Assembly (NCBI RefSeq): GCF_013267195.1
Contig: NZ_CP053941.1
Span: 2,108,001-2,172,000, forward strand
DNA from: Halorubrum salinarum
Lineage (GTDB): Archaea > Halobacteriota > Halobacteria > Halobacteriales > Haloferacaceae
Length of the DNA: 64,000 nucleotides
Direction of reading: 5' to 3'
The notes under the pieces: generated by a model
The model's database searches: none
Told to the model about the DNA's origin: nothing
Seen by the model: the letters and a program-made list of their open reading frames with translations, nothing else
In this document: positions 1 to 64,000 of the stretch, piece after piece
Numbering within the stretch: position 1 is the first letter of the stretch
Layout of the letters: every line of letters begins with the position of its first letter
Made by a program: the position numbers and the translations under genes

Positions 1-295
1 CCAGCGGATCCGGTTCGGCCTGAGCGAGGAGCGCGAGCGCGAGCTCCGCGAGGAGGCGATCACGGCGGCGATGGAGAACGCCGACGACGACGCGGCCGTC
101 CTCGCGAACGCGAGCGACCTCGAAGTGGTCGGCGTGTACGACGTCTCCACGGCGCAGTCCGGCTCGACGCCGTTCGTCGCGGAGCGCTACGCGGCCGCCG
201 GCGGCGACGCCGGGGGCGCGTCCACGAGCGTCCAGACCGGCGACGTGACCGTGCGCGTCTCGGTGAACGTCGTCTACGAGGCCGTCCCGGCCTGA
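1..295 (+). CDS. SIMPL (DUF541) domain protein, C-terminal part
   Basis: The gene runs in from the left edge, so only the last ~97 residues are visible. They have an Arg/Glu-rich helix (EERERELREEAITAAMENA), a loop, and a final beta strand (TVRVSVNVVYEAV) ending at TGA 293-295. This matches the end of SIMPL/DUF541 proteins, which usually finish with a helix and a V-x-V-x-V-x-V strand and are often exported or membrane-anchored. The N-terminus and any signal peptide lie outside the window. The next gene converges from the other strand 40 bp away. The family assignment is by motif style only; the molecular role of SIMPL proteins is poorly defined. Confidence 0.7.
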   Translation, partial: QRIRFGLSEERERELREEAITAAMENADDDAAVLANASDLEVVGVYDVSTAQSGSTPFVAERYAAAGGDAGGASTSVQTGDVTVRVSVNVVYEAVPA

Positions 296-335
296 CCGGC
301 GGCGACCGCTCTTTTCCCGTCCGACCGCGGCTCGG

Positions 336-1319
336 TTACTCCCCGTCGCGCGTGGGGAGGTCGGGCTCGAAGCCGACCGCCTCGACGGCCATGTCGAGGA
401 CGGCCTCGACGTTCTCCTCTTCCGTGACGCTCATCGTCGCGTCGACGGACTCCGCCTTCACCGCCTCGAAGCGGTCGTGCTTGTTCGCGACGGTGAGCAG
501 CGGCACGTCGGCGCCGAACAGCTCCCGGACCTCCTCGCGCAGCTCGAGCTGGACGTCGAGCGGGTAGCCGCAGTCGCCGGAGGGGTCGATGACGAAGACG
601 ACGGCGTCGGCGAGGTGTTCGAGGGCGCTCACCGCCTGCCGCTCGATGTCGTTGCGCTCGTCTTCGGGGCGGTCCAGGAGCCCGGGCGTGTCGACGATCT
701 GGTACCGGACGTGGTTCCGGTCGAAGTGGCCGATCTGGACGCCCTTCGTGGTGAACGGGTACTCCGCGATCTGGTTCGACGCGCGGGTGACGCGGTTGAC
801 GAACGAGGACTTCCCGACGTTCGGGTAGCCGGCGACGACGATGGCGGGCTCGTCGGGCCTGACGTCCGGGAGGACCTTCAGCTGGTCCCGCGAGTCGCCG
901 ATGTAGCGCAGGTCGTCTTCGATCTGGTCCATCACGTCGGCCATGCGCGCGAACGCCTGCTTCCGGTGTTTCCGCGCGGTGTCGACGTCGGAGTTCCGGA
1001 TCTTCGTCGTGTACTCGTCGCGGAGGTCCTCGATCTGGCGGCTGGCCCACATCACCTGCGAGAGCGCCTGGCGGAGGCGGTCCACGTCGACGATGGCGTC
1101 GGCGAGCTCGTAGTAGAACGGGTCGACGTCGAAGCCGAAGTCGGGCCACGAGGTGACGACGTTCTCTAAGTTGTCGGAGAGCACGTTGCCGGCGGTCCGT
1201 AGCATCGACTCCTGCGCCTCGTGGCCGCGCTTCGCGCGCCCGGCCCGCGACGCCCGCGAGAACGCCTTGTCGACGAGTTCCTCCGCGCGCGGAGTCGTCG
1301 GGAGGCCCTCAAATATCAT
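336..1319 (-). CDS. NOG1-family GTPase
   Basis: A 327-aa P-loop GTPase of the Obg/NOG1 family, a class linked to large ribosomal subunit assembly. A helical N-terminal region (~1-155) precedes the G domain, with G1 GYPNVGKS at ~164-171, a switch region with TTKG, G3 DTPG at ~210-213 and NKHD as the G4 specificity motif. The C-terminal extension of eukaryotic Nog1 is absent, as is usual in archaea. I start at the ATG of MIFEGLPTTP (1317-1319). A TATA-like CTCTTATACG at ~1343-1352 sits 27 bp before it and implies a leaderless transcript. A longer frame upstream lacks family resemblance. The gene is divergent from the NhaC-type antiporter gene. Confidence 0.93.
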   Translation of the reverse strand: MIFEGLPTTPRAEELVDKAFSRASRAGRAKRGHEAQESMLRTAGNVLSDNLENVVTSWPDFGFDVDPFYYELADAIVDVDRLRQALSQVMWASRQIEDLRDEYTTKIRNSDVDTARKHRKQAFARMADVMDQIEDDLRYIGDSRDQLKVLPDVRPDEPAIVVAGYPNVGKSSFVNRVTRASNQIAEYPFTTKGVQIGHFDRNHVRYQIVDTPGLLDRPEDERNDIERQAVSALEHLADAVVFVIDPSGDCGYPLDVQLELREEVRELFGADVPLLTVANKHDRFEAVKAESVDATMSVTEEENVEAVLDMAVEAVGFEPDLPTRDGE

Positions 1320-1518
1320 TGTTACCCGCGTTTCACCGCCGACGCGTATAAGAGCGTCCGTTCGCGGACCGCCGCGACACGGCGGCACACGGGCGGACGC
1401 GGGGCCTGTGGACAGCGGGAGCGGCCGGCGCCGAGGGACCGCGTCTGCGATGAACGATCGTTATCTTTGACGCTCATATTTCGAGACATACTTATGCTTC
1501 AGAGAAATACAACCGCTC

Positions 1519-2985
1519 ATGGCACGCTCGTTCACGCCGACGTCGTACGAGGACCTCGACCCGGACCGCCGCCCGAGCCTGGCGGCGGCGCTGGTCCCGG
1601 TCCTCGCCGTCGTGGCGTTCCTCGGAATCGGCTCGGCCGTCCTCGGCCTCGACCCGCACCCGCCGCTCATCTGGAGTATCGCCTTCGTCGGCGCCTTCGG
1701 CCTCTGGCTCGGCTACGACTGGGACGACCTGTTCGACGGTATCGCCAACGGTCTCCTTATGGGCCTCCAGGCGATCCTCATCATCTTCACCATCTACGGG
1801 CTGATCGCCACGTGGGTCAGCGCCGGCACGATCCCCAGCATGATGTACTACGGGCTGGAGGTCCTCTCGCCGACGACGTTCCTCCCGGCGGCCGCGGTCC
1901 TCGCGGCCATCGTCGCGTTCGCGATCGGCTCCTCGTGGACCACCGTCGGGACGCTCGGCGTCGCATTCGTCGGCATCGGGGCGGGGCTCGGCGTCCCCGC
2001 ACCGATGACGGTCGGCGCCGTCCTCTCGGGCGCGTACGCCGGCGACAAGCAGTCGCCGCTCTCCGACACGACGAACCTCGCCGCCGGCGTCACCAACACC
2101 GACCTGTACGCGCACATCCGCCGGATGCGGATCGGGACCGCGATCGCCTTCGGCCTCGCGGTCCTCGGCTTCGCGGCGCTCGGCCTCCGCACGAGCGGCG
2201 ACATTCCCGCCGGCGAAATCGCGGCGATCCAGGGCGGTCTCACCGAGACGTACGCGATCACCGTCGTCGCCTTCGTCCCGCTCGTCGTCACGTTCGGGCT
2301 GGCGCTGCGCGGCTACGCCGCGCTGCCGACCCTCGTCGCCGGCGTCTTCGCCGGCGCGTTCACGACGATCCTGCTTCAGGGAGCGGGCTTCGTCGCCGCC
2401 TGGGAGACGTTCATGTACGGCACCGCGCCGGAGTCGGCCTCGGCGACGGTGAACGACCTCCTCGCGACCGGTGGGCTCACCGGCTCCGCGTGGACGATCA
2501 CGGTCGTCGTCGCCGCGCTGTCGCTCGGCGGCATCCTGGAACGCACCGGCGTCCTCGCGGTGATCGCCCACGCGTTCACCTCGTCGGTGCGGAGTCCGGG
2601 CGCGCTCGTCGCCGGGACCGGCGTCTCGGCCATCGTCATCAACGCCCTCACGGCCCAGCAGTACATGAGCATCGTCCTGCCGGGCGTCACGCTCCGGAAC
2701 ACCTACGACGAGTTCGGCCTCGACACCGACCAGCTCTCCCGCGCGGTCGAGGCGGCCGGGACGCCGACCGGCGCGCTGATGCCGTGGCACGCCGGGGCCG
2801 TCTTCATGGCGAGCGCCACGGGCGTCCCGACCATAGAGTACGCGCCGTACTACCTGTTCGCGTTCCTCTCGCCGTTCGTGCTGCTCGTCATGGCCGGGAC
2901 CGGCCTCACGATCGACGTGAATCCGGTTCGGGCTGACGCCGACGGGGCGGGCGAGAGCGCCGCGGCGACCGGGGGCGACGACTGA
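1519..2985 (+). CDS. nhaC: NhaC-family Na+/H+ antiporter
   Basis: A 488-aa polytopic membrane protein with about 11-12 hydrophobic segments. The conserved stretch GAYAGDKQSPLSDTTNLA (residues ~175-195) is the hallmark of the NhaC ion-transporter superfamily, and a second conserved helix contains NALTAQQYMSIVLPG. It most likely exchanges Na+ (or an organic cation) for protons at the cell membrane. Some NhaC relatives carry amino acids or dicarboxylates, so the substrate is inferred. TATA-like ATACTTATGC at ~1488-1497 lies ~27 bp before the ATG, giving a leaderless start. The acidic cytosolic tail (DADGAGESAAATGGDD) is typical of halophiles. Confidence 0.9.
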   Translation: MARSFTPTSYEDLDPDRRPSLAAALVPVLAVVAFLGIGSAVLGLDPHPPLIWSIAFVGAFGLWLGYDWDDLFDGIANGLLMGLQAILIIFTIYGLIATWVSAGTIPSMMYYGLEVLSPTTFLPAAAVLAAIVAFAIGSSWTTVGTLGVAFVGIGAGLGVPAPMTVGAVLSGAYAGDKQSPLSDTTNLAAGVTNTDLYAHIRRMRIGTAIAFGLAVLGFAALGLRTSGDIPAGEIAAIQGGLTETYAITVVAFVPLVVTFGLALRGYAALPTLVAGVFAGAFTTILLQGAGFVAAWETFMYGTAPESASATVNDLLATGGLTGSAWTITVVVAALSLGGILERTGVLAVIAHAFTSSVRSPGALVAGTGVSAIVINALTAQQYMSIVLPGVTLRNTYDEFGLDTDQLSRAVEAAGTPTGALMPWHAGAVFMASATGVPTIEYAPYYLFAFLSPFVLLVMAGTGLTIDVNPVRADADGAGESAAATGGDD

Positions 2986-3055
2986 GAGTCGCGCGGTCGC
3001 GGAACAGGGGATCGTAACCGGATCCGTTTTGTCCCGGGGGCAACCGACTCGACAC

Positions 3056-4375
3056 ATGTCAGATCGGTGGCTGTACGCGTGGGGACTCGCCTCCGTCGCG
3101 TTCGGGGGCGCCTCGCTCGTCGTCCCGCTGTACGTCGTCGACCTCGGCGGCGGGCCGTTCGTCCTCGGCGTCCTTGCGGCCGTCGCCGCCGTCGTCGGCG
3201 TCCCGGGGGCGCTGTGGTTCGGGCGCGTCGCCGACCGCACCGGCCGCCGCCGCGGGCTCGTCCTCGTCGCGCTCGTCGGCGCGACGCTCGCCGTCGCGGT
3301 CGTCCCGCTCACGGAGCGGATCGCCGCCGTGATCGCGGCCAACGCCGTCGTCTGGTTCGCCTTCGCGGCCGCGACGCCCGTGGTGACGCTGCTCGTCGTC
3401 GCCGACGCCCCCGAGTCGGCCTGGAGCGACCGAATCGCCGATCTCAACCGGTACCAGGGGATCGGCTGGGCGCTCGGGCTGCTCCTCGGGACCGCGTGGA
3501 CGGTCGGCGGGGCCGCCGTCGCCTCCCCGGCCGCCGCCACCCGAACGCTGTTCGCGCCGCTCGCGGCCGCCGCCGGGCTCTCCTGTGTCGCCGCCGCGCG
3601 GTCGCTCCCCGCGGACCCGCCGCGGGCGGGGGCCGAGGGCCCGGTCGACCTGCCCTCGGGGAGCCGCGTGCGTCGCGCGCTCCGCCGCGCCGACCGGTTC
3701 GCCGTCCGCGGCGCGACGCTGCCCGGGGCGCTCGCGCGGACCGATTTCCGGGGGCTCGACCCCCGCCGCGTCGCCGCGCGCTTCACCCCCGCGCTCGCCG
3801 CGTACTTCCTCGCCGCGCTCCTGTTCCTCACCGGCTTCTCGGCGTTCTTCGCGCCCCTGCCGGCGTTCCTCACCGAGACCGGGTTCGGCTCCGGCGGGAC
3901 GTTCGCGCTGTACCTGGTGAACAGCGTCGCCGCCGCGGTCGCGTTCGGCGCCGCCGGGCGGCTCGCGGCCGACGGGAACGCCGTGCGGCTCCAGGTGGGC
4001 GGGCTGGTCGCCCGGGGGGTCCTGCTCCCGCTGGTCGCGGTCGCCGGCGCGGCGCTCGGCGCCAGCGCGCTCGGCTTCGTCGCGGTCGGGGTCGCGTTCG
4101 CCGCCGTCGGGCTCACCTGGGCGGTGATCGCGGTCACCGCCGGCGTCATCGTCACGCGCCTCGCGCCGGCGGCGATCCGCGGCGAGGCGCTCGGCGCGTA
4201 CGCGGCGCTCGGCGCGCTGGCGGGCGGGATCGGGAGCGTCCTCGGCGGCTGGCTCGCCGCGATGGGGTACGGGCTCGCGTTCGCGGCGGCCGGCGCGCTC
4301 GTGCTCGCCGGCGCGGCGGTCGCGCTCGCCGTCGGCCGTCGGGTGGACGGCGGCGGCCCGGGTGCGACGCGGTGA
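3056..4375 (+). CDS. MFS transporter
   Basis: A 439-aa membrane protein with ~12 predicted helices in two halves, joined by a long cytosolic loop (~190-245) rich in Arg/Pro. The loop between helices 2 and 3 holds FGRVADRTGRRRG, the A-motif of the major facilitator superfamily (G-x-L-a-D-r-x-G-r-r-x). It is an inner-membrane secondary carrier, and substrate and direction cannot be told from sequence. The start is the ATG at 3056 (MSDRWLYAWG), because the nine extra codons upstream look non-coding. The gene lies 70 bp downstream of nhaC on the same strand, but co-transcription is uncertain. Confidence 0.88.
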   Translation: MSDRWLYAWGLASVAFGGASLVVPLYVVDLGGGPFVLGVLAAVAAVVGVPGALWFGRVADRTGRRRGLVLVALVGATLAVAVVPLTERIAAVIAANAVVWFAFAAATPVVTLLVVADAPESAWSDRIADLNRYQGIGWALGLLLGTAWTVGGAAVASPAAATRTLFAPLAAAAGLSCVAAARSLPADPPRAGAEGPVDLPSGSRVRRALRRADRFAVRGATLPGALARTDFRGLDPRRVAARFTPALAAYFLAALLFLTGFSAFFAPLPAFLTETGFGSGGTFALYLVNSVAAAVAFGAAGRLAADGNAVRLQVGGLVARGVLLPLVAVAGAALGASALGFVAVGVAFAAVGLTWAVIAVTAGVIVTRLAPAAIRGEALGAYAALGALAGGIGSVLGGWLAAMGYGLAFAAAGALVLAGAAVALAVGRRVDGGGPGATR

Positions 4376-4436
4376 CGCGCGTCCGATCGGCCCCGCGTTC
4401 GACACGTTTACGCGGCCGCCGCGCCGTCCGTCTCAC

Positions 4437-4940
4437 ATGAGCCTGGAGGTCGCCGTCGCCGCCCCGTTCAAGACCCGGGCCCAGGACCGGCTCGGGGAGG
4501 GGGAGTTCGTCGTCGCGCTGTCCTTGGAGCGGGAGTGGTTCTCCCCCGACCAGGCGAAGCGGCTCGTCGACGTCGCCGTCGGGCGCGGGCTGTTAGCCTC
4601 CGAGGACGGCGACCTCGTCCCGCAGTTCGACCCGGCGGAGGTGACGGTCCCGGAGGGGTTCGTCCCCGACGAGTCGGTCCTCCGCGAGCAGTCCACCTTC
4701 GAGAGCGCGCTCGACGCCATCGTCGCCGCCGGCGTCGAGAAGCAGCGCGCGGTCGCCGCGATCAACGAGCGCCAGCGGGCGCTCGCGGTCACCATCGAGG
4801 CCGCCGCCGTCCTGTACGCCCGCGAGCAGGGCGCCGCGGTCGACCGGCTCGCGGCCGACGTGCGCGAGGAGCTCGCCGCCGACGCGGGCGACGACGGGAC
4901 CGGGGAGCCGACCGACGCCGACGACCCGGAGGTCGCGTGA
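4437..4940 (+). CDS. DUF2240 family protein
   Basis: A 167-aa soluble protein. The N-terminal ~60 residues (VAAPFKTRAQDRLGEGEFV ... DQAKRLVDVAVGRGLL) read like a winged-helix-type fold. A helical middle (QSTFESALDAIVAAGVEKQR, then AINERQRALAVTIEAAAVLY) and an acidic tail follow. This matches the archaeal DUF2240 family, which has no established function. CGTTTACGCGG at ~4402 supplies a plausible TATA box about 30 bp before the ATG. The next gene starts 1 bp after the stop, so the two almost certainly form an operon. Confidence 0.8.
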   Translation: MSLEVAVAAPFKTRAQDRLGEGEFVVALSLEREWFSPDQAKRLVDVAVGRGLLASEDGDLVPQFDPAEVTVPEGFVPDESVLREQSTFESALDAIVAAGVEKQRAVAAINERQRALAVTIEAAAVLYAREQGAAVDRLAADVREELAADAGDDGTGEPTDADDPEVA

Positions 4941-4941
4941 G

Positions 4942-5328
4942 ATGGTCGTCGACCGCCTCGACGACGGCGTCCGGATCGCGCAGCTGCTCGCCTCCGAGGT
5001 GACCGGCAACGAGAGCGGGCTCCGCGGGCTGACGGTCGCCGACGCCGACCGCGACGTCGAGCCGACGGCGGACGGCGCGCTGGCGTACCGGATCGCCCGC
5101 GAGGCCGGCGACCCCGTCGCCGAGGTGTACGTCCAGCCGGACCGCGCGCGGATCGAGGCGCTCGCGGCCCCGGACGCGGTCGCCGACGCCGCGGCGGCGG
5201 CGGGCCTCCGTGTCCGACCGAAGGCGGTCCGCCCGCCGCGGACGCTGGTGTTCGTCGAGGACGGCGCGGCGGTGAAGCGGGCGCTCGCGGTCCTCGAAGC
5301 GCTTCGCACGGGGTCCGACGCCGAGTGA
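4942..5328 (+). CDS. Uncharacterised haloarchaeal protein downstream of the DUF2240 gene
   Basis: A 128-aa acidic soluble protein that I do not recognise. Its ATG lies 1 bp after the DUF2240 stop codon, so translation is probably coupled. The sequence alternates strands and helices (GLTVADADRDVEPTADGALA, VAEVYVQPDRARIEALAA, then RPPRTLVFVEDGAAVKRALA), with no Cys/His cluster, P-loop or membrane segment. The regular alpha/beta pattern and the coding bias of the neighbours support a real gene. The tight linkage suggests it acts with the DUF2240 protein, but that is inference. Confidence 0.75.
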   Translation: MVVDRLDDGVRIAQLLASEVTGNESGLRGLTVADADRDVEPTADGALAYRIAREAGDPVAEVYVQPDRARIEALAAPDAVADAAAAAGLRVRPKAVRPPRTLVFVEDGAAVKRALAVLEALRTGSDAE

Positions 5329-5385
5329 CCGGCGCCGGGTGAGAAGCCGTCGTTGACGGGCGGGAGAGCCCGTCTCGGGTGGTCG

Positions 5386-7293
5386 TTACTCGGGCTGTCC
5401 GCCGTCGCCGACCGCGACGTTCGGGCCGGGCGCGGCGCCGGGGTCGGCCCCCTCGCCGGAGACGTCGAACTCGCGGACGAGCGCGCCGAGCCGCTCGGCC
5501 TGCTCCGCGAGCGACCCCGCCTCGCTCGTCGCCTCGCTCATCGCGTTCAGCTGCTCGTCCGCGGCCTCGGCGACCGCGTCGGCCTCGTCGGCCGTCGACT
5601 GGCTGATGTCGGCGACCTCCTCGGCCATCGAGACGGTCTCCTCCGTGCTGGCGGCCTGGTCGTCGGTCGCGCGGCTGATCTCGCGGATCCCCTCGCCGGC
5701 CTCCGCGGCGTTGTCCGACACCCGCGCGAACGCGTCCGCGGCGTCGTCGACGGCGTCGGCGCCGGCGGCGATGTTCTCCTCGGCGCTCCGGACCGCCTCG
5801 ACGGTCCCCTCGGTCTGCGACTGCGTGGCGCCGATCAGCTCCTCGATCTCCGTGGCCGCGTCCTGGGTCTCCTCGGCGAGCTGTTTCACCTCGTCGGCGA
5901 CGACCGCGAAGCCGTCGCTCCCGCCGCCGCCCCCGCCGGCGCGGGCCGCCTCGATGTTCGCGTTCAGGGCGAGCAGGTTCGTCTGCTCGGCGATGTCACC
6001 GATGAGGTCGACGATCTCGCCGATGTCCTCCATCCGCTCGTCGAGCTGCTGGACGGTGTCGGCCGCGTTGTCAAGCGCCTCGCGGGACTCCTCGACGCGC
6101 TCGATGGCGGCCTCGGCGGTCTCCTCGCCGTCGTCGGCGATGTCGGCGGTCTGCTCGGCGACGTCCACGACGGTCTCGGTCGAGGAGGCGACCTCCTCGA
6201 TCGTCGCCGAGAGGTCGTTCATCTCGTCGGACACCTGCCGGAGCATCTCGCGCTGCTCGTCGGCGCCCTCGGCGATCTCCGAGACCGACTGGCTGACGAC
6301 CTCGCTGCGGTCGGCCGCGGTCTCGACGCCGTCGACCGTGTTCGCGCTCGCGGTCGAGACCTCCTGGGCGAACGAGCGGACCTCGCCCATCGCGTCGTCG
6401 ATGTCGTCCATCATGCCGTTGAACGCCTCGCCGATCTGGGCCATCGCCTCGCTCTCGCTCTCCGCGTCGAGCCGGACGGTCAGGTCGCCGTCGGCCGCCC
6501 GGTCCATCGCGGCGCTGTACGCGTCGGCCTTCGTCTCCAGGTGGCTGTTCAGGCGCTCGACCTCCTCGCGGCGCTCCTCGACCTCGGCCTTCGCGGCCTC
6601 GACGTCCTGGATCTCGGACTGCTTCTGTTCCGCCAGTTCGAGCTGCTGTTGGGCCGCCTCGCGCGACTTCTCGATCGAGTACCAGTTGACCATCAGCGCG
6701 CCGGAGAGCCCGAGGACGAAGATCGCGTGAATGACGCCCCAGATGATCGGGTTCTCGACCGCTGCGGCGTGGTTGTAGACGAGGCTCGAATCGATGAGGC
6801 TGAACGCGCCGTGGCCGATCGCCACGTAGCCGACGCCGACGGCGAACGGGAGCCAGTCCTCGTACAGCGCGAGCACGCCGATGAACACGAAGAAGCTGAA
6901 GTGCGCCTCGATGTACCCGCCAGACAGCTTCACCATCGCCATCGAGACGGTCATCAGGCTGAACGCCGTGAGCACCGTCCGCTGGCGGCGGCCGAGCCCC
7001 GACCAGGCCGCGAGCCCGGCGGTGCCGACGATGACGGCGACGAACCCGCCGAGCATCCACAGCGGCGTCGCCGGGATCTGCGCCCCGGTGAACGACTCTG
7101 TCCCCTCGTAGAGCCCGAGCGCGATCAGGAACGGCACTTGGACCAGCGTCGCGATCAGGATGTTGCGATGCCGCGGCGCCCACATCTCCGTCGGCATCGA
7201 GGTGCCGTCCGGAATGTACCGGAGCACCTCGCGCACCTTCTCCGTCAGCCCGCCCGATCCCCCCGCGTCGACCCCCGTCGCAGTCTCTGCCAT
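5386..7293 (-). CDS. Methyl-accepting chemotaxis protein with six-helix membrane sensor
   Basis: A 635-aa chemoreceptor. Residues ~35-190 hold six hydrophobic helices with short loops (including [17 protein letters not shown]) and no large extracellular domain, so the signal is probably sensed in or at the membrane. A coiled linker and HAMP-like segment ([20 protein letters not shown]) lead to the long cytoplasmic coiled coil. The hairpin tip has [17 protein letters not shown] followed by [15 protein letters not shown], where CheA/CheW bind. The tip carries a Gly run (GGGGGGSDG) where EAGRG is usual. The start is MAETATG at 7291-7293, with TATA CTTTTATGATATACG at ~7305-7320 just upstream. No other che gene lies in the window. 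Confidence 0.93.
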
Positions 7294-7563
7294 AACCGTT
7301 GGTTGTCGTATATCATAAAAGGACATCGCCTCCAACTATTATCGCTGATATCGTCGTTTAGGCTCTGAGAAGCCGGAAAATAAGCCGAAGCGTGATATCG
7401 AGTTGACACCAGCTACCGGCCGCCCTTGCTCCTTCTTCGGCGATAGTCGAACGTGTTCGCGGACGGGGCGGCATCCCCCCGGTCTGCTCGTCGCCCTCGG
7501 TCGGGCGACGCCGTCGGCGGCGCGGCCGACGGTTTTTATATCGGTCCGGTCCGCCGTACGCCC

Positions 7564-8859
7564 GTGACGCTCGATCCGATCCACGTCGAGAACATCGCCC
7601 AGCTCGCGTACGGCATCGGCGGCGACGTGGACGCGACGGACCACGACGACCTCGCGGAGCGCGTGTGGCGCGAGTGGCTCCCGGAGCTCCGCGCCGACGG
7701 CCGGGTCGTCGTCGAGGCGCTCGGCGACCACGAGCGCCGGCGCGCCGCCATCGACGACGTGGCGCTCGCGGCGCGCCCGTTCGAGACGGTCCACGGCCTC
7801 GACTCGGGGACGATCAACCCCACGACGTTCAAGAACGGGCTCGTCGTCGACGTGGCGCACGCGGCGATGGCGAGTTCGCCGACGGACCTGGACCTCCACC
7901 GCGACCGGACCATCGTCGCCACCGTCCACGCCGGCGACTCGACCGCCGGCTTCGACAGCGAGTGGACCCGTCGCGACGAGGGGCACACGCGCCAGCGGGT
8001 GTTCCACGTCCCGCGGGTGAACCGCTACGCGGAGCGGGTCGTCCACGCGCTGGCCCTGTACCTCGCCGAGGGGACCCACGCGCTCGACCACGCCGACGAG
8101 GTCGACGAGCTCCTCGTCCTCGACGGCCCCGTCTACCCGAAGGAGCTGTTCACCTGGGCCGACCGCGACCCGGAGCTGGGCGCGCTCGCCCGCGAGGCGA
8201 AGCCCCGCGCGGTGGTCGAGAAGTACGTCCGCCTCGTCGAGCGGTTCGTCGAGCGCGACGTGCCGCTGGCCGGCTTCGTCAAGAACCCCGCGAGCGGCAC
8301 CGCGGTCCGGGCGCTCGCGAGCGCCGGCGTGGAGTCCCCGTGGCCCGACGACACCGCGCTGTTCACCCGCCTGCTGGAGCGGCGCGAGCCGGACGCGGCC
8401 GGCGTCGGGGGCGGCGACGACGCCGGCGGTCCCGACGCTGATCGCGGCGCCCGCCTCGACGACGACCTCACCTTCACCACGTGGTTCCGCAGCCGCGGCG
8501 GCGCGGACGCGCCGATGGCCGCCGACGGCGACGCGCTCGGCGTCGAGCGCGAGCTCGACCCGGCGCTGTACGAGCCGACGTTCATGGTCGTCTACGACCC
8601 CCGGACCGACGTGACCTACAAGCTGGAGGCGCCGTACGCGTTCACGCGCGACGCGGCCACCCGCGAGCGGCTCACCCGGCAGGTGATCGCGGAGGTGGCG
8701 GCGACGCGCGGCCCCCCGGAGCCGGTCGCGAAGGCCGACGAGCTGGCCCGGATCTCGGCCACCGAGAAGGCGGCGCTCCGCCGGAAGTTCGAGGAGCGGC
8801 TCGGCAGCGACCAGCAGGCGACCTACGACGACCTGCGCTGGGGGAAGGACGGGTACTGA
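7564..8859 (+). CDS. nurA: DNA double-strand break repair nuclease NurA
   Basis: A 431-aa NurA-type nuclease. The N-terminal part carries the acidic motif GLDSGTINPTTFKNGLV (Asp near residue 80), which should bind catalytic Mn2+. Conserved blocks follow around LLVLDGPVYPKELFTW, which probably supplies the second acidic ligand, and TWFRSRG, with a C-terminal FMVVYDPRTDVTYKLEAPYAF. NurA works with HerA helicase in 5' end resection before RadA loading. No herA lies nearby, so the partner must be encoded elsewhere. The start is GTG 7564, because TATA GGTTTTTATATCGG (~7531-7544) is 25-30 bp upstream and the earlier frame has no family features. An acidic Gly/Asp linker sits at ~280-305. Confidence 0.88.
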   Translation: MTLDPIHVENIAQLAYGIGGDVDATDHDDLAERVWREWLPELRADGRVVVEALGDHERRRAAIDDVALAARPFETVHGLDSGTINPTTFKNGLVVDVAHAAMASSPTDLDLHRDRTIVATVHAGDSTAGFDSEWTRRDEGHTRQRVFHVPRVNRYAERVVHALALYLAEGTHALDHADEVDELLVLDGPVYPKELFTWADRDPELGALAREAKPRAVVEKYVRLVERFVERDVPLAGFVKNPASGTAVRALASAGVESPWPDDTALFTRLLERREPDAAGVGGGDDAGGPDADRGARLDDDLTFTTWFRSRGGADAPMAADGDALGVERELDPALYEPTFMVVYDPRTDVTYKLEAPYAFTRDAATRERLTRQVIAEVAATRGPPEPVAKADELARISATEKAALRRKFEERLGSDQQATYDDLRWGKDGY

Positions 8860-8919
8860 CCCGCCGGCCCGGCTCCCGCGCGGTCCGGGGTTTTTACCGG
8901 TGCGACGCGACGCGAGCGT

Positions 8920-9792
8920 ATGACCGGGCTGACGGCGCTGCCGAGGTGGGCGACGGAACTGGTGTCGGCGTACGACCGCGTGCTCTCGGAGCTGTTCTGG
9001 TTCCTCGCCGCGCTCGCGGTCGTCTACGCCCTCGGACAGGTCGTCGTCGTGCCGTTCGTCGTCCGCGTCGTGCGGGCGCGGAACCGCAACAACCCGACGA
9101 TCGAGACGGCGGTCAGGACGTACGTCCGGGTGGCGCTGATCGGGTTCGCAACGCTGACGGGCGTGATCGCGGCCGGCTACGGGAGCGTCCTCACCGACTC
9201 GGCGATCGTCATCGCGGCGATCACCTTCGTCTTCGGCATCGCCGGCCAGCAGGTGTTCGGGTCGCTGATAAGCGGGATCTTCCTCGTGGCCGACCCCGAC
9301 TTCAACGTCGGCGACTGGATCGCGTGGCCCGGCGGGGAGGGGACCGTCGAGGCCGTCGACTTCCGCGTGACGCGGGTCCGGACCCCGGACAACGAGACGA
9401 TATCGGTACCGAACACGGAGCTCACGAGCAACGCGCTCACCCGCCCCTACGGCCGGGACACCTACCGGATCACGGAGGCGGTGTACGTCGCCTACGACGA
9501 GGACGTCGAGCGGGCGCTCATGGCGCTCCGCTCCGTCGCGACGGACACGGAGGCGGTCCTCGACGAGCCGGCGCCGAACGCGCGCGTCCTCGACCCCGGC
9601 GAGAACGCGGTCACGGTCCAGGCCGAGCTGTGGGTCGACGACCCCGGGGACAGGGACGTGGCGACCCTCCGGTCCGACTTCCGCCGCGAAGTGAAGCGCC
9701 GGTTCGACGAGGAGGAGATCGCGATCGCGCCCCCGTCGGCGCAGTCGCTCTCGGGCGAACTCGCCGTCACCGAGCGCTCGACCGACGAATGA
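8920..9792 (+). CDS. MscS-family mechanosensitive channel
   Basis: A 290-aa small-conductance mechanosensitive channel homologue with three N-terminal membrane helices. The pore-lining third helix reads VFGIAGQQVFGSLISGIFL, where the usual Gly/Ala-rich packing surface is recognisable. The beta domain follows with FNVGDWIAW and ETISVPNTELTSNALT, then an alpha/beta C-terminal domain ending in an acidic tail. It would release solutes from the cell during hypo-osmotic shock, which fits a halophile. GGTTTTTACCGG at ~8888 gives a TATA box about 28 bp before the ATG. It starts 61 bp after nurA but probably has its own promoter. Confidence 0.93.
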   Translation: MTGLTALPRWATELVSAYDRVLSELFWFLAALAVVYALGQVVVVPFVVRVVRARNRNNPTIETAVRTYVRVALIGFATLTGVIAAGYGSVLTDSAIVIAAITFVFGIAGQQVFGSLISGIFLVADPDFNVGDWIAWPGGEGTVEAVDFRVTRVRTPDNETISVPNTELTSNALTRPYGRDTYRITEAVYVAYDEDVERALMALRSVATDTEAVLDEPAPNARVLDPGENAVTVQAELWVDDPGDRDVATLRSDFRREVKRRFDEEEIAIAPPSAQSLSGELAVTERSTDE

Positions 9793-9832
9793 CCCGCGCC
9801 GGGGGCAACCGAGATCCGCGCCGCTCCGGCCC

Positions 9833-10567
9833 TCAGAGCGCCTGCGCGAGCAGCACCACGTAGATCGCGGCGTTGTACACGCCGTGTGCCAGCCCCGGGA
9901 CCACGACGTTGTCCGTCCACTCGTAGAGCGCGCCGAGGACGGACCCGAGCACGACGACGACGCCCACGTACGCCCACCGCTCGGCCGGGGTGCCGGAGAC
10001 CGAGGGGAGGTGGATCAGGCCGAACGCGAGGCTCGCGATGAGCACCGCGGGGACCGCGTCGAACGCGCGCCGGACGCCCCCTTGGACGACGCCGCGGAAC
10101 AGCAGCTCCTCGACCGGTCCGACCACCGCGAGCGACACCGCGATCATCGCGAGGTAGTAGGTGACCGGGTCGCCCGCGGGGACGACCGCTTGGTTCTGTC
10201 CGGTCGAGAGCCCGACCTGATCGAGCGCGAACAGCGCGCCGTACTGGAACGCGAAGAGGACGGCTCCGCCGCCGACGACGATCGCCGCCTGTCGCGCGTC
10301 GGGCCGGGACGCGCGGGCGAGCTCCCACTCGCCCGTGATCGCGAGGTACCCGGCGACCGCGACCGCGAACCCGCCGAACTGGAGCACCGTCCGGAGCAGT
10401 TGGTAGCCGGTCGACCCCTCCGCGACCAGCCCGATCGAGACCGCCAGGTCCGCCGCCGGGACGGTGATCGCGCTCGCGACGAGGAGCGCGAACACGATCG
10501 CGAACAGCGCGCTCGCGACTCGGAGCACTCGCTCGGCGATCTCCGAGCCCGGTGCGTCGTCGCTCAT
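9833..10567 (-). CDS. CPBP-family intramembrane glutamic protease
   Basis: A 244-aa membrane protein with ~7-8 helices and the motifs of the CAAX protease/Abi (CPBP) family: VGPVEELLFRGVVQGG (EExxxR), then FGLIHLPS and GLAHGVYNAAI with the conserved His residues. These enzymes cleave peptide bonds inside the membrane, or act as prenyl-protein or maturation proteases; the substrate here is unknown. The start is ATG at 10565-10567 (MSDDAPGSE). A longer frame upstream overlaps the pgi gene antisense and is not credible. It lies 86 bp downstream of pgi on the same strand. Confidence 0.88.
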   Translation of the reverse strand: MSDDAPGSEIAERVLRVASALFAIVFALLVASAITVPAADLAVSIGLVAEGSTGYQLLRTVLQFGGFAVAVAGYLAITGEWELARASRPDARQAAIVVGGGAVLFAFQYGALFALDQVGLSTGQNQAVVPAGDPVTYYLAMIAVSLAVVGPVEELLFRGVVQGGVRRAFDAVPAVLIASLAFGLIHLPSVSGTPAERWAYVGVVVVLGSVLGALYEWTDNVVVPGLAHGVYNAAIYVVLLAQAL

Positions 10568-10653
10568 TGGAGGGCGTACGAGACCCCGAGGCTTAGACGC
10601 ACCGGATGGCGATCGGCGGTCGCCGCGCGTCCGGTCCGGGACGGGCGCGCGGC

Positions 10654-11940
10654 TCACTCGATCCGCAGTTCGCGCTTCTCGTCGACCGCCTCGGCCTCCG
10701 CGAAGTCGCCGCCGCCGAGCAGCCCGCGGGCCGCCTTCTTCCCCCACTCGACCGCGGGCTGCGTGAACGTCGAGACGCTCGCGAGCTCGCCGTACAGCAC
10801 GCAGGCCGCCTCCATCCCGAACAGCAGCTCGCCGAGCGCGCGCTCGTCGACGCGGTCGACCTCGACGCGCACGTTGGGGACGCCGGCGGCCGCGAGGCTC
10901 GCCTCGGTCGCCTCGAACTCCGCGTCGAGCAGGTCGCCGAGCGACGAGCCGCCGAGGTACGCGAGCCCGTCGAGGTCGGTCTCCGGGATCGGCGCGTCGG
11001 CGCGCTCGGTCGGGCGCACGAGCGTCACCAGCTTGTCCGGCGGGCCGGCGCGGTACAGCTGGAGCTGGGAGTGCTGGTCGGTCGCGCCCAGCGCGCGCGC
11101 GGGCGTCTGCCCGAGCCCGTCCTTCCCGAGGCTCTCGGCCCACAGCTGGGCGAACCACTCCGCGAACGTCTCCAGCGACTCGGCGTACGGCATCACGGCG
11201 TTGGTGAGCGCGCCCCGCTCCGCGAGCGCGTACGTCGCCGCCCCGTAGGCGTAGGCGGGCGACTCGTACAGCGACCCCGCGAGCGCGTCCATCCCGTCGC
11301 GGCCGCCTGCGAGGACGGCCTCCACGTCGTGGCCCTGGAGCGCGGCGACCGCGAGCCCGACGGTCGAGAGGACGGAGAAGCGGCCCGGGACGCCGTCGGG
11401 GACCGGCAGGGAGGGCAGGTCGTGGCGGTCGGCCAACTCGCGGAGGTTCCCCGACGCCCCCGTCGTGACGAGGGTGCGCTCGGTCCAGTCGACGCCCGCG
11501 TCCGCCATCGCCTCGCGGACGACGAGGAAGTTCGCGAGCGTCTCGGCCGTCGTCCCCGACTTCGAGACGACGTTGACGACGGTGTCGTCGAGGGGGAGGT
11601 CGGCGAGCAGCGCCCGCGCGTCGTCGGGGTCGACGTTGTCGAGGACGTAGGCGTCCACGTCGCTCGCGAGGGCGTTCGACAGCGTCGCCGCGCCGAGCGC
11701 GCTCCCGCCGATCCCGACCGTCAGCACCGCCTCCGGCCGGTCGAACCCGTCGACCGCGGCGTGGATCGCGTCCGGGTCCGCGGTCTCGGGGAGGGTCAGG
11801 GCGGCGTACCCGAACTCGTCGTCCGCCATCCCGGCCGCGATCCGCTCGTGCGCGGCCGCGACGCGGTCGTCGAGCCTGTCTAGCGTCTCCGTCGTGAGCC
11901 CCGGGGTCGTCTCCAGGGCGTTGCCGAGGTCCACTCGCAT
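10654..11940 (-). CDS. pgi: Glucose-6-phosphate isomerase
   Basis: A 428-aa cytosolic sugar isomerase interconverting glucose-6-phosphate and fructose-6-phosphate. It has two SIS domains, with sugar-phosphate contacts in TVGIGGSALGAATLS (~72-87) and NVVSKSGTTAET (~123-134), the motif DQHSQLQLY further on, and the C-terminal FTQPAVEWGKKAARGLL that supplies the late Gln and Lys. Length fits the archaeal/bacterial PGI type rather than the cupin PGI of Thermococcales. In haloarchaea the enzyme serves gluconeogenesis and polysaccharide synthesis. TATA GGTTATTAAG at ~11966-11975 precedes the ATG by ~27 bp, so the transcript is probably leaderless. Confidence 0.95.
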   Translation of the reverse strand: MRVDLGNALETTPGLTTETLDRLDDRVAAAHERIAAGMADDEFGYAALTLPETADPDAIHAAVDGFDRPEAVLTVGIGGSALGAATLSNALASDVDAYVLDNVDPDDARALLADLPLDDTVVNVVSKSGTTAETLANFLVVREAMADAGVDWTERTLVTTGASGNLRELADRHDLPSLPVPDGVPGRFSVLSTVGLAVAALQGHDVEAVLAGGRDGMDALAGSLYESPAYAYGAATYALAERGALTNAVMPYAESLETFAEWFAQLWAESLGKDGLGQTPARALGATDQHSQLQLYRAGPPDKLVTLVRPTERADAPIPETDLDGLAYLGGSSLGDLLDAEFEATEASLAAAGVPNVRVEVDRVDERALGELLFGMEAACVLYGELASVSTFTQPAVEWGKKAARGLLGGGDFAEAEAVDEKRELRIE

Positions 11941-12060
11941 ACGTGTCTCACCGCGCGAGAGGAACTTAATAACCGCCGGCGGACCGCCGTCGCCCCGCCG
12001 CCCGTCGGCGCGACGCGCGAGCGCCGGGAGTCGGTCGGCCCTCGGTCGATCGGCGCCCGG

Positions 12061-13161
12061 TCAGTCGGCGGCCGCGACCGGCTCCTCCTCGCCGAGCGCG
12101 GGCCGACCGACCCGGCGGTCGAACGCCAGCGGGCCGGAGCCGAGCGTGAACACCGCCGACGCCATGCCGAACAGCGCCACGTGCGCGAGGACCGGGTCGT
12201 CGGGGAGCCCGAACAGCGTCGTCGTGAACAGGACGAACGAGAGGGCGGCCGCGCCGCGGGTGAAGAAGCCCGCGATCAGCGCGAGGCCGACGGCGACCTC
12301 GGTCACGCCGGCGCCGACGACCCACAGCCCCGCGTCGACCGGCACGACCGACGTGAGGTCGTACTTCTCGACGACCTGAAGCGCGCTCGCCGGGTCGGCC
12401 AGCTTCTGGATCAGTCCGAGGTAGACGAACGAGACGCCCATCCCGACCCGGAGCACCGTCGGCACGTAGCGCCGCAGCGGCCCGGTCCTCTCGTCGAGGA
12501 ACGACTTCAGGTGGTGGACGGGGTCGACCCGACCGTAGTACGACCCGGGCGTGCTCGCGACCTCCAGGAGCATGTCGTCGGCGCTCGGCCGCCCGCCGCC
12601 GAGGATTCCCAGCGCGACGAACACCGGGACGTACTCCACCGCGAGGACGACGAGCGGGTCGACCGCGACGAGCACCCACGCGTACGTCAGCAGGCCGACC
12701 GCGGCGGCGATCCGGGTCGCGAGCCCGAAGAGGAGGGCGAAGCCGAGCCCGATGAACAGGAGCCGGAGCAGCGGGCTCGCCGCGGGGTCGAACGACAGCG
12801 TCGGCGCGAACAGGTACCCCTGGAAGCCGGCGCCGACGAGGGGGAGCCCGACGGCGAGCCGCAGCATCCACGGGACGAGGTCGCCGTACCCGGCGAGCTT
12901 CTCCCGGAGGACGACGACGTCGACGATAGTCGGGCGCACCCGGAGGTACGCGGCCAGCCCGGCGACCGCGACGAGCCCGGACCCGGCGAAGAGGGCCGCG
13001 TTGAACGGGTCCGAGAGCACCTCGGCGACGAACGCCACCGCGTCGAGCGGGTCGCCCGAGTCCTCGGTGACGTAGTCGACGTGGGCGGCGACCGGCCGCG
13101 CGACGAGCGTCGCGAGCAGTGCGACCGCGACCGCGGCGACCGATCGGTGACGAACGGACAT
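12061..13161 (-). CDS. DoxX/DoxD-type membrane protein with signal peptide
   Basis: A 366-aa membrane protein. Residues 1-24 form a signal-like helix ending in VAAH, and ~9-10 hydrophobic segments follow. The C-terminal half (VPTVLRVGMGVSFVYLGLIQKL ... VGAGVTEVAVGLALIAGFFTR) has the four-helix DoxX pattern, and the N-terminal half contains a second, more diverged unit (LRLAVGLPLVGAGFQGYLF). DoxX/DoxD proteins are linked to thiosulfate:quinone oxidoreductase subunits and redox stress, but most homologues have no proven activity. The start is ATG at 13159-13161 (MSVRHRSV). Function here is unassigned beyond an integral-membrane, possibly quinone-linked role. Confidence 0.75.
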   Translation of the reverse strand: MSVRHRSVAAVAVALLATLVARPVAAHVDYVTEDSGDPLDAVAFVAEVLSDPFNAALFAGSGLVAVAGLAAYLRVRPTIVDVVVLREKLAGYGDLVPWMLRLAVGLPLVGAGFQGYLFAPTLSFDPAASPLLRLLFIGLGFALLFGLATRIAAAVGLLTYAWVLVAVDPLVVLAVEYVPVFVALGILGGGRPSADDMLLEVASTPGSYYGRVDPVHHLKSFLDERTGPLRRYVPTVLRVGMGVSFVYLGLIQKLADPASALQVVEKYDLTSVVPVDAGLWVVGAGVTEVAVGLALIAGFFTRGAAALSFVLFTTTLFGLPDDPVLAHVALFGMASAVFTLGSGPLAFDRRVGRPALGEEEPVAAAD

Positions 13162-13256
13162 GTTCTCATTACGGGCCGAACGCACCTAACCCTATTTCTT
13201 CACGAACGTTCGTCCCCGGGGCTGAGACGGTCGGTTCGCCCCCGCGGCGGCGAGCG

Positions 13257-13814
13257 CTACGGCGCCCGCGCGACGACGGCGAACGTCTCGGTCCGCGTCG
13301 CCGCCGAGACGACCTCGAAGCCCGCGGCCTCCAGCGCGGCGACCGCGTCGGCGGCGGCGAACCGCTCGTCGACGGGCGGCCCCTGCTCGCCGTCGCCGTC
13401 GGCCGACCAGTCGAACGTCGCGACGACGCCGCCCGAGCGCACGACGCGCGCGACCTCCGCGACCGCCGCGTCGCTCGCGAACTCGTGGTACGTCATCGTC
13501 GAGACGGCCCCGTCGAGTTCCCCGTCGGCGAACGGGAGGTCCTCCACGTCGCTCGCGACGAGTTCGACGTTCGCCGGCGTCCCCTTCTCGCGGTACCGGT
13601 CGTGCATCTCGGGCTGGACGTCGACGCCGTAGACGGTCTCGACGTGCGGCGCCACGTCGTCCGTGTAGAAGCCCGTGCCGCTGCCGAGGTCGGCGACGAC
13701 CGCGGCGTCGGCCTCGACCAGCGGCCCGACCAGCTCCTCCGCGGACACCCAGCGGTACCGGCCGGGGCGCTCCAGCCGGTCCGCCTGCTCGGCGTCGAAC
13801 GTGTGGAATCCCAT
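13257..13814 (-). CDS. Class I SAM-dependent methyltransferase
   Basis: A 185-aa Rossmann-fold methyltransferase. Motif I is VVADLGSGTGFYT (~38-50), motif II acidic VYGVDVQPEMH, motif III ELVASDVEDLPFADGELDGA, and post-motif EVARVVRSGGVVATFDW, the pattern of the UbiE/type-11 group. It is short for UbiE, so it may act on a small molecule or metal compound; no substrate is evident. The N-terminal FHTFDAEQADRLERPGRYRW recurs in archaeal methyltransferases of this size. It lies in a minus-strand run with the upstream aminotransferase gene, about 70-bp spacing. Confidence 0.85.
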   Translation of the reverse strand: MGFHTFDAEQADRLERPGRYRWVSAEELVGPLVEADAAVVADLGSGTGFYTDDVAPHVETVYGVDVQPEMHDRYREKGTPANVELVASDVEDLPFADGELDGAVSTMTYHEFASDAAVAEVARVVRSGGVVATFDWSADGDGEQGPPVDERFAAADAVAALEAAGFEVVSAATRTETFAVVARAP

Positions 13815-13886
13815 ACGCGGTCTTGTCCGTCGAGTGCTAAAACGCGTCCGGTCGCGCGCTGCGGGACCGCCGGGGGGCGCCGCGGC

Positions 13887-14999
13887 TCACCACTCCGGTT
13901 CCAGCGCGTCGAGGAGCCGGTCGACCTCCGTCTCCGTCGAGACCGCGTGGACCGACGCCCGGATCCCGTTCGGGTGCGGGAGCGAGCGGACGACGACGTC
14001 CTCCTCGCCGAGCCGCTCGACGGTCGCCTCGGGGTCGTCGACGTCGATCGTGACGAGCCCCGACTCGTACGCTCGCGGGCTGAGGAGCCGGTCGTCGGGC
14101 ACGCCGGCCTTCAGGCGGTCGGTGAGCGACTCGATCCGCGACTCGATCGCGTCGACCCCGACCGCGTCGATCGCGTCGAGCGCCTCGACGAGGCCGACGT
14201 GGGCCGCCGCCGTGGTCGTCCCGATCTCGAACCGCCCCGCCGCCGGCTTGAACTCGATATCGTCGCCGGTCGGGTCCGCGACGCTCCGGTAGCCGACGGC
14301 GCGGGGCGCGAGGTCGGCCGCGGCGTCGCGGTCGACGTAGAGGAACCCGGCGCCCCACGGGCCGAGCGTCCACTTGTGGCCCGCGGCCGCGACCGCGTCG
14401 GCGCCCCACTCGTGTACGTCCATGCGCATCTGCCCGGGCGACTGGACCGCGTCGACGAGGGTGAACGCGCCGGCGTCGTTCGCGACCTCGACGAGGTCGG
14501 CGACCGGGAGCCGGGTGCCGTGCGTCCACGTGATCGCGCTGAAGCAGACGAGGCGGGCGTCCGCGACGGCCGCGGCGTACTCGTCGCGGTCGAGGCGACC
14601 GTCCTCCGTCTCCAGGACGCGCACCTCGACGCCCTCGCGTTCGAGGCGCCGCCACGGGAGGACGCCGGCGGGGTGTTCGAGGTCGGTCCGGACGACCACG
14701 TCGCCCGGCTCCCAGTCGATCGCGCCGGCGACGCGGTTGATCCCGTCGGTCGTGCTCTCGGTCAGGGCAATCTCCTCGGGGTCGGCCCCGACGAACGCCG
14801 CGATCCGCTCGCGCACTCGCTCGTACGTCTCGAAGGCGTGCTCGTAGGGGTCGGTCGTCGCGGAGCCGTACTCGTGGTCCTCGACGAACGAGGCCGCCGC
14901 CTCGACGACGTACTCCGGGCTCGGCCCGTGCGCGCCGAAGTTGAAGTACGCCGCGTCGCCGAGGGCCGGGACGTCCGCGCGGAGCTCTCTGGGGGTCAT
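13887..14999 (-). CDS. Class V aminotransferase (cysteine desulfurase-like)
   Basis: A 370-aa PLP-dependent enzyme of aminotransferase class V. It has an N-terminal YFNFGAHGPSPEYV, TESTTDGINRVA for phosphate binding, a VDAVQSPGQM segment with the PLP-N1 Asp, and AAGHKWTLGPWGAGFLYV holding the Schiff-base Lys. No active-site Cys loop typical of IscS/NifS is obvious near the C-terminus, so isopenicillin-N-epimerase-like or kynureninase-like chemistry is as likely as desulfuration. An in-frame ATG at 15027-15029 would add ten residues. I prefer 14999 (MTPRELRADVPAL) because the conserved part begins there. No clear TATA is visible, and it may be co-transcribed with trxA upstream. Confidence 0.82.
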   Translation of the reverse strand: MTPRELRADVPALGDAAYFNFGAHGPSPEYVVEAAASFVEDHEYGSATTDPYEHAFETYERVRERIAAFVGADPEEIALTESTTDGINRVAGAIDWEPGDVVVRTDLEHPAGVLPWRRLEREGVEVRVLETEDGRLDRDEYAAAVADARLVCFSAITWTHGTRLPVADLVEVANDAGAFTLVDAVQSPGQMRMDVHEWGADAVAAAGHKWTLGPWGAGFLYVDRDAAADLAPRAVGYRSVADPTGDDIEFKPAAGRFEIGTTTAAAHVGLVEALDAIDAVGVDAIESRIESLTDRLKAGVPDDRLLSPRAYESGLVTIDVDDPEATVERLGEEDVVVRSLPHPNGIRASVHAVSTETEVDRLLDALEPEW

Positions 15000-15115
15000 A
15001 CCGTCGTCGTCGAGTCGAATCGTTCTCATGGTGTCGGTTTCGGCGACCCGGGCCGCGGCGGATCGACCGCCGACCGCGCCCCGGTTGCTTCGGCGTGTTG
15101 CGCGTCCGGAACGGC

Positions 15116-15454
15116 TCAGGCGGCGTGCTTCTCGATCGCGTCGGTCAGGGCCTGCTCGGACTGCGCGCCGACCATCCGGTCGGCGAGTTCGCCGTCCGCG
15201 AACACGAGCAGCGTCGGGATGCCCTGGACCCCGTACTCGCCGGCCAGCGCCTGGTGGACGTCCACGTCGACCTTCAGCACCGCCGCGTCGGTGTCCGCCG
15301 CGACCGCCTCGACGGCCGGCTCCATCATCTGACACGGGCCGCACCAGTCGGCGTAGAAGTCGACGAGGACGACGCCGTCGGCGACGTGGTCGTCGAACGC
15401 GTCCGCGTCGGTCAGTTGGATCGGTTCCGCGGGGGCCGCTTCTGTCGAACTCAT
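15116..15454 (-). CDS. trxA: Thioredoxin
   Basis: A 112-aa single-domain thioredoxin with the active site DWCGPCQMMEP (Cys38, Cys41) and the cis-Pro motif GIPTLLVFADG. It reduces protein disulfides in the cytoplasm, fed by a thioredoxin reductase not encoded in the window. Length and motifs are typical of the family. CCATTATCACG (minus strand, ~15475-15485) supplies a TATA box about 25 bp before the ATG, so the message is probably leaderless. Further upstream, ~15486-15520, is an AT-rich tract containing TACGTA. It is followed on the same strand by the class V aminotransferase gene. Confidence 0.95.
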   Translation of the reverse strand: MSSTEAAPAEPIQLTDADAFDDHVADGVVLVDFYADWCGPCQMMEPAVEAVAADTDAAVLKVDVDVHQALAGEYGVQGIPTLLVFADGELADRMVGAQSEQALTDAIEKHAA

Positions 15455-15677
15455 ATCCCCGTCTACGCGCCTCGACGTGATAATGGTTTTGGATAGAAAT
15501 CACAATACTACGTAACACGGCTGGCGCGGTCAGCCCGATCGGGACGCGGTGCGAGCCGGCCCGGCCGCTATCGAGGTGAGAAACGACGCTGACCGGGCGA
15601 CCGCCCGAACGCAGCGCGTCGGAGTACTGAGAGAGACTGAGAGGGACCGGTCGGCGGCGACGCGGCGGGCGCTTCGA

Positions 15678-15962
15678 TTACTGGATGTGGCCTTCGCGGC
15701 GCAGCTGGTCGGCGTCCTCGTCCTCGTACCGCCACTCGACGTTCGCCTTCTCGTCCTGCCAGTCCCACGGCTCGGCGAGGACCACGTCGCCCTCGCTGAT
15801 CCACGTGCGGTACTTCATGCGGCCGGGGATCCGGCCGAGGCGCTCCACGCCGTCGGCGCAGCGCAGCTGAACGTGGTTGCCGCCGAGGTGTTCCGTCACC
15901 ACGGCGAACACTTCGTCGTCGTTGGGCATGCGGAGGTTCTTCCGCCCGGATTCTTCGCTCAT
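15678..15962 (-). CDS. eif1A: Translation initiation factor aIF-1A
   Basis: A 94-aa archaeal IF1A homologue. After a short basic N-terminal tail (GRKNLRMP) comes the S1/IF1-type OB fold: [20 protein letters not shown], then [22 protein letters not shown]. It ends in a short charged tail. It binds the A site of the small ribosomal subunit during initiation. The ATG at 15960-15962 (MSEESGRKN) is chosen over an upstream frame because TATA CTTATACGGG (~15983-15992) lies ~27 bp before it. It is transcribed alone, as far as can be seen. Confidence 0.96.
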
Positions 15963-16061
15963 ACCACCCGTAGTGCGCTCGCCCGTATAAGTGATGGGAG
16001 ACGCGTGTGTACTCCCGTCATGCGGTCTGTTCACACGACCGCCGCGTCGTGGACGGGGCCC

Positions 16062-16760
16062 TCACTCCGCGTCGGTGACCGCGGCCGAGCGGTCGTCGCC
16101 GGCGGCGGAGGCCTCCTCGTTCGACGCGTCCTCGCCGGGCGCGCCGCCGAACGCGGCGTCGACCTGCGCGAACGTCTCCGCCTGCGTCCCGGAGTTGTCG
16201 ACGACGACGTGGTCGGTCGCGATCTCGTCGAACAGCTCCTTGAACCGGAGGTGGATGTCGAAGTCCGCGTCGCTGATCCCGTCGCGCCGCTCGATCCGGC
16301 GCTCGACGACGGCCTCGTCGCAGGCGACCTCGACGAGGTCGAACTCGGCGGCGGCCGCGGCGGCGGTCTCGCGGGCGTCAGCGCGGAACCGCGCGTCCGC
16401 GAACGTCGCGTCGAGGACGACGGCGTCGCCGGCGTCGACGTCGTCGCGGGCGCGAGAGAGAAGTTCGGCGTAGACGGCCGCGGTCTCCGCGTCGGTGTAC
16501 TCGGGGTCGTCGAACAGCTCCTTGCGGATCACGTCGGTGCGGCGGATCCGACCGTCGACGCGGTCGGCGACCCGCTCGGCGACGGTCGTCTTGCCGACGC
16601 CGGGCAGGCCGCAGACGACGACCAGCCGCCCGGACGAGGGCCCGTCCTCGGCGACCGGAGCGGCCGCGGTCGACGCCTCCGGGGGGAGAGAATCGGACGC
16701 GTCACGCTTCGAAGTCGGCGATTCGGCCCGGTCCGGTCGTCGGCCGCCTCCGTCGCTCAT
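16062..16760 (-). CDS. P-loop kinase-like ATPase (AAA_33/zeta type)
   Basis: A 232-aa soluble nucleotide-binding protein. Walker A is GLPGVGKTT (~51-59) behind a disordered acidic N-terminus. An RRTDVIRKELF segment, the Walker-B-like VVLDATFADARFR and a C-terminal DHVVVDNSGTQAETFAQVDA follow. This layout is that of small-molecule kinases related to gluconate kinase and of the kinase module found after APH domains; the substrate is unknown. CTTTAGCG at ~16785-16792 is a probable TATA box, with the ATG ~27 bp downstream. The C-terminal acidic tail is low-complexity. Confidence 0.75.
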   Translation of the reverse strand: MSDGGGRRPDRAESPTSKRDASDSLPPEASTAAAPVAEDGPSSGRLVVVCGLPGVGKTTVAERVADRVDGRIRRTDVIRKELFDDPEYTDAETAAVYAELLSRARDDVDAGDAVVLDATFADARFRADARETAAAAAAEFDLVEVACDEAVVERRIERRDGISDADFDIHLRFKELFDEIATDHVVVDNSGTQAETFAQVDAAFGGAPGEDASNEEASAAGDDRSAAVTDAE

Positions 16761-16875
16761 CTACCCGTACCCTCCGGGGTGACGCTAAAGAAACTTCGCA
16801 TCGCCCGCCCCGCGAGCCCCTGCTGCGCTCCGCTTCCGGCCGTCCGACGCGGCGCGCTCCGACCGCCCGACCCGG

Positions 16876-17172
16876 TCAGGCGTCGTCGTCGGACGGCGGC
16901 CGCTTCGAAAGCCGATCGAACCGGTCCTGCGCCGCCTCCGCCCGCGCCTCCGTCCGCTCGGGGTCGTAGGCGGCGGATTCGATGTGCCCGCTCCCGAGAG
17001 TCACCGAGAGGACGGCGTCGGCGCGTCGCCCGTCCGGCGGGAGCCGCGCGGCGTCCACCACCGCGTCTCCCACCTCTTCGCCGTCCCGCTCGAAGAACAC
17101 GGTCGCGAGCCCGTCCTCGACGGCGTCGACGACCGCGGTGTACTCGCCGTCCGGGAGGTCGACGTCGCTCAC
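16876..17172 (-). CDS. DUF3006 domain protein
   Basis: A 98-aa protein beginning with GTG at 17170-17172, which overlaps the stop codon of the metallo-beta-lactamase gene in a GTGA junction, so translation is coupled. It has the small beta fold of DUF3006 (GEYTAVVDAVEDGLATVFFE, then VVDAARLPPDGRRADAVLSV) and a charged helical tail. DUF3006 proteins often sit beside ComEC-like metallo-beta-lactamase proteins, as here. A role in controlling or stabilising that partner is only inferred. The ATG-initiated longer frame upstream lies inside the partner gene and is rejected. Confidence 0.82.
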   Translation of the reverse strand: MSDVDLPDGEYTAVVDAVEDGLATVFFERDGEEVGDAVVDAARLPPDGRRADAVLSVTLGSGHIESAAYDPERTEARAEAAQDRFDRLSKRPPSDDDA

Positions 17173-18611
17173 TCGTAGCTCACCTCCAGCACGCGGTCCC
17201 CGTCGGCGTCCGAGAGTATCACGGTGTCGCCGGCGTTGTTCCAGACCGGCGACCCGGCGCCCCAGTACAGGTCCGTCTCGGTGTCCGTGCCGCTCCCGGT
17301 CCGCAGCGTGACCGTCGCCCCGGCGTCGAGCGAGAACCCCTCCGGGAACTCGTAGCTGTGGCCCGCCTCGTCCGCGACGGTCCACCCGGACAGGTCGATC
17401 GGTTCCTCGCCGGTGTTCTCGAACACCACGTACTCGTCGTTGAGGTTCTCCCCGTCCGCGCCCTCGGCGTCCGCGTTGATCGCGGCGACCGCCAGCGCGT
17501 CCGCGCCGCTCGCCGTCCCGTCGTCCCCGCCGTCGCCGCCGTCGCCCCCGTTTTCGCCTTCAGTCTCGCCGTCGGTCCCGCCCGCGACCGGGTCGCCCCC
17601 GAGCCGAGCGCGCTCGACGACCTCGCCCGCGGTGCCGGGTTCGATCGGCTCAGCGTCGCGGAGCGCGAGCGGGTCGGTGGGGGCGTCGCGTTGCGTCCGC
17701 ACGGAGACGCCGCTCCCGTCGCTCACGAGGACGACGTTCCCGTGCGTCGCGCTCCAGTACGTCGGGATCGACCGGTCCGCGAACCGCCGGAGCACCTCCT
17801 CGGTCGGGTGCCCGTACTGCGAGTCGTACGCGCTCGACACGACGACCGCCCGCGGGGCCACCGCGTCGACGAACGGGCCGCTCGACGAGCTCGACGACCC
17901 GTGGTGGCCGGCCTTCAGCACGGTCGACCGCAGCTCCGCGCCGTAGGTGTCGACCAGGTACGCCTCCTGGTCGTCTTCGGCGTCGCCGGAGAGGAGGAAG
18001 CTCGTCTCGCCGTGCGTGAGCTTCAGCACGATGCTGTTCTCGTTGCGCGCTTCGCCTTCGAGGTACGGCTCGGGCGGCCCGAGCACGTCGACGTCGACCG
18101 CGCCGAACGAGATCGCGTCGCCCTCACGCGTCTCGTACAGCGTCACGTCGTGTTCCTCGACGGCGTCGAGGTACTCCGCGTACGTCTGCGTGCTCGCGGC
18201 GATCCCGGGGTCGTAGACGGCCCCGATCCCGTCGGCCTCCGTCTCGTAGTACTCGATAATCGCCGCGTTGCCGCCGATGTGGTCCGCGTCGTTGTGCGAG
18301 GTGACGAGGTGGTCGATCCGCGCGACGTCGTGTCGCCGGAGGTACTCCAGCACGTACTCCCCGTCGTCGTTGTAGTGCCCCGTGTCGACGAGCATCGTCT
18401 CGCCCTGCGGCCCGAAGATCAGCGTGCTGACCGACTGTCCGACGTTGATGTAGTGGACCTCGACGGTGCCGTTCGCCGTCCCGGCCGGAGTCTCGTCGCC
18501 CGTGTCCGGACCCGTCGGCGACTGATCGCCGGGCGCCGCGCCGGCACAGCCCGCGAGGACGACGATCCCCACGACCAGGAGGACCTTGAGCGCACCTCCT
18601 GTTCGTTTCAT
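17169..18611 (-). CDS. Secreted lipoprotein: ComEC-type metallo-beta-lactamase plus lamin-tail domain
   Basis: A 480-aa exported protein. Residues 1-22 form a lipoprotein signal ending in VVLAGCAG. The metallo-beta-lactamase fold (~45-300) resembles the ComEC/Rec2 C-terminal hydrolase: MLVDTGHYNDD, then TSHNDADHIGGN (HxxxDH-type metal motif), LLSGDAEDDQE and KAGHHGSSSSSS. After a Gly/Asp-rich linker (~345-375) comes a lamin-tail domain (VVFENTGEEPIDLSGWTVAD). Similar proteins are extracellular nuclease or phosphodiesterase candidates, possibly for using or importing DNA, but no activity is proven here. There is no good TATA near the ATG; the nearest (18820-18826) implies a ~185-nt leader. Confidence 0.88.
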   Translation of the reverse strand: MKRTGGALKVLLVVGIVVLAGCAGAAPGDQSPTGPDTGDETPAGTANGTVEVHYINVGQSVSTLIFGPQGETMLVDTGHYNDDGEYVLEYLRRHDVARIDHLVTSHNDADHIGGNAAIIEYYETEADGIGAVYDPGIAASTQTYAEYLDAVEEHDVTLYETREGDAISFGAVDVDVLGPPEPYLEGEARNENSIVLKLTHGETSFLLSGDAEDDQEAYLVDTYGAELRSTVLKAGHHGSSSSSSGPFVDAVAPRAVVVSSAYDSQYGHPTEEVLRRFADRSIPTYWSATHGNVVLVSDGSGVSVRTQRDAPTDPLALRDAEPIEPGTAGEVVERARLGGDPVAGGTDGETEGENGGDGGDGGDDGTASGADALAVAAINADAEGADGENLNDEYVVFENTGEEPIDLSGWTVADEAGHSYEFPEGFSLDAGATVTLRTGSGTDTETDLYWGAGSPVWNNAGDTVILSDADGDRVLEVSYE

Positions 18612-18734
18612 ATTTCCTTACTGCGCCACACACGGAAAGAGGTACGTGTCCGGTACCGTTCCCGACCGGCCGGTCGGCGGAGTCGGCGGTGCCGCCGTTC
18701 CGACGGCCTGTTCGGTCGGTGGTCGGACATCGCA

Positions 18735-18826
18735 GTGCTCCCAATATCGTGGAGCACAGTGACCGGACCCGAAACGCGCTCGACTTGGACCGGACCACCG
18801 GTCCGAGCCTCATTCGACGATATAAA
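18735..18826 (-). promoter_or_regulatory. TATA box and dyad upstream of the MBL lipoprotein gene
   Basis: On the minus strand, CGTTTATATCG at ~18819-18829 is a good haloarchaeal TATA box between tRNA-Val and the lipoprotein gene. A start site is predicted near 18797. Downstream lies a dyad GTGCTCC-N9-GGAGCAC (18735-18757) and a GGACC/GGTCC dyad around 18786-18804. This could be a ~185-nt structured leader for the lipoprotein mRNA or a separate small RNA. The reading is from motif position only. Confidence 0.4.
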
Positions 18827-18864
18827 CGTCTCTCGCCGTCGTGCGGTTTTCGGGTATAAGCGAG

Positions 18865-18939
18865 TGGGTTGGGGCAGATTTGAACTGCCGGCCTCCTCCA
18901 TGTCAAGGAGGTGTCATAACCGGACTAGACTACCAACCC
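18865..18939 (-). tRNA. tRNA-Val (anticodon GAC)
   Basis: A 75-nt tRNA on the minus strand. The acceptor arm GGGTTGG (from 18939) pairs with CCAACCC (to 18866), followed by discriminator A at 18865. The anticodon arm is CCTCC-TTGACAT-GGAGG, giving anticodon GAC (valine GUC/GUU), and the T arm contains GTTCAAATC. CCA is not encoded and no intron is seen in the anticodon loop. An AATTAC element ~40 bp upstream (~18978-18984) may belong to its promoter. Confidence 0.96.
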
Positions 18940-19186
18940 GCAGGGGCTTACTGACGCATCTCTTCGTTTCCGAGGGACGTAATTGAACCTTTCGTTTCCG
19001 CCTGCCCGCTGCCGCGGTTCCGAGCGATCGATCGGGAGACGGCGCGGCGACGATCCCGTCTCGTTCGGGCTCATCCGGGGTCGTCTCGGGTCGTCCGGGA
19101 TAGAACCCCACCGACCTCGCGCGGCGGTCTCTCGGCCGTCGGCGCGGTTCCGACCGGTTTTACCCGTTCGGTGAGAGTCCGTGGGT

Positions 19187-20311
19187 ATGGTCGACCTTGC
19201 CGCCCGCACGGAGAGGCTCGACGCGTACCTCGACGAGCGCGGGCTCGAAGCGGTCTGGTTCGCGCGCCCGAACGGGTTCGCGTGGCTCACCGGCGGCGAC
19301 AACGTCGTCGACGACGACGCGACGACGGGCGTCGCGGCCGCCGGCTACGACGGCGAGCTCCGCGTCATCACCGACAACATCGAGGCGGAGCGGCTCGCCG
19401 CGGAGGAGCTGCCGGACGCGTTCGCGGTCGAGTCGTTCCCGTGGCACGCCGACTCGCTCCCGGAGGCGGTCGCCGAGCGCTCGCCCGCGCCCGCGGCCGC
19501 CGACTTCGACGTGCCGGGCTTCGAGGCCGTCGACGGGAGCCGGCTCAGACAGCCCCTCACCGACGACGACGTCGAGCGGTACCGCGAGCTCGGCCGCGAG
19601 GTCGCGGCCGCCGTCGAGACGGTCTGCCGGAACCTCGAACCCGAGGACCCCGAGTACGAGGTTGCGGCCGGCATCGACATCTCGCTCGCCTCCCGCGACG
19701 TGGACACGCCCGTCGTCCTCGTCGGCGGCGCGGAGCGGGCGCAGTCGTTCCGCCACTACACGCCGACCGACGCGGCGCTCGGCGACTACGCGCTCGTGTC
19801 CGTCACCGCCGAGCGCGCCGGCTTGTACGCCTCGATGACGCGCACCGTCGCCTTCGACGCCCCGGACTGGTTCGAGGAGCGCCACCGCGCCGCGGCGCGC
19901 GTCGAGGCGACCGCGGTCCGCGCCACCGAGGCCGCGGCGGCCGGGGCCCTCTCCGGGGACGACGACGGCTCCGACACCGCCGGCGACCTCTTCGGCGTCA
20001 TCCGGGACGCGTACGACGCGGTCGGCTTCGGCGACGAGTGGGAGAACCACCATCAGGGCGGCGCGGCCGGCTTCGCGGGCCGGGAGTGGTTCGCGACGCC
20101 CGACGGTGACGAGCCGGTCCGGTGGCCGATGGGCTACGCGTGGAACCCGACGGTCCAGGGGACGAAAAGCGAGGACACGCACCTCGTCGCGCCGGAGCTG
20201 ACCGAGCGGCTCACGAAGACCGGCCGGTGGCCGACCCACGAGGTCGAGCCGGTCGACGTCGCGGGAGTCGACGGCGACCCCGTCGAGCTGGCGGCGCCGG
20301 TCATCCGATAA
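19187..20311 (+). CDS. M24-fold protein, probably a degenerate aminopeptidase
   Basis: A 374-aa protein with the creatinase/Xaa-Pro-peptidase layout: an N-terminal domain (AYLDERGLEAVWFARPNGFAWLTGG) and a C-terminal pita-bread domain. In active M24 enzymes the metal site includes D-F-G and a later S-D-x-T-R-T. Here the aligned residues are Ser205 (VSVTAERAGLY) and Ser216 (ASMTRTVAF), so both aspartates are gone. The usual HGTGHGIG region reads NHHQGGAAGF. It is therefore probably not a classical dimetal peptidase, and may bind a ligand or hydrolyse something else. The start is ATG 19187, with GGTTTTACCCG ~27 bp upstream as TATA. Confidence 0.78.
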   Translation: MVDLAARTERLDAYLDERGLEAVWFARPNGFAWLTGGDNVVDDDATTGVAAAGYDGELRVITDNIEAERLAAEELPDAFAVESFPWHADSLPEAVAERSPAPAAADFDVPGFEAVDGSRLRQPLTDDDVERYRELGREVAAAVETVCRNLEPEDPEYEVAAGIDISLASRDVDTPVVLVGGAERAQSFRHYTPTDAALGDYALVSVTAERAGLYASMTRTVAFDAPDWFEERHRAAARVEATAVRATEAAAAGALSGDDDGSDTAGDLFGVIRDAYDAVGFGDEWENHHQGGAAGFAGREWFATPDGDEPVRWPMGYAWNPTVQGTKSEDTHLVAPELTERLTKTGRWPTHEVEPVDVAGVDGDPVELAAPVIR

Positions 20312-20374
20312 CGGGGGCTCCGGCGCGGCGCCGGTTCCGAATAGCTCGCTCCGGACCGGGGCGCGCGCAGCGAG

Positions 20375-21763
20375 TCAGTAGACGTACTCGCTCTCGTCGA
20401 TGCCCACGTACCCCTTCTTCACGCGCCGCTTGTTCCACTTGTAGCCGAGCATGAGTTTCAGCGACTCCCAGCCGGACCGGTACGGCTGCGAGAGGAGGTT
20501 TCCGCCGGCCTCGGCGGCGAGCATCGCGTCGGCCGCCCCGATGACGCGGTTCCAGTCGTCCGGGCCGTAGTCGGCAACCATGTCGGCCATGGTCACGTTG
20601 CGGACGACCTCGTCGCCGATCGCCTCCTTCCAGCGGCGGTTGTAGGCGGCCAGGTCCCCCTCGGCAGCGAGTTCGCCCGCGATGGCGCCGGTGCGGACCG
20701 CGACGTGGTCGCCGCCCTCGTGGAACGCCGAGGTCGTCCCCATCGCACCGCCCGCGACCGCGATGCCGGCGTCCACGGGCGAGTCGATCGGCCGCGTCGA
20801 CGAGATCGGGTACGTCTCCGTCCCCTTCCGCTTGCCCGCCCCCTCGACCAGCGGGAAGTCCTCCTCGACGTCGTACTCGTCGCCGTACTGCCACTCCAGG
20901 AGGCGGCGGATGTACTCGCCGCCCTGCGGGATCGACTCGTCGTCCTCGCGGAGGAGGGCGTACTCCGAGGCGTCCACCTCGTCGATATCGAGGCCGATCG
21001 GCATCGTCAGGCCGACGCGGCAGACCCGGTCCGCGTTCGGGAAGATCCACGGGTACGCGGTCTCTCCGGGCATCACGCCCCACCAGAAGACGATGGCGTC
21101 GTTCACTTCCTCGAACACCTCCTCGGGGACGCGCCGGTACTCCTGGTAGGCGATGTGGTTCGCCGTGCGGGAGGCCAACCGCTCGGAGGCCTGCGCGTCC
21201 GCCGGCAGGTACTCGTCGAGGACGCGGTTCGTCACCGTCCGCTGCGGGCCGTCGGCGAGGACGACGAAGTCGGCGCCGACGCTCCCGCCGTCCGCGAGGT
21301 CGAGCACGTGGCGCGGGCCGTCGTCGCCGGGCGCGACCGAGAGGTCGGTGTCGACGCCGCGGACCGAAGTGCCGACGCGGTACTCGGCGCCCGCGTCCTC
21401 GGCGCGGTCGCGGAGCCAGTCGTCGAATCGCGCGCGCTGGAAGGTGTAGCCGAACTTGTCGTACGAGGAGTCGATGCCGGTCGAGGTCAGCGTCGCCGCC
21501 TCGTCGGGTCCGCGGAACTCCGCGCGGTTCAGCTCGCGCTGAACGACCCCGTCGTCGAACTCGTCGGGGTGGATCCCCATGATGTCCACCCAGTAGTCCA
21601 AGATGCCGGCCGCGTCGGTGGAGTCCGGGCCGAGGCGGTCGCGGTCGGCCCGTGGGACCCCCTTCTCGATGACCAGGGCGTCCGCGCCGCCGGTCGCGGC
21701 CGCGTGCGCCGCGGACGACCCGGCCGGCCCACCGCCCACGATCGCGACGTCTACGCGTTCCAT
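20375..21763 (-). CDS. Geranylgeranyl reductase-family FAD oxidoreductase
   Basis: A 462-aa flavoprotein. It opens with the FAD dinucleotide motif VDVAIVGGGPAGSSAA and has the later motif VGADFVVLADGPQ. AYPWIFPNAD resembles the YxWxFP signature of geranylgeranyl reductases, and GIAVAGGAMGTTSAFHEGG is the second FAD contact. Such enzymes saturate the isoprenoid chains of archaeal lipids or quinones; the exact substrate (archaetidyl lipid, menaquinone tail) is not clear. The basic C-terminus (YKWNKRRVKKGY) is unusual for a haloarchaeal protein and may touch the membrane. The start is ATG 21761-21763. Confidence 0.88.
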   Translation of the reverse strand: MERVDVAIVGGGPAGSSAAHAAATGGADALVIEKGVPRADRDRLGPDSTDAAGILDYWVDIMGIHPDEFDDGVVQRELNRAEFRGPDEAATLTSTGIDSSYDKFGYTFQRARFDDWLRDRAEDAGAEYRVGTSVRGVDTDLSVAPGDDGPRHVLDLADGGSVGADFVVLADGPQRTVTNRVLDEYLPADAQASERLASRTANHIAYQEYRRVPEEVFEEVNDAIVFWWGVMPGETAYPWIFPNADRVCRVGLTMPIGLDIDEVDASEYALLREDDESIPQGGEYIRRLLEWQYGDEYDVEEDFPLVEGAGKRKGTETYPISSTRPIDSPVDAGIAVAGGAMGTTSAFHEGGDHVAVRTGAIAGELAAEGDLAAYNRRWKEAIGDEVVRNVTMADMVADYGPDDWNRVIGAADAMLAAEAGGNLLSQPYRSGWESLKLMLGYKWNKRRVKKGYVGIDESEYVY

Positions 21764-21961
21764 ACCTCGAGAGGTTGCCGTCCGGCTATTAAATTCACGG
21801 TCCCCGACGCGGCGCGGACCGGACCGCCCTCCCGGCGCCACCGCGGGTCGCCGTCCCCCTCCGCCGTCGCCGGTGACCGATTGATCATGTTCGATGATCG
21901 GTGGTAAGAGCGCCGGAGAGACACGTTTTTAGGGGGCAGTGAGGATTCATCCGGCACACAA

Positions 21962-23317
21962 ATGGCACGCGAGACGTGGGCGACGCGAGCGGGCTTCATC
22001 CTCGCCGCGGTCGGCAGCGCGGTCGGGTTGGGGAACGTCTGGCGGTTCCCGTTCATCACCGGCCAGTACGGCGGATCGTCGTTTCTGATAACCTACCTGG
22101 CGTTCGTCGCGCTGATCGGGTTCCCGGCGATCCTCGTGGAGTTCGTCATCGGGCGCCGGACCGACCGGAACCCGGTCGGCGCGCTGCGGGAACTCGGCAG
22201 CGGCGTCTGGGGGTCCGCCGGGTGGCTATTCGTCGTCACCGGATTCATCATCCTCTCGTACTACAGCGTCGTCGCCGGGTGGTTCCTGCGCTACACGCTC
22301 ATCGGGATCACCGAGGGGTACACGCTGACCGACCCGGCAGAGGCCGAGGCGCTGTACCAGACGGTCTCGACGGGGCTCGACACGCTCGTCTTCCACGCCC
22401 TGTTCATGCTCCTCGTCGTCGGCATCATCGCCGCCGGCGTCAGACGCGGGATCGAACTGAGCGTGAAGGTGATGATCCCCGCCATCCTCGTGCTCCTCGT
22501 GGGCCTGGCCGCGTACGGGTTCACGCTCGACGGCGCGAGCGCGGCGTACGCCTACTACCTCTCGCCGGACTTCGGGACGATCGCGGCGAACTGGACGGAG
22601 ATCCTCCCCGCCGCGGCCGGACAGGCGTTCTTCACGCTCTCGCTCGGGATGGGCGTGATGATCACCTACGCCTCCTACCTCGGCGAGGACCGGAACCTCG
22701 CGGCCGACGCCGGGATCATCGCGACGCTCGACACGCTCGTCGCCGTCCTCGTCGGCTTCGTCGTCTTCCCCGTCCTCTTCACGGTCGGGATCGAACCGGG
22801 CTCCGGCGGTCCCGGCGCGATCTTCGTCAGTCTCACGGCCGCGTTCGCCGGGATCCCCGGCGGCCGGATCCTCGGGATCGTCTTCTTCGGCATGGTCGGG
22901 ATCGCCGCGCTCTCGTCGGCGATCAGCATCCTCGAAGTGCTCGTCTCCTACCTGATCGACGAGGTCGGCGTCGCCCGCGTCCCGGCGTCGGCCGCGCTGG
23001 GCGCCGCGGTGTTCCTGCTCGGCGTGCCGGTGACGATCGACTCGATCTTCCTCGGCCTGTACGACGGGCTCGCGTACGGCATCCTGCTCGTCCTCGGATC
23101 GCTGCTGCTCGCGCTGTTCGTCGGCTGGGTCGTGCCCGGCGTCGGCCGCGAGGAGCTCCGCAAGGGGATGGGTTCCCCCGCCGGCTTCGACGGCGCGTGG
23201 ATCTGGGTCGTTCGACTCCCCCTCGTCGTCGTCATCTTCGTCTCGTTAGTCCTCGGCGTCACCGACTACGTCGACTTCCTCACCGGCGGCTTCGCCGACT
23301 GGCTGGCCGCGCGGTAA
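21962..23317 (+). CDS. SNF-family sodium:neurotransmitter-type symporter
   Basis: A 451-aa membrane transporter of the LeuT/SNF fold with ~11-12 helices. The diagnostic first helix is GFILAAVGSAVGLGNVWRFP, with the unwound GLGNVWRF region that binds Na+ and substrate. LSLGMGVMITYASYL is typical of helix 6. Prokaryotic members carry amino acids with Na+; the substrate here is unknown. CACGTTTTTAGG at ~21922-21933 is the probable TATA box, giving a short leader before the ATG. It is divergent from the reductase gene across ~200 bp. Confidence 0.93.
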   Translation: MARETWATRAGFILAAVGSAVGLGNVWRFPFITGQYGGSSFLITYLAFVALIGFPAILVEFVIGRRTDRNPVGALRELGSGVWGSAGWLFVVTGFIILSYYSVVAGWFLRYTLIGITEGYTLTDPAEAEALYQTVSTGLDTLVFHALFMLLVVGIIAAGVRRGIELSVKVMIPAILVLLVGLAAYGFTLDGASAAYAYYLSPDFGTIAANWTEILPAAAGQAFFTLSLGMGVMITYASYLGEDRNLAADAGIIATLDTLVAVLVGFVVFPVLFTVGIEPGSGGPGAIFVSLTAAFAGIPGGRILGIVFFGMVGIAALSSAISILEVLVSYLIDEVGVARVPASAALGAAVFLLGVPVTIDSIFLGLYDGLAYGILLVLGSLLLALFVGWVVPGVGREELRKGMGSPAGFDGAWIWVVRLPLVVVIFVSLVLGVTDYVDFLTGGFADWLAAR

Positions 23318-23347
23318 CCGCGGTCGCGGGGGCGTCGCCTCCCCGCC

Positions 23348-24004
23348 TCAGACGTGTTCCTCGCGCGGCTGGACCACGACGAAGCCGTCGGCGCCGTCGA
23401 AGCGCATCTGGTAGCGCTCGCCCGACTCCTGGCCGATCATGTCCGAGAGGCTCCGGTTGACCTCCACGTCCGGCGACGTGCCGCCCCACGCGACGGTCGC
23501 GCTCGGGTCGGTCGCCACCGGCGGTTCCAAGACGATCGGGTCGCCGTGCGTCGTGATCGCGACGTAGCCAGGCCCTTCGAGGTAGACGTTGCTGAAGCCG
23601 CCGGCGAGCGCGCCGGCGAGGCTGTCGATGGTGTTGATCTCGTAGGAGAGCGACTCCTCGAACGCGAGCACGTCCTCGCCGTTGACCGTGATCGACTCGC
23701 CGGCGCCGAGCTCGATCACCTGGACCTTCTTGCCGTCGTCCGCGAAGTAGACGTGTCCGTCGCCCTCGACGGCCATGATCGGCGTCCCCTCGCCGGTCGC
23801 GGCCTCCTTGAGGAAGCCGGTGATCCCGCCCTCGGCCGAGGCCTTCCCGGTGAACGACACGTCGCCCGTGTACGCCACCATCGAGCCGGCCTTCGCCATG
23901 ACGGTGCCGGCGACCTCGACGTCGAGGGTGTAGCTGTTCTCGCGCTGGAAGGGTTCCGCGCTGTCGGTCGGTGCGTTCGCGGCGGTGAACTCGTCTAGGT
24001 TCAT
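23348..24004 (-). CDS. AIM24 family protein
   Basis: A 218-aa beta-rich soluble protein of the AIM24 (DUF124) family: VEVAGTVMAKAGSMVAYTGDV at the N-terminus, then GEGTPIMAVEGDGHVYFADDG and AFEESLSYEINTID. The mitochondrial namesake affects inner-membrane organisation; bacterial and archaeal members have no known reaction. Length fits the single-domain form. It converges on the SNF symporter gene with ~30 bp between stops, so the two are not an operon. Confidence 0.9.
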   Translation of the reverse strand: MNLDEFTAANAPTDSAEPFQRENSYTLDVEVAGTVMAKAGSMVAYTGDVSFTGKASAEGGITGFLKEAATGEGTPIMAVEGDGHVYFADDGKKVQVIELGAGESITVNGEDVLAFEESLSYEINTIDSLAGALAGGFSNVYLEGPGYVAITTHGDPIVLEPPVATDPSATVAWGGTSPDVEVNRSLSDMIGQESGERYQMRFDGADGFVVVQPREEHV

Positions 24005-24117
24005 GGTGCGGGGACCGAACCGTTCGGTTCGGCTGTACGGAGGTTTCCCGCTATTGGTTAAGAAGGTATGGGGCGGCGTGCGGGCGCGTCACAGGGGGCG
24101 CCCGCGACGCGCCGGGC

Positions 24118-24783
24118 TCAGTACACGACCAGCGCGAGGTAGAGCTGTCCGATCCCCGCGACGACCATCACGGCGCCGGCGATCCGCTTCAGCAGGCCGG
24201 CGTGGGCCATCACCCGGTTCGCGTTGCTGACGAGGCCGACGCCCGTCGCGACCGTGGTCGCGGCCATCAGGACGGCGACGGTGCCGGCGTAGACGCCGAC
24301 GACGAGGGTCGCCGCCTCGGCCGGGAGCGCGACCGCGCGGGCGACGACGCCGAGGAACACCGGCGCGACGCAGCCCGCGCCGGCCAGCGCGTACCCCGCG
24401 CCGAAGACGCCGAAGCCGAACACGCTCGCGCGCCGCTCCGGCAGCGGCACCGACACCGACGGCGCGCGCCCGCTGATCACGAGCAGGCCGAAGGCGATCA
24501 GCAGCGCTCCGACGAGCGTCTCGAAGACGGTGATGTTCGACAGCGTCGAGTAGCCGATCCGGACGGTGGCGCCGGCGAGCAGCGCGAACGTGGCCAACAC
24601 GCCGACCGCGGCCGCGACCCCGCGGGCGCCAGCGCCGACCACCGACGCGGAGTCGGCCTCGACGGAGTTCACGTAGAAGCCGACGTACCCCGGGAGGAGC
24701 GGGTACGCGCACGGCGAGAAGAACGTCGCCACGCCCGCGGTCACGGCGAACGGGACGTTCGTCGCGAGCGAGACGTCGGTCAT
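24118..24783 (-). CDS. ccdA: CcdA-type thiol transporter
   Basis: A 221-aa membrane protein with six helices, of the DsbD-beta/CcdA family. It passes reducing electrons from cytoplasmic thioredoxin to exported thiol proteins. FFSPCAYPLLPGYVGFYV holds the first conserved Cys-Pro pair, and AGAGCVAPVFLGV in helix 4 the second Cys. It is third in the operon SCO-TlpA-ccdA (16-bp gap from the TlpA gene). That fits delivery of electrons to the extracytoplasmic thioredoxin and to copper-site or haem-protein maturation. The start is ATG 24781-24783. Confidence 0.92.
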   Translation of the reverse strand: MTDVSLATNVPFAVTAGVATFFSPCAYPLLPGYVGFYVNSVEADSASVVGAGARGVAAAVGVLATFALLAGATVRIGYSTLSNITVFETLVGALLIAFGLLVISGRAPSVSVPLPERRASVFGFGVFGAGYALAGAGCVAPVFLGVVARAVALPAEAATLVVGVYAGTVAVLMAATTVATGVGLVSNANRVMAHAGLLKRIAGAVMVVAGIGQLYLALVVY

Positions 24784-24799
24784 CGGTCGCGCCGCCGGG

Positions 24800-25345
24800 T
24801 CATCGGTCGAGCGCCCGCTCGATGCCCGCGACGAACTCGTCGGCGGTGTGCGTCCCGGAGGTCGCCCAGCGGACGCGCCCCGAGGCGTCGATGGCACGCG
24901 CGCTCGGGTAGCTCCCGACGTTGAGCCGCGCCGCGAGTTCGGCCGCGACGTCGGCCGCGACGAGCCAGTCGCCGTCGTGCTCGCGCCACCAGTCGACCAC
25001 CGTCTCCTCGCTGACCGCCTCGCCGACCGGCTCCGTCGTCACGGAGACGAACAGCACGTCGTCGCCGATCCGGTCGTGCGCCGCGACGAGGGCCGGCATC
25101 TGCTCGGCGCAGGGCGGACACCACGTCCCGAAGAAGTCGACGAACGTCGGCCGGTCGGGCGCGGGGATCGTCACCTCGCCGTCGCGGCTTCCCGGCGCGT
25201 CGATGGCGTCTATCGTCACCGGCTCGACCGGCTCGGGGGCCTCCTCGCCCCCGAGTGAGTCAGGTACGCCGCCGGTCGCGACGGCGCCCGCTCCGCCGAG
25301 GACGCCGACGCTCGCGAGCCCCGCCAGCAGGTGCCGCCGCCTCAC
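24800..25345 (-). CDS. TlpA/ResA-like exported thioredoxin
   Basis: A 181-aa extracytoplasmic thioredoxin. The N-terminus MRRRHLLAGLASVGVLGG is a Tat-like signal or anchor. The thioredoxin domain has DFFGTWCPPCAEQMP (Cys76, Cys79) and the cis-Pro region GSYPSARAID. It probably keeps the SCO protein or cytochrome thiols reduced, receiving electrons from CcdA. Translation starts at GTG 25343-25345, overlapping the SCO stop codon in GTGA. An ATG-started longer frame runs inside the SCO gene and is rejected. Confidence 0.88.
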   Translation of the reverse strand: MRRRHLLAGLASVGVLGGAGAVATGGVPDSLGGEEAPEPVEPVTIDAIDAPGSRDGEVTIPAPDRPTFVDFFGTWCPPCAEQMPALVAAHDRIGDDVLFVSVTTEPVGEAVSEETVVDWWREHDGDWLVAADVAAELAARLNVGSYPSARAIDASGRVRWATSGTHTADEFVAGIERALDR

Positions 25346-26037
25346 GCCGTGACCACCCGTCTGAAGTCGTCGACGATCCGTTCCACGTCGGTGGCCGGCC
25401 CGCGCGGGTACGCGCGCTCGACGATGCCGCGCTTGTTGACGAGAAGGATGAGCCCGTAGTGCGGGAACGCGTACTCCAGGTTCTCGTACCCCTCGGCGTC
25501 CGTCTTCTGGATCTTGAGCCCGAAGTTCTCGTCCATCAGCTCGACGCCCGCCTCGTAGCTCTCGGGCCGCAGGAAGTGCCAGTTGCCGGCGTCGAGGTCG
25601 ACGCCCCGTCGGTTCGCGTACTCGCGGAGCACCGCCGCGGTGTCGCGTTCGGGGTCGAACGTAAGCGGCAGGAACGCCGCCTCGTCGCCGAACCCCTCCT
25701 CGGCGGCGACCTCCTGTGCGCGCCGCAGCCGGAGGATGAGCGCCGGACAGACGCCGTCGGGGCAGCTCGTGTAGAAGGAGGTCCACAGGAACGCCCGCTC
25801 CCCCTCGAACTGCGCCGTCGATATCTCCTCGCCGGTGATCGGGTCCGGCACGGTGAATTCGGGCATCTGGTCGCCCTGGATCGGATGAACCGGATCGCCG
25901 CGGCTCTGCTCCGGCGGGCCGAGGACCGTCCCCTCGGGACCGGAGTCGCCGAGAACGCCGGCACAGCCGGCCGTCGCGGTGGTCCCGGCGACGGCGCCGG
26001 TCGCGGCGAGCGTGCGGAGGAAGTGGCGGCGGTCCAT
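25342..26037 (-). CDS. SCO1/SenC-family copper chaperone lipoprotein
   Basis: A 231-aa exported protein. It starts with the Tat motif DRRHFLRTL and a lipobox ATAGC (Cys24). The thioredoxin-like SCO domain has SFYTSCPDGVCPALILRL, with Cys92 and Cys97, and the copper-ligand His in AFPHYGLILLV (His193). Canonical SCO proteins have CxxxC; here one extra residue gives CxxxxC. SCO proteins help build the CuA site of cytochrome oxidase. It leads the SCO-TlpA-CcdA operon. The start is ATG 26035-26037; upstream in-frame codons are not coding-like. Confidence 0.9.
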   Translation of the reverse strand: MDRRHFLRTLAATGAVAGTTATAGCAGVLGDSGPEGTVLGPPEQSRGDPVHPIQGDQMPEFTVPDPITGEEISTAQFEGERAFLWTSFYTSCPDGVCPALILRLRRAQEVAAEEGFGDEAAFLPLTFDPERDTAAVLREYANRRGVDLDAGNWHFLRPESYEAGVELMDENFGLKIQKTDAEGYENLEYAFPHYGLILLVNKRGIVERAYPRGPATDVERIVDDFRRVVTA

Positions 26038-26245
26038 GTCGTTGTCCGACCTACGTGGGCGCTCGTAAATGAACCCCGCGGCTGGTGGCGCGCGATGAAC
26101 ACGACCGCGGCCGCCAGAAGAGCCGGTTCGGCGGCCGTGAGCGGCCGTTCTCCGGAGACTGCGCGCTTGGACGAACGTCCGGAACCCCCGTGGTACCGTG
26201 ACCCTCGCAAGGGTTATCCCCGAACCGGCTGTACGTTTATTTGTA

Positions 26246-26452
26246 ATGGCAAACGGTAAGGTTGATTTCTTCAACGACACTGGCGGCTACGGTTTCATCT
26301 CGACTGACGACGGCGACCTCGACGACGACGAAGACGTGTTCTTCCACATGGAAGACGTCGGCGGCCCGGACCTCGAGGAGGGGCAGGAAGTGGAGTTCGA
26401 CATCGAGTCGTCCCCCAAGGGACCCCGCGCGACGAACCTCGTCCGCAACTAA
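26246..26452 (+). CDS. cspA: Cold-shock domain protein
   Basis: A 68-aa single cold-shock domain: GKVDFFNDTGGYGFISTDD with RNP1-like GYGFI, then DVFFHMEDV as RNP2. It is a nucleic-acid chaperone or antiterminator class, and the acidic linker (GDLDDDEDV) is typical of halophiles. The ATG at 26246 gives exactly the family N-terminus (MANGKVDFF). GGGTTATCCCC at ~26211-26221 may be the TATA box, and TTTATTTG lies directly before the start codon. It stands alone between the divergent SCO operon and radB. Confidence 0.95.
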   Translation: MANGKVDFFNDTGGYGFISTDDGDLDDDEDVFFHMEDVGGPDLEEGQEVEFDIESSPKGPRATNLVRN

Positions 26453-26649
26453 CCCTTCACACCGCGGACGGCGCGTCCGCACGAACTACCGGATTTCGGC
26501 CGTCGCTCGACGCGATCGGCGCCATCTCCGTTTCTCTCACACTTATAATACCTCGACGAGCGACGGCCAATGTCGGTCACGCGACGGCTGTCCTCCGCTG
26601 AGCGACGCGATCGACCGTTTAAATACGAGCGCGGGCCAAGGCGGTTCCA

Positions 26650-27357
26650 GTGAGCGATCCGATCCCGACCGGCTGTCGACCGGTCGACGAGCTGATGGGC
26701 GGCGGCTTCGAGCGCGGCGTCGTCACACAGGTGTACGGCCCGCCGGCCGCGGGGAAGACGAACCTCGCGCTCGCCGCGGCGGTCGAGGTCGCGGCCGGCG
26801 GCGACCGCGCCCTCTACATCGACACCGAGGGCCTCTCCATCGACCGGTTCGAGCAGTTGGCCGAGGGGCGGCTCGACCGGGGCGACGGCGACGACGACCT
26901 CGACGCGCTCGCCTCGCGGCTGGTCATCTCGGAGGCGTACGACTTTGACGACCAGCGCGAGGCGGTCCGCGACGCCGAGGAGCTCGCCGAGGAGGTCGAA
27001 CTGATCGTCTTAGACTCCGCGACGGGCTTCTACCGGCTGGAGCGCGCCGGCGACACCCAGGGCGGCGAGTCGCTCCGGAAGGTCGCAAAGCAGGTGACCC
27101 ATCTCCTCTCTCTCGCCCGGCGTCACGACGTCGCCGTGGTGATCACGAACCAGGTATTCACCGACCCGGAGGGGGACCGGGACCGCGCGCTCGGCGGTAA
27201 CACCCTCAACCACTGGACCGGCGCGATCCTCCGCGTCGACCGGTTCCGGGGCGGGAACCGCCGCGTGACCCTCGAAAAGCACCGGTCGAAGCCCGCGGGC
27301 GACACCGCGACCTTCCGGATCGTCGGCGACGGGCTCGCGGAGGGCGCGGACGGGTAG
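26650..27357 (+). CDS. radB: RadB recombinase paralogue
   Basis: A 235-aa RecA-fold protein lacking the N-terminal helix-hairpin-helix domain of RadA, as RadB proteins do. Walker A is YGPPAAGKTNLAL (~29-41), Walker B VELIVLDSATGFYRLE, and later VVITNQVFTDPEG resembles loop L2. RadB supports RadA in homologous recombination. The start codon is GTG 26650 (VSDPIPTGC). TATA CGTTTAAATACG (~26615-26626) lies ~28 bp upstream, so this message should be leaderless. A second TATA (26541-26549) lies further upstream before a 27-codon ORF that overlaps radB by GTGA. Confidence 0.95.
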   Translation: MSDPIPTGCRPVDELMGGGFERGVVTQVYGPPAAGKTNLALAAAVEVAAGGDRALYIDTEGLSIDRFEQLAEGRLDRGDGDDDLDALASRLVISEAYDFDDQREAVRDAEELAEEVELIVLDSATGFYRLERAGDTQGGESLRKVAKQVTHLLSLARRHDVAVVITNQVFTDPEGDRDRALGGNTLNHWTGAILRVDRFRGGNRRVTLEKHRSKPAGDTATFRIVGDGLAEGADG

Positions 27358-27429
27358 CCGACGCGGCGAGCGGCCGCGGGAGGCGGAAAAGAGGAGAGCG
27401 GTCGGTCGACCGGACGGCGGCCTACCGGC

Positions 27430-28569
27430 TCACAGCTCGCCGAGCTTCCGGAGGAGCTGGCCGCGGTACTCCTCGTCGGCGTTGACGCCCTTGATCTCTA
27501 AGACGTTCCGCTCTAACTTGTCGAGCGCGACGTGGAAGGCGTGCTCGGCGCCGTACCCCTCGCCGGAGCCGCCGACCTGTCCCTCGTTGGTGCGGAGGCG
27601 GATCTGACACTGGATCAGGGGCGTGCCGCGGAGCTTCTCCTTGTGCGCGTGGAGCCGAACGTGCGCGTGGATGACCTGCATCTCCGCGTACTTGTCCGCG
27701 ACCTGCTCGATGGACTCGACGATGTGCTCGCGGCTGGTGCCCTCCAGCAGGTCGACGTTGGTGATCTGGACGTCCATCGAGTCCTCCTCGGTGAACGTGA
27801 GCGCGCGCAGCACGTCGGTCTTCGTCACCATCCCGGCGACGGTGTCGGCGCCCTCGGGCGTGACGACCAGCCCGGAGACGTCGTTGTCGAACATGCGCTG
27901 GACGACCGCCTGCGCGGTCTCGTCGTTCGTCGCCGTGACGACGGGGCTCGACATGATGTCGTAGACGGGGATGTCGAGCATCCGGTCGATGTCGCCGGCG
28001 CGGTCGCCGCTGCCCTGGCGCTCCTGGTCGCGGACGACGAACTCCACGATGTCGTTCGTGGTGACGACGCCGACGAGGTCGCCCTCGTCGTCGAGGACCG
28101 GGAGCCGGGAGACGCCGTTCTCTCGGAGGCGGTTGATCGCGCGACCGACGCTCTCCGTCTCGCCGATGCCGATCACGTCCTCGGTGGCGATCTGGGCGAC
28201 GGTGATCGCGTCGAGGCTGTCGATGACGGCCTCGAGGATCTGGTCGACGGTGACGATCCCGTAGAGCTTCTCTCCCTCGTAGACGGGCGCGATCTTCACG
28301 TCGCCCTCGACGAGGAGCCGAGCGGTCTCGCGCACGTCCTCGTGCCGGTCGACGGAGGGCGCGGGCTTCATCACCGCCGACACCTTCGTGTCGTCCTCCA
28401 TGCGCGACCGCATCAGCTGTTTCTCGCCGACGACGCCGGCGTACTCGCCGTCCTCGACGACGACGATCCCCTTGGGGTTCTCTCGCTCGAAGATAGAACG
28501 GACCTTGGCGAGCCGCTCGTCGACGTCGACCTCCACGTATTCCGCGACCGCGATATCAGAGATGTTCAT
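27430..28569 (-). CDS. Four-CBS protein fused to an HPF/RaiA-like ribosome-binding domain
   Basis: A 380-aa cytosolic protein. Four CBS domains (~1-60, 61-118, 124-180, 200-262; e.g. ENGVSRLPVLDDEGDLVGVV and DNDVSGLVVTPEGADTVAGMV) would form two Bateman modules that bind adenine nucleotides. The last ~115 residues (VQITNVDLLEGTSREHIVES ... HAFHVALDKLERNVLEIKG) resemble S30AE/HPF hibernation factors. This suggests an energy-sensing protein that acts on ribosomes when nucleotide levels change. The fusion is seen directly; the function is inferred. The start is ATG 28567-28569. Confidence 0.85.
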   Translation of the reverse strand: MNISDIAVAEYVEVDVDERLAKVRSIFERENPKGIVVVEDGEYAGVVGEKQLMRSRMEDDTKVSAVMKPAPSVDRHEDVRETARLLVEGDVKIAPVYEGEKLYGIVTVDQILEAVIDSLDAITVAQIATEDVIGIGETESVGRAINRLRENGVSRLPVLDDEGDLVGVVTTNDIVEFVVRDQERQGSGDRAGDIDRMLDIPVYDIMSSPVVTATNDETAQAVVQRMFDNDVSGLVVTPEGADTVAGMVTKTDVLRALTFTEEDSMDVQITNVDLLEGTSREHIVESIEQVADKYAEMQVIHAHVRLHAHKEKLRGTPLIQCQIRLRTNEGQVGGSGEGYGAEHAFHVALDKLERNVLEIKGVNADEEYRGQLLRKLGEL

Positions 28570-28695
28570 AGTCCACTCTGAGAGTTCGACGGGCCGGGTA
28601 TTGAAAGTGCGGGAGTCGTCGCGCCCGCCGACACGTCTCGTCCGATCACCGGAATCCGCCTGAAGGTATTTGGGCGTCGCCGACGAACCCGTTTC

Positions 28696-28836
28696 GTGAA
28701 GCTCTCGACCGCGCTGATCGCAGTCGGCGTCGCGCTGATCGTGATCCCGCTGCCGGTTCCGATCCCGTTCGTCGGCGTGATCGCCGGCGCGCTCGCGGTG
28801 CTTGCCGGGCTCTTCCTCCGCCTCTTCGGCGTGTGA
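28696..28836 (+). CDS. Small hydrophobic membrane protein, 46 aa
   Basis: A GTG-started 46-codon gene: MKLSTALIAVGVALIVIP, then a Pro-rich turn (LPVPIPFVGV) and a second hydrophobic helix ending LFLRLFGV. It should be a two-helix hairpin in the membrane. Support comes from a TATA-like GGTATTTGGG at ~28664-28673, about 27 bp before the GTG, from strong third-position GC, and from its tidy fit between the CBS-HPF gene and the HAD gene. No function is known. Confidence 0.7.
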   Translation: MKLSTALIAVGVALIVIPLPVPIPFVGVIAGALAVLAGLFLRLFGV

Positions 28837-28893
28837 GGCGCCGTCCCCCCGGCGTGTGAAAGCTTTTTGCCCGTTACCCCCGCACAGGGAGGC

Positions 28894-29571
28894 GTGTACG
28901 ACGCCGTCGTCCTCGACAACGACGGGGTGTTGGTCGGACGGACGCCGTTCGACACGCTCCGCGAGGCCGCGTGGGACGCGTTCGTGAGCCTCGGCGTCGA
29001 GGACCCCGACCTCTCGCACGTCGACGACGTGGCCGTCGGCGTCGACCCCGCGACCCTGACCGACATCTGCGAGCGGTACGGGGTCGACCCGACGGAGTTC
29101 TGGCGGGTCAGGGACGAGACCGCCGCCGCGGCGCAGATCGGCGCGGCCCGGAAGGGGCAGAAGACGCCGTACGACGACGTGGACGCGCTCCGCGCGCTCG
29201 ACGCCTCGCTCGGCGTCGTCTCCTCGAACCAGCAGGAGACCGTCGACGCCCTCCTCGACCACTTCGGGCTGGCGGGCCACTTCGAGGTCGCGTACGGTCG
29301 CGAGCCCTCGGTGGCCAGCCTCTCGCGCAAGAAGCCCTCCCCGTACTACCTCGAACGCGCCCTCGAGGACCTGGGCGCCGAGACGGCGCTGTTCGTCGGC
29401 GACAACGAGTCAGACGTGCGCGCGGCCGACAACGCGGGGATCGACTCCGCGTTCCTCCGCCGCCCGCACCGCCGGTCGACGGAGCTCGCCTGTCACCCGA
29501 CCTACGAGATAGACGACCTCCACGACCTCGTCAGCATCTGCGGCCGAGCGCCGACCGACGGTCCGGCCTGA
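28894..29571 (+). CDS. HAD-family hydrolase (phosphoglycolate-phosphatase-like)
   Basis: A 225-aa HAD phosphatase. Motif I is AVVLDNDGVLVGR, with Asp nucleophile pair DND rather than the usual DxD with Phe/Gly between. Motif II is GVVSSNQQE, then RKKPSPYYLERAL with the catalytic Lys and GDNESDVRAADNAG for Mg2+. The helical cap lies at ~20-90. The substrate is a phosphorylated small molecule, not identifiable here. I start at GTG 28894 (MYDAVVLDND), since TATA AGCTTTTTGCC (28861-28871) is ~27 bp upstream; a TTG at 28867 is too close to that box. Confidence 0.86.
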   Translation: MYDAVVLDNDGVLVGRTPFDTLREAAWDAFVSLGVEDPDLSHVDDVAVGVDPATLTDICERYGVDPTEFWRVRDETAAAAQIGAARKGQKTPYDDVDALRALDASLGVVSSNQQETVDALLDHFGLAGHFEVAYGREPSVASLSRKKPSPYYLERALEDLGAETALFVGDNESDVRAADNAGIDSAFLRRPHRRSTELACHPTYEIDDLHDLVSICGRAPTDGPA

Positions 29572-29649
29572 CCGCCGACCCTCGCGGAAGACGCCGACCG
29601 ACCTGGATTCGACCGCAATCCTGAACTGCGCGCCCGACGAGTCCGAGCC

Positions 29650-30399
29650 GTGTCCGCGCCCTCCGCCCGCGTCGGGTCGCGCCGACGCACCGACCGAGAC
29701 GCCCTCGACGACGCGACCGCTCGCTACCGCCGCGCCGAACGCGCGGTCAGTTGGACGCTCGCGCTGCTCGCCGCCGGCGCCGTCCTCGCGGCCGTCACCG
29801 CGCTCTCCTTCTGGCCCGGCGTGGCGGTCGGCGGTCTCCTCTTGCTCGCGCTCCGCGCGCCCGCGTTCCGACGGCGCGGTACCGCGCGGCTCCGGACGGA
29901 CGCCCCGCCGGCGACCGTCCTGCGCGAGTTCGCGTCCGCGAGGCCGCCGATCCTCGCGTTCCAGTGGGCCGTCGCCGACGAGGTGCGCGGAGTCGACGAC
30001 GGCCCGGCCGACTCCGCCGACGGGGACGCGTCCGGAACGGCCGCGACGTACGAGTTCTCGTACCTCTTGGGGCTCAAGACGGTCGAGCTCGACCTCTCCG
30101 TCGACGTGAGCGACGGGGACGCGCTCGACGGCGCGGTCGACGGGGGCGAGCACGAGCGCCGGCCGGTCGCGACGGTCGAAATCGAGGGGACCGCCGGCGG
30201 GAAGGCGTGGGCGTCGTACGCGGTCGCGGTCCGCGAGGCGGCCGACGGCGGGAGCGTGGTCGACGTCGAACTGCGGCCGACGCGGCGGTTCGACCTCCGC
30301 CGCCTCCCGCAGGGACGGGTCGCGGAGCGGTACTACGCCGACGTGCTCGCCGCGCAGGGCTACGAGGTCGTCGAGCGGTCGGTGTCGATGACGCGGTGA
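29650..30399 (+). CDS. Hypothetical membrane-anchored protein
   Basis: A 249-aa protein I cannot assign. An Arg-rich cytosolic N-terminus (~1-30) precedes two hydrophobic helices (~33-70: TLALLAAGAVLAAVTAL and GVAVGGLLLLALRAP), then a soluble domain of beta strands (AATYEFSYLLGLKTVELDLS ... VVDVELRPTRRFDLRRLPQG). The C-terminal pattern recalls a lipid-binding SRPBCC-like fold, but weakly. It starts with GTG at 29650, 79 bp after the HAD gene. Its stop is separated by a single base from the stop of the convergent next gene. Confidence 0.65.
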   Translation: MSAPSARVGSRRRTDRDALDDATARYRRAERAVSWTLALLAAGAVLAAVTALSFWPGVAVGGLLLLALRAPAFRRRGTARLRTDAPPATVLREFASARPPILAFQWAVADEVRGVDDGPADSADGDASGTAATYEFSYLLGLKTVELDLSVDVSDGDALDGAVDGGEHERRPVATVEIEGTAGGKAWASYAVAVREAADGGSVVDVELRPTRRFDLRRLPQGRVAERYYADVLAAQGYEVVERSVSMTR

Positions 30400-30400
30400 C

Positions 30401-30940
30401 TCACGCGACCAGTTCGGCCTTCGGCGCGTCGACGACGGTCCGGGAGACGCCCTCCGCGTCGGCCACGCCGCGGACCTCGATCCCGCGCAGCCGGAACGCG
30501 AGCGCCGCGTCGTTCCGGGCCGCGGGCGACCGAGGGTGAAGGACGGTCTCGCCCTCGTCGCCGTCGTCGTCGCGGACCACGACAACGTCGCCGTCCCTGA
30601 ACTTGACGTACTGGGCATCGCGGGTCGACACCTCGACGCGGGCGTTCTGGAGCGCCGTGACGCCGGTCCCGGCGAGCGCCGTCGCGAGCGCGAACCCGGC
30701 CACCTCGATCCCCTCCCCGGACCCGGCGGCCAGCTCGATCAGGGCCCCGAGGAGGGCGATCCCGCTCGCGACGGCCGACCAGCCAACCTCGCGTCCGACT
30801 GGGGGCGCTCGGCCGCTCGCGAGGCGCCTGACGGTCGTCTCGGCCACGCGAGCGAGCCGCTTCCGAACGCGGATCTCGCCGGGGGCTACCTCGACTCGTC
30901 CCGCGGTCGTCGCGAACGACCACGTCCCGGTCCGGGTCAC
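30401..30940 (-). CDS. Hypothetical protein with a helical hairpin
   Basis: A 179-aa protein with no recognised family. An N-terminal beta-rich part (WSFATTAGRVEVAPGEIRVR) is followed by two weakly hydrophobic helices (SAVASGIALLGALIELAAG and GFALATALAGTGVTALQNA) and a soluble C-terminal part that looks like a small beta barrel (VKFRDGDVVVVRDDDGDE). The hydrophobic hairpin suggests membrane attachment. It is convergent with, and practically abuts, the preceding plus-strand gene. Confidence 0.6.
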   Translation of the reverse strand: MTRTGTWSFATTAGRVEVAPGEIRVRKRLARVAETTVRRLASGRAPPVGREVGWSAVASGIALLGALIELAAGSGEGIEVAGFALATALAGTGVTALQNARVEVSTRDAQYVKFRDGDVVVVRDDDGDEGETVLHPRSPAARNDAALAFRLRGIEVRGVADAEGVSRTVVDAPKAELVA

Positions 30941-31157
30941 GCGGCGCGGGGATCGATCGACACTTGTTCGACGGGCGGCGCGGGCGGTGCGGACGGAGCG
31001 AGTCCGGCGCGGGGACTACGCGGAGGGCGGACTGACATCGACGGGCGGGGTTACGAACGCCGCTCACCTAAGTGATCCGTGGCCTCCGGGCGCCGCGTCG
31101 GACCGCGGTCGGGGACGTGACGGGAGGCTTTTGTCCGCGTCGCCCGGACCCCGGCGC

Positions 31158-31934
31158 ATGGACCTCCCGCCGGTCGGCCTCGGAACGATGGGGATCGACG
31201 ACCCGGACGCGGTCGCGACCGCGCTCTCGGTCGGCTACCGCCACCTCGACACCGCCCGAATCTACGACAACGAGGCGGTCGTCGGCGACGGGCTCGCCGC
31301 GGGACTGACCGCCGCCGACCTCGACCGCGACGACGTGACCGTCGCGACGAAGCTGTGGATCGACGACCTCGGGAGCGAGGCCGTCGCGCCCGCGGCCCGC
31401 GAGAGCGCGGAGCGGCTGGGGGTCGACGCGATCGACCTGCTGTACGTCCACCGGCCGCGCGGCGACTACGACCCCGAGGCGACGCTGCCGGCGCTCGACC
31501 GACTGGTCGAGGAGGGCCTCGTGCGGAACGTCGGCGTCTCGAACTTCGAGGTCGCGGACCTCGACCGCGCGGTTGAGGTCCTCGGTCGCCCGCCCGCCGC
31601 CCACCAGACCGAGCTCCACCCGCTGTTCCACCGACCGGAGCTGCTCGACCACGCCCGCGAGCACGGCTATCCTGTCGTCGCCTACTCGCCGCTCGCCGAC
31701 GGGCGGGTGCGCGAGGTCGACGCGGTCGCCGAAGCCGCGGCGGCGCACGGGACGACGCCCGAGGCGGTCGCCATCGCGTGGGCCGCCGCCAAGGAGCCGG
31801 TGGTGACGATCCCGAAGGCGTCGAGCGAGGCGCACCTCCGGGCGAACCTCGCCGCGGCCGACCTCGACCTCACCGACGCGGAGGTCGCGGCGATCGACGC
31901 CGTCGAGCGCGAGGAAGAGCTGTTCCCCGAGTAA
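31158..31934 (+). CDS. Aldo/keto reductase
   Basis: A 258-aa NAD(P)H-dependent oxidoreductase with the (beta/alpha)8 AKR fold. It has GYRHLDTARIYDNEAVVG, containing catalytic Asp and Tyr, Lys in TVATKLWIDDL, His in LLYVHRPRGDY, and the C-terminal cofactor loop TIPKASSEAHLRANL. It is short for the family but all four catalytic positions (Asp, Tyr, Lys, His) are present. The physiological carbonyl substrate is unknown. GGCTTTTGTCC at ~31126 is the likely TATA box for a leaderless ATG at 31158. It is divergent from the hypothetical gene ending at 30401. Confidence 0.92.
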   Translation: MDLPPVGLGTMGIDDPDAVATALSVGYRHLDTARIYDNEAVVGDGLAAGLTAADLDRDDVTVATKLWIDDLGSEAVAPAARESAERLGVDAIDLLYVHRPRGDYDPEATLPALDRLVEEGLVRNVGVSNFEVADLDRAVEVLGRPPAAHQTELHPLFHRPELLDHAREHGYPVVAYSPLADGRVREVDAVAEAAAAHGTTPEAVAIAWAAAKEPVVTIPKASSEAHLRANLAAADLDLTDAEVAAIDAVEREEELFPE

Positions 31935-32027
31935 TTGATCCTCATTCTTGTATACAATATTCGAAATTGGGAGGCTGATAACCACGATCCCGTATGATTT
32001 TTATCCCGCCGCCGTCGACATCCTCCC

Positions 32028-32921
32028 GTGACAGAGATCATCGACGGGGAGGCGGTCGCGGCCGACGTGCGCGGCGCGGTCGCCGACGAGGTGACGCGGC
32101 TCTCCGACGCCGGCGTCGAGCCGGGGCTCGCCACGGTGCTGATGAGCGACGACCCGGCCAGCGAGACGTACGTCTCGATGAAACAGCGCGACTGCGAGGA
32201 GGTCGGCATCGAGAGCTTCCACGTCGAGATCGACGCCGACGCCCCCGCGAGCGAGCTGTACGAGACGATCGACGACCTCAACGACCGCGGCGACGTCCAC
32301 GGAATTCTGGTCCAACTCCCGCTGCCGGACCACGTCGACAAGCGGACGGTCCTCCGGCGGATCGACCCGGAGAAGGACGTGGACGGCTTCCACCCGGAGA
32401 ACGTCGGCCGCCTCGTCGCGGGCGACGCCCGGTTCAAGCCGTGTACCCCCCACGGCGTCCAGAAGCTGCTCGACGCCTACGACGTGGAGACGGAGGGCGC
32501 CGACGCCGTCGTCGTCGGGCGCTCCGACATCGTCGGCAAGCCGATGGCGAACCTCCTGATCCAGAAGTCGCCGACCGGCAACGCGACGACGACGGTCTGC
32601 CACTCCCGCACCGAGGACCTGGAGGCGAAGCTGGCGGGCGCGGACCTCGTCGTCGCGGCCGCCGGCCTCCCGGAGTTCGTGGACGGCTCGATGCTGAAAG
32701 AGGGCGCGACCGTGATCGACGTGGGAATCAACCGGGTCGACGCGGACACGGAGAAGGGGTACGAGCTCGTCGGCGACGTTGACTACGAGTCGGCCAGCGA
32801 GGTGGCGGGGGCGATCACCCCGGTCCCCGGCGGCGTGGGGCCGATGACGCGCGCGATGCTCCTCTACAACACGGTGAAGGCGGCCGGCCTCCAGCGCGGC
32901 GTTGACGTGAACTTACCGTAG
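32028..32921 (+). CDS. folD: FolD: methylene-THF dehydrogenase/cyclohydrolase
   Basis: A 297-aa bifunctional one-carbon enzyme that oxidises 5,10-methylene-THF and hydrolyses the methenyl form. Key motifs are ETYVSMKQRDCEEVGI with catalytic Lys, GILVQLPLPDHVD, the NADP-binding VVVGRSDIVGKPMANLL, and the closing PVPGGVGPMTRAMLLYNTV. Its C1 units come from serine and from glycine cleavage, whose genes lie at 56.7-60.0 kb. The start is GTG 32028, with TATA GATTTTTATCC (31996-32006) ~26 bp upstream. Upstream, 31945-31975 is AT-rich intergenic sequence. Confidence 0.96.
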   Translation: MTEIIDGEAVAADVRGAVADEVTRLSDAGVEPGLATVLMSDDPASETYVSMKQRDCEEVGIESFHVEIDADAPASELYETIDDLNDRGDVHGILVQLPLPDHVDKRTVLRRIDPEKDVDGFHPENVGRLVAGDARFKPCTPHGVQKLLDAYDVETEGADAVVVGRSDIVGKPMANLLIQKSPTGNATTTVCHSRTEDLEAKLAGADLVVAAAGLPEFVDGSMLKEGATVIDVGINRVDADTEKGYELVGDVDYESASEVAGAITPVPGGVGPMTRAMLLYNTVKAAGLQRGVDVNLP

Positions 32922-32931
32922 CGCTCGCCGC

Positions 32932-34359
32932 TCAGTCGTCGTCGGCCGCGGCGGCGCGGTTCCGGATCTCGATCCGGCCCTCGATCTCGGGGTCGATCCC
33001 CCGCTCGCGGGCGTAGTCGGCCAGCACCTCGTACTGGATGTCCGCCTCGTCGATCCGGTGGCGCTGGGCGAGCGTCGGGTACTCGTGTTCCGAGTGGAGC
33101 AGGTACTCGGAGACGGCGACCGTGTAGCGGGCGTCGGGGTCGATCGGCTCACCGCCGACGGTGGCCTCCAGGATTAGCTCGGCGTCGTCGTCCCAGACGA
33201 CCCGGGCGTTCGAGACGTGGCCGTGCCACCAGTCGTCCTCGCCGAAGTCCACGTCGGGCGCGGCCATCTCGCGGAACACGTCGTGGAGCTCCGCGCCCGT
33301 GACCGACGCGAGCGCGACCGGTTCCTCGAACGGGATCAGGCTGATCAGGTCCGCCTTCGTCACGTCGCCGGCGAACGGGTCGCCCTGCCGGAGGCCGCCG
33401 GCGTTCGACAGCCCCACGTCGGCGTCGTGGACCCAGCGGAACGCGTCCGCGACGAAGTTGCCGACGCGGCACTCCCCGCCGTGGACCACGTCGCCGGTCC
33501 GCGCTATCGGCTCCGCGACCGTGTCGACGACCTCGTCGAGGTCGGCCGCGGCCATCCGCTCCGCGAGCGCGGCCTCGAGGCCGGGCGCGGGGTCGGCCCC
33601 GTCCGGCTCGTGGAGCGTCGCGGTCGGGGGCTCTGCGTCGAGGTCGACCTCCGCGACCGCCTCGCCGTTGACCCCGGGCCGGACGAGCAGGGTGTCCGCG
33701 ACGACCTCGTTCCGGCGGCTGTGGACGTGGCCGCCGAGCACCGCGTCGACGTCGAGCTCGCGGGCGAGGTCGTCGTCGCCGGCGCCGAGGTGCGAGAGGA
33801 CGACCACGTGATCGAGCGGGCCCGCGTCGCCGCCAGCCCTATTCTCCCCGCGCTCGGCGACCGCGGTCCGCATCTCCGCGAGCGCGTCGCGCGCTGCGGC
33901 GACGGGGTCGTCGAACGACAGGTCGGCGGCCATCGGGTTCAGCGAGTCCGTCGCGGGGTCGGTGACGCCGACGAACCCGACCGTCTCGCCGTCGACCTCC
34001 CGGGTCGCCCACGGGACGACGCCCTCGGCGCGCCCGAACGGTTCCCCCGCCTCGTCGCGGACGTTGGCGGAGACGAACGTCGCCGGCGAGTCGGCGACGA
34101 GGCCGCGGAGCGCGTCGGGGCCGTAGTCGAACTCGTGGTTGCCGAACGTGTCGAAGACGGTGTCGGTCGCCTCGTAGAAGTCGAGGACCTGCCTGCCGGT
34201 CGCGACCAGCGAGAGGACGCCCGGCGCGGTCGTGTCGCCCGTCCCGACGACCGCGGCGTCGGGGCCCGAGAGCGCGCGGATCCGGCCGGCGAGGCGGGCC
34301 GCCCGCTCCGGGGCGTCGAAGACGTTCTCGATGTCGGAGTAGTGAACGAGGCGGACCAT
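32932..34359 (-). CDS. Metallophosphatase/5'-nucleotidase family protein
   Basis: A 475-aa two-domain protein of the UshA/CD73 type. The metallophosphoesterase domain has VGTGDTTAPG, TFGNHEFDYG, VVLSHLGAGDDDLA and LGGHVHSR. The first motif, normally DxH, reads HYSDIENVF, so the usual His is replaced by Glu. The C-terminal nucleotide-binding domain has LSNAGGLRQGD and VALASVTGAELHDVFREM. No export signal is visible, unlike periplasmic relatives, so it is probably cytosolic. It converges on folD, with 10 bp between stops. Confidence 0.87.
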   Translation of the reverse strand: MVRLVHYSDIENVFDAPERAARLAGRIRALSGPDAAVVGTGDTTAPGVLSLVATGRQVLDFYEATDTVFDTFGNHEFDYGPDALRGLVADSPATFVSANVRDEAGEPFGRAEGVVPWATREVDGETVGFVGVTDPATDSLNPMAADLSFDDPVAAARDALAEMRTAVAERGENRAGGDAGPLDHVVVLSHLGAGDDDLARELDVDAVLGGHVHSRRNEVVADTLLVRPGVNGEAVAEVDLDAEPPTATLHEPDGADPAPGLEAALAERMAAADLDEVVDTVAEPIARTGDVVHGGECRVGNFVADAFRWVHDADVGLSNAGGLRQGDPFAGDVTKADLISLIPFEEPVALASVTGAELHDVFREMAAPDVDFGEDDWWHGHVSNARVVWDDDAELILEATVGGEPIDPDARYTVAVSEYLLHSEHEYPTLAQRHRIDEADIQYEVLADYARERGIDPEIEGRIEIRNRAAAADDD

Positions 34360-34516
34360 TCGATGTGAAACGAGAGGGGCGAGCGGGGTTTAAAAATCGC
34401 GGAGTCGGTCGGCGCCCGCGCGGTCGGGGCGCGGCCGGATCGCGCGCCGTCCGTTCCCCCGCCCCTGGTTTCGCCCCGTGATCCCCGCTCGCACACGCGC
34501 AGGACATTGAAAGCGC

Positions 34517-34637
34517 TTTTATGGATGTCCGGACTACGACGGGGCACAGCCTCTGTGGGGTTGATGATGTGCCGTTCCGTTAGGGACCGACCACGGGACG
34601 GACACGCGAGCCTACACGGAGGATAGGTGAACAACAT
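34517..34637 (+). promoter_or_regulatory. Promoter and structured leader of the rpl7ae operon
   Basis: TATA CTTTTATGG (34516-34524) predicts a start near 34544, leaving a ~93-nt leader in a genome where most messages are leaderless. The leader folds into hairpin 1, closed by GGCACA (34543-34548) with TGTGCC (34568-34573), and hairpin 2, CCGTTCCGT (34572-34580) with ACGGGACGG (34593-34601, one G-U). The two closing stems share 34572-34573, so they compete at that point. Shine-Dalgarno-like AGGTGA (34625-34630) stands 7 nt before the ATG. Confidence 0.5.
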
Positions 34638-35000
34638 ATGCCCGTTTACGTAGACTACGACACCCCGGCGGACCTCGCGGAGCGATCCCTCGAAGCGCTC
34701 GAGGTCGCCCGAGACACCGGCACCGTGAAGAAAGGAACCAACGAGACCACCAAGGCCGTCGAGCGCGGCAACGCCGACCTGGTCATCGTCGCGGAGGACG
34801 TCTCCCCCGAGGAGATCGTGATGCACCTCCCCGAGCTCGCCGAAGAGAAGGGGATCCCCGTCGCCTTCGTCGACACGCAGGACGAGGTCGGGCAGGCCGC
34901 CGGCCTCGAGGTCGGCTCGGCCGCCGCCGCCGTCGTCGACGCCGGCGACGCCGCCGACGACGTCGAGGACATCGGCGAGAAGGTCGCGGAGCTCCGATAA
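34638..35000 (+). CDS. rpl7ae: Ribosomal protein L7Ae
   Basis: A 120-aa kink-turn-binding protein of the large subunit, also a core of archaeal box C/D and H/ACA RNPs and of RNase P. The RNA-binding signature [17 protein letters not shown] (~28-44) and [14 protein letters not shown] are intact, followed by [18 protein letters not shown]. First gene of the conserved rpl7ae-rps28e-rpl24e-ndk operon; S28e starts 6 bp after its stop. The preceding ~93-nt leader carries a real Shine-Dalgarno element, so translation is not leaderless here. Confidence 0.98.
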
Positions 35001-35006
35001 CCTCCC

Positions 35007-35231
35007 ATGAGCGCAGAAGAGGGCACCGGCGACTCGACGACCGCGGAGGTCATCGAGGTCGTCGGCAAGACCGGGATGCACGGCGAGGCCATGCAGGTCA
35101 AGTGCCGCATCCAGGAGGGATCGAACCAGGGCCGGATCATCACCCGGAACGTCCTGGGTCCCGTCCGTCTGGGCGACGTGCTCCAGCTTCGGGAGACCCA
35201 GCGCGACGCCGACTCCATCGGAGGCCGATAA
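35007..35231 (+). CDS. rps28e: Ribosomal protein S28e
   Basis: A 74-aa small-subunit protein with the S1-like fold: [20 protein letters not shown], then [19 protein letters not shown] and the conserved C-terminal RETQRDAD. Length is normal for archaea. Second gene of the operon, 6 bp after rpl7ae and 3 bp before rpl24e, so ribosomes probably reinitiate. Confidence 0.97.
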
Positions 35232-35234
35232 CCA

Positions 35235-35429
35235 ATGGTCGAGACACGCACCTGCGATTACAGCGGTGAGGAGATCGAGCCCGGCACGGGCACGATGTTC
35301 GTCAAGAAGGACGGCACCGTCCTCCACTTCGTCGACTCGAAGGCGGAGAAGAACTACTTCCTCGGTCGCGAGGCGCGCGACGTCGAGTGGACCGAGGAGG
35401 GTCACCGAGCCGGAGGCGACGAGCAGTGA
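35235..35429 (+). CDS. rpl24e: Ribosomal protein L24e
   Basis: A 64-aa large-subunit protein with the TRASH-like fold: [20 protein letters not shown] and [17 protein letters not shown]. Only the first Cys (CDYSG) of the zinc-binding set remains, the usual second Cys being Ser, as in other zinc-free haloarchaeal forms. GGAGG at 35219-35223 can serve as its ribosome binding site. Its stop codon overlaps the GTG start of ndk (GTGA, 35426-35429). Confidence 0.95.
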
Positions 35430-35905
35430 GCCACCACGACGAGCGCACCTTCGTGATGGTGAAGCCCGACGGCGTCCAGCGCGGCCTCATCGGCGAGATC
35501 GTCTCTCGCTTCGAGGACCGCGGGCTCAAGCTCGTCGGCGGCAAGTTCGTTCAGCTCGACGAGGAGCTCGCGAAGGAGCACTACGGCGAGCACGAGGACA
35601 AACCGTTCTTCGACGGCCTCGTCGAGTTCATCACCTCCGGCCCCGTCTTCGCGATGGTGTGGGAGGGCGCGGACGCGACCCGACAGGTCCGCGCGATGGT
35701 CGGCGAGACCGACCCGACCGAGTCCGCCCCGGGCACGATCCGCGGCGACTTCGGCCTCGACCTCGGCCACAACGTGATCCACGCGTCGGACCACGAGGAC
35801 GAGGGCGCCAACGAGCGCGAGATCGACCTGTTCTTCGACGACGACGAACTCGTCGACTACGACCTCGACACCTCGGCGTGGGTGTACGAGGAAGAAGACC
35901 ACTGA
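35426..35905 (+). CDS. ndk: Nucleoside diphosphate kinase
   Basis: A 159-aa NDP kinase that balances NTP pools. The N-terminal [17 protein letters not shown], ligand residues in [10 protein letters not shown] and [10 protein letters not shown], and active-site His119 in [10 protein letters not shown] are all present. It begins at GTG 35426, overlapping the rpl24e stop by GTGA, so it is translationally coupled to the ribosomal-protein genes. In many archaea infB follows this operon; here the next gene is on the other strand and unrelated. Confidence 0.97.
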
Positions 35906-36066
35906 CGCCGCTCGCGGATTTCACTTTTCGCCGCCGCCCCGCCCTCGGAGAGTCATCGCTCGCTCGACACACCGCGTTTCCGGTGAATTTCTCCGAGAAG
36001 CTCCGCTCGGTCGTCCGGTTTCCCCCAACGGACCGTATATAAACGACCGCGACGGTCCCTGCCGGC

Positions 36067-37317
36067 TCAGGTGTCGACCGCGACGGCGGTCCCGTCGTCC
36101 GCGACCACGATCACCTCGTCGCCGCCGTCGCCCGTCACGTCGGCGAACAGGGGGCCGCCGTAGACGACGACCTCGGCGGGGCCGCCCCGGGCGAGCACCT
36201 CGCCCTGCTGGGTCATCGCCAGCACCTCGCCGGCGCGGTTGACCACGACCGGCGCGCGCTCGCCGTTCCCGTCGACGTCGCCCATCCGCGGCTCGTTGAT
36301 CCGGGTCGAGGCGCCGTACTGCTGTTTCCAGACCACCTCGCCGTCGAGGAGGTCGACGGCCCAGACGCTCCCGGAGCCGCCGACGTACACCCGACCGGGG
36401 TCGGCGTCCCCCACGGCGATCGGGCGGTCCTGGAGCTTCACCTCGTACCGGTTGGACCCGTCGCTGGTCTCGACGGTCTCGATGTTCCCGTTCGCGCCGC
36501 CGAGCGCCAGCACCGGTCCGTCGCGGCTGTCGGCCGCGTTCCAGCTCAGCGGGTTCACGCTCGGCTCCGTCGTCCAGCGCGTCCCGCCGCTGGCGTCGAG
36601 CATGTGGACCGTCGCGGGGTCGCCGGCGGTCGTCAGCACCGCCAGCCCGCCCCGCTCGCCGGCCTCGGCGGCGGGCTCGACGACGAGCGGTCGCCGGGCC
36701 ACCTCGCCCGGTAGCGAGGCCTCCGCGACCGCGTCGCCCTCGCCGTCGACGACGAGGACGCCCCCGTCGGTCGTGACGGCGGCCACCTCCGCGCTTCCGT
36801 CGCCGGTGAGGTCGCCGACGGCGGGGCGGATCCCCGAGGGACCGCCGAGGTCGACCGCGAACCGCTCCGCGCCGTCGGCCGCGTCGACGACGAGTAGCTC
36901 GCCGGACGCGGTCGTGAGCGCGACGACCGGGTCGCCGCCGAGGGTGCCCGTCGCGAGTCCGCTGACGCCGACGGGATCGCCGGTGCCCTCGGAGCCGTCC
37001 CCGTCGTCGCCGCCGCCGCGCTCCGCGTCCGGGCCGGCGACCGGCACCGTCCACGGGGTCTCACCGGTTCCGACGACCGTCGCGCGGACGACCCGCGACC
37101 CGTTCTCGACCGCGGGCCGGAGGAGGAGCGGGTCGCCGTCGACGGTCGCGACCACGGCGCCGCTGCCGTCGTCGCCGGCCGCCGGCTCCGACTCCCACAC
37201 GACCGTGGTCCCCGTGGTGGCGTCGTCGACGCCGACGAACGCGAACAGCGCCACGCCGACGCCGGTCGCCCCGCCGGCCAGCAGGATCAGCGTCGCGAAC
37301 AGGACGCGTCGGTCCAT
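36067..37317 (-). CDS. Membrane-anchored beta-propeller (PQQ/FG-GAP-like) protein
   Basis: A 416-aa exported protein: signal anchor at ~6-28 (FATLILLAGGATGVGVALFAF), then repeated blades with VVDAADGAERFAV, AVGDLTGDGSAEVAAV, AVDLLDGEVVWKQQYG and FADVTGDGGDEVIVV. The DxDGDG-like turns are of FG-GAP/VCBS type and the W-containing strands of PQQ type. It probably forms a propeller on the outer face for binding proteins or glycans; no catalytic residues are evident. The short region between ndk and this gene (35906-36066) shows no feature I can support. Confidence 0.78.
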   Translation of the reverse strand: MDRRVLFATLILLAGGATGVGVALFAFVGVDDATTGTTVVWESEPAAGDDGSGAVVATVDGDPLLLRPAVENGSRVVRATVVGTGETPWTVPVAGPDAERGGGDDGDGSEGTGDPVGVSGLATGTLGGDPVVALTTASGELLVVDAADGAERFAVDLGGPSGIRPAVGDLTGDGSAEVAAVTTDGGVLVVDGEGDAVAEASLPGEVARRPLVVEPAAEAGERGGLAVLTTAGDPATVHMLDASGGTRWTTEPSVNPLSWNAADSRDGPVLALGGANGNIETVETSDGSNRYEVKLQDRPIAVGDADPGRVYVGGSGSVWAVDLLDGEVVWKQQYGASTRINEPRMGDVDGNGERAPVVVNRAGEVLAMTQQGEVLARGGPAEVVVYGGPLFADVTGDGGDEVIVVADDGTAVAVDT

Positions 37318-37404
37318 TTGAACCCCCTTCGGGCGTCGCCGTGAAACGGTTGTCGGATGCAGCCCCCCGGCCCGCGCCGCGGGGAGCCGTGCCCAGGTCC
37401 GACC

Positions 37405-38148
37405 CTACCGCCCCAGCAGCGTCCCCACGTGGTCGGCGCGCTCCTCGCCGACGAGGTCGCGCAGCGCCGCGGGGTCGCGCTCGCCGTCGGCGTTGACGAG
37501 GTAGACGGCGCCGTCGCGGTCGCCGTACGCGCCGTGGAGGTCGTAGACGAAGCCGTACACGGTCGCGTCCGCCGCCTCCTCGCGCCCGCGGGCGAACGCG
37601 ACCTGCTCGTGGACGTTGTGCTCGACGAGGCGGTCGCGGAGCGAGGGGCCGGCGCCGTCGCCCCGGTTCTCGCCCGCCGCATCCCCGCCTTTCCCGTCGG
37701 CCGCCCCGCCGCCGACCCGCGGATCGCTCAGCCCGTCCTCGACGATCGGTAGCAGCGCCTCGACGTCGGCGCGGACGCCCGGTTCGCTCGGGAACTCGCC
37801 CGTGCGGGCCGCCGTGAGTGCGGCGTCGACGGCGCCGCACCCGGTGTGGCCGACCACGGCGAGCACCTCGGTGTGGGTGTGTCCGAGCGGATACGCCACG
37901 CTCCCGTCGAGGACCCGCTCGCCGTCGACGACGGCGCTGACGCTGTTGCCGATGGCGCCGGACGTGAAGAGGTACCCCGGTTCGTCGACGGCGAACATCC
38001 CCTCCTGCGAGACGCGCGAGTCGGAACAGCAGACGGAGACCACGCCCGGCCGCTGGTCGTCGCGGTGCCGGTCGAAGGAGCCGGGCGGCAGCGCAGCGAC
38101 GTGGTCGTCGTTGCGGTCGAGGAGGTCGGCGAGGATCCGGCTGTCCAT
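37405..38148 (-). CDS. Beta-class carbonic anhydrase
   Basis: A 247-aa zinc enzyme interconverting CO2 and bicarbonate. Ligands Cys41 and Asp43 lie in VCCSDSRVSQ, and His101 and Cys104 in GHTGCGAVDAA, with FTSGAIGNSV matching the conserved AG(N) region. A low-complexity acidic insert (~150-170, GGGAADGKGGDAAGENRGDG) enlarges a surface loop. TATA GTTTTTTATTCC at ~38169-38180 lies ~26 bp before the ATG. No signal peptide is visible, so it is cytosolic. The dabBA genes 5-9 kb away concern the same substrate. Confidence 0.93.
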   Translation of the reverse strand: MDSRILADLLDRNDDHVAALPPGSFDRHRDDQRPGVVSVCCSDSRVSQEGMFAVDEPGYLFTSGAIGNSVSAVVDGERVLDGSVAYPLGHTHTEVLAVVGHTGCGAVDAALTAARTGEFPSEPGVRADVEALLPIVEDGLSDPRVGGGAADGKGGDAAGENRGDGAGPSLRDRLVEHNVHEQVAFARGREEAADATVYGFVYDLHGAYGDRDGAVYLVNADGERDPAALRDLVGEERADHVGTLLGR

Positions 38149-38234
38149 ACTGTCCCGACCGCACGCGGGAATAAAAAACGCCGTGCGCGGAGCCTCGCCG
38201 GGACGGGCCGCGTTCGCCGGCGGAGCGGCCGGCC

Positions 38235-38369
38235 TCAGGCGACGAGTCCGACGAGGGAGACCGCGAATCCGACGACGAACACCGCGAGGAGCGCGACCGT
38301 CGCGATCACGACCGCCGGGGCGAGGGCCTCCTCGTTCTCGTCGAGGACCACGTCTTCGAGGTTCTGCAT
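38235..38369 (-). CDS. Small single-helix membrane protein, 44 aa
   Basis: A 44-codon ATG gene: acidic cytosolic N-terminus MQNLEDVVLDENEEALAP, then one hydrophobic helix VVIATVALLAVFVVGFAVSL and stop. The coding bias is clear and the N-terminus is strongly acidic like neighbouring proteins. It sits between the dipeptide-binding lipoprotein and carbonic anhydrase genes on the same strand. The function is unknown; it could be an accessory subunit. Confidence 0.7.
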   Translation of the reverse strand: MQNLEDVVLDENEEALAPAVVIATVALLAVFVVGFAVSLVGLVA

Positions 38370-38439
38370 GTGCGCCACCTCGTCGCCGCGGGGTTTGAAC
38401 GCTTCGACCGAGCGCCGCGCTACCCGTCGAAGCGGTCGG

Positions 38440-40098
38440 TCACTCGTCGATCCACACGTTGTTGTAGTCGCTCAGCACCCGCGGGTTGTACTGCGAGCGC
38501 GGGTGGGCGACGAAGTCGTTGACGTAGTCGCGGACGCCGATGGAGACGCGCAGGCTGTAGCTGGGGAGGTGGACCCGGTCTTCGAGCAGCGTCGGGATGA
38601 TCGACTCGTAGCGCTCGCGGCGCTCGTCGACGTCGCTTGCGCGCCGGGCCTCGACGATCTCGTCCATGAGGTCGTCGTTCTCGTAGTAGGTGCCGTTTGT
38701 GGCGCCGATCTGCCCGTCGTAGAACAGGTTGTACACGTACGAGTCCGGGTCGGGGCCGCCGAGCCACCCCAGCGCGTACATGTTGTAGTCGTCCTCGTTC
38801 CCCGTGCTGTACGAGTCGAGGAAGGTGCCCCAGTCGTAGCGGCGCACCTCCGCCTCGTAGCCGGCCTCGTTGAGCCCGTTCGAGACCGAGATCCCGATCT
38901 GCTCCCGGAGGTCGTCCGGCGGCACGATGATCCGGAAGGTGTAGTCCTCGGGCACGCCGGCGTCCGCGAGCAGCTCCGCGGCGCGGTCGACGTCGCGGTC
39001 GTGGGGAATATCTGCCCACTCGTCCACCGAGAAGTCCCACGAGTCCGCGACCGGGAGCGGTACCGGTCCGTAGTTGCGCTCGCCGGCCGGCTCGATGAAG
39101 TCGGAGACCGCCTGGTCCATCGAGACCGCGTAGTCGATCGCCTCGCGGACCTGCGGGTCCGCGGTCGGCCCCTCGTTGCAGTTGAACGCGAGGTAGTAGT
39201 AGGAGATGCCGGGCTCCGACTGGAGCGACATGTTGTCCGCGCTCTGGACCGTCTGCCACGTCTGCGGCGTGATCCCGTCCGCGACGTCCGACTGCCCGGT
39301 CTCCAGCGAGACGACGCGCGTCGTGCTCTCCGCGACCGGCTCGAACCGGAGCCGGTCCAGGTGCGGCAGCTCGTCGCCCCAGTAGTCGTCCCACTTCACC
39401 AGGTCGACGAACTCGCCTTCGGTCCAGTCGACGAACTCGAACGGCCCCGAGCCGACCGGCGATTCGAGGTTGAACGCATCCTTGTCCTCCTCCCGGACCG
39501 ACTTGGGCACCACGTTCCGCGTCAGCCCGAGCGCGTAGAACGGGCCGTAGCCGTACTGTAAGTCGATCTGGACGGTCCGCTCGTCGATGACCTCCACCGC
39601 GTCGATCATGTCGACGTCCGGGGCGTTCGCGGTCTCCTCCTCGACCGGCGCCAGCAGCGAGTACCGGACGTCCTCCGCGGTGACCGGCTCGCCGTTCTGG
39701 AACCGCGGGCCGTCGCGCAGCTCCACGACGTACCGCGTCCCGTCGCGCTCGATCGTCGGCTCCTCGCGGGCGAGGTGCGGGACGGGGTCGGTGCCCTCGT
39801 CGTAGGCGTACAGCGGCTCGAACACCTGCGAGCACACCTGCTGGGAGTAGATGTCGTTGACGACGATCGGGTCGAACTCGATCGGCGACACCTGCTGGGA
39901 GTACACCAGCTCCCCGCCGCTGACCGGCTCGCTCCCGCCTCCGCTCTCGTCGTCCGTTCCGTTCCCGTTCGTCTCGGCGGTTCCGTTCCCCTCGGCGTCG
40001 GGGCCGCGGCCGGCGCAGCCGGCGATCGCCCCCGCCGTCACCCCGGTCGCGACGCCGCGCAGGACGCGCCGCCGCGACGGGTCGAGTTCACCTGACAT
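38440..40098 (-). CDS. ABC transporter substrate-binding lipoprotein (SBP family 5)
   Basis: A 552-aa exported binding protein. Tat signal PSRRRVLRGVATG leads to a lipobox AIAGCAG. A Gly/Asn/Thr-rich acidic linker (~38-62) precedes the SBP_bac_5 domain, with FQNGEPVTAEDVRYSLL, VGSGPFEFVDW and YLAFNCNEGP. It binds peptides, nickel or similar solutes outside the cell. No permease or ATPase gene adjoins it, so it is an orphan and must share a transporter elsewhere. TATA GATTTATCC (~40120-40128) precedes the ATG by ~26 bp. Confidence 0.92.
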   Translation of the reverse strand: MSGELDPSRRRVLRGVATGVTAGAIAGCAGRGPDAEGNGTAETNGNGTDDESGGGSEPVSGGELVYSQQVSPIEFDPIVVNDIYSQQVCSQVFEPLYAYDEGTDPVPHLAREEPTIERDGTRYVVELRDGPRFQNGEPVTAEDVRYSLLAPVEEETANAPDVDMIDAVEVIDERTVQIDLQYGYGPFYALGLTRNVVPKSVREEDKDAFNLESPVGSGPFEFVDWTEGEFVDLVKWDDYWGDELPHLDRLRFEPVAESTTRVVSLETGQSDVADGITPQTWQTVQSADNMSLQSEPGISYYYLAFNCNEGPTADPQVREAIDYAVSMDQAVSDFIEPAGERNYGPVPLPVADSWDFSVDEWADIPHDRDVDRAAELLADAGVPEDYTFRIIVPPDDLREQIGISVSNGLNEAGYEAEVRRYDWGTFLDSYSTGNEDDYNMYALGWLGGPDPDSYVYNLFYDGQIGATNGTYYENDDLMDEIVEARRASDVDERRERYESIIPTLLEDRVHLPSYSLRVSIGVRDYVNDFVAHPRSQYNPRVLSDYNNVWIDE

Positions 40099-40241
40099 GC
40101 CCTCCCCTATCGCTCCGGGGGATAAATCAGGAGACTCCGTGGCAGCGTTCGACCGTACGCCGGACAACCGGAGATTGTCGCCGAGAACCGACGGCCGCCG
40201 ACGTGTTTTTGTGCGTTCGGCGTGGCGGATACGCCAACACG

Positions 40242-40916
40242 ATGCCACGCGAACAGTACCAGACGAAGTTAGAGGGGCTCCGCGACGACGTGCTGTACAT
40301 GAGCGAAGTGGTCGCCGAGCGCCTCCGCAAGGGGCTCGACGCCCTCGAACAGCAGGACGAGGAGTTAGGCGAAGAAGTGATCACCGGCGACGCCGAGATC
40401 AACGACCTCTACCTGGAGTTGGAGGGGCAGTGTACGGACCTCATCGCGCTCCAGCAGCCGGTCGCGGGCGACCTGCGGTTCATCGCCGCCTCGTTCAAGA
40501 TCATCACGGACCTCGAACGGATCGCGGACCTCGCGACGAACCTCGGAGAGTACGCGAAGCGGGCGGACCGCGAGGTGTTCCCCGACGTCGACGTCCAGCG
40601 CATCGGCGACGACACGCTGGCGATGCTGGACGAGGCGATGGACGCCTACGCGGAGTCGGACCCCGAGCGCTGTTACGCGGTCGCCGAGGCGGACGACGAC
40701 CTCGACGCCGCCTGCGAGGCCGCGAGCGACCTCGTCGTCCGCGACCTCATCGAGCGCGACGAACTCCGCGAGGAGGAGGACGTGGAGGCGACGATGCGGA
40801 ACGTCTCGCGGCTCCTGCTCACGATCCGCGACCTCGAACGCGTCGGCGACCACGCGGTCAACATCGCGGCCCGGTCGCTGTACATGATCGAGAACGACGA
40901 CGCACTGCTGTACTGA
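40242..40916 (+). CDS. phoU: PhoU domain protein
   Basis: A 224-aa all-helical protein with two PhoU three-helix bundles. The metal-binding E/D-x-x-x-D signatures appear as DLRFIAASFKIITDLERIAD (~84-103) and NVSRLLLTIRDLERVGDHAVNIA (~187-209). PhoU proteins restrain phosphate import and signalling. Here it stands apart from any pst transporter or phosphate sensor, so its partner is not visible. The start is ATG 40242, with a GTGTTTTTGTG TATA-like element at ~40203. Confidence 0.93.
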   Translation: MPREQYQTKLEGLRDDVLYMSEVVAERLRKGLDALEQQDEELGEEVITGDAEINDLYLELEGQCTDLIALQQPVAGDLRFIAASFKIITDLERIADLATNLGEYAKRADREVFPDVDVQRIGDDTLAMLDEAMDAYAESDPERCYAVAEADDDLDAACEAASDLVVRDLIERDELREEEDVEATMRNVSRLLLTIRDLERVGDHAVNIAARSLYMIENDDALLY

Positions 40917-41071
40917 CCGGCGCCCGTCCCCTTCCGATTTTCCGCCGCGTCGACGGTCCGGTCGCAGTCTCCGTCACCGACCCGGCACAGTCCGCTTCGC
41001 CGGCCCGAAACCTGTCACCGAGCCTGACGCTTCCCCCCTGTTATATCCGTCCGAGCGGCGAGGTCGGACGC

Positions 41072-41416
41072 ATGGTTCTCGGAGCAATCGTCTCGTTCGT
41101 CGTCGCGCTGCTGGTCGGCGGCCTGGGCATCTACGTCAGCGGTCGGATCGTCGCGGGCGTCGACGACTACTCGCACGCCGTGGTCACGGCGCTGCTCGGC
41201 GCCCTCGCCTGGGCGCTCGGATCGCTGATCCCGCTGATCGGGCCGGTCGTCGCGCTGGTCGCGTGGGTGTGGGTGATCAAGTGGCGGTACCCCGGCGGCT
41301 GGAGGGACGCGGCGGTCATGGGACTCGTCGCGTGGGCCGCCGCCCTAGTCGTCATCGCCGTGCTGAACGGCGTCCTCGGGCTCGGGATCAGCGCGTTCGG
41401 GGTGCCCGGCGTCTGA
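41072..41416 (+). CDS. Small integral membrane protein
   Basis: A 114-aa protein with about four hydrophobic helices (AIVSFVVALLVGGLGIYVSG, AVVTALLGALAWALGSLIPL, GPVVALVAWVWVIKW, VMGLVAWAAALVVIAVLNGV) and short charged loops (KWRYPGGWRD). TATA GTTATATCC (41039-41047) lies ~27 bp before the ATG, indicating a leaderless gene. No transporter or enzyme motif is recognisable. The region between phoU and this gene (40917-41071) otherwise shows only the promoter. Confidence 0.8.
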   Translation: MVLGAIVSFVVALLVGGLGIYVSGRIVAGVDDYSHAVVTALLGALAWALGSLIPLIGPVVALVAWVWVIKWRYPGGWRDAAVMGLVAWAAALVVIAVLNGVLGLGISAFGVPGV

Positions 41417-41485
41417 CCGAGGCGTCGCGGCCGGTTCCCCTCGACCGTCCGCCCGACGAACGGTCTCCTCACGGGACCGCGCCGA

Positions 41486-42892
41486 TCAGGTCGCGATTTC
41501 GAACCGAGCGCCGGCGCCCGGGTCTTCGGTGACGCGGACCTCCCAGCCGTGCGCGTCGACGATCCGCTCGACGATCGCCAGCCCGAACCCGCTGCCGTCC
41601 TCCCGGGTCGTGTGTCCCTTCTCGAAGATCAGGTCGCGCTCCTCGGGCGGGATCCCCGGGCCGTCGTCCTCGATGAACACGCCGCCGCCGTCCGGCAGGA
41701 CGCCGGCCGTGAGCGTGACTCCGCTGCCGCCGTGTTCGACGGCGTTCCGGATGATGTTCTCGAACGCCTGCGTGACCCGCGCGGGGTCGCACGCCAGCGT
41801 GACGCTGTCGGTCACCCGCAGCGAACTCTCCGGCGCCCGGACGTTCTCGTAGCTCTTCTCGACGATCTCCCGAAACGGAACGTCGCGCCGCTCGCCGAGC
41901 GTGCGGCCCTCCTTCGCGAGCGTCAGCAGCTCGTCGATGAGCGTGTCCATGCGGCCGACGGCGTCGAGGGCCGTGTCGATCCCGTCGTCCTCGATGTCCG
42001 ACGCCGCGAGGCTGAGGTTCCCGGCCGCCACGTTCAGCGGGTTCCGGAGGTCGTGTGACACGGTCGCCGTGAACTCCTCCAACTGGTCGACAGTCTCGGT
42101 CAGCTCCCGGTCGTACAGCTTCCGGTCGGTGATGTCGCGCGTCAGCCCGACGAGCGAGGCGACCGCGCCGTCCTCGTCGGTGATCGGCTTACACCGCGAC
42201 TCGACCCAGAGCCGCACCGAGTCGGACTTCTCGACGCGGTACTCGACCACCTGCGGCGTCCCCGCCGAGGCCGACTCCATCGCCTGCCGAACGCGGGCGA
42301 CGTCGTCGCCGTGGATCTTGTCTAAGAACGTCGTCGGGTCGTCCCGGATCTCCGCCGCCGGCTGCCCGAATATCGCCTCGTGGCCGTCGTTGATGAACCG
42401 GAGCTCGTCCCACGTCGGCGAGAACACCCACCACACCTGGTCGGTCACGGCGGCGATCTCGCGGAGCCGCCTGTTCGTCCGGTCGCGCTCGCGCTGGGCC
42501 CGCCGGTGTTCGACGTAGGTGACGATCTTCCGCGCCAGCAGCGGCGCCTGGTTCTCGACGGCGTCCTGGATCACGTAGTCGGTGACGCCGGCCTCGATGC
42601 TCTCGCTCGCGACCGTCTCGGTCCCGGTGTTCGTGAAAAGCAGGAAGGGGAGGTCCGGCCGGTCCTCGCGGACCGACCGCAGGAACTCGACGCCGGTCAC
42701 CTCCGGCATGTGGTGGTCGCAGAGCACGCAGTCGATCGCCCGTTCCGCCAGCAGCCGCTCCCCCTCGGCCGCTGAGTCCGCGGTCTCGATCCGGAGCCGG
42801 TCGCTCTCCGCCCGCAGCTGCCGCGAGACCAGCTCCCGGAGCTGATCGTCGTCGTTGACGTACAGCAGGTCAACGGGCCGTTCGCTCCTCAT
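41486..42892 (-). CDS. REC-PAS histidine kinase
   Basis: A 468-aa cytosolic signalling protein. An N-terminal receiver domain (~7-125) has acidic VNDDDQ, phospho-acceptor Asp59 in CVLCDHHMPEVTG and a late Thr/Lys region. A PAS domain with PAC (~145-260; VFSPTWDELRFINDGHEAIFG, SLVGLTRDITDRK) follows. HisKA has His280 in TATVSHDLRNPLNVAAG, and HATPase_c has the N box (ENIIRNAVEHGG) and GSGFGLAIVERIV. With no membrane segment it senses an internal or relayed signal. No response regulator gene adjoins it. It lies downstream of dabA, ~110 bp away, and may have its own promoter. Confidence 0.93.
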   Translation of the reverse strand: MRSERPVDLLYVNDDDQLRELVSRQLRAESDRLRIETADSAAEGERLLAERAIDCVLCDHHMPEVTGVEFLRSVREDRPDLPFLLFTNTGTETVASESIEAGVTDYVIQDAVENQAPLLARKIVTYVEHRRAQRERDRTNRRLREIAAVTDQVWWVFSPTWDELRFINDGHEAIFGQPAAEIRDDPTTFLDKIHGDDVARVRQAMESASAGTPQVVEYRVEKSDSVRLWVESRCKPITDEDGAVASLVGLTRDITDRKLYDRELTETVDQLEEFTATVSHDLRNPLNVAAGNLSLAASDIEDDGIDTALDAVGRMDTLIDELLTLAKEGRTLGERRDVPFREIVEKSYENVRAPESSLRVTDSVTLACDPARVTQAFENIIRNAVEHGGSGVTLTAGVLPDGGGVFIEDDGPGIPPEERDLIFEKGHTTREDGSGFGLAIVERIVDAHGWEVRVTEDPGAGARFEIAT

Positions 42893-43002
42893 ACCGCCGA
42901 GAACGACGCCTGACGCATAGGCGTTACCTCCCGACAATCACTTTTGATACCGCGCGGTCGGCGGCGCCGGGCGGCGGACCGGTCGTCGCCCGGGGGCGGC
43001 GC

Positions 43003-45468
43003 TCAGTCGTCCGCGACGGCGGGGGCCGCGCGCCGCTCGCGGGCGGGGTCGGCCGACTCCGGCGTCGGCGTCCACTCCAGCCCGCCGTCGTAGTGGAAGG
43101 CGCGGTGGTCGCGCGTCGGGTCGACGACCGTCAGCGAGAGCCAGCCGTTGTCCAAGAGCCCGGCCACCGACTCGTTGTCGGCCAGGACCTCGGTCACGCG
43201 GTCGACCGGCGCGTGGACGACCGTCGAGAGCCGGAGGGGCAGGTGGTACGGCTCGTCGGCGGCGGCCATGACCGACTGGAGCGGCAGGCCGGTCATCAGG
43301 TCGCCGCCGTTGCCCTGGTAGACGCCGACGTTCCCGACGGGGTTGTGCGTCACCTTCGACCCGCTGCCGTACGCCGCGTTGTCGACCGTCGAGAAGTAGT
43401 ACTGCGCGTTGATCCACTGGGTGACGACCATCGGTCCGGTGAGGATCGCTTCGAGAGCGTCGCCGTCCGCGTCGGTCGCCCAGTCGTACGAGTGGAGGAA
43501 GGCGCGGCCGTCGAGGTCGAGCCCGTCCGTCAGATCGCGGGGCCCGACGACGAAGCCGGCGTTGCCGGCCAGCCCCCACTCGGGGCGCGTCTCGGCCCAG
43601 TCGCCGGCGCGGCGCTCGGTCTCCCGGACGCCCGTCCCCTCGGCGGCCCCGCCGGTGCGCTCGTCGGCGGCGCGCTCGCGGGCGGCGTCGAGGTCCGCGC
43701 GCAGCCGTTCGAGGTCGTCGGCGTGCGAGTCCGGCACGTCGCGGTCGTACAGCGTCACCTCGTCGGTCGTCGTGTTGTGTTCGGCGGCGAGGAAGACGGT
43801 GTCGTCGGGCACGTCGATCCCGCGCTCGCGTAATCCGTCCCTGACCTCGGGGTCGTTACAGATCGCGGCGAGCACGCGGGCGCTCGGGCCGCCCGGGTTG
43901 CCGGCGCAGGCGCCGCAGTCGAGGCTGGAGTCGTAGGGGTTGTTCGCCGTCTCGGCCGCGTGGCCCGTGAAGACGACCAGGCGGCCGAACGACTCCCACC
44001 CCATCAGCTCGAACGCGGTCGCGGCGTACTCGACCCGCTCGTCGCGAGACAGCCCCGTCGGGAGCCCCTCGCCGGCGTCGTCGTGTCCGTGGACGCCGGG
44101 CTCGCAGAACTCGTGGTCGCCCGGCACCGCGTCGTCGGCGCCGCCGAGCAGGTCGCGCACCCGGCCGGGGACGAGCGTGCGCGCGGCGAGCGCGAGCCCG
44201 TACCCGCTTCCGGCGCCCTCGACGAAGCTGAACGCGGTGGCGGGGTTCGACCGCACCGTCTCGATCACCTCGCCGGCGGCCTCACGGAGGCCGCCCCAGC
44301 GGTCGCGGCTCCTGCGCGCGGCGCCGTCCGTCGGGACCTCCTCGACGCGGTGCTGCGGGTCGAGGATCGGCGGACAGGCGTCGACGGACACGTCGGCGTC
44401 GTAGCCGCTGTACTCCATCGGGACGCCGAAGAAGCCGGCGTACCCGTGCGTCTCGTAGTCGCCGGTCGCCTCGACGTGCCGGCGGATCACCTCCGAGCGC
44501 GTGTCGATACAGAAGACCAGCTGGGCGTCCGGGCGACCCGACGCGCCGCCGTCGGCGCGCGCCCCGCGCTCCTCCCCGCGGGCCTCGCTCTCGGCGGCGA
44601 CGCGCTCGACGAGCCCGTCGCGGTACGTCGCCTCCCACGCGCTCAGGAACGCGTCGGCGATCTCGTCGCTCGGCTCGACCGCCGGCCCGTCGGTCTCGGG
44701 CGGCGAGAGGTCGACCCCGAGGGCGTCCGCCAGCGCGAGCCGCGCCGCGAGGTACCCCGTCAGCGTGATCGGGTACGCGGACTGCCACGCGCCGCCGTCG
44801 TCGGCGCGCCGCTTGAGCAGGCCGGTCCACCCGGGGAGCGCGGCGAACTGCGCCTCGAAGACGGCCGCCCACCGCTCGCGGGGATACGGCGCCAGCGCGG
44901 CCTCGATCGCCTCGGTCGGCGACGCCGGCAGGTCGGCGACGAGCCCGTCGTCGGGGATCTCGTCGTCGTGGCGGGCCACAGAGCGGAACGCGTCGTAGAA
45001 CCCCGCCTCGCGGTTCGGCATCGCCCACTCGGCCTGCCCCTCGTCGAGGAACGCCGAGAGCCACTTCGTCAGCACGCGGTCGACGCGGTCGGCGCCCGCG
45101 TCCGAGCCGTCCGCCTCGCCGGCGCCGCTGGCTCCGTCCGCGTCCTCGGCGGCCGCCAGCCGCTCCAGCATGGCCTCGGGGTCCGCCTCGTACCCCCGGT
45201 CGGTCAGCTCCGCGTCGAGGCGCTCCGGGTCGATCCGCCCCTCGTCGAGGGCCGCCCGGAACGTCTCCGCGCGCGGGTAGCCGCGACCGCCGAGGAGGTC
45301 GGCCGCCTGGCTCACGGCCTCGTCGAACGGCAGGTCCTCGAAGCCGGCGAGGGGGTTCGCGGTCACGAACGAGTGGACCGGCCAGACCGAGCCCACCGCG
45401 GTCGCGGCCGCGTCGATCTCCGCTTCGATGTCGTCAGCGTCGTCGTCGGTACCGGTCTCAGTTGTCAT
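43003..45468 (-). CDS. dabA: DabA-type inorganic carbon pump subunit (DUF2309)
   Basis: An 821-aa peripheral protein with the zinc site of DabA: Cys320 and Asp322 in QLVFCIDTRSEVIRR, His503 in FTGHAAETANNPYD and Cys518 in SSLDCGACAG. This arrangement resembles a beta-carbonic anhydrase and the His-Cys spacing equals that of the characterised bacterial protein. With DabB it hydrates CO2 vectorially to bicarbonate, driven by an ion gradient. Acidic low-complexity inserts (~108-128, 295-312, 600-625) fit halophily. Its ATG overlaps the end of dabB by 11 bp. Such genes are best known from autotrophs, so its presence here is notable. Confidence 0.92.
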   Translation of the reverse strand: MTTETGTDDDADDIEAEIDAAATAVGSVWPVHSFVTANPLAGFEDLPFDEAVSQAADLLGGRGYPRAETFRAALDEGRIDPERLDAELTDRGYEADPEAMLERLAAAEDADGASGAGEADGSDAGADRVDRVLTKWLSAFLDEGQAEWAMPNREAGFYDAFRSVARHDDEIPDDGLVADLPASPTEAIEAALAPYPRERWAAVFEAQFAALPGWTGLLKRRADDGGAWQSAYPITLTGYLAARLALADALGVDLSPPETDGPAVEPSDEIADAFLSAWEATYRDGLVERVAAESEARGEERGARADGGASGRPDAQLVFCIDTRSEVIRRHVEATGDYETHGYAGFFGVPMEYSGYDADVSVDACPPILDPQHRVEEVPTDGAARRSRDRWGGLREAAGEVIETVRSNPATAFSFVEGAGSGYGLALAARTLVPGRVRDLLGGADDAVPGDHEFCEPGVHGHDDAGEGLPTGLSRDERVEYAATAFELMGWESFGRLVVFTGHAAETANNPYDSSLDCGACAGNPGGPSARVLAAICNDPEVRDGLRERGIDVPDDTVFLAAEHNTTTDEVTLYDRDVPDSHADDLERLRADLDAARERAADERTGGAAEGTGVRETERRAGDWAETRPEWGLAGNAGFVVGPRDLTDGLDLDGRAFLHSYDWATDADGDALEAILTGPMVVTQWINAQYYFSTVDNAAYGSGSKVTHNPVGNVGVYQGNGGDLMTGLPLQSVMAAADEPYHLPLRLSTVVHAPVDRVTEVLADNESVAGLLDNGWLSLTVVDPTRDHRAFHYDGGLEWTPTPESADPARERRAAPAVADD

Positions 45469-46945
45469 TGTACTCCTCCGTGGCGGTCAGGACGGTGTTC
45501 GGGGCCGGTTGGCCCGCGTTCAGCAGCGCGACGTAGAGGCGCTCGCTCCGCTCGTGGACGCCGGTCTCGACCGCGACGTACGCCGCGAGGAAGGCGACGG
45601 CGACGACGGCGTGGAGCGCGGTCAGCTCGGTCGGCGCGGAGACGAGCGGGAGCCCGGAGAGGACCCCCGAGACGGCCCGGTACGCGAGCGCGTACACGCC
45701 GATGGCCGGGAGCGCGACGAGCGGGACCGCCGCGTAGCGGGCCGCCGTCGAGAGGGCGGTCTGCCGGACGGCGCTCCGGGCCGCGTGGAGCGTCGTGAGC
45801 GTCACGAACCCGGCGAGCAGCAGCCCGGTGTCGACGCTCGTCCCCTTCCCCGTCAGGAGCGCGAACGTCGCGCCGCCCGCGAGCCCCGTCAGCAGGACGA
45901 CGACCGCGCCGGCGACGCCCGTTCCGCCGGCGTCGTGGTCGGCCTCCCCCGGAGCCGCGCGCTCGACCTCGTCGCCCGCGCTCAGGAAGTGGTACGCCTT
46001 GTAGAAGCCGTGGAGGATGAGGTGCGTCACGGCGGCGCCGAAGAAGCCGAGCCCGGCCTGGACGATCATGAAGCCCATCTGCCCGACCGTCGAGCAGCCC
46101 AGTTCGCCCTTCACGTCCGCCCGGACGGTCTTGAGCAGCTTCCCGGCCAGCGCGCTCGCGGCGCCGACGACCACGACGGCGAGCATGAGCCCGGTCTCGA
46201 CGGTCACGACGGGCGCGAACCGGGTCAACAGGATCCCGCCCGCGTTGACGAACCCGGCGTGCATCAGCGCCGAGGCGGGGGTGGGGGCGGTCATCGAGGA
46301 GAGCAGCCAGCCGTGGAACGGGACCAGCGCCGACTGGATCATCGCCGCGAGGACGAGCGCGGCGCCGGCGACGAGCCACGCGGGCCCGCCGAGGGCGTCG
46401 GCGCTCGCGGCGACGCCGGATATCGTCGTCTCGCCCGTCGTCCGCCACAGCGCCGTCAGCGCGACGCCGAGCAGCGCGCTGCTGGCGAGGAAGTGACGCC
46501 GGGCGACGCCCGCGGCGGCGCGGGCCTGCGGCCAGCCGTCGACGGTGCCGACGAGCCGGGCCATCAGGAGCCCCATCGCCAGCCAGCAGGTCCAGAACAG
46601 CGCGACGTGGTCGGCCGCGACGAGCGCCATCACGGCGAGCGTGAACCCGAAGACGCCGAGGAAGAAGTCGGTCTCGTGGGCGTCCCCGGCCATGTAGCGG
46701 CGCGAGTAGCTGTGGACGATCCCGCTGAAGAACGTGACCACCACCCACATCAGGACGGTCAGCCCGTCGACGGCGACCGCGCCGGGAATCTCCCACACCC
46801 CGCCGAGTCGGAGTCGGGCGACGAGGACGGCGACGCTCGCGGCGAACAGCGTCCACGCGAGCCGGGTTAATGCGACGGGAAGTGACGAGGTTTCGGCCGT
46901 CTCCCGGAGCGCTCCGACCGTCGGTTTCGAGGTGCGTCCTGACAT
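45458..46945 (-). CDS. dabB: DabB, NuoL/antiporter-like membrane subunit
   Basis: A 495-aa protein with ~13-14 membrane helices of the complex I NuoL/Mrp family: VVTFFSGIVHSYSRRYMAGD, FWTCWLAMGLLMARLVG, and ALMHAGFVNAGGILLTRFAPV with the HAG motif. Lys in VRADVKGELGCSTVGQMGFM belongs to the ion channel. It couples cation or proton flow to DabA. The start is probably ATG 46943-46945 (MSGRTSKPT). An in-frame GTG 15 bp further up (46958-46960) is possible, because TATA TTTTAATAG (47036-47044) predicts a ~70-nt leader. It overlaps dabA by 11 bp. Confidence 0.9.
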   Translation of the reverse strand: MSGRTSKPTVGALRETAETSSLPVALTRLAWTLFAASVAVLVARLRLGGVWEIPGAVAVDGLTVLMWVVVTFFSGIVHSYSRRYMAGDAHETDFFLGVFGFTLAVMALVAADHVALFWTCWLAMGLLMARLVGTVDGWPQARAAAGVARRHFLASSALLGVALTALWRTTGETTISGVAASADALGGPAWLVAGAALVLAAMIQSALVPFHGWLLSSMTAPTPASALMHAGFVNAGGILLTRFAPVVTVETGLMLAVVVVGAASALAGKLLKTVRADVKGELGCSTVGQMGFMIVQAGLGFFGAAVTHLILHGFYKAYHFLSAGDEVERAAPGEADHDAGGTGVAGAVVVLLTGLAGGATFALLTGKGTSVDTGLLLAGFVTLTTLHAARSAVRQTALSTAARYAAVPLVALPAIGVYALAYRAVSGVLSGLPLVSAPTELTALHAVVAVAFLAAYVAVETGVHERSERLYVALLNAGQPAPNTVLTATEEYNDN

Positions 46946-47034
46946 CGTTCGAGTCGTCACGCGACCGCCGTCGGAGTCCGGACCGCGTCCGGATCCGAAT
47001 TCGGTCGCATCTACTCCCCCTCGAGAACGCACCG

Positions 47035-47100
47035 TCTATTAAAATTGTCTGTATTCACAATTCGTTCGATTATCTCGCATTATAGAACATTATGGTTACC
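47035..47100. promoter_or_regulatory. AT-rich control region upstream of dabBA
   Basis: In a ~70% GC neighbourhood this 65-bp tract is AT-rich. It contains the dabB TATA box (AATTTTAATAGACG on the minus strand, ~47033-47046) and, upstream of it, two direct CATTAT repeats at 47079-47084 and 47089-47094, one helical turn apart. TTATGGTT at 47090-47097 has an inverted match AACCATAA at 47177-47184, near the divergent amidohydrolase start. The layout suggests a regulator-binding region; the regulator is unknown. Confidence 0.5.
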
Positions 47101-47208
47101 GACTCGCGAGCGCACAGCGGACGAGCCCGGCCTGCGGCCCCACTCGACTTCCGCTCGCCCCCGTCGCCACTCAGGAAACCATAACGTCCCCCGGTCCGGA
47201 GGGGCGGT

Positions 47209-48225
47209 ATGGAAGAACTCTCGGGGACCGTCCTCGCCGGCGAGTCGTTCGAGCCGGTGCGGGGACGGGTCGTCGTCGAGGACGGGCGGATAGCGGCGGT
47301 CGAGGAGACGGCCACGGAGTCGACGGACATCGTGCTGCCGGCGTTCGTCAACGCGCACACCCACCTCGGGGACTCCGTCGCGAAGGAGGCGGCCGTCGGC
47401 CTCTCGCTCGACGAGGCCGTGGCGCCGCCGGACAGCCTGAAACACCGCCGGCTGGCGGCCGCCGACCGCGACGAACTGGTGTCGGCGACGCGTCGCACCC
47501 TCCGGTACATGCGCCGGACGGGCACGGTCTCCGCGCTGGACTTCCGCGAGTCGGGTCCTCCCGGCGCGCGCGCGCTCCGCGAGGCGGCCGAAGACACGGG
47601 CGTTGACCCGTTCATCTTCGGGAGCGGCGACCCGGCGGTGCTCGACGTGGCCGACGGTTACGGCGCCTCCGGCGCCAACGACGACGACTTCGCCGCCGAG
47701 CGCGCCGCCTGCGAGGAGCGCGGCGTCCCCTTCGCGATCCACGCGGGCGAGCCCGACGCGACGGACATCCACCCGGCGCTCGACCTGGACCCGGACCTGC
47801 TCGTCCACATGGTCCACGCCGAGGAAGAGCACCTCGAACGGGTCGCGGACCAGTCCGTTCCGATCGCGGTCTGTCCGCGCGCGAACGCGGTCCTCGGCGT
47901 CGGGACGGCGCCGATGCGCGACCTGGTGGACCACGCGACCGTCGCGCTCGGCACGGACAACGTCATGCTGAACCAGCCGTCGATGTTCCGCGAGATGGCG
48001 ACCGCCGCGAAGCGGTTCGACGTGACCGACCGGGAGGTGCTGCGGATGGCCACCGCCGCCGGCGCCGAGATCGCCGGCCTCGACTGCGGCGTCGTCGAGC
48101 CCGGGCGGCGCGCGGCGCTGCTCGTCCTCGACGGCGACTCGGACAACACCTCCGGGACGGCCGACCCCGTCAGCGCCGTCGTCCGGCGCGCGACCGGGCT
48201 GGACGTGAAGCGGGTCGTCGGCTGA
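47209..48225 (+). CDS. Amidohydrolase (chlorohydrolase/deaminase-like)
   Basis: A 338-aa metal-dependent hydrolase of the amidohydrolase superfamily. It has the metal motif AFVNAHTHLGD (HxH), His in PFAIHAGEPD, and His in LLVHMVHAEEEHLE. The metal-bound catalytic Asp is in ALGTDNVMLN. Spacing and the VCPRAN motif match cytosine/guanine-deaminase-like subgroups, so it may deaminate a nucleobase or pterin analogue. CCATAACG at ~47179-47186 is the probable TATA, with the ATG ~26 bp downstream. It is divergent from dabB and converges on the Lrp gene. Confidence 0.87.
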   Translation: MEELSGTVLAGESFEPVRGRVVVEDGRIAAVEETATESTDIVLPAFVNAHTHLGDSVAKEAAVGLSLDEAVAPPDSLKHRRLAAADRDELVSATRRTLRYMRRTGTVSALDFRESGPPGARALREAAEDTGVDPFIFGSGDPAVLDVADGYGASGANDDDFAAERAACEERGVPFAIHAGEPDATDIHPALDLDPDLLVHMVHAEEEHLERVADQSVPIAVCPRANAVLGVGTAPMRDLVDHATVALGTDNVMLNQPSMFREMATAAKRFDVTDREVLRMATAAGAEIAGLDCGVVEPGRRAALLVLDGDSDNTSGTADPVSAVVRRATGLDVKRVVG

Positions 48226-48234
48226 CCGCCCCGG

Positions 48235-48714
48235 TCAGTCACCCTCGTGCCGCTCCGCGTCGAACCGCCCGAAGGGGGTGGTCTCGTGGGTCCGCACGAG
48301 CACCTCGTCGGCGACCGTGACCCCCATGTCGAGGAGCGCCTGCGCCACGGGCGTGATGTCGCTGTCCGACTCGCCGACGACGGTCACGAGCAGGTTCTGC
48401 TCGCCCGTCACGAGCTCCTGGACCGACACGACGCCGTCGATCTCTAAGATGTCGGGGATGAGCTCGCCCCGCTCCGGGATCGACGCGGTGCAGTAGAGCA
48501 GCATCCGGAGCGGGTACCCCGACCGCTGGTAGTCGACGCTGGCGCTGTACCCCTTGATCACGCCCTCCGACTCGAGCCGCTGGATGCGCTTGCGGACGGT
48601 GCTGTCCGAGGTGCCGGTCCGCTCCGCGATGTCCCCGGACGACGTGTTCCGGGCGTCGGCCTGGAGCGCGTAGAGGATCGCCCTGTCGACGTCGTCGATC
48701 GCGCCGTTGTCCAT
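48235..48714 (-). CDS. Lrp/AsnC-family transcription regulator
   Basis: A 159-aa regulator. The N-terminal winged HTH (AILYALQADARNTSSGDIAE, then TGTSDSTVRKRIQRLESEGV) is followed by a RAM/ligand-binding domain (YPLRMLLYCTASIPERGELI ... ELVTGEQNLLVTVVGESD). It probably forms octamers and responds to an amino acid or metabolite. TATA GTATAAAAGC (48740-48749) lies ~27 bp upstream. Targets are unknown; the dabBA/amidohydrolase intergenic region 1 kb away is one candidate. Confidence 0.92.
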   Translation of the reverse strand: MDNGAIDDVDRAILYALQADARNTSSGDIAERTGTSDSTVRKRIQRLESEGVIKGYSASVDYQRSGYPLRMLLYCTASIPERGELIPDILEIDGVVSVQELVTGEQNLLVTVVGESDSDITPVAQALLDMGVTVADEVLVRTHETTPFGRFDAERHEGD

Positions 48715-48826
48715 ACCCCGCCGATAGGCGCGTGCCGCTTTTATACGTTGTCGGGGCGGTTCGGCGCGCCGCCGGTCGTCGCCTCGATCCCGACGCCTAC
48801 ATACGACCGCCGCCAGTTGGTCGGGT

Positions 48827-49225
48827 ATGGCGCCCTACACCGTGGACATCGAAGTGCGGTTCCGCGACATCGACGCGCTCGGCCACGTCAACAACGCTGT
48901 CTACGCGACGTACATCGAGCAGGCTCGGACGCGATACTTCCGCGACGTGCTCGACATCGACATCTCGCAGTCGTCGAACGTGCTGGCGTCGCTGTCGATC
49001 GACTTCCGTCGCCCGATCGAGTTACCGGACGAAAACGTGACCGTCACCGTCGAACTGGCCGACCTGGGGCGGTCGAGCGCGACGATGACCCACGAGATCC
49101 GCGTCGGCGACGCGGTCGCCGCGGAGGCCGAGGCGACGGTCGTCGCGTTGGACCCGGAGACCGGAGAGCCGGCGCCGATCCCCGAGGAGCACCGGACCAA
49201 GATGGAGTCGTACCACGACCTCTGA
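48827..49225 (+). CDS. 4HBT-type acyl-CoA thioesterase
   Basis: A 132-aa single hot-dog-fold thioesterase. VRFRDIDALGHVNNAVYATY carries the catalytic Asp and the GHVNN motif, and IDFRRPIELPDENVTV is the conserved central strand. It hydrolyses an acyl-CoA, with chain type unknown. CTACATACG at ~48796 is a plausible TATA for a leaderless ATG. It precedes the glutaredoxin gene by 80 bp on the same strand, and is divergent from the Lrp gene. Confidence 0.9.
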   Translation: MAPYTVDIEVRFRDIDALGHVNNAVYATYIEQARTRYFRDVLDIDISQSSNVLASLSIDFRRPIELPDENVTVTVELADLGRSSATMTHEIRVGDAVAAEAEATVVALDPETGEPAPIPEEHRTKMESYHDL

Positions 49226-49304
49226 GGGGCTCGGGGGACCGGGTCCCGCCGGCCGATCCGCTCCGGACGCACACCTTCTTGACGCCGCGGACGGATCGAT
49301 CGGT

Positions 49305-49544
49305 ATGAGCGTTCGACTGTACGCCCTCGACGGGTGTCCCTGGTGCGAGAAGGCGGCCGACGCCTTGGACGAGGCGGGCGTCGACTACGAGACGGAGTGG
49401 GTGGAGGCGCTCCACTCGCGGCGGAACGAGGTCAAGCGCGTCAGCGGCCAGCGCGGCGTCCCGGTTCTCGTCGACGAGGAGCGCGGCGTGACGATGGCCG
49501 AGAGCGCGAACATCGTCGAGTACGTCGAGAGGACCCTCGCATGA
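49305..49544 (+). CDS. Glutaredoxin/GST-N-like thiol protein
   Basis: A 79-aa thioredoxin-fold protein: VRLYALDGCPWCEKAADAL with redox motif CPWC (Cys13, Cys16 region), cis-Pro in RGVPVLVDEE and TMAESANIVEYVERTL at the end, the GSH-site pattern of the GST N-domain. Haloarchaea use gamma-glutamylcysteine rather than glutathione, so it may work with that thiol. Its stop codon overlaps the ATG of the cobalamin adenosyltransferase gene (ATGA), so they form an operon. Confidence 0.9.
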   Translation: MSVRLYALDGCPWCEKAADALDEAGVDYETEWVEALHSRRNEVKRVSGQRGVPVLVDEERGVTMAESANIVEYVERTLA

Positions 49545-50074
49545 GCATCTACACCGGCCGGGGCGACGAGGGCGAGACCGACCTCCGGGACATGAGCCGG
49601 GTGTCGAAGTCGAGCCACCGCATCGAGGCGTACGGCTCCGTCGACGAGGCGAACGCCCTCCTCGGCACGGTCCGTCCGACGGGCCACGACGACGTCGACG
49701 ACCTCCTGGAGACGGTCCAGAACCACCTCCACATCGTCCAGGCGGACCTCGCGAACCCCGACCCCGACCCGGACGACCCGCAGGTCGACGGCGACCACGC
49801 CGCGGAGCTGGAGGACCGCATCGACGCGTTCGACGAGGAGCTGGAGCCGCTCCAGTCGTTCATCCTGCCCGGCGGCGGCGAGGCCGGCGCGGCGCTCCAC
49901 CACGCGCGCGCCGTGGTGCGGCGGGCGGAGCGGCGCGTCGTCGACCTCGCGCGCTCGGAGCCGATAAACGAGGCCGTCGTCACCTACCTCAACCGGCTCT
50001 CCGACCTCCTCTTCACCCTCGGTCGGGTCGTCAACGCGCGCGACGGCGAGCCCGAGGAGTCGCCCACGTACTGA
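49541..50074 (+). CDS. Cobalamin adenosyltransferase (PduO type)
   Basis: A 177-aa five-helix-bundle ATP:cob(I)alamin adenosyltransferase. N-terminal YTGRGDEGETDLRDMSRV binds ATP, AYGSVDEANALLGTVR is the conserved first helix, and ILPGGGEAGAALHHARAVVRRAERR carries the core Arg/Glu. It makes the adenosyl cofactor for B12-dependent enzymes. The ATG overlaps the glutaredoxin stop by ATGA. The thiol protein may help reduce cobalamin before adenosylation, which is inference from linkage only. Confidence 0.95.
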   Translation: MSIYTGRGDEGETDLRDMSRVSKSSHRIEAYGSVDEANALLGTVRPTGHDDVDDLLETVQNHLHIVQADLANPDPDPDDPQVDGDHAAELEDRIDAFDEELEPLQSFILPGGGEAGAALHHARAVVRRAERRVVDLARSEPINEAVVTYLNRLSDLLFTLGRVVNARDGEPEESPTY

Positions 50075-50121
50075 GTCGCCCCGAGCGCGCGATTTTTCCC
50101 CGTCCCCCGCGAGGTGGAGGT

Positions 50122-50448
50122 ATGACGCTCGACAGCTACGCGGCGGCGGTCGACGGGCTCGACCCGGGCCCCGGCGAGGTCGAGACGGCGGAGCTACTGG
50201 TGAGCGACGACGTGCTCGTGAAGGCGTTCGTCCTCGGCCCCGACGCGGCGGTCGACCCGCACGAACACGCCGACGCCACGAACGTGTTCCACGTGCTTGA
50301 GGGTGAGCCGACCGTGGTCCGCGACGGCGAGGAGGCGGCGCTCGCGGCGCCCGCGGTGGTGCCGAACGAGCGCGGCGCGGTTCACGGCGCCCGCAACGAC
50401 ACCGACGATCGGGCCGTGCTCACGGCCAGCATCGCACCCCTCCCCTGA
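50122..50448 (+). CDS. Cupin-domain protein
   Basis: A 108-aa single cupin barrel. Metal motif 1 is AAVDPHEHADATNVFHVLEG, with His and Glu ligands. The later His motif is PNERGAVHGARND. It probably binds a metal and a small organic ligand; the reaction is unknown. GGCGATTTTTCC at ~50087 is a likely TATA ~28 bp upstream of the ATG. Its stop overlaps the ATG of the rhodanese gene (TGATG at 50446-50450), so the two are coupled. Confidence 0.85.
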   Translation: MTLDSYAAAVDGLDPGPGEVETAELLVSDDVLVKAFVLGPDAAVDPHEHADATNVFHVLEGEPTVVRDGEEAALAAPAVVPNERGAVHGARNDTDDRAVLTASIAPLP

Positions 50449-50840
50449 TGGACGGCGAAATCGATCCCGAGGAGCTGTCGGCGCTGCTGGACGAGCGCGA
50501 CGGCTCCCCCGACGAGTCGCTGCGTATCGTCGACATCCGCGATCAGCGGGCGTTCGACCGCGGCCACCTCCCCGACAGCGAGTGTATCCCCTTCCCGGAG
50601 CTGACGAGCCGGATCGCGGAGCTGGAGGGCGCGGACCGGATCGTCACCGTCTGTCCCCACGGCGTCGCCAGTCAGCAGGCGGCCCAGCTCATCGGCAGCT
50701 ACGAGGGCACGCAGGACGCGCGCGTCGAGAGTCTCCGCGGCGGCATCGAGGGCTGGCAGGAAGCGGTCGGCGAGCTGACCGAGTCGCCGGCGCCCGAAGG
50801 GGACGACGGCGCCGACGAAGGCCCCGAGTCGCCCTTCTGA
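50448..50840 (+). CDS. Rhodanese-domain protein
   Basis: A 130-aa single rhodanese domain with active-site loop VCPHGVAS holding Cys69, preceded by LRIVDIRDQRAFDRGHLPDS and followed by LRGGIEGWQ, the usual end of the fold. It carries sulfur as a persulfide or acts as a thiol carrier. It starts within the cupin stop codon (TGATG). A disordered acidic tail (PEGDDGADEGPESPF) is present. The gene runs up to the convergent VLRF1 gene. Confidence 0.92.
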   Translation: MDGEIDPEELSALLDERDGSPDESLRIVDIRDQRAFDRGHLPDSECIPFPELTSRIAELEGADRIVTVCPHGVASQQAAQLIGSYEGTQDARVESLRGGIEGWQEAVGELTESPAPEGDDGADEGPESPF

Positions 50841-50868
50841 CGCGGGCCGGCCGCTCCGGGCCCGGCCT

Positions 50869-51777
50869 TCAGATCGCGCGAACCCGCACCCGCCAGAAGT
50901 CGCGGAACGCGTCGTCGAGCGCCGCCTCCGGCTTCCCGGTGGCGTCGGAGACGTCGGTGACGTCGGCGCGGTCGCGCACCCGACCGAGGACGCTGCGCTC
51001 GCCGACGGCGATCACGCGGTCGAGGTCGTCCGCGTCGGCGACCTCGGAGAGCGCCTCGGCCGCCCGGTCGAGGTGGTCGTCGATCTGTCCCTCGCGGCGG
51101 CGCTCGAAGCGCCCCTGCGAGAACCCACCCTTCGAGTGGGCCTCCTTCACGTCGCTGGTGAACCCCTCGAAGGCGACGCGCTCGGCGCCCTCGTAGGTGC
51201 CGACGGCGAAGGTGTCCGAGCGGACCAGCGCGAACGCGAACCGGCCCGTCGGGCGGAACCACGACTCGTCGAGCCGGAAGCGGTCGCTCCACCGGTCGAA
51301 CGGGTCGGGCGCTATCGGCGGGGTCAGCGCGACACTCACCGCGCCGGTGTCGTCGGCGAGGACCACGGCCGGAGCCGCGCGCCGGACGAGCGCCGCGCGC
51401 TCGCCGAACCAGTCCGAGACGGTCGCCGGGACGGAGTCGGCGTCGGGGACGAACGCGGTCAACAGCCCCTCGGGGTCGTCGCTCTCGACGGCGCGGAAGC
51501 GGTCGAGCGCGTCGGTCAGCTTCGGGCCGCGCAGGTCGCTCACGCGCCGGAACTCGACGGACGCCTCGGTCCCCTCAGCGCGCTCCAGCCGCTCCTCTAG
51601 CGACTCGATCCGGTGTTCGAGCTCGTTGACGCGCTCCTCAGCGCGCTGGCGGTCGGCGACGGCTTCGGACCGCCGCTCCTCTTCGGCCTCCGCGCGCCGT
51701 TCGAGGTGGCGCTTCTCCTCCTCTAACTCCTCGATACGCTCCTTCAGCTCGGCGCGCCCGAGCAGCCTGTCGATCAT
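50869..51777 (-). CDS. Vms1/Ankzf1-like peptidyl-tRNA release factor (VLRF1)
   Basis: A 302-aa protein. Residues ~8-72 are a strongly charged coiled coil (Glu/Arg heptads). The rest is an eRF1-like VLRF1 domain whose catalytic loop reads HSKGGFSQGRFERRREGQID, with the GGxSQ motif at 217-221 (Gln221). In eukaryotes Vms1/ANKZF1 releases nascent chains from stalled 60S subunits in ribosome quality control. No Vms1 zinc finger is present, and the N-terminal coiled coil could substitute in ribosome docking. It converges on the rhodanese gene. The family call is strong, the in vivo role inferred. Confidence 0.9.
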   Translation of the reverse strand: MIDRLLGRAELKERIEELEEEKRHLERRAEAEEERRSEAVADRQRAEERVNELEHRIESLEERLERAEGTEASVEFRRVSDLRGPKLTDALDRFRAVESDDPEGLLTAFVPDADSVPATVSDWFGERAALVRRAAPAVVLADDTGAVSVALTPPIAPDPFDRWSDRFRLDESWFRPTGRFAFALVRSDTFAVGTYEGAERVAFEGFTSDVKEAHSKGGFSQGRFERRREGQIDDHLDRAAEALSEVADADDLDRVIAVGERSVLGRVRDRADVTDVSDATGKPEAALDDAFRDFWRVRVRAI

Positions 51778-51837
51778 ACCGAATCCGCGACCCGCCGCGA
51801 CCTAAAAGGTGCGTCTGCGGCGGAGACGTCGTCGAGC

Positions 51838-51848
51838 CTATTTATAAA
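51838..51848 (+). promoter_or_regulatory. TATA box before candidate noncoding RNA
   Basis: CTATTTATAAA at 51838-51848 matches the haloarchaeal TATA box very well and stands in an otherwise GC-rich gap. A plus-strand start would fall at about 51865-51870, exactly where the first hairpin begins. The same 11 bp recur at 51984-51994. Confidence 0.55.
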
Positions 51849-51864
51849 CGAAGCCCGTGCGGTG

Positions 51865-51970
51865 GCGCGTGCCGACGAGCGGCCGTAGGCCGCGAGTCGC
51901 ACGCGCGAGGGAGTCGCTGGCGGCTGGCGCCGCCAGCGACGAGGCTGGGGCTTTGGCGGTGTTCGCCGTC
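51865..51970 (+). ncRNA. Candidate structured noncoding RNA
   Basis: No credible protein lies here. From ~51865 the plus strand folds as a compound hairpin: stem GCGCGTGC (51865-51872) with GCACGCGC (51899-51906), one bulged C, GAC (51874-51876) with GTC (51896-51898), tandem G-A mismatches (51877-51878 against 51894-51895), then GCGGCC-GTA-GGCCGC. A second hairpin GTCGCTGGCGGC (51913-51924), loop TGGC, GCCGCCAGCGAC (51929-51940) is perfect over 12 bp. A small GGCG/CGCC hairpin follows at 51955-51967. A TATA box lies the right distance upstream. Closely similar strings seem familiar from other Halorubrum intergenic regions, but I cannot verify this. The 3' end is not defined. Confidence 0.5.
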
Positions 51971-51982
51971 GACCCGTCAGCA

Positions 51983-51998
51983 GCTATTTATAAATAGC
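51983..51998. promoter_or_regulatory. Perfect palindromic TATA element
   Basis: GCTATTTATAAATAGC at 51983-51998 is a perfect 16-bp palindrome built around a TATA box. Being symmetric it could drive transcription either way, or bind a dimeric protein. It repeats the 11-bp CTATTTATAAA found at 51838-51848, so the two copies flank the structured segment as direct repeats. Confidence 0.5.
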
Positions 51999-52044
51999 CG
52001 GTCACGGGGACGAAATCAGCGAAAACGGGGTCAATCACGTAGTC

Positions 52045-52389
52045 CTACGCGTTCACGAACGGCTCCCACCCCTCCCATCGTAGGAGCTTCTCGGCGCGGT
52101 CCGCGTCCGCCAACAGCACGTTCCGGCGGTCCGGGAGCGTCTCGTCGGCGAGCTCCCGCGGAATCGCGAGCGTCCCGCTCGGTACGTCGTCGTCGCCGGC
52201 GACCGGGATGTGGCCCCCGTCGACTTTCATGACGAGCGGGGCGTCGAGTCGTTCGACGCCCTCGCCGTCCGCGTACAGCTGCTCGTTGACGTGCTCGTGG
52301 TCCGCCCGCTGGATGACGGCGCGCTCGCCGCCGTGGGGTTCCACGTACAGTTCCCCCAGGTAGTAGCCGCTCGAGAATCGCTCGAACAT
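52045..52389 (-). CDS. DUF5802 family protein
   Basis: A small acidic protein of 114 aa from ATG 52387-52389 (MFERFSSGYYLGELYVEP). An earlier in-frame ATG at 52413 would add eight residues, but TATA CTTATATGG at ~52417-52425 places the start site after it, so I prefer 52389. The sequence VNEQLYADGEGVERLDAPLV and later LLADADRAEKLL match a haloarchaea-restricted family that I believe is DUF5802. The function is unknown. There is no membrane segment or enzyme motif. Confidence 0.72.
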   Translation of the reverse strand: MFERFSSGYYLGELYVEPHGGERAVIQRADHEHVNEQLYADGEGVERLDAPLVMKVDGGHIPVAGDDDVPSGTLAIPRELADETLPDRRNVLLADADRAEKLLRWEGWEPFVNA

Positions 52390-52470
52390 TCTATGCGTGG
52401 TACTCTCTGCCATGACCCATATAAGCGTTTCCCGCGGCTCACGCGCGCTGAGATTCGGGCGGGATGTCCG

Positions 52471-53259
52471 CTACGGAGCGAGCGCGTCGCCGCCGTTCGC
52501 CCGGTAGTAGGCCGCAAGCGGCGTGCCGCGCTCGCGGTGGGACTCGAACAGGTCGGCGAGCCACGCCACGGCGTCCGAGTCGTCGTTCGCGGCGTACCCG
52601 AGGAAGTTGCCCCTATCGCCGTGGATCGCGAGGTACGCCGTCGTCCGGCCGTCGACGGTGCTCAGGTACCACGCGAACGGGAGGTCGGTGACGACGCTCA
52701 CCCCGACCTCGGCCTCGACGATGGCGCGCGCCCGCTCCGGGCTCTCCGCGGCCAGGTAGTCCGTGACCGACTCCGTCAGGACGTACGACAGCGCCAGCGA
52801 CTCCTCGACGACGGTGCGGCGGTACAGCGTCGAAACGAACCGCTCGTCGTTGGCGGCGATCGACGCGCCCCGGAGCCGGTCGGCGGCTTCGGCGACGCGC
52901 TGAAGCCGGGACAACACCGTCGCCGGCGGCGTCTCGGCTATCGTCACCACCTCGGCGTCCGCGAAGAACCGGTGGTTCCGCGGCGACGACGGGAGCTCGT
53001 TGAGGACGCCGTTCGCCGTCTCGACCGCCTCCGCGACCGCGACCGCCTCGTCGACGGTGTCCAAGAGGATCCGGCCGGCGTACGTCGCCTCGTAGCCGTC
53101 CGCGCCGCGCTCGACGAGCCGGTCGGCTTCGAGGGCCCGGACCGCGCGGTTGACCGTCGACCTGGAGTGCTCGAACTCGTCGACGAGGTCCCGGATCCGC
53201 GCGGGACCGTCTGCGAGGCGGACGAGGTACTGCCGACGACTGAAGGCGAGGTCGAGCAC
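52471..53259 (-). CDS. Winged-helix transcription regulator (FilR1-like)
   Basis: A 262-aa regulator. An N-terminal winged helix (YLVRLADGPARIRDLVDEFE, HSRSTVNRAVRALEADRLVE) is followed by a helical and then alpha/beta effector domain (VSVVTDLPFAWYLSTVDGRT, AYLAIHGDRGNFLGYAAND) resembling the middle domain of FilR1-type archaeal regulators. It begins with GTG 53257-53259. CGTATTACTG (~53283-53292) lies ~27 bp upstream as TATA. The effector and targets are unknown. Confidence 0.8.
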   Translation of the reverse strand: MLDLAFSRRQYLVRLADGPARIRDLVDEFEHSRSTVNRAVRALEADRLVERGADGYEATYAGRILLDTVDEAVAVAEAVETANGVLNELPSSPRNHRFFADAEVVTIAETPPATVLSRLQRVAEAADRLRGASIAANDERFVSTLYRRTVVEESLALSYVLTESVTDYLAAESPERARAIVEAEVGVSVVTDLPFAWYLSTVDGRTTAYLAIHGDRGNFLGYAANDDSDAVAWLADLFESHRERGTPLAAYYRANGGDALAP

Positions 53260-53364
53260 GAGTGAACTGTCGGCCAGCCTTCAGTAATACGTGTCGTTCG
53301 AGGAAGAGGTCCCGCCGCGTGCGGGCACCGGCGCGCGGCGTCGACGCCGCGCGCGCCGGGACGG

Positions 53365-54282
53365 CTATGCGTCGTCGCGCCGCGCGACCTCGTGGCGGCC
53401 GAACCCGTACCGGAGGCGGTTCGCGAGCCGCCGGGAGAACCGCCCCTCGTTCCGCGAGTCGAACCGCTCCGCGAGCGCCTGGTAGATGATCGGGACGGGC
53501 ACCTCCTGTTCGAGCGCCTCCTCGACGGTCCACGTCCCCGTCGAGCCGCCGGCCACGTGGTCCGCCACGTCGCCGAGGTCGGAGCCCTCCTCGCGGAACG
53601 CCTCCTCGCAGAGCTCCAGCAGCCACGACCGGATCACGGCGCCGTTGTTCCAGGTGCGCGCGACCGACTCCATGTCGAGGTCGTAGCGCCCGTCGGTGAG
53701 CAGTTCGAACCCCTCGCCGTACGCCTGCATCAGCGCGTACTCGACGCCGTTGTGGACCATCTTCACGTAGTGGCCCGAGCCGGACTCGCCCATCCGGTCG
53801 TGGCCGTCCGGGCCGGTCGCCACCGCGTCGAAGACCGGGACCATCGCTTCGTAGGCCCACTCGGGGCCGCCGACCATCAGGGAGAATCCGGCTTCCGCGC
53901 TCGCGGGGCCGCCGGAGGTCCCGCAGTCGAGGTAGGCGGCGTCCGTCGCCTCGGCGCGGCGGACCGACTCCTCGAAGTGAGAGTTCCCGCCGTCGACGAC
54001 CACGTCGTCGCCGTCGAGGTGGGGCTCGACGTCCGCCAGGGTGGCGTCGACGGCGTCGCCCGCGGGCACCATCAGCCAGATCCGCTTGCCGTCGGTCTCG
54101 CCCGACCCGTCCAACCGCTCGCAGAGGTCCGCGACCGAGTCGGCCGGCTCCGCGCCGTTCGCCGCCGCCTCGGCGGTCGCCTCCGCCGAGAGGTCGAACG
54201 CGACCACGTCGTGGCCCGCCTCCAGCGACCGGTTCGCGACGATCTGCCCCATCCGACCGAGTCCGATGACCCCGAGTTCCAT
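53365..54282 (-). CDS. gnd: 6-phosphogluconate dehydrogenase, short (YqeC/GndA) form
   Basis: A 305-aa NAD(P)-dependent dehydrogenase that oxidises and decarboxylates 6-phosphogluconate to ribulose-5-phosphate. It has a Rossmann motif GVIGLGRMGQIVANR, VVDGGNSHFEES, substrate-site GTSGGPASAEAGFSLMVGG and the catalytic helix GHYVKMVHNGVEYALMQA. It is shorter than the 470-aa classical enzyme, matching the ~300-aa type of haloarchaea, where the oxidative pentose route was shown to use such an enzyme. It lies 70 bp downstream of thrC and may share its transcript. Confidence 0.95.
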   Translation of the reverse strand: MELGVIGLGRMGQIVANRSLEAGHDVVAFDLSAEATAEAAANGAEPADSVADLCERLDGSGETDGKRIWLMVPAGDAVDATLADVEPHLDGDDVVVDGGNSHFEESVRRAEATDAAYLDCGTSGGPASAEAGFSLMVGGPEWAYEAMVPVFDAVATGPDGHDRMGESGSGHYVKMVHNGVEYALMQAYGEGFELLTDGRYDLDMESVARTWNNGAVIRSWLLELCEEAFREEGSDLGDVADHVAGGSTGTWTVEEALEQEVPVPIIYQALAERFDSRNEGRFSRRLANRLRYGFGRHEVARRDDA

Positions 54283-54352
54283 GCGCGAGGGGTGGCGACC
54301 GCCCGCCGTAGTGGTTCCGGTTCGGCTCCTCGCCCGCCCGTCCGCCGCGGGG

Positions 54353-55579
54353 CTATTCGCCCGCCTCGGCCTCGCGCTCGCCGAGGTGCGCGCGGAGCGC
54401 GTCCACGTCCTTGTTGCCCGCGCCGGTGTTCAGCAGGACGACGGTGTCGTCTGGGCCGAACTCGCCGGACTCGGCGAGCGCGAACGCCCCGGAGACCGCG
54501 GCCGCGCAGGTGGCGCCGACCTCCAGCCCCTCGCTCCGCGCGACCTCGATCGCGGCGTCGAGGATCTCGCGGTCGGTCGTCGCCACCGCGCCGCCGTCGG
54601 ACTCGCGGACCGCCTCCAAGATGAGGTGGCTCGCGCCCGGGTCGGGGATCGCGATCCCGTTACAGGCCGTGTCGACCTCGTCGTCCGCGAGCGGCTCGTG
54701 GCGGTCCGCCCCAGACTCGTAGGCGCGCACGATCGGGGCACAGCCCGCGGCCTGCGCGGCGTACATCGGGACCAGCCCGTCGGTCCAGCCGAGGTCGCGC
54801 GCCTCCCGCGCCGCCTTGTGCATCCCCACCAGCCCGACGCCGCCGCCCGTCGGGTAGACGACGCCGTCGGGCGCCTCCCAGTCGAGCTGCGCCAAGAGCT
54901 CCAGCGCCATCGTCTTCTTCCCCTCGTGGCGGTACGGCGTGACGAACGTCTTCGTCGAGTACCACTCGGGGTGCTCGTCCATCGCCTCGGCGTACGCCTT
55001 CCCCGCGTCGCCGATCTGCGAGTTGCCGTCGACGGGGTCGGTGACGGTGAGGTCCGCGCCGTGGACCTCCGTCATCGCCTTCTGGGTGAACCCCGCCCGG
55101 GAGGGGAGGAACACGTGCGCGTCGAGGTCCGCGCGGGCCGCGTACGCCGCGGCCGCCTGCCCCGCGTTGCCGGCGCTGTTCAGCGCGACCTCCGCCGCGC
55201 CGTGCTCGCGCGCCGCCGTCATCGCGGCCGCCTGCCCGCGGTCCTTGAACGTCCCCGTGGGGTTCGCGCCCTCGTCTTTCAGGAGGACGCGGCCGACGCC
55301 CATCGCGTCAGCCAGCGCCGGGCACTCGACGAGCGGCGTGGCGCCCTCGCCGAGCGACACCGCCGCCTCGGCCGGGAACGGGAGCAGTTCGTCGTAGCGC
55401 CACATCGACCCGTCGGGTCGGGCGTCGAGCGCCTCCGGCGTCGGGTCGATCCGGTCGTAGTCGTAGTCGGGGTCGAGGATGCCGTCGCAGTCGGGACAGC
55501 GGTGCGTCGCCGTCTCCGCGTCGAACGTCTCGCCGCAGTCGACGCAGGTCAGGCCGATGAACGCGTCTGTCGTCTCCAT
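54353..55579 (-). CDS. thrC: Threonine synthase
   Basis: A 408-aa PLP enzyme converting O-phosphohomoserine to threonine. An N-terminal zinc ribbon (TCVDCGETFD ... HRCPDCDGI) precedes the fold-type II core. The PLP Lys is Lys112 in GANPTGTFKDRGQAAAM, the phosphate loop is YPTGGGVGLVGM and NSAGNAGQAAA holds the cofactor ring. Length and ribbon match archaeal ThrC. Upstream (55580-55740) is a tandem-repeat region and no strong TATA is visible in it. Confidence 0.93.
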   Translation of the reverse strand: METTDAFIGLTCVDCGETFDAETATHRCPDCDGILDPDYDYDRIDPTPEALDARPDGSMWRYDELLPFPAEAAVSLGEGATPLVECPALADAMGVGRVLLKDEGANPTGTFKDRGQAAAMTAAREHGAAEVALNSAGNAGQAAAAYAARADLDAHVFLPSRAGFTQKAMTEVHGADLTVTDPVDGNSQIGDAGKAYAEAMDEHPEWYSTKTFVTPYRHEGKKTMALELLAQLDWEAPDGVVYPTGGGVGLVGMHKAAREARDLGWTDGLVPMYAAQAAGCAPIVRAYESGADRHEPLADDEVDTACNGIAIPDPGASHLILEAVRESDGGAVATTDREILDAAIEVARSEGLEVGATCAAAVSGAFALAESGEFGPDDTVVLLNTGAGNKDVDALRAHLGEREAEAGE

Positions 55580-55603
55580 GGACCTCGGCTCGCGTGCCGG
55601 GGA

Positions 55604-55702
55604 CTTCGGTGCTGTGGTCGCGGCGCGATCCGGGGCCTTCGGTGCCGTAATCGCGACGGGCTCCGAGCGCTTCGGTGCCGCGGTCGCGGCGCGCCGCGAG
55701 GC
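55604..55702. repeat. Three 33-bp imperfect tandem repeats
   Basis: Units start at 55604, 55637 and 55670, each beginning CTTCGGTGC and sharing TCGCG(G/A)CG(C/G)G; units 1 and 3 agree at about 27 of 33 positions. They fill the divergent gap between thrC and the Bat-like regulator. The period is a multiple of 3, yet I find no convincing gene through them. They could be binding sites or a slippage product. Confidence 0.75.
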
Positions 55703-55840
55703 GCTCGTCGTCCCGGCCGCGGGTACTTATGCTCGAAACGTATGAAGGGGTACGCCGACGGCGGCCGCCGCCGTACCTCCACGGGAGATGCCCGCTTCAG
55801 CGACCGCGTCCGGTCCGCCGGGGGAAGCGAGGTGGAACCG

Positions 55841-56686
55841 ATGAGCCGAACGGAACTGCGGTTGGACCTCCCGACCGGGTCGTGGCTCGGGGACGTCTCC
55901 CGCCGCGTCCCCGCGGCGACGCTCCGGGTCGCGGAGACGATCGCGGTCGACGGCTCGGCGGCGACCGACGACGACGGCCCGGGTGCGACCGGCGAGGGCC
56001 TGACGGCGGCCGCGACCGTCCGCGTCGGCGGCACCGACAGGGACCGCGTCGAGGCGGCGCTCCGCGAGCACGACCGGGTCGACCGCGCGACGGCGGTCGA
56101 GCGCCGGGGAGACGTTCGCACGCTCCGGGTCGTCGGCAGCGCGCCCGCGTACCTCCCCGCGGCGCGGGCGGTCGGCCTCCCGATAGCGGCGGCGGTCGAG
56201 GTCGTCGACGGCCGCGCGACGGTGAGCGTCGTCGGCGACCGCGACCGGGTCGAGGCGTTCGGTCGACGGCTCGCGGCCGACGGCGTGACGGTCGGCGTCG
56301 CCGCCACCGGGAGCGACGAGCCGGACCGGACGCTCACGGAGGCGCAGCGCGAGTTAGTGTTCGAGGCGGTCAAGACCGGCTACTACGACACCCCGCGGCG
56401 GTGTACGCTCACCGAGCTGGCGGCGGCGAACGACATCGCGAAGTCGACCTGTAGCGAGACGCTCCACCGCGCGGAGGGACGTGTGATGCGGCGGTTCGTC
56501 GACGGCGAAGGGCCCTTCTCGCCGCCGGAGACGGCGGGCGACGACGCGACCGACCCCGCCGAGGCGGTCGCGCTCGACGGCGACGAGTTCGACGCGGCCG
56601 CGCGCGGCGACGACGAGTCCGACGGCGACGAGTTCGAGGCCGCCGACCGCGAGGAGCCGGTCCGGTCCGCGGCGACCGAGCCCTGA
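55841..56686 (+). CDS. Bat-like HTH_10 transcription regulator
   Basis: A 281-aa regulator of the haloarchaeal bacterio-opsin-activator family. The N-terminal two-thirds form an alpha/beta sensing region with internal repeats (DRDRVEAALREHDRVDRATA, VVGDRDRVEAFGRRLAADG). The C-terminal HTH_10 domain is LTEAQRELVFEAVKTGYYDT, then TLTELAAANDIAKSTCSETL. An acidic tail follows (DGDEFDAAARGDDESDGDEF). I start at ATG 55841, because the SD-like GAGGTGG (55829-55835) precedes it by 5 nt; TATA GTACTTATGC (~55720-55729) implies a ~90-nt leader. An earlier ATG at 55742 lies before the predicted start site. Confidence 0.85.
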   Translation: MSRTELRLDLPTGSWLGDVSRRVPAATLRVAETIAVDGSAATDDDGPGATGEGLTAAATVRVGGTDRDRVEAALREHDRVDRATAVERRGDVRTLRVVGSAPAYLPAARAVGLPIAAAVEVVDGRATVSVVGDRDRVEAFGRRLAADGVTVGVAATGSDEPDRTLTEAQRELVFEAVKTGYYDTPRRCTLTELAAANDIAKSTCSETLHRAEGRVMRRFVDGEGPFSPPETAGDDATDPAEAVALDGDEFDAAARGDDESDGDEFEAADREEPVRSAATEP

Positions 56687-56716
56687 GGCCCGCGGTCGCC
56701 GCGTCCGTCGCGACGG

Positions 56717-58147
56717 TTACTCCCCGTCGAGCGCCTGCCACGAGAGCCGCGGGTTCCGCGCGGCGCCGACCTGGTCGATCCGGCTCGCGGCGGTCCGGCT
56801 CGGCGCCGCGTCGAGCGCCTCGTCGGTGTCGGCGTACGCGAGGTTGAACGCCTCCGCGAGGTCGTCGAGCGAGGACCGCCCCTCTATCTCGGTCGGCTCG
56901 GTCAGCATCGCCTCCGGCACCATCTCCGGCCACTTGGTCGTCGGCGGGTGGACGCCGAAGTCGAGCATGCGCTTGGCCACGTCGGCGGCGTCGCGGTCGC
57001 CGGCGGTCGCCGCGAACTCGTGGTGGAACGGGCCGAAGGGCACGTCGAGGTCGATCCGCTCGGCGAGGTAGTTAGCGTTGAGGACGGCCTTCGCGGCCGC
57101 GTCCGCCAGCCCCTCGTCGCCGAGGCGCGCGATGTACGCGTACGCCTTGATCGCCACGAGCCAGTTGCCGGCGAAGCCGTGGACCTTCCCGATCGTGTGC
57201 TCGGGCTCGAACCGCTCGTACCCCTTCCCGCCGTCCGTCTCGCGCACCCGCGGGGTGGGGAGGAACGGCGCCAGCTCGTCGACGACGCCGACCGGCCCGG
57301 CGCCCGGGCCGCCGCCGCCGTGGGGGGTCGCGAACGTCTTGTGGACGTTGTAGTGCATCACGTCGAACCCCATGTCGCCGGGGCGGCCGCGCCCGAGCAG
57401 CGCGTTGAGGTTCGCGCCGTCGTAATAGAGCAGCCCGCCGGCGTCGTGGACGATGTCGGCTACCTCCGTGATGTCGCGCTCGAAGAGCCCGACGGTGTTC
57501 GGGTTCGTCAGCATGAGCGCGGCGGTGTCGTCGCCGACCGCCGCCTCCAGCGCCTCCAGGTCGACGCGGCCGTCATCGCCGGAGGGCAGCTCGACCACGT
57601 CGTAGCCCGCAGTCGCGGCCGTCGCGAAGTTCGTCCCGTGGGCGGACGCCGGGATCACGACCTCGGAGCGGTCGTTGCCGTGGTGCTCGTGGTACGCCTT
57701 CGCGACGAGGATGCCCGTGAGCTCGCCGGCGGCGCCCGCCGGGGGCTGGAGCGTCACGGCGTCCATCCCGCCGATCTCGGCGAGCGCCTCCTGGAGCCGG
57801 TACTGGAGCTCCAAGTTCCCCTGCGCGGAGCGCGCGGAGCGGTCGGGGTGGATCGCCGCGTTCGGGTCGGCCGCCACGTCCTCGGTGAACTTGGGGTTGT
57901 ACTTCATCGTACAGCTCCCGAGCGGGTACGGCCCCGCGTCGATCGCCCAGTTCATCTGCGAGAGCCGGGTGTAGTGGCGCGCCGTCTCCGGCTCCGAGGG
58001 GTTCGGCAGCGTCAGCTCCTCGCGGGTGAGGTCGTCGGGAAGCGGGGAGTCCTCGCGCACGTCGACCGTCTCTTGCCCCTTCTCCGAGAGCAGCGGCTCG
58101 CGGACGCCCTCCGCCTCTCGCTCGTAGTTCGCCTGGTCGTGGATCAT
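56717..58147 (-). CDS. gcvPB: Glycine decarboxylase P protein, subunit 2
   Basis: A 476-aa PLP subunit of the glycine cleavage system. The PLP-binding Lys270 lies in MHYNVHKTFATPHGGGGPG, with LQPPAGAAGELTGI and PNTVGLFERDI also conserved. It pairs with GcvPA to decarboxylate glycine and load the aminomethyl group on lipoyl-GcvH. The start ATG 58145-58147 overlaps the gcvPA stop by one base (TGATG), so the two subunits are made together. The start MIHDQANYE fits the family. Confidence 0.96.
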   Translation of the reverse strand: MIHDQANYEREAEGVREPLLSEKGQETVDVREDSPLPDDLTREELTLPNPSEPETARHYTRLSQMNWAIDAGPYPLGSCTMKYNPKFTEDVAADPNAAIHPDRSARSAQGNLELQYRLQEALAEIGGMDAVTLQPPAGAAGELTGILVAKAYHEHHGNDRSEVVIPASAHGTNFATAATAGYDVVELPSGDDGRVDLEALEAAVGDDTAALMLTNPNTVGLFERDITEVADIVHDAGGLLYYDGANLNALLGRGRPGDMGFDVMHYNVHKTFATPHGGGGPGAGPVGVVDELAPFLPTPRVRETDGGKGYERFEPEHTIGKVHGFAGNWLVAIKAYAYIARLGDEGLADAAAKAVLNANYLAERIDLDVPFGPFHHEFAATAGDRDAADVAKRMLDFGVHPPTTKWPEMVPEAMLTEPTEIEGRSSLDDLAEAFNLAYADTDEALDAAPSRTAASRIDQVGAARNPRLSWQALDGE

Positions 58148-59475
58148 CAGAGCACCTCCTCGAAGGCCGCGACGAGGCCGTCCGTCTTCCCGGCGTTCAG
58201 GTCGGTGACGCACACCTGAAGCAGGTGGTCGCCGATCGCGTGGACCGCGAACCCCTCGGCCTCTAAGTCCTCGGCCACGGCGGGCGCCGGCTGGTCGACG
58301 CGCACCGCGAACTCCCGGAAGTGGTGGCGGTCGTGGACCGGCGCCTTCGCCCCGGAGAGGCCGTCGATCCGGTCCGCGAGGTCGGCGGCCTCGCGCACGC
58401 AGTCGTTCGCGAGGTCGACGAGCCCGTCGGGCCCGAGCGTCGCCGCGTGGATCGCCGCGCGGAGCGCGACCCACGCCTGGTTCGTACAGATGTTCGAGGT
58501 GGCCCGCTCCTTGCGGATGTGCTGTTCGCGGGTCTGGAGCGTCAGGGTGTACGCGCGGTCGCCGTCGGCGTCTTCGCTCGCGCCGACGAGCCGGCCGGGG
58601 ACCTGCCGCAGGAAGTCGTCGCTACACGCGAAGATCCCCAGCCCCATGCCGTAGGCGGTCGGGAGGCCCAGCGACCCCGCCTCGCCGACGACCACGTCGG
58701 CGCCGACCGCGGCCGGCGACTCGAGGACCGACAGCGCGACCACGTCCGAGCCGAGGACGAACAGCGCGTCCGTCTCGTCGGCGAGGTCGCCGATCGCCGC
58801 GAGCCGCTCCTCGATGCAGCCGCGGACGGTCGGGCTCTCGGCGTACAGCATCGCCACGTCGTCGCCCGCGCGGTCCGCGAGGGCGTCGACGTCGGCGGTC
58901 CCGTCGGCCATCGGATACGTCTCGACCGTGAGGTCGGCGCCGTCGCAGTAGTTCTCCAGCACCGCCCGCTTCCCCTCGCGGAGCTGCTCGGGGACGAGGA
59001 CGGTGTCGCCCGAGGTCGACCGGACGCGGTCCGCGAGCGTCGCGGCCTCGCCGAGCGCGGTCGCGGCGTCGTACATCGAGCAGTTCGCGACGTCGAGGCC
59101 GGTCAGCTCGACCAGCATCGACTGGTACTCGAAGAGCGCCTGGAGGAACCCCTGGGACACCTCCGGCTGGTACTGGGTGTAGCTCGTGAGGAACTCGGCG
59201 CGGTCCGCGAGGTGGTCGACGACGCTCGGGACGTAGTGGCCGTAGTGGCCCCGGCCGAGGAACTCGGTCAGGTCGTCGTTCCGGGCGAAGATCCGCGCGC
59301 ACTCGTCGCGGATCTCGCGTTCCGTCCGGGGATCGATGCCGAACTCGCCGTCGAAGGCGACGGCGTCGGGGATGTCGAACAGGGCCTCCTCGTCGTCGAC
59401 GCCGATCTCGGCCAGCATCGCCGCGGTCTCTTCGTCGGTGTGGGGCGCGTACGGCGTGCCGTTCGCCCGGCTCAT
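58147..59475 (-). CDS. gcvPA: Glycine decarboxylase P protein, subunit 1
   Basis: A 442-aa subunit forming the N-terminal half of P protein: [20 protein letters not shown] at the start, [41 protein letters not shown], and [14 protein letters not shown]. It lacks the PLP Lys, which is in GcvPB, as expected for the split form. A 171-bp gap separates it from gcvH upstream; I see no extra gene there, and read-through from the gcvH promoter is likely. Confidence 0.96.
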
Positions 59476-59646
59476 CGGTGCGTCTCGCCTCGTCCGCGGT
59501 CGTTCGGCCGTCCGCCGGTGGCCCGTCCGGGCGCGACTCGTCGGTTCGCGGGTGCGGTAACGTGGGAAGGTGGCGTGGTCATGGTCGTGTGTCGGATGGG
59601 TGTGTGGTCCGGTGTCCGCGGTCCGCGCGCCGGGGAACCCCCGGCG

Positions 59647-60030
59647 TCACGCGATCTGGTCGTCGTACTCGTCGGCGTCGAGCAGGCCGTCGGCGTCGCC
59701 GTCCGCGGCGGGGGCGACCTCCAGCATCCAGCCCTCGCCGTACGGGTCCTCGTTGACGAGTTCCGGGCGGTCGAACAGGGCCTCGTTGACCGCGACGACC
59801 TCGCCCGAGACGGGCGCGTACAGGTCGGAGACGGCCTTGATCGACTCGACGACGCCGAACGACTCGCCGCCGGCGACCTCGTCGCCGACCTCGGGGAGTT
59901 CGACGAACACCACGTCGCCCAGCTCGTCTTGCGCGAAGTCGGAGACGCCGATCCGGACCGTGTCGCCGCCGGTCGTCGCCCACTCGTGCGATTCCAGGTA
60001 CCGTCTGTCGTCGGGAACGTCGAAGCTCAT
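59647..60030 (-). CDS. gcvH: Glycine cleavage H protein
   Basis: A 127-aa lipoyl carrier. Lys65 in [19 protein letters not shown] is the lipoylation site, and [19 protein letters not shown] is the conserved N-terminus. It carries the aminomethyl group between P and T proteins. It leads the operon gcvH-gcvPA-gcvPB. gcvT, usually adjacent in haloarchaea, is not in the window. TATA CTTTTATTTCC (~60187-60197) implies a ~135-nt leader, unusually long for this genome. Confidence 0.96.
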
Positions 60031-60154
60031 TGGTCAGGGTCGCCGCGGTCCGCTCGGAGGCCTGGCCGCGAGGGCGCCGGGCCGTCAGCGCCGTCGCCGG
60101 GGGCGACCCGTCGGTCGGCTGCGGGCGGCGTCCGCGATCGGGTGGCGGTCCGCG

Positions 60155-60197
60155 ACACGTGTGAATCACCCTTCCGGCGACGAGGAAATAAAAGGTG
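60155..60197 (-). promoter_or_regulatory. gcv promoter with palindromic operator-like site
   Basis: The TATA box CCTTTTATTTCC (minus strand, ~60186-60197) predicts a start near 60165. Overlapping that point are two joined palindromes: ACACGTGT (60155-60162) and GTGAATCAC (60161-60169). A repressor or activator bound there could control glycine cleavage. The motif is seen directly; the binding protein is unknown. Confidence 0.5.
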
Positions 60198-60253
60198 TGT
60201 TCGCGGCGGTCGAGCGGGGGAACGCCGGGCCGAACCCGCGTCGCGCCGCCCCG

Positions 60254-61231
60254 TCAGGTCCAGCGGTCGAGCCCGGTCTGGACCTGCGACTCCGCGATGC
60301 GCTCGAACCCGCGCTCGACCTCGTCCGCGGCGACGCCCCACTCGTCGACGACGTACTCGCGGGCGGCCTCGACGTCCGGGTTCACGTCGGCGTCGACCGC
60401 GACGTCCTCGGCCGGGGGGTCCATGAAGAGCTCTCGGACCGCCTCGGCGTTCTGGATCTCGGCGCCGCGCGCCTCGAGGACGCCCCACAGGTCGCCGTGT
60501 TCCCGGACCGCCTTCACCGCCGTCTTCGGACCGATCCCGCGGACCCCCTCGTTGAAGTCGGTCCCGCAGAGCATCGCGGCGTCGACGAGGCCCTGGCGGT
60601 CCAGTCCGAGGTCGTCGAGCGTCGCCGCCAGGTCCATCAGCTCCGGGTCGCCCTTGCTCGTCAGCTGGCGGAGCGTCGTCGGCGCGCCGAACAGCAGGGT
60701 GTCGTAGTCCTCGCTGCCCGCGTGGTCGACGGTCCCGGTCGCGGCCATGTGCGCGCACTGCGCTTCCCCCTCCGCGGGCGCCTCGACGATCGGTACGTCG
60801 AGCAGTTCGAGCAGCTCGCGGGTCGTCTCCTGGATCGTGTCCGTGAGCCGCTGGGTGCGGGCCTCCAGGCGCGCTGCCTCGACTGCGTCGCCGCGCTCCT
60901 CGGCGGCGGCCCTGCGCTCCTCGGCCGCCTCGCGCTTCTCGCGCCGTTCGGCCACCTCGTCGGCCTTCAGGTCGGTGACGGCGCCGTCGAACACCATCAC
61001 CGGGATCAGGTCGTGTTCGAAGAACTTCGGGAGCCCCTGGACGACCCCGATGAGGTTCGCGACCTCGACGCCGTCGGCCGTCGTGTACTTCTCGTCGCTC
61101 GTCCACTTGACCGTGGTCGTGAGGTAGCGGTACAGCCAGTTGTGCGCGTCGACGGCGACGACGCTCCCCTCGATGTCCGCGAAGGGGACGTCGCGGATCG
61201 ACGCGAGGTCGCGCAGGTCGGCGTTTCCCAT
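60254..61231 (-). CDS. fen: Flap endonuclease 1
   Basis: A 325-aa structure-specific nuclease of the FEN1/XPG family, removing 5' flaps in Okazaki-fragment maturation and repair. Acidic metal sites lie in [37 protein letters not shown] and [10 protein letters not shown], then [21 protein letters not shown] (HhH2 DNA-binding loop). The C-terminal QTGLDRWT is a PCNA-binding box with the final aromatic replaced by Thr. TATA GTTTAATAGC (~61250-61259) is ~25 bp before the ATG. Confidence 0.96.
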
Positions 61232-61268
61232 CGTCGGTCACTGGGGCGCGCCGCTATTAAACGCCCAC

Positions 61269-61328
61269 CGGTCCGTCTCCCCTGCGCCCGGTCCGTCTCC
61301 CCTGCGTCCGGTCCGCCTCCCGCACGCC
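61269..61328. repeat. Three 20-bp tandem repeats upstream of fen
   Basis: Units at 61269-61288, 61289-61308 and 61309-61328 each begin CGGTCCG(T/C)CTCCC; the first two differ at one position and the third is more diverged. They lie in the divergent intergenic region between fen and the J-domain ferredoxin, just upstream of the fen TATA box. Possible regulatory sites or slippage. Confidence 0.7.
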
Positions 61329-61394
61329 CCCGGGACCCGCCTGCCGACTTCTGGGCAGTTTATGTGCGTCACGCGCGTACGGACTCCCGTCTGA

Positions 61395-62051
61395 ATGGTC
61401 TCCCCGTTCGAGGTGTTGGAGGTTGACGAGGACGCCGACGACGACGCGATCGAACGGGCCTACCGCGAGCGCGTCAAGCGGGCGCACCCGGACCAGGGCG
61501 GTTCGATCGACGAGTTCCAGCTCGTGCGTCGCGCCTACCGGGAGCTGTCCGAGCGCGACGGGGACGGCGACGGGGGCGACGACCGGGCCGACCCGGCGGA
61601 CGTGGACCTCACGAAGGGGGAGGACGCGCGCGAGCCCGCCTCGACCCGCGTCGAGTTCCTCGACTACGAGGCCGTCGTCGACTACGGCTGGTCGCTCGAC
61701 GACGACGAGCTGTTCCGGAAGGCCGGCCACGCCGACCTCGGCCCCGATGCCCACGGTCGGCTGCTGGTCCACCCCGACGAGAGCCTCTTAGAGGCGGCCG
61801 AGCGGAGCGGCTTCGCGTGGCCCTTCTCCTGTCGCGGCGGCGCCTGCGCGAACTGCGCGGTGTACCTCGCGGAGGGGGAGCTCTCGCAGCCGACCGACCA
61901 CATCATGCCCGAGGACTTGGCCGAGCGCGGCTTCCGGCTCTCCTGTAACGGCTACCCGCTGACCGACGAGCTGTCGGTCGTGTTCAACGTGAAGCAGCGG
62001 CCGGAGCTCGACGACCTGATCCTCCCGCCCGGCCCGTTCACGCGCCGCTGA
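61395..62051 (+). CDS. J-domain/[2Fe-2S] ferredoxin fusion protein
   Basis: A 218-aa two-part protein. Residues 1-53 form a DnaJ domain with the HPD motif (KRAHPDQGGSIDEF, His31-Pro-Asp33). After an acidic linker (~54-80) comes a haloarchaeal plant-type ferredoxin, including the halophile-specific insert (DYGWSLDDDELFRKA) and cluster ligands Cys146, Cys151, Cys154 (SCRGGACANC) and Cys184 (RLSCNGYP). The J domain should recruit Hsp70/DnaK, perhaps for cluster assembly or transfer on the ferredoxin. CAGTTTATGTG at ~61356 is a probable TATA. Confidence 0.92.
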   Translation: MVSPFEVLEVDEDADDDAIERAYRERVKRAHPDQGGSIDEFQLVRRAYRELSERDGDGDGGDDRADPADVDLTKGEDAREPASTRVEFLDYEAVVDYGWSLDDDELFRKAGHADLGPDAHGRLLVHPDESLLEAAERSGFAWPFSCRGGACANCAVYLAEGELSQPTDHIMPEDLAERGFRLSCNGYPLTDELSVVFNVKQRPELDDLILPPGPFTRR

Positions 62052-62132
62052 GCGCGGATCGCGCGCCGCAAAAATCTCCGTGGCGGACCGCGGCTCGCCG
62101 ACCGCCGGCGGCCGCGGGAGGCGCCGGTCCCT

Positions 62133-62714
62133 TCACCCCAGCAGGTACCGGAGCGCCGGCGCGTTCCGAACCAGCTCCGTCTCCTCTAACGCCCGGTCGA
62201 TCCCGACGATCCGGCCCGCGCCCCAGGCGCCGAGGCCGAACAGGATCAGCAGGTACACGAGCGAGCTGTCGACGAAGTAGCCGTGCGCGACCGGGAACCC
62301 GTCCATGAGTCCGCCCTGCCACGCGGCGGTCCAGAACATCGACATCATGATCGCGCCCATCAGCGCGGCGAACCGGAAGAGGACGCCGAACAGCAGCGCC
62401 AGCCCGATCAGGATCTGTCCGAACACGACCATCGGGTCGACGATCGCCGCGTAGTCCGCGAAGAAGAGGAACAGCCCCTGGAGCGGGTTGGCGTCCGCGA
62501 CGGCGTTCTGGAGGAACCCGACCGAGCTCCACGCGAGCGGGTCGGCGAGGCCGCCCTCGAACAGCTTCGACAGCCCCGCCTGAAGGAACACCCACGCCAT
62601 CACGACCCGGAGTCCGAGCATCGAGTACGCGAGCCAGGTCTCCGAGTAGTTGAAGTCCACGTTGCGACCGAGCAGGTCCGCGCGAAGCGTCCGTTCCGAC
62701 GGTTGTGTTGCCAT
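62133..62714 (-). CDS. DoxX-family membrane protein
   Basis: A 193-aa membrane protein with four main helices: MLGLRVVMAWVFLQAGLSKL, DPMVVFGQILIGLALLFGVL, FRFAALMGAIMMSMFWTAAW and SSLVYLLILFGLGAWGAGRI. The Arg/Lys in the first helix (RVVMAWVFLQAGLSK) is the DoxX signature. Role is unknown but family members are linked to redox and oxidative stress. The ATG at 62712-62714 is chosen, as the longer frame has no family support. Upstream GATTATTG (~62752) is a possible TATA, with a palindrome over the predicted start site. Confidence 0.85.
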   Translation of the reverse strand: MATQPSERTLRADLLGRNVDFNYSETWLAYSMLGLRVVMAWVFLQAGLSKLFEGGLADPLAWSSVGFLQNAVADANPLQGLFLFFADYAAIVDPMVVFGQILIGLALLFGVLFRFAALMGAIMMSMFWTAAWQGGLMDGFPVAHGYFVDSSLVYLLILFGLGAWGAGRIVGIDRALEETELVRNAPALRYLLG

Positions 62715-62723
62715 TATGTAACA

Positions 62724-62735
62724 CCTCACGTGAGG
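62724..62735. promoter_or_regulatory. CCTCACGTGAGG palindrome before doxX-family gene
   Basis: A perfect 12-bp palindrome 10 bp upstream of the ATG, over the predicted transcription start. It is followed (minus strand) by TGTTACATAATG leading into the start codon. It is an operator-like position for a dimeric repressor, and shares the core CACGTG with the gcv site. Confidence 0.5.
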
Positions 62736-62876
62736 AAGTTTCACACATCAGCAATAATCTACCGACGGATCCGATGCTCGTCGGTTCTACGCGAAGCGTA
62801 AATCAAAACCACCGAACATATTCGGCCCGGGCTGACGGTCGGGAGCGGGGACCCCGGGCCGAACCGGCCCGACAGG

Positions 62877-64000
62877 TCAGAACGACTCGGCGACGGCGGC
62901 GACGACGGCGTCCTCGACCGCGTCGCGCTCGCCGGAGAGGAACTCGATTTTGCCCTCGCGGACGCCGGCGGTCGCGATGTCGGCGTTCGGCGCGAGCTCG
63001 GCCGCGCGCTCGGCCACGTCGCGGACGGAGATGTCCGCGGTCGTGCGCACGTACAGCTCGTCGGTGCCGACGCCGACCGTCGCGAACGGCTCGCCGTCGG
63101 CGCGGCGCCGGTGGAGGTCGTCGAGCAGCAGCGGCGTCGGCGGGAAGTCGTAGCGGTGCGTGTAGCCGTCGGTGTCGAGCAGCGCGAACTCGACGCCGTC
63201 GACCGCCTCGGTCACGACGTTCGCGTCCGCGGTCTGGACCTCCGTCTCCAGCTTCTCGCGGAACTGCTCGGAGACGTGCGCCGCGAGGTTGCCGCCGTCC
63301 GAGAACAGGAGGTCGGCGATGAGCTCCCGCTTGTCCTGGTACGACTGGTAGTACGCCTCCAGCGCGACGGCCTCGCGGAGCTCCGCGACGCGCTCGGCGT
63401 CGTAGCCCGCGTCGCGGGCGAGGTCGACGTAGCGGTCGGGGGCGTCCGCCCAGTAGCTCACGGCGGGCAGGTGCCGCAGGTCCTCGCGGACCTCGCCGTT
63501 GATCGCCGACGCCAGCGAGGTGACGAGCGCGCCCGTCGAGAGCGTCTCGTCGCCGCCCACGTCGGACAGCTCCGGCGAGACGAGCGTGTCGACCGCGTCC
63601 CGGGTCTCGGGGTCGGCGACAGCGGCGTCGACGACGACCGCGTCGACCCCGTACACCGACAGCAGGTCGATGCCGTCGGCGGATTCGGTCGTCGAGCCCG
63701 CGCCGACGAGCAGGAACAGGGGGAGCTTCTCGTCGTGGCGGTCGCGGTCCTGGAGCATCCGCGTCGCGTCGTTGGTAGCCGCGTCCATCCCGTACACCGG
63801 CTCGTCGAGCGGGCGGCGGGTGAAGTAGTGGTACTCGGCGTCGCTCTTCGCGTGCTCGTCGCGGATCAGCGGGAGCACGGCGCGCTCGACCGCGGCGCCC
63901 GCGACGTAGCCGTCGGCGGTCGCCGGGTGGCGGACGACGATCGGCCGCGATTCGAGGACCGCCCGGCGGACCGCCTCGGCCGCGTCGAGGAGGCCGTCGG
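62877..64000 (-). CDS. RecJ-like DHH phosphoesterase, C-terminal part
   Basis: The gene enters from the right edge, so only the last ~374 residues are present. They include IVVRHPATADGYVAGAAVER (DHH-type metal/phosphate motif, with the usual HH and first Asp partly changed), then VVVDAAVADPETRD and AELAPNADIATAGVREGKIE near the end, resembling a DHHA1-like substrate domain. Archaeal RecJ-like proteins are single-strand exonucleases or GINS-associated. The N-terminus, possibly with an OB or zinc domain, is outside the window. The tail past 63878 reads through without a stop to the edge. Confidence 0.8.
   Translation of the reverse strand, partial: DGLLDAAEAVRRAVLESRPIVVRHPATADGYVAGAAVERAVLPLIRDEHAKSDAEYHYFTRRPLDEPVYGMDAATNDATRMLQDRDRHDEKLPLFLLVGAGSTTESADGIDLLSVYGVDAVVVDAAVADPETRDAVDTLVSPELSDVGGDETLSTGALVTSLASAINGEVREDLRHLPAVSYWADAPDRYVDLARDAGYDAERVAELREAVALEAYYQSYQDKRELIADLLFSDGGNLAAHVSEQFREKLETEVQTADANVVTEAVDGVEFALLDTDGYTHRYDFPPTPLLLDDLHRRRADGEPFATVGVGTDELYVRTTADISVRDVAERAAELAPNADIATAGVREGKIEFLSGERDAVEDAVVAAVAESF

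Follow-up and report, generated by a model that had tools for sequence, protein, structure and literature searches.

The DNA analysed here, called the window, is a stretch of 64,000 nucleotides from Halorubrum salinarum (contig NZ_CP053941.1). As the initial annotation had proposed, it carries an intact dabB-dabA pair at 43003-46945 on the minus strand: both reading frames are full and both products match Pfam families and relatives of solved structure. The features discussed below are the following.

37405-38148, minus strand: beta-carbonic anhydrase (beta-CA) with an intact C-D-R-H-C site (PF00484, 62.3 bits), 4.86 kb 3' of dabA
43003-45468, minus strand: dabA, probable inorganic carbon transporter subunit DabA, 821 aa (PF10070, 9rd0_A, residue map, AF2 model)
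45458-46945, minus strand: dabB, NuoL-like membrane subunit, 495 aa from the ATG at 46945 (PF00361/PF00662, 9rd0_B)
47020-47072, minus strand: conserved dabB promoter element, 53 bp (matrix score 53.7)
47079-47094, minus strand: upstream part of the conserved promoter, CATAATGTTCTATAAT, with recurrent 8-mers
47209-48225, plus strand: amidohydrolase (PF01979), between lrp and dabB and divergent from dabB
48235-48714, minus strand: Lrp/AsnC-family protein, proposed regulator of dabBA (PF13412/PF13404 HTH; synteny, co-occurrence)

The 11 bp overlap of dabB and dabA that had been claimed was found at 45458-45468. In a set of 101 haloarchaeal loci the gene order is always B-A, and an overlap of 11 bp was counted by eye in 84 of them, some of the other 17 being over-extended open frames.

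Window DabA covers the whole PF10070 profile (1-747 of 747; 868.7 bits, cut-off 25), and among solved structures it matches DabA2 best (9rd0_A, 361.8 bits), a subunit of the DAB2 system (DabA2-DabB2) of Halothiobacillus neapolitanus. Residues Cys320, Asp322, His503 and Cys518 align with C351, D353, H524 and C539 of DabA2, and are identical in 101/101 haloarchaeal DabAs. All four had been annotated as zinc-site residues; their presence and conservation were verified, but Asp322 is the dyad partner of Arg324 and not a zinc ligand, since in DabA2 the zinc is bound by two Cys and one His while the Asp pairs with an Arg (R355, window R324) (excerpts of PMC13144422). The Cys2His site and the D322/R324 dyad are kept in 101/101 proteins, as is the finger-helix Glu (E417, E444 of DabA2). 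Overall, 13 of the 14 DabA2 residues checked are kept in window DabA, and the likeness to DAB2 extends to the Leu that replaces the transition-state Gln. The AF2 model of DabA has a mean pLDDT of 87.0; a Foldseek search with it, bearing on a beta-CA-like fold, gave no match at E<=0.001, and 9rd0 was not among the best 50 matches listed.

The best solved relative of DabB is DabB2 (9rd0_B, 130.2 bits), closely followed by a NuoL chain (123.3 bits). The AF2 model of DabB (mean pLDDT 88.2) has a NuoL fold, with TM scores of 0.60-0.69 to the E. coli and mycobacterial NuoL chains. All seven DabB2 channel residues checked (S225, H229, K279, S285, H308, H312 and K316) are kept. In contrast, the DAB2 ion pair Lys235/Asp185 is replaced by Q204/S156, and Gln stands at the place of the NuoL-type Lys in haloarchaeal DabB; the H+ coupling of DAB2 is therefore not simply transferable to this protein. 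Judged from its sequence, the window system is a DAB, but by the DabB ion pair it is not of the DAB2 type.

DabA is present in 188 of the 292 genomes of the class, and DabBA had been placed in Haloarchaea in print in 2017, 2021 and 2024 (excerpts of PMC5700660, PMC8305020 and PMC10880623), so the surprise that the initial annotation saw in the pair is not supported. In Haloferax volcanii, HVO_2410/HVO_2411 (dabAB) are likewise a predicted CO2 transporter, described in an excerpt of PMC8305020 that mentions neither a regulator nor a promoter. No experimental work on archaeal DabBA was found in a literature search covering openly licensed PMC papers.

The window beta-CA gene, noted earlier at 37.4 kb, is real, with site residues C41, D43, R45, H101 and C104 present, but its linkage to dabBA is weak here, as it lies 4.9 kb off with genes between. 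For the class the remark has substance: a beta-CA homologue is found near dabBA in 44/101 loci. Twenty-nine genomes have no beta-CA; 27 of these carry DabA, and both proteins are missing in only 2 of the 292 genomes. In the host genome, matches were found to PEP carboxylase (one, 886.6 bits), carboxyltransferase (two) and the beta-CA family (two), and none to RuBisCO, a further difference from DAB2. With this set of enzymes, the pump is best read as providing HCO3- for heterotrophic carboxylations. The earlier suggestion that the pump supplies anaplerotic and acyl-CoA carboxylases thus appears to fit, but the two beta-CA matches make other sources of HCO3- likely besides the pump.

MpsAB of Staphylococcus and other Firmicutes is also a two-gene DAB homologue of heterotrophs, adjoined by a beta-CA in some species (excerpts of PMC8552792). 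Since its MpsA has no Lys-Asp pair either, and since a beta-CA homologue lies near many haloarchaeal dabBA genes, the complex might, as proposed for Staphylococcus MpsAB, import bicarbonate with Na+, using the Na+ gradient of the brine as drive and beta-CA to balance CO2 and HCO3- inside, instead of hydrating CO2 at the expense of H+. We consider this unlikely. All 101 haloarchaeal proteins keep the zinc site and dyad of DabA2 unchanged, and the pair site is Pro/Trp in six Firmicutes versus Gln/Ser in haloarchaea. Moreover, in a quick DabA tree that gave composition warnings, the six Firmicutes rows form one branch (SH-aLRT 100), and the haloarchaea stand apart from it, grouped with Bacteroidota and a Rhodothermota (SH-aLRT 99). 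One-way CO2 hydration by a DAB-type pump is the reading retained below.

A homologue of the window Lrp is encoded 5' of dabB, in the same orientation, in 101/101 loci from 43 genera. These counts come from single-protein searches at each locus; a first neighbourhood clustering was discarded, as it merged CA, Lrp and ArsR in one group. In Haloarcula hispanica the corresponding genes are HAH_RS17955 (regulator, 336.7 bits to the Lrp profile), HAH_RS17960 (dabB) and HAH_RS17965 (dabA), located on pHH400. Among the 292 genomes, 183 have both DabA and the Lrp homologue, 103 have neither, five have DabA only and one has Lrp only (Fisher p 1e-71, not corrected for descent; as the genomes are related, such p-values overstate independence). 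In the five genomes with DabA only, DabA is present as remnants (G205, G272), Lrp is truncated by the contig end (G285), or the contig begins within dabB (G195) or 1.1 kb ahead of it (G021). The single Lrp-only genome (G129) is a real exception: its intact homologue (154 aa, 69% identical) lies beside an MFS transporter, a Usp gene and an anaerobic CO dehydrogenase, and the genome has neither a DabA nor a beta-CA match.

The window Lrp has an AsnC-type winged HTH (PF13412, 55.1 bits; PF13404, 49.6 bits; both above cut-off). No model of the ligand-binding RAM domain was among the 11 Pfam families listed for it, and its phmmer matches to full-length Lrp-like chains extend to residue 136 of 159. 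It is similar to the haloarchaeal Lrp and LrpA1 proteins in family, size and winged HTH, but the NCBIfam models exclude it from them: its scores (42.8 of 190 and 50.2 of 250) are so far from both haloarchaeal models that it is a member of neither. The regulator type differs from that of three proteobacterial plasmid loci, where LysR-type genes lie 5' of dabB, and no Lrp match was found in the S. pettenkoferi stretch used for the MpsAB comparison. In the window, lrp and dabB are separated by a gene for an amidohydrolase whose nearest NCBIfam model is NF005552 (237 bits, under the cut-off of 294).

An element of about 53 bp was detected 5' of dabB in 101/101 loci by leave-genus-out scoring. It consists of a CGAAC-N5-GTGAA box, a TATA-like TTTTAATA (47044-47037 in the window) and a downstream GTTC; because it contains a TATA-like box, its conservation is partly that of a core promoter. 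The matrix was trained on 81 of the 101 loci, representing 36 genera, each with a TATA-like string identified. Leave-genus-out scores had a median of 61.1, the four lowest being 15.8, 20.5, 20.7 and 30.2 and the rest at least 42.6, compared with a maximum of 1.9 on 505 shuffles (two-base blocks, not exact dinucleotide shuffles) and a best score of -3.6 at the 101 lrp promoters. The next-best site in the window scored 4.0, at the same place on the other strand. Outside dabB promoters, 12 matches above 15, three of them above 20, were recorded when the eight best sites on each strand of every locus were considered; judged by position, most are the dabB promoter read in reverse, and a match of 26.7 (L055) sits ahead of a CA-like gene. 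In the CATAATGTTCTATAAT stretch, nine 8-mers recur in 32-45 of the 101 upstream regions versus 0.2-0.6 in shuffles. In a check on named loci, the element was present in 28 of 30 haloarchaeal loci, many from genomes shared with the 101; it was missed where the scan ended before the site owing to an over-extended open frame (L132) and where dabB is broken (L150). The best score at 52 other named loci was 23.1, in an AT-rich Staphylococcus.

Two simpler operators were set aside. The palindrome AATTGT-N8-ACAATT near 47040 occurs in only 1/101 upstream regions. An exact GAAC-N5-GTTC, found at 29/101 dabB, 0/101 lrp, 2/44 CA and 3/27 amidohydrolase promoters, was too loose as sole motif and gave way to the 53-bp matrix. 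A 16-bp box at CA promoters is suggestive only: p values were 0.002-0.019, uncorrected for 44 genes, in L058, L060, L103, L130 and L041, the L105 match (0.006) is on the opposite strand, and that of L092 (0.0009) resembles its own dabB promoter reversed.

From the observed gene content, site residues, synteny, co-occurrence and promoter conservation, we think it probable that the window encodes a DAB-type pump for heterotrophic carboxylations, forming a module regulated by the adjacent Lrp through the dabB element. The substrate, direction and ion would be as follows: NuoL-like DabB would pass an ion, most likely H+, into the cell, and this flow would power the one-way hydration of CO2 to HCO3- by DabA, a predicted zinc enzyme probably akin to beta-CA. 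The product would feed PEP carboxylase and biotin carboxylases when CO2 is scarce, the pump acting alongside or instead of a plain beta-CA in a heterotroph that lacks RuBisCO. The Lrp/AsnC protein, whose gene lies upstream in the same orientation, would most likely bind the dabB promoter element and set dabBA expression by carbon status. The divergent amidohydrolase that separates lrp from dabB in the window is a complication for this part of the proposal.

The Lrp homologue might instead control itself, the amidohydrolase or a wider regulon, its position being inherited gene order. This would agree with the global action of some haloarchaeal Lrp proteins (excerpts of PMC8229911), with the intervening amidohydrolase and with G129, where an intact homologue without DabA neighbours transporter and CO dehydrogenase genes. 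It appears quite unlikely, as the order is kept across 43 genera though the genes between and around vary: a strong amidohydrolase homologue (at least 515 bits) is at the equivalent position in only 27/101 loci, from 14 genera. Furthermore, 183 of the 184 genomes with the homologue also have DabA, and the element is found at dabB promoters, not at lrp. That DabB and DabA form an energy-converting complex with no connection to inorganic carbon, an idea put forward in 2017 for YbcC/NuoL-like operons (excerpts of PMC5700660), would suit a complex I-type antiporter subunit such as DabB and the absence of a functional test in archaea from the literature searched, but is highly improbable given that DAB2 and MpsAB substitute for carbonic anhydrase in E. 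coli (excerpts of PMC13144422 and PMC6689103), that the catalytic residues of DAB2 are kept in haloarchaeal DabA and that a missing beta-CA goes with DabA presence.

Beyond the regulated DAB-type module favoured here, we tentatively envisage, at somewhat less than even chance, a class-wide haloarchaeal inorganic-carbon regulon in which the Lrp/AsnC protein would sense carbon status, with HCO3-/CO2 or an amino acid reflecting it as ligand, and would control DabBA through the element. Some genera would add a dab-linked beta-CA homologue without the catalytic Asp-Arg dyad (Halorubrum sp. CSM-61 or Halegenticoccus soli type), a possible partner or sensor, and in G129 the regulator would have been redirected to CO metabolism or a different transporter.

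The pump was known in the class; what looks new is the linkage of regulator gene and promoter, and the DabB variant. Our search of openly licensed PMC papers, which leaves absence in print unproven, found no report of a regulator of haloarchaeal inorganic-carbon transport. If such a class-wide regulon exists, this protein would regulate inorganic-carbon supply in archaea. As for the Gln-type DabB, it shows that the DAB2 coupling model does not extend, in its ion-pair part, to much of the DAB family; haloarchaea, Bacteroidota and a branch containing Legionella are among the exceptions. The majority of the haloarchaeal genomes analysed carry the pump, and direct, inexpensive tests are offered by the regulator, by the promoter element and by the way DabA and carbonic anhydrase tend to stand in for each other.

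The dab genes of the window (G000:C1:2108001-2172000, within a 3.34-Mb host genome that is 99.97% complete) form a complete DabBA pair with an 11-bp overlap, as the initial annotation had proposed. The features considered are the following:

37405-38148, minus strand, beta-carbonic anhydrase (beta-CA) gene
43003-45468, minus strand, dabA; PF10070, 868.7 bits, whole profile
45458-46945, minus strand, dabB; PF00361 and PF00662 matches
47020-47072, dabB promoter element, matrix score 53.7
47209-48225, plus strand, amidohydrolase gene
48235-48714, minus strand, Lrp/AsnC regulator gene

The closest solved structures were DabA2 for DabA and DabB2 for DabB, both in the DAB2 complex (9rd0). AlphaFold2 models were confident (mean pLDDT 87.0 for DabA, 88.2 for DabB). 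The DabB model resembled NuoL of complex I (TM 0.60-0.69; E. coli and mycobacterial chains listed); the structure search with the DabA model gave no match at E ≤ 0.001, and 9rd0 was absent among the matches listed for both models. Conservation was assessed in 14-20 kb stretches around DabA from 100 genomes picked by genus, plus the window, which cover 101 of the 188 DabA genomes and 43 of their 50 genera. Gene order was dabB-dabA in all 101 loci. Residues named in the accessible text of the DAB2 cryo-EM paper (PMC13144422) were transferred through phmmer alignments. The four zinc-site residues claimed for DabA (C320, D322, H503 and C518) are present and, like R324, S325, A344, E417, H564, R628 and L633, identical in 101/101 loci; D569 is kept in 100 and W631 in 99. 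In contrast, tunnel residue L629 of DabA2 is not retained (A608 in the window, variable elsewhere).

The presence of the pump in a haloarchaeon had been regarded as a surprise, a view that is not supported: DabA was found in 188 of 292 genomes representing the class, spread over 50 of 77 genera, and it is in print. In the accessible text of three papers, DabA homologues among archaea are confined to Haloarchaea and attributed to lateral transfer (2017; PMC5700660), HVO_2410/2411 are given as a predicted CO2 transporter (2021; PMC8305020), and presence in Haloarchaea is stated again (2024; PMC10880623). The pump is a known family, already known in this class. Two of the 188 genomes hold only DabA remnants, at G205:C5 about 41067-42791 (with an adjoining Lrp remnant) and G272:C1 about 2432203-2432595 (DabA pieces only). 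Two Haloarcula strains carry the regulator-dabB-dabA set on a plasmid of about 400 kb (pNG700, L132; pHH400, L226).

A DabA phylogeny, a check named beforehand, was computed by quick maximum likelihood on 71 rows: one haloarchaeal locus per third genus code, six named haloarchaea, the window, and non-haloarchaeal matches without fragments or over-long sequences. With matches taken from the best 80 of 592, the 21 haloarchaeal rows were set apart by a single branch (SH-aLRT 98), inside a larger set (SH-aLRT 99) with 11 Bacteroidota, the Rhodothermota Salinivenus and one more archaeal MAG. Because 56 of the 71 rows, including the window, deviate in letter composition and long branches meet elsewhere, a single transfer linking bacteria of these kinds with haloarchaea would fit this tree, which fixes neither its direction nor the exact sister.

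In 101/101 loci, a homologue of the window Lrp/AsnC regulator (212-335 bits) was encoded on the dabB strand, 5' of that gene, at a distance of 9 to 2071 bp regardless of genes between; locus L054 has a weaker paralogue nearer the dab genes, on the other side. Of the 159 residues, 58 are shared by at least 99% of these 101 homologues, many of them within the HTH; the window protein scored far under the cut-off for all nine NCBIfam families listed for it. Best E-values in the 292 genomes fell into two bands, below 1e-60, and 1e-31 to 1e-45 or no match. Strong-band Lrp and DabA were both present in 183 genomes and both absent from 103; five had DabA only and one Lrp only. The DabA-only genomes are the two with remnants, G285 (Lrp truncated at a contig end), G195 (contig beginning within dabB) and G021, whose contig begins 1.1 kb before dabB, a space holding a CA homologue and the promoter element; no Lrp homologue was found anywhere in G021 at 1e-15. 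G129, the one genome with Lrp only, is a genuine exception: its homologue is intact (154 aa, 69% identical), and neither DabA nor beta-CA gave a match. The neighbours of this homologue (L227, G129:C1:1798000-1814000) are a Usp gene, an MFS transporter (NarK-like, below cut-off, with a weak promoter-like match of 31.8 ahead of it) and an anaerobic CO dehydrogenase, whose catalytic subunit scored 611 bits against a cut-off of 478.

Among loci from named organisms, the homologue was present at 29 of 30 haloarchaeal loci, the exception (L150) having a broken dabB, and at one of 56 non-haloarchaeal loci, several of which lack the 5' side, in an archaeal MAG where a contig end cuts it. Three of five bacterial plasmid loci have a LysR-type gene 5', directed away from dabB, with an intervening gene in one; the Sphingobium plasmid stretch begins too near dabB to show a 5' regulator. 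The Staphylococcus plasmid stretch shows no Lrp or LysR-type gene.

A consensus recurs upstream of dabB, CGAACgaTTTG...aTTTAATA..ca.tctGTTC, often with CATAATGTTCTATAAT ahead of it. A 53-column matrix, rebuilt each time without the genus to be tested, found this element in 101/101 dabB upstream regions (median 61.1; lowest 15.8, 20.5, 20.7 and 30.2, all others at least 42.6). Scores did not exceed 1.9 in 505 shuffles, -3.6 in lrp promoters and 14.0 in 44 CA promoters; 27 amidohydrolase promoters gave up to 19.7, in a region common with the dabB promoter. As a TATA box, TTTAATA is to be expected; a regulator, putatively the Lrp homologue, is suggested only by the GAAC/GTTC boxes together with the part further upstream. 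The amidohydrolase gene is divergent from dabB, and a strong homologue occupies that position at 27 of the 101 loci, from 14 genera.

In DabB, K279, S285, H308, H312 and K316 are kept in 101/101 loci, and S225 and H229 in 100. The ion pair of DabB2, in contrast, is replaced: K235 corresponds to Gln204 in the window (Gln in 99/101 loci, one Arg, one gap) and its partner D185 to Ser156 (Ser in 79/101, otherwise Thr, Gly, Ala or a gap), and R182 has no clear counterpart, two alignments disagreeing there. We surveyed 81 DabB rows from many phyla, excluding fragments (L150, L190, L211) beforehand. Lys or Arg at the K235 site was accompanied by an acidic partner residue (Asp or Glu) in 16/16 rows, and Gln or Pro by neither acid in 65/65. 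These states follow branches, yet make no single split of the tree, as sphingomonads (Arg) adjoin a Gln-type Legionella branch; judged from these sequences, the state has changed more than once. According to the accessible text on DAB2, alanine at the ion-pair sites still complements, with yield down 30-60% (PMC13144422). If haloarchaeal, Bacteroidota and Legionella-type DabBs operate, they would thus do so without a DAB2-type ion pair. No earlier report of the class-wide Lrp module, the promoter or Gln-type DabB was found in the accessible text of a literature searched short of most subscription journals.

In 44/101 loci (26/43 genera), dabBA has a beta-CA homologue no more than about 9 kb away, in four arrangements; in 29 of these loci the distance is within 0.5 kb. 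Roughly 0.7% per locus is expected by chance. The proximity noted initially stands class-wide but is weak in the window, because the gap is 4.86 kb and 4/14 Halorubrum loci are linked. Since CA adjoining mpsAB is known from some Firmicutes (PMC8552792, accessible text), the haloarchaeal linkage is a parallel, not a first. DabA and PF00484 were both present in 161 of the 292 genomes, DabA only in 27 (12 genera), beta-CA only in 102 and neither in two (Fisher p 3.6e-4, ignoring descent, in a count that covers beta-CA alone among the alpha, beta and gamma classes); the host genome has two PF00484 matches. The G021 homologue 5' of dabB (L228:203-907) scored 222.5 bits to the CA profile without matching any Pfam family; counts based on PF00484 may therefore miss CA-like proteins.

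Linked homologues kept His101 and Cys104 in 44/44 and Cys41 in 43/44. Eight of them, each encoded between lrp and dabB, show no complete Asp-x-Arg dyad: Asp is replaced in seven, Arg too in six of these, and the L055 frame is too short. CSM replaces CSD in 5/7 readable proteins, with zinc His and Cys kept. Such proteins without the catalytic Asp lie between lrp and dabB in L041, L055 (where the short frame leaves the site unread), L058, L060, L103, L105, L125 and L130, and also in L142 and L165; they are possibly a non-catalytic partner or sensor.

In the host genome, PEP carboxylase gave one match, carboxyltransferase two and RuBisCO none. This gene content and the intact catalytic site support a predicted role of the pump in supplying bicarbonate for anaplerosis and acyl-CoA carboxylation, not for autotrophy.

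Follow-up and report, generated by a model that had tools for sequence, protein, structure and literature searches.

A probable truncated copy of a dispersed, structured intergenic repeat family of the class Halobacteria, with likeness to bacterial REPINs

Introduction

Bacterial REP, BIME, and REPIN sequences, together with their RAYT partner, are the best point of comparison for the element described here. Like it, they exist as many short palindromic copies between genes, persist at orthologous sites, form head-to-head (inverted) doublets with a short spacer, and are nearly absent from plasmids and phages. In contrast to them, our element is archaeal and has a larger multi-hairpin fold. In addition, REP and REPIN hairpins have GTAG/GGAG beside them; our alignments hold no invariant GTAG, and the GAGGGAG and GAGG blocks that adjoin our hairpins would at most be candidate equivalents. 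Among haloarchaea, the PATEs and SMRs of Haloquadratum are likewise transposase-free, palindrome-rich dispersed repeats, and SMRs insert into palindromes (PMC3119063). However, the ends of PATEs resemble those of IS605 (PMC3119063), a link that we did not find for the element in its own genome (that of the window), and the copies described here have covarying, multi-domain folds across an entire class. Finally, the RNA families of Rfam 15 also combine conserved secondary structure with compensatory changes, but the element matches none of them and has far more copies per genome than typical noncoding RNA genes.

Results

The segment under study (positions 51838-51998 of the window, by which we mean the whole 64-kb stretch of DNA that was analyzed) occupies the gap between a VLRF1 gene and a DUF5802 gene. 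Its features are given in Table 1. The open reading frames across it are short and unconvincing (42 and 46 aa), in agreement with a sequence-only reading that no protein explains the segment, and the hairpins described in that reading are all present in both the sequence and the predicted fold. The fold z-score was -5.6 on the + strand and -7.6 on the - strand, and no shuffled sequence was as stable. The border palindrome occurs at two sites only in the window, which are the two borders of the segment.

Table 1. Features of the segment, in window coordinates
Feature	Position	Strand	Remarks
Left border palindrome TTTATAAA	51841-51848	none	Taken for a TATA box in the sequence-only reading
Hairpin I module	51859-51912	+	GCGGT, 8-bp stem, covarying 3-bp stem, tandem GA/GA, 6-bp stem, GAGGGA
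Hairpin I, 8-bp stem GCGCGTGC/GCACGCGC	51865-51872 / 51899-51906	+	Sequence and fold
Hairpin I, 3-bp stem GAC/GTC		+	Sequence and fold
Hairpin I, tandem mismatch GA/GA	51877-78 / 51894-95	+	Sequence and fold
Hairpin I, 6-bp stem GCGGCC-GTA-GGCCGC		+	Loop GTA; sequence and fold
Hairpin II cassette	51913-51940	+	Perfect 12 bp, TGGC loop
Deletion junction	51941-51956	+	First GAGGCTGGGG of the linker joined to last GGCTGGGGCTTTGG
Tail (E) unit, one	51943-51994	+	GGCTGGGGCTTTGG ... TTTATAAA
Right border palindrome TTTATAAA	51987-51994	none	Right border kept across orthologous loci

Reading of the copies revealed a full element of ~260 nt that consists of hairpin I, hairpin II, a G-rich linker running GAGGCTGGGGAGG..GGGACTCAAAGGGGCAG, hairpin III, and a tail repeat of ~57 bp (GGCTGGGGCTTTGG..TTATAA) that elsewhere stands in tandem in 1-4 copies. 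The segment is an internally deleted copy of this element. The model R1, which comprises hairpin I, hairpin II, and the linker, matched it at 51859-52001 with 83.5 bits, a match that covers the hairpin I module. Judged against full-length copies, ~120-150 nt (linker and hairpin III) are absent at the junction, where the window copy runs directly from the first GGCTGGGG to the last GGCTGGGG. A second model (R2), which represents hairpin III and was built from 39 units found in a 19-nt core search, all from genera other than Halorubrum, gave no match in the window copy but did match other copies. Hairpin III was probably lost through deletion between two GGCTGGGG repeats. The sequence-only reading had missed both this deletion and the class-wide extent of the family.

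A BLASTN search of the own genome with the segment, which that reading had proposed, returned 62 matches; the 5' half and the tail were often matched apart, on the same strand with 150-280 bp between them. R1 identified 71 places, of which 70 were on the main chromosome (C1), one on C2, and none on C3. Mean spacing was ~42 kb, with both strands used along the chromosome in no evident pattern. According to a codon-based gene finder written for this analysis, all 70 copies examined were intergenic (40 in tandem, 21 in convergent, and 9 in divergent gaps). Orientation relative to genes showed no preference, either for these copies or for 81 units from across the class, and we therefore rejected a cis-regulatory leader or terminator, for which gene-end preference was missing as well. 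On the main chromosome, five pairs of copies face inward at a distance of 0.6-1.6 kb (G000:C1: 285923/286992, 619381/620934, 990368/991185, 1333483/1334132, and 1430793/1432102); outward-facing pairs at that distance were not seen there.

The family spans the class Halobacteria. R1 matched all 52 genomes of the genus Halorubrum. The suspicion of recurrence in Halorubrum voiced in the sequence-only reading is borne out and was too modest. Most of the genus had at least 59 matches; counts were low (11-29) in G021, G025, G029, G034, G037, G041, and G049, some of which are incomplete assemblies. Across the class, weaker matches in 151 of 391 genomes kept the order of the parts, GAAAG/CTTTC replacing CAAAG/CTTTG. 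The 19-nt core search gave at least 120 stretches. The 80 record titles listed among its matches were haloarchaeal, although the title for the uncultured archaeon A07HN63 states no class. R2 was positive in 63 of the 81 genomes sampled from Halobacteriales and in none of 312 genomes of other Halobacteriota, and it recovered the hairpin III of Halorubrum with E values down to 1e-25. Class-wide units were intergenic in 80 of 81 cases. In several genera outside Halorubrum, they form head-to-head doublets with a spacer of ~25 bp, which is not the usual form within Halorubrum.

Searches of viral contigs and phage records gave no matches, and 3 of 72,556 plasmid records contained the element, which led us to reject phage or plasmid cargo. 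A known Rfam family was rejected on the grounds that neither the window copy nor full copies nor hairpin III units matched anything in Rfam 15. Our literature searches of open-access papers recovered work on PATEs, MITEs, and SMRs and no description of this element; the family is new to Rfam and to the papers searched.

Compensatory stem changes, another check raised by the sequence-only reading, were present. Covariation was strong, with 22 of 32 pairs changed on both sides (0 of 500 shuffles). Both-side changes affected 28 of 64 consensus pairs among the own-genome copies and made up 46 cells in hairpins I and II, compared to 21 in shuffles. For hairpin III across genera, there were 227 such cells versus 71 when shuffled, and the score of 0.479 dropped to at most 0.107 when partners were slid, that is, the signal was lost. 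Part of this covariation is exchange of whole hairpins, and it is therefore not to be read as base-by-base compensation throughout. The tandem GA/GA positions of hairpin I were invariant or nearly so while the surrounding helices varied. This speaks for the maintenance of a specific single-strand fold rather than of a mere palindrome. Block conservation within alignment A3 is by selection, because its units were picked by an exact 5' match with a nearby GGGGCTTTC, but the same blocks were conserved in alignments A1 and A2 without that selection. Four G-tracts are conserved in the element; judging from these tracts alone, they could form a quadruplex-duplex in molar potassium. By eye, the inner part of hairpin III appeared inverted relative to most copies in L028, L076, L080, and L197, an observation for which we claim no frequency, as fuzzy patterns matched both orientations in 19 copies.

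Sequence was kept less well than shape. Element identity was 0.725 at orthologous sites versus 0.717 at random sites, with a within-genome mean for the G022 set that is biased upwards by the choice of that set from top model scores. The corresponding values for the DUF5802 set were 0.721 and 0.703, while identity of the neighboring DUF5802 gene averaged 0.91. Given this equality of orthologous and random sites, we rejected strict orthologous descent for the element body as a whole. Turnover of the hairpins is much faster than that of the neighboring gene, apparently via exchange of ready-made cassettes. For example, between two genomes whose DUF5802 genes are 98% identical (G050 and G016), the flanks and single-stranded linkers align closely, and the inner stem of hairpin I, hairpin II, and hairpin III differ, each still being self-complementary. 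Of eight genomes tested, seven carried the hairpin II cassette of G016 (38 nt, at most 3 mismatches) in 3-11 copies each, other loci included; the own genome had 0 copies at that tolerance. The copy at C1:1889931 has the same hairpin II as the window copy (query 26-121, 94% identity). Recombination between copies is the simplest reading of such recurrence, for which no donor-recipient pair was traced.

Copies are common to orthologous sites in many species and absent or decayed in others. Among 20 syntenic species, 19 have a recognizable element between DUF5802 and VLRF1, with orientation unchanged throughout; the site in L075 has none. Internal deletions affect two of the 19, L091 and the window copy. 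The latter is probably a relic, its site being one that still carries a full element in most syntenic relatives. After pdxS, a full-length element is present in at least eight species, with one further copy cut by a contig end, and the own genome and a few others have remnants or rearrangements. One of these sites (L205, in G042) is rearranged into a palindromic form, in which hairpin I and hairpin II are followed by a hairpin I in inverted orientation. The hemA-Nif3 junction is filled in 11 species (378-642 bp) and empty in 7 (44-150 bp), with both genes conserved and with exact boundaries that could not be placed. Comparison of G022 with the own genome put 9 of 21 compared copies at a common site (eight plus the DUF5802 site).

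The sequence-only reading had also proposed a near-consensus TATA box at 51838-51848 and a start on the first base of the first stem. In haloarchaea, the center of a TATA box canonically lies ~26-27 nt before the start, a spacing that puts the start near 51871, inside the 5' arm. Among own-genome copies, TTATAA was found at most 45 bp upstream in 18 of 66, centered 12-23 nt from the stem (background intergenic windows, 0 of 118), and copies in other genera mostly lacked it. The AT palindrome stands at both borders and between tail repeats; within 60 bp after the E motif, its center was 35 nt beyond the motif in 11 of 15 cases. It is tied to the element as a border repeated after tail units and not as a promoter at fixed spacing. 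We rejected a promoter with its start at the stem, which fits neither the distance to the stem nor the presence in 18 of 66 copies only. What stands of the original proposal is a dispersed, structured, noncoding intergenic element; the promoter-bearing RNA with a defined start is not supported.

Discussion

We consider it somewhat probable that the segment represents one truncated member of a noncoding repeat family that is dispersed over the chromosomes of the class Halobacteria and acts like bacterial REP, REPIN, or BIME sequences. A conserved host protein would recognize the conserved + strand fold, with its tandem GA motifs and four G-tracts, as single-stranded DNA or RNA. Copies would spread rarely with a helper, and recombination between them would keep shape, but not sequence, uniform. 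Consistent with this REP-like reading, a + strand fold with purine-purine internal loops is conserved from genus to class, and the same hairpin sequences are found at different loci while orthologous loci differ. Yet, deletion could account for the empty sites, a functional RNA would likewise have motifs conserved across the class, and for an active mobile element it is unusual to be almost missing from plasmids. Furthermore, no target-site duplication could be defined, and a search of the own genome for a mobilizer or Y1/RAYT partner recovered four Y1 transposases (PF01797), all at ordinary IS200/IS605-type loci and none flanked by copies, in which the element differs from REPINs.

If the REP-like reading is right, haloarchaea have in common a population of structured repeats between their genes that is ancient and can be compared to bacterial REPINs. 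Such a population would be a test case for the long persistence of repeats without obvious parasitism, for what preserves shape while sequence is swapped, and for the role of G-rich folds in cells with molar potassium. It also carries a warning that covariation may arise partly from cassette exchange. More tentatively, and short of calling it probable, we suggest an undescribed class-wide archaeal system in which a single-strand architecture (tandem GA and a G-quadruplex-duplex core) would be preserved by cassette exchange among tens of copies and served by a dedicated protein partner.

Alternatively, the copies would be stand-alone genes for structured noncoding RNAs, putatively transcribed from their own or a neighboring promoter, acting in trans, and dispersed by gene duplication. 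Such a family would account for deep covariation, for noncanonical purine motifs conserved on one strand, for invariant sequence blocks, and for the TATA-like sequence retained upstream at the DUF5802 site. We regard it as unlikely, given that the promoter at constant spacing expected of such genes was not found, that there is no evident T-rich terminator, that the TATA-like palindrome is too near the stem where it occurs at all, that copies have no preferred orientation to genes, and that truncation and loss are frequent.

It seems quite improbable that the copies are double-stranded DNA sites for chromosome organization, for example for the binding of nucleoid or replication proteins. Near confinement to the main chromosome, the mean spacing given above, near absence from plasmids and viruses, and conserved G-tracts with AT palindromes would fit such sites, but conservation acts on base pairing within one strand, purine mismatches included, for which a site bound as duplex has no need, and both strands are used without evident pattern. 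Least of all do we credit descent from a known haloarchaeal insertion sequence (IS200/IS605, for example) in the form of a MITE, a PATE, or another derivative: haloarchaea have many such elements (PATEs with near-terminal palindromes and SMRs inserting into palindromes; PMC3119063), and double-hairpin inserts are nested in our copies, but Y1 transposase loci of the own genome lack the element's ends and the distribution is plasmid-poor, so that this origin is very improbable indeed.

The nested double-hairpin inserts themselves lie within hairpins of the element, with examples of the form GTTCGAAAGGCGC..GCGCCTTTCGTGATGACGAGAG..CTCTCGAACCAC and GTCGCCGGCG..CGCCGGCTGCCAGAGGGACC..GGTCCCTCGCTGGA. 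They were seen in hairpin III of L005, L033, and L037, in hairpin I or II of L029, L076, and L087, and in L002, L250, and L278. Some occur in both orientations, and they resemble the palindrome-targeting SMRs of Haloquadratum.
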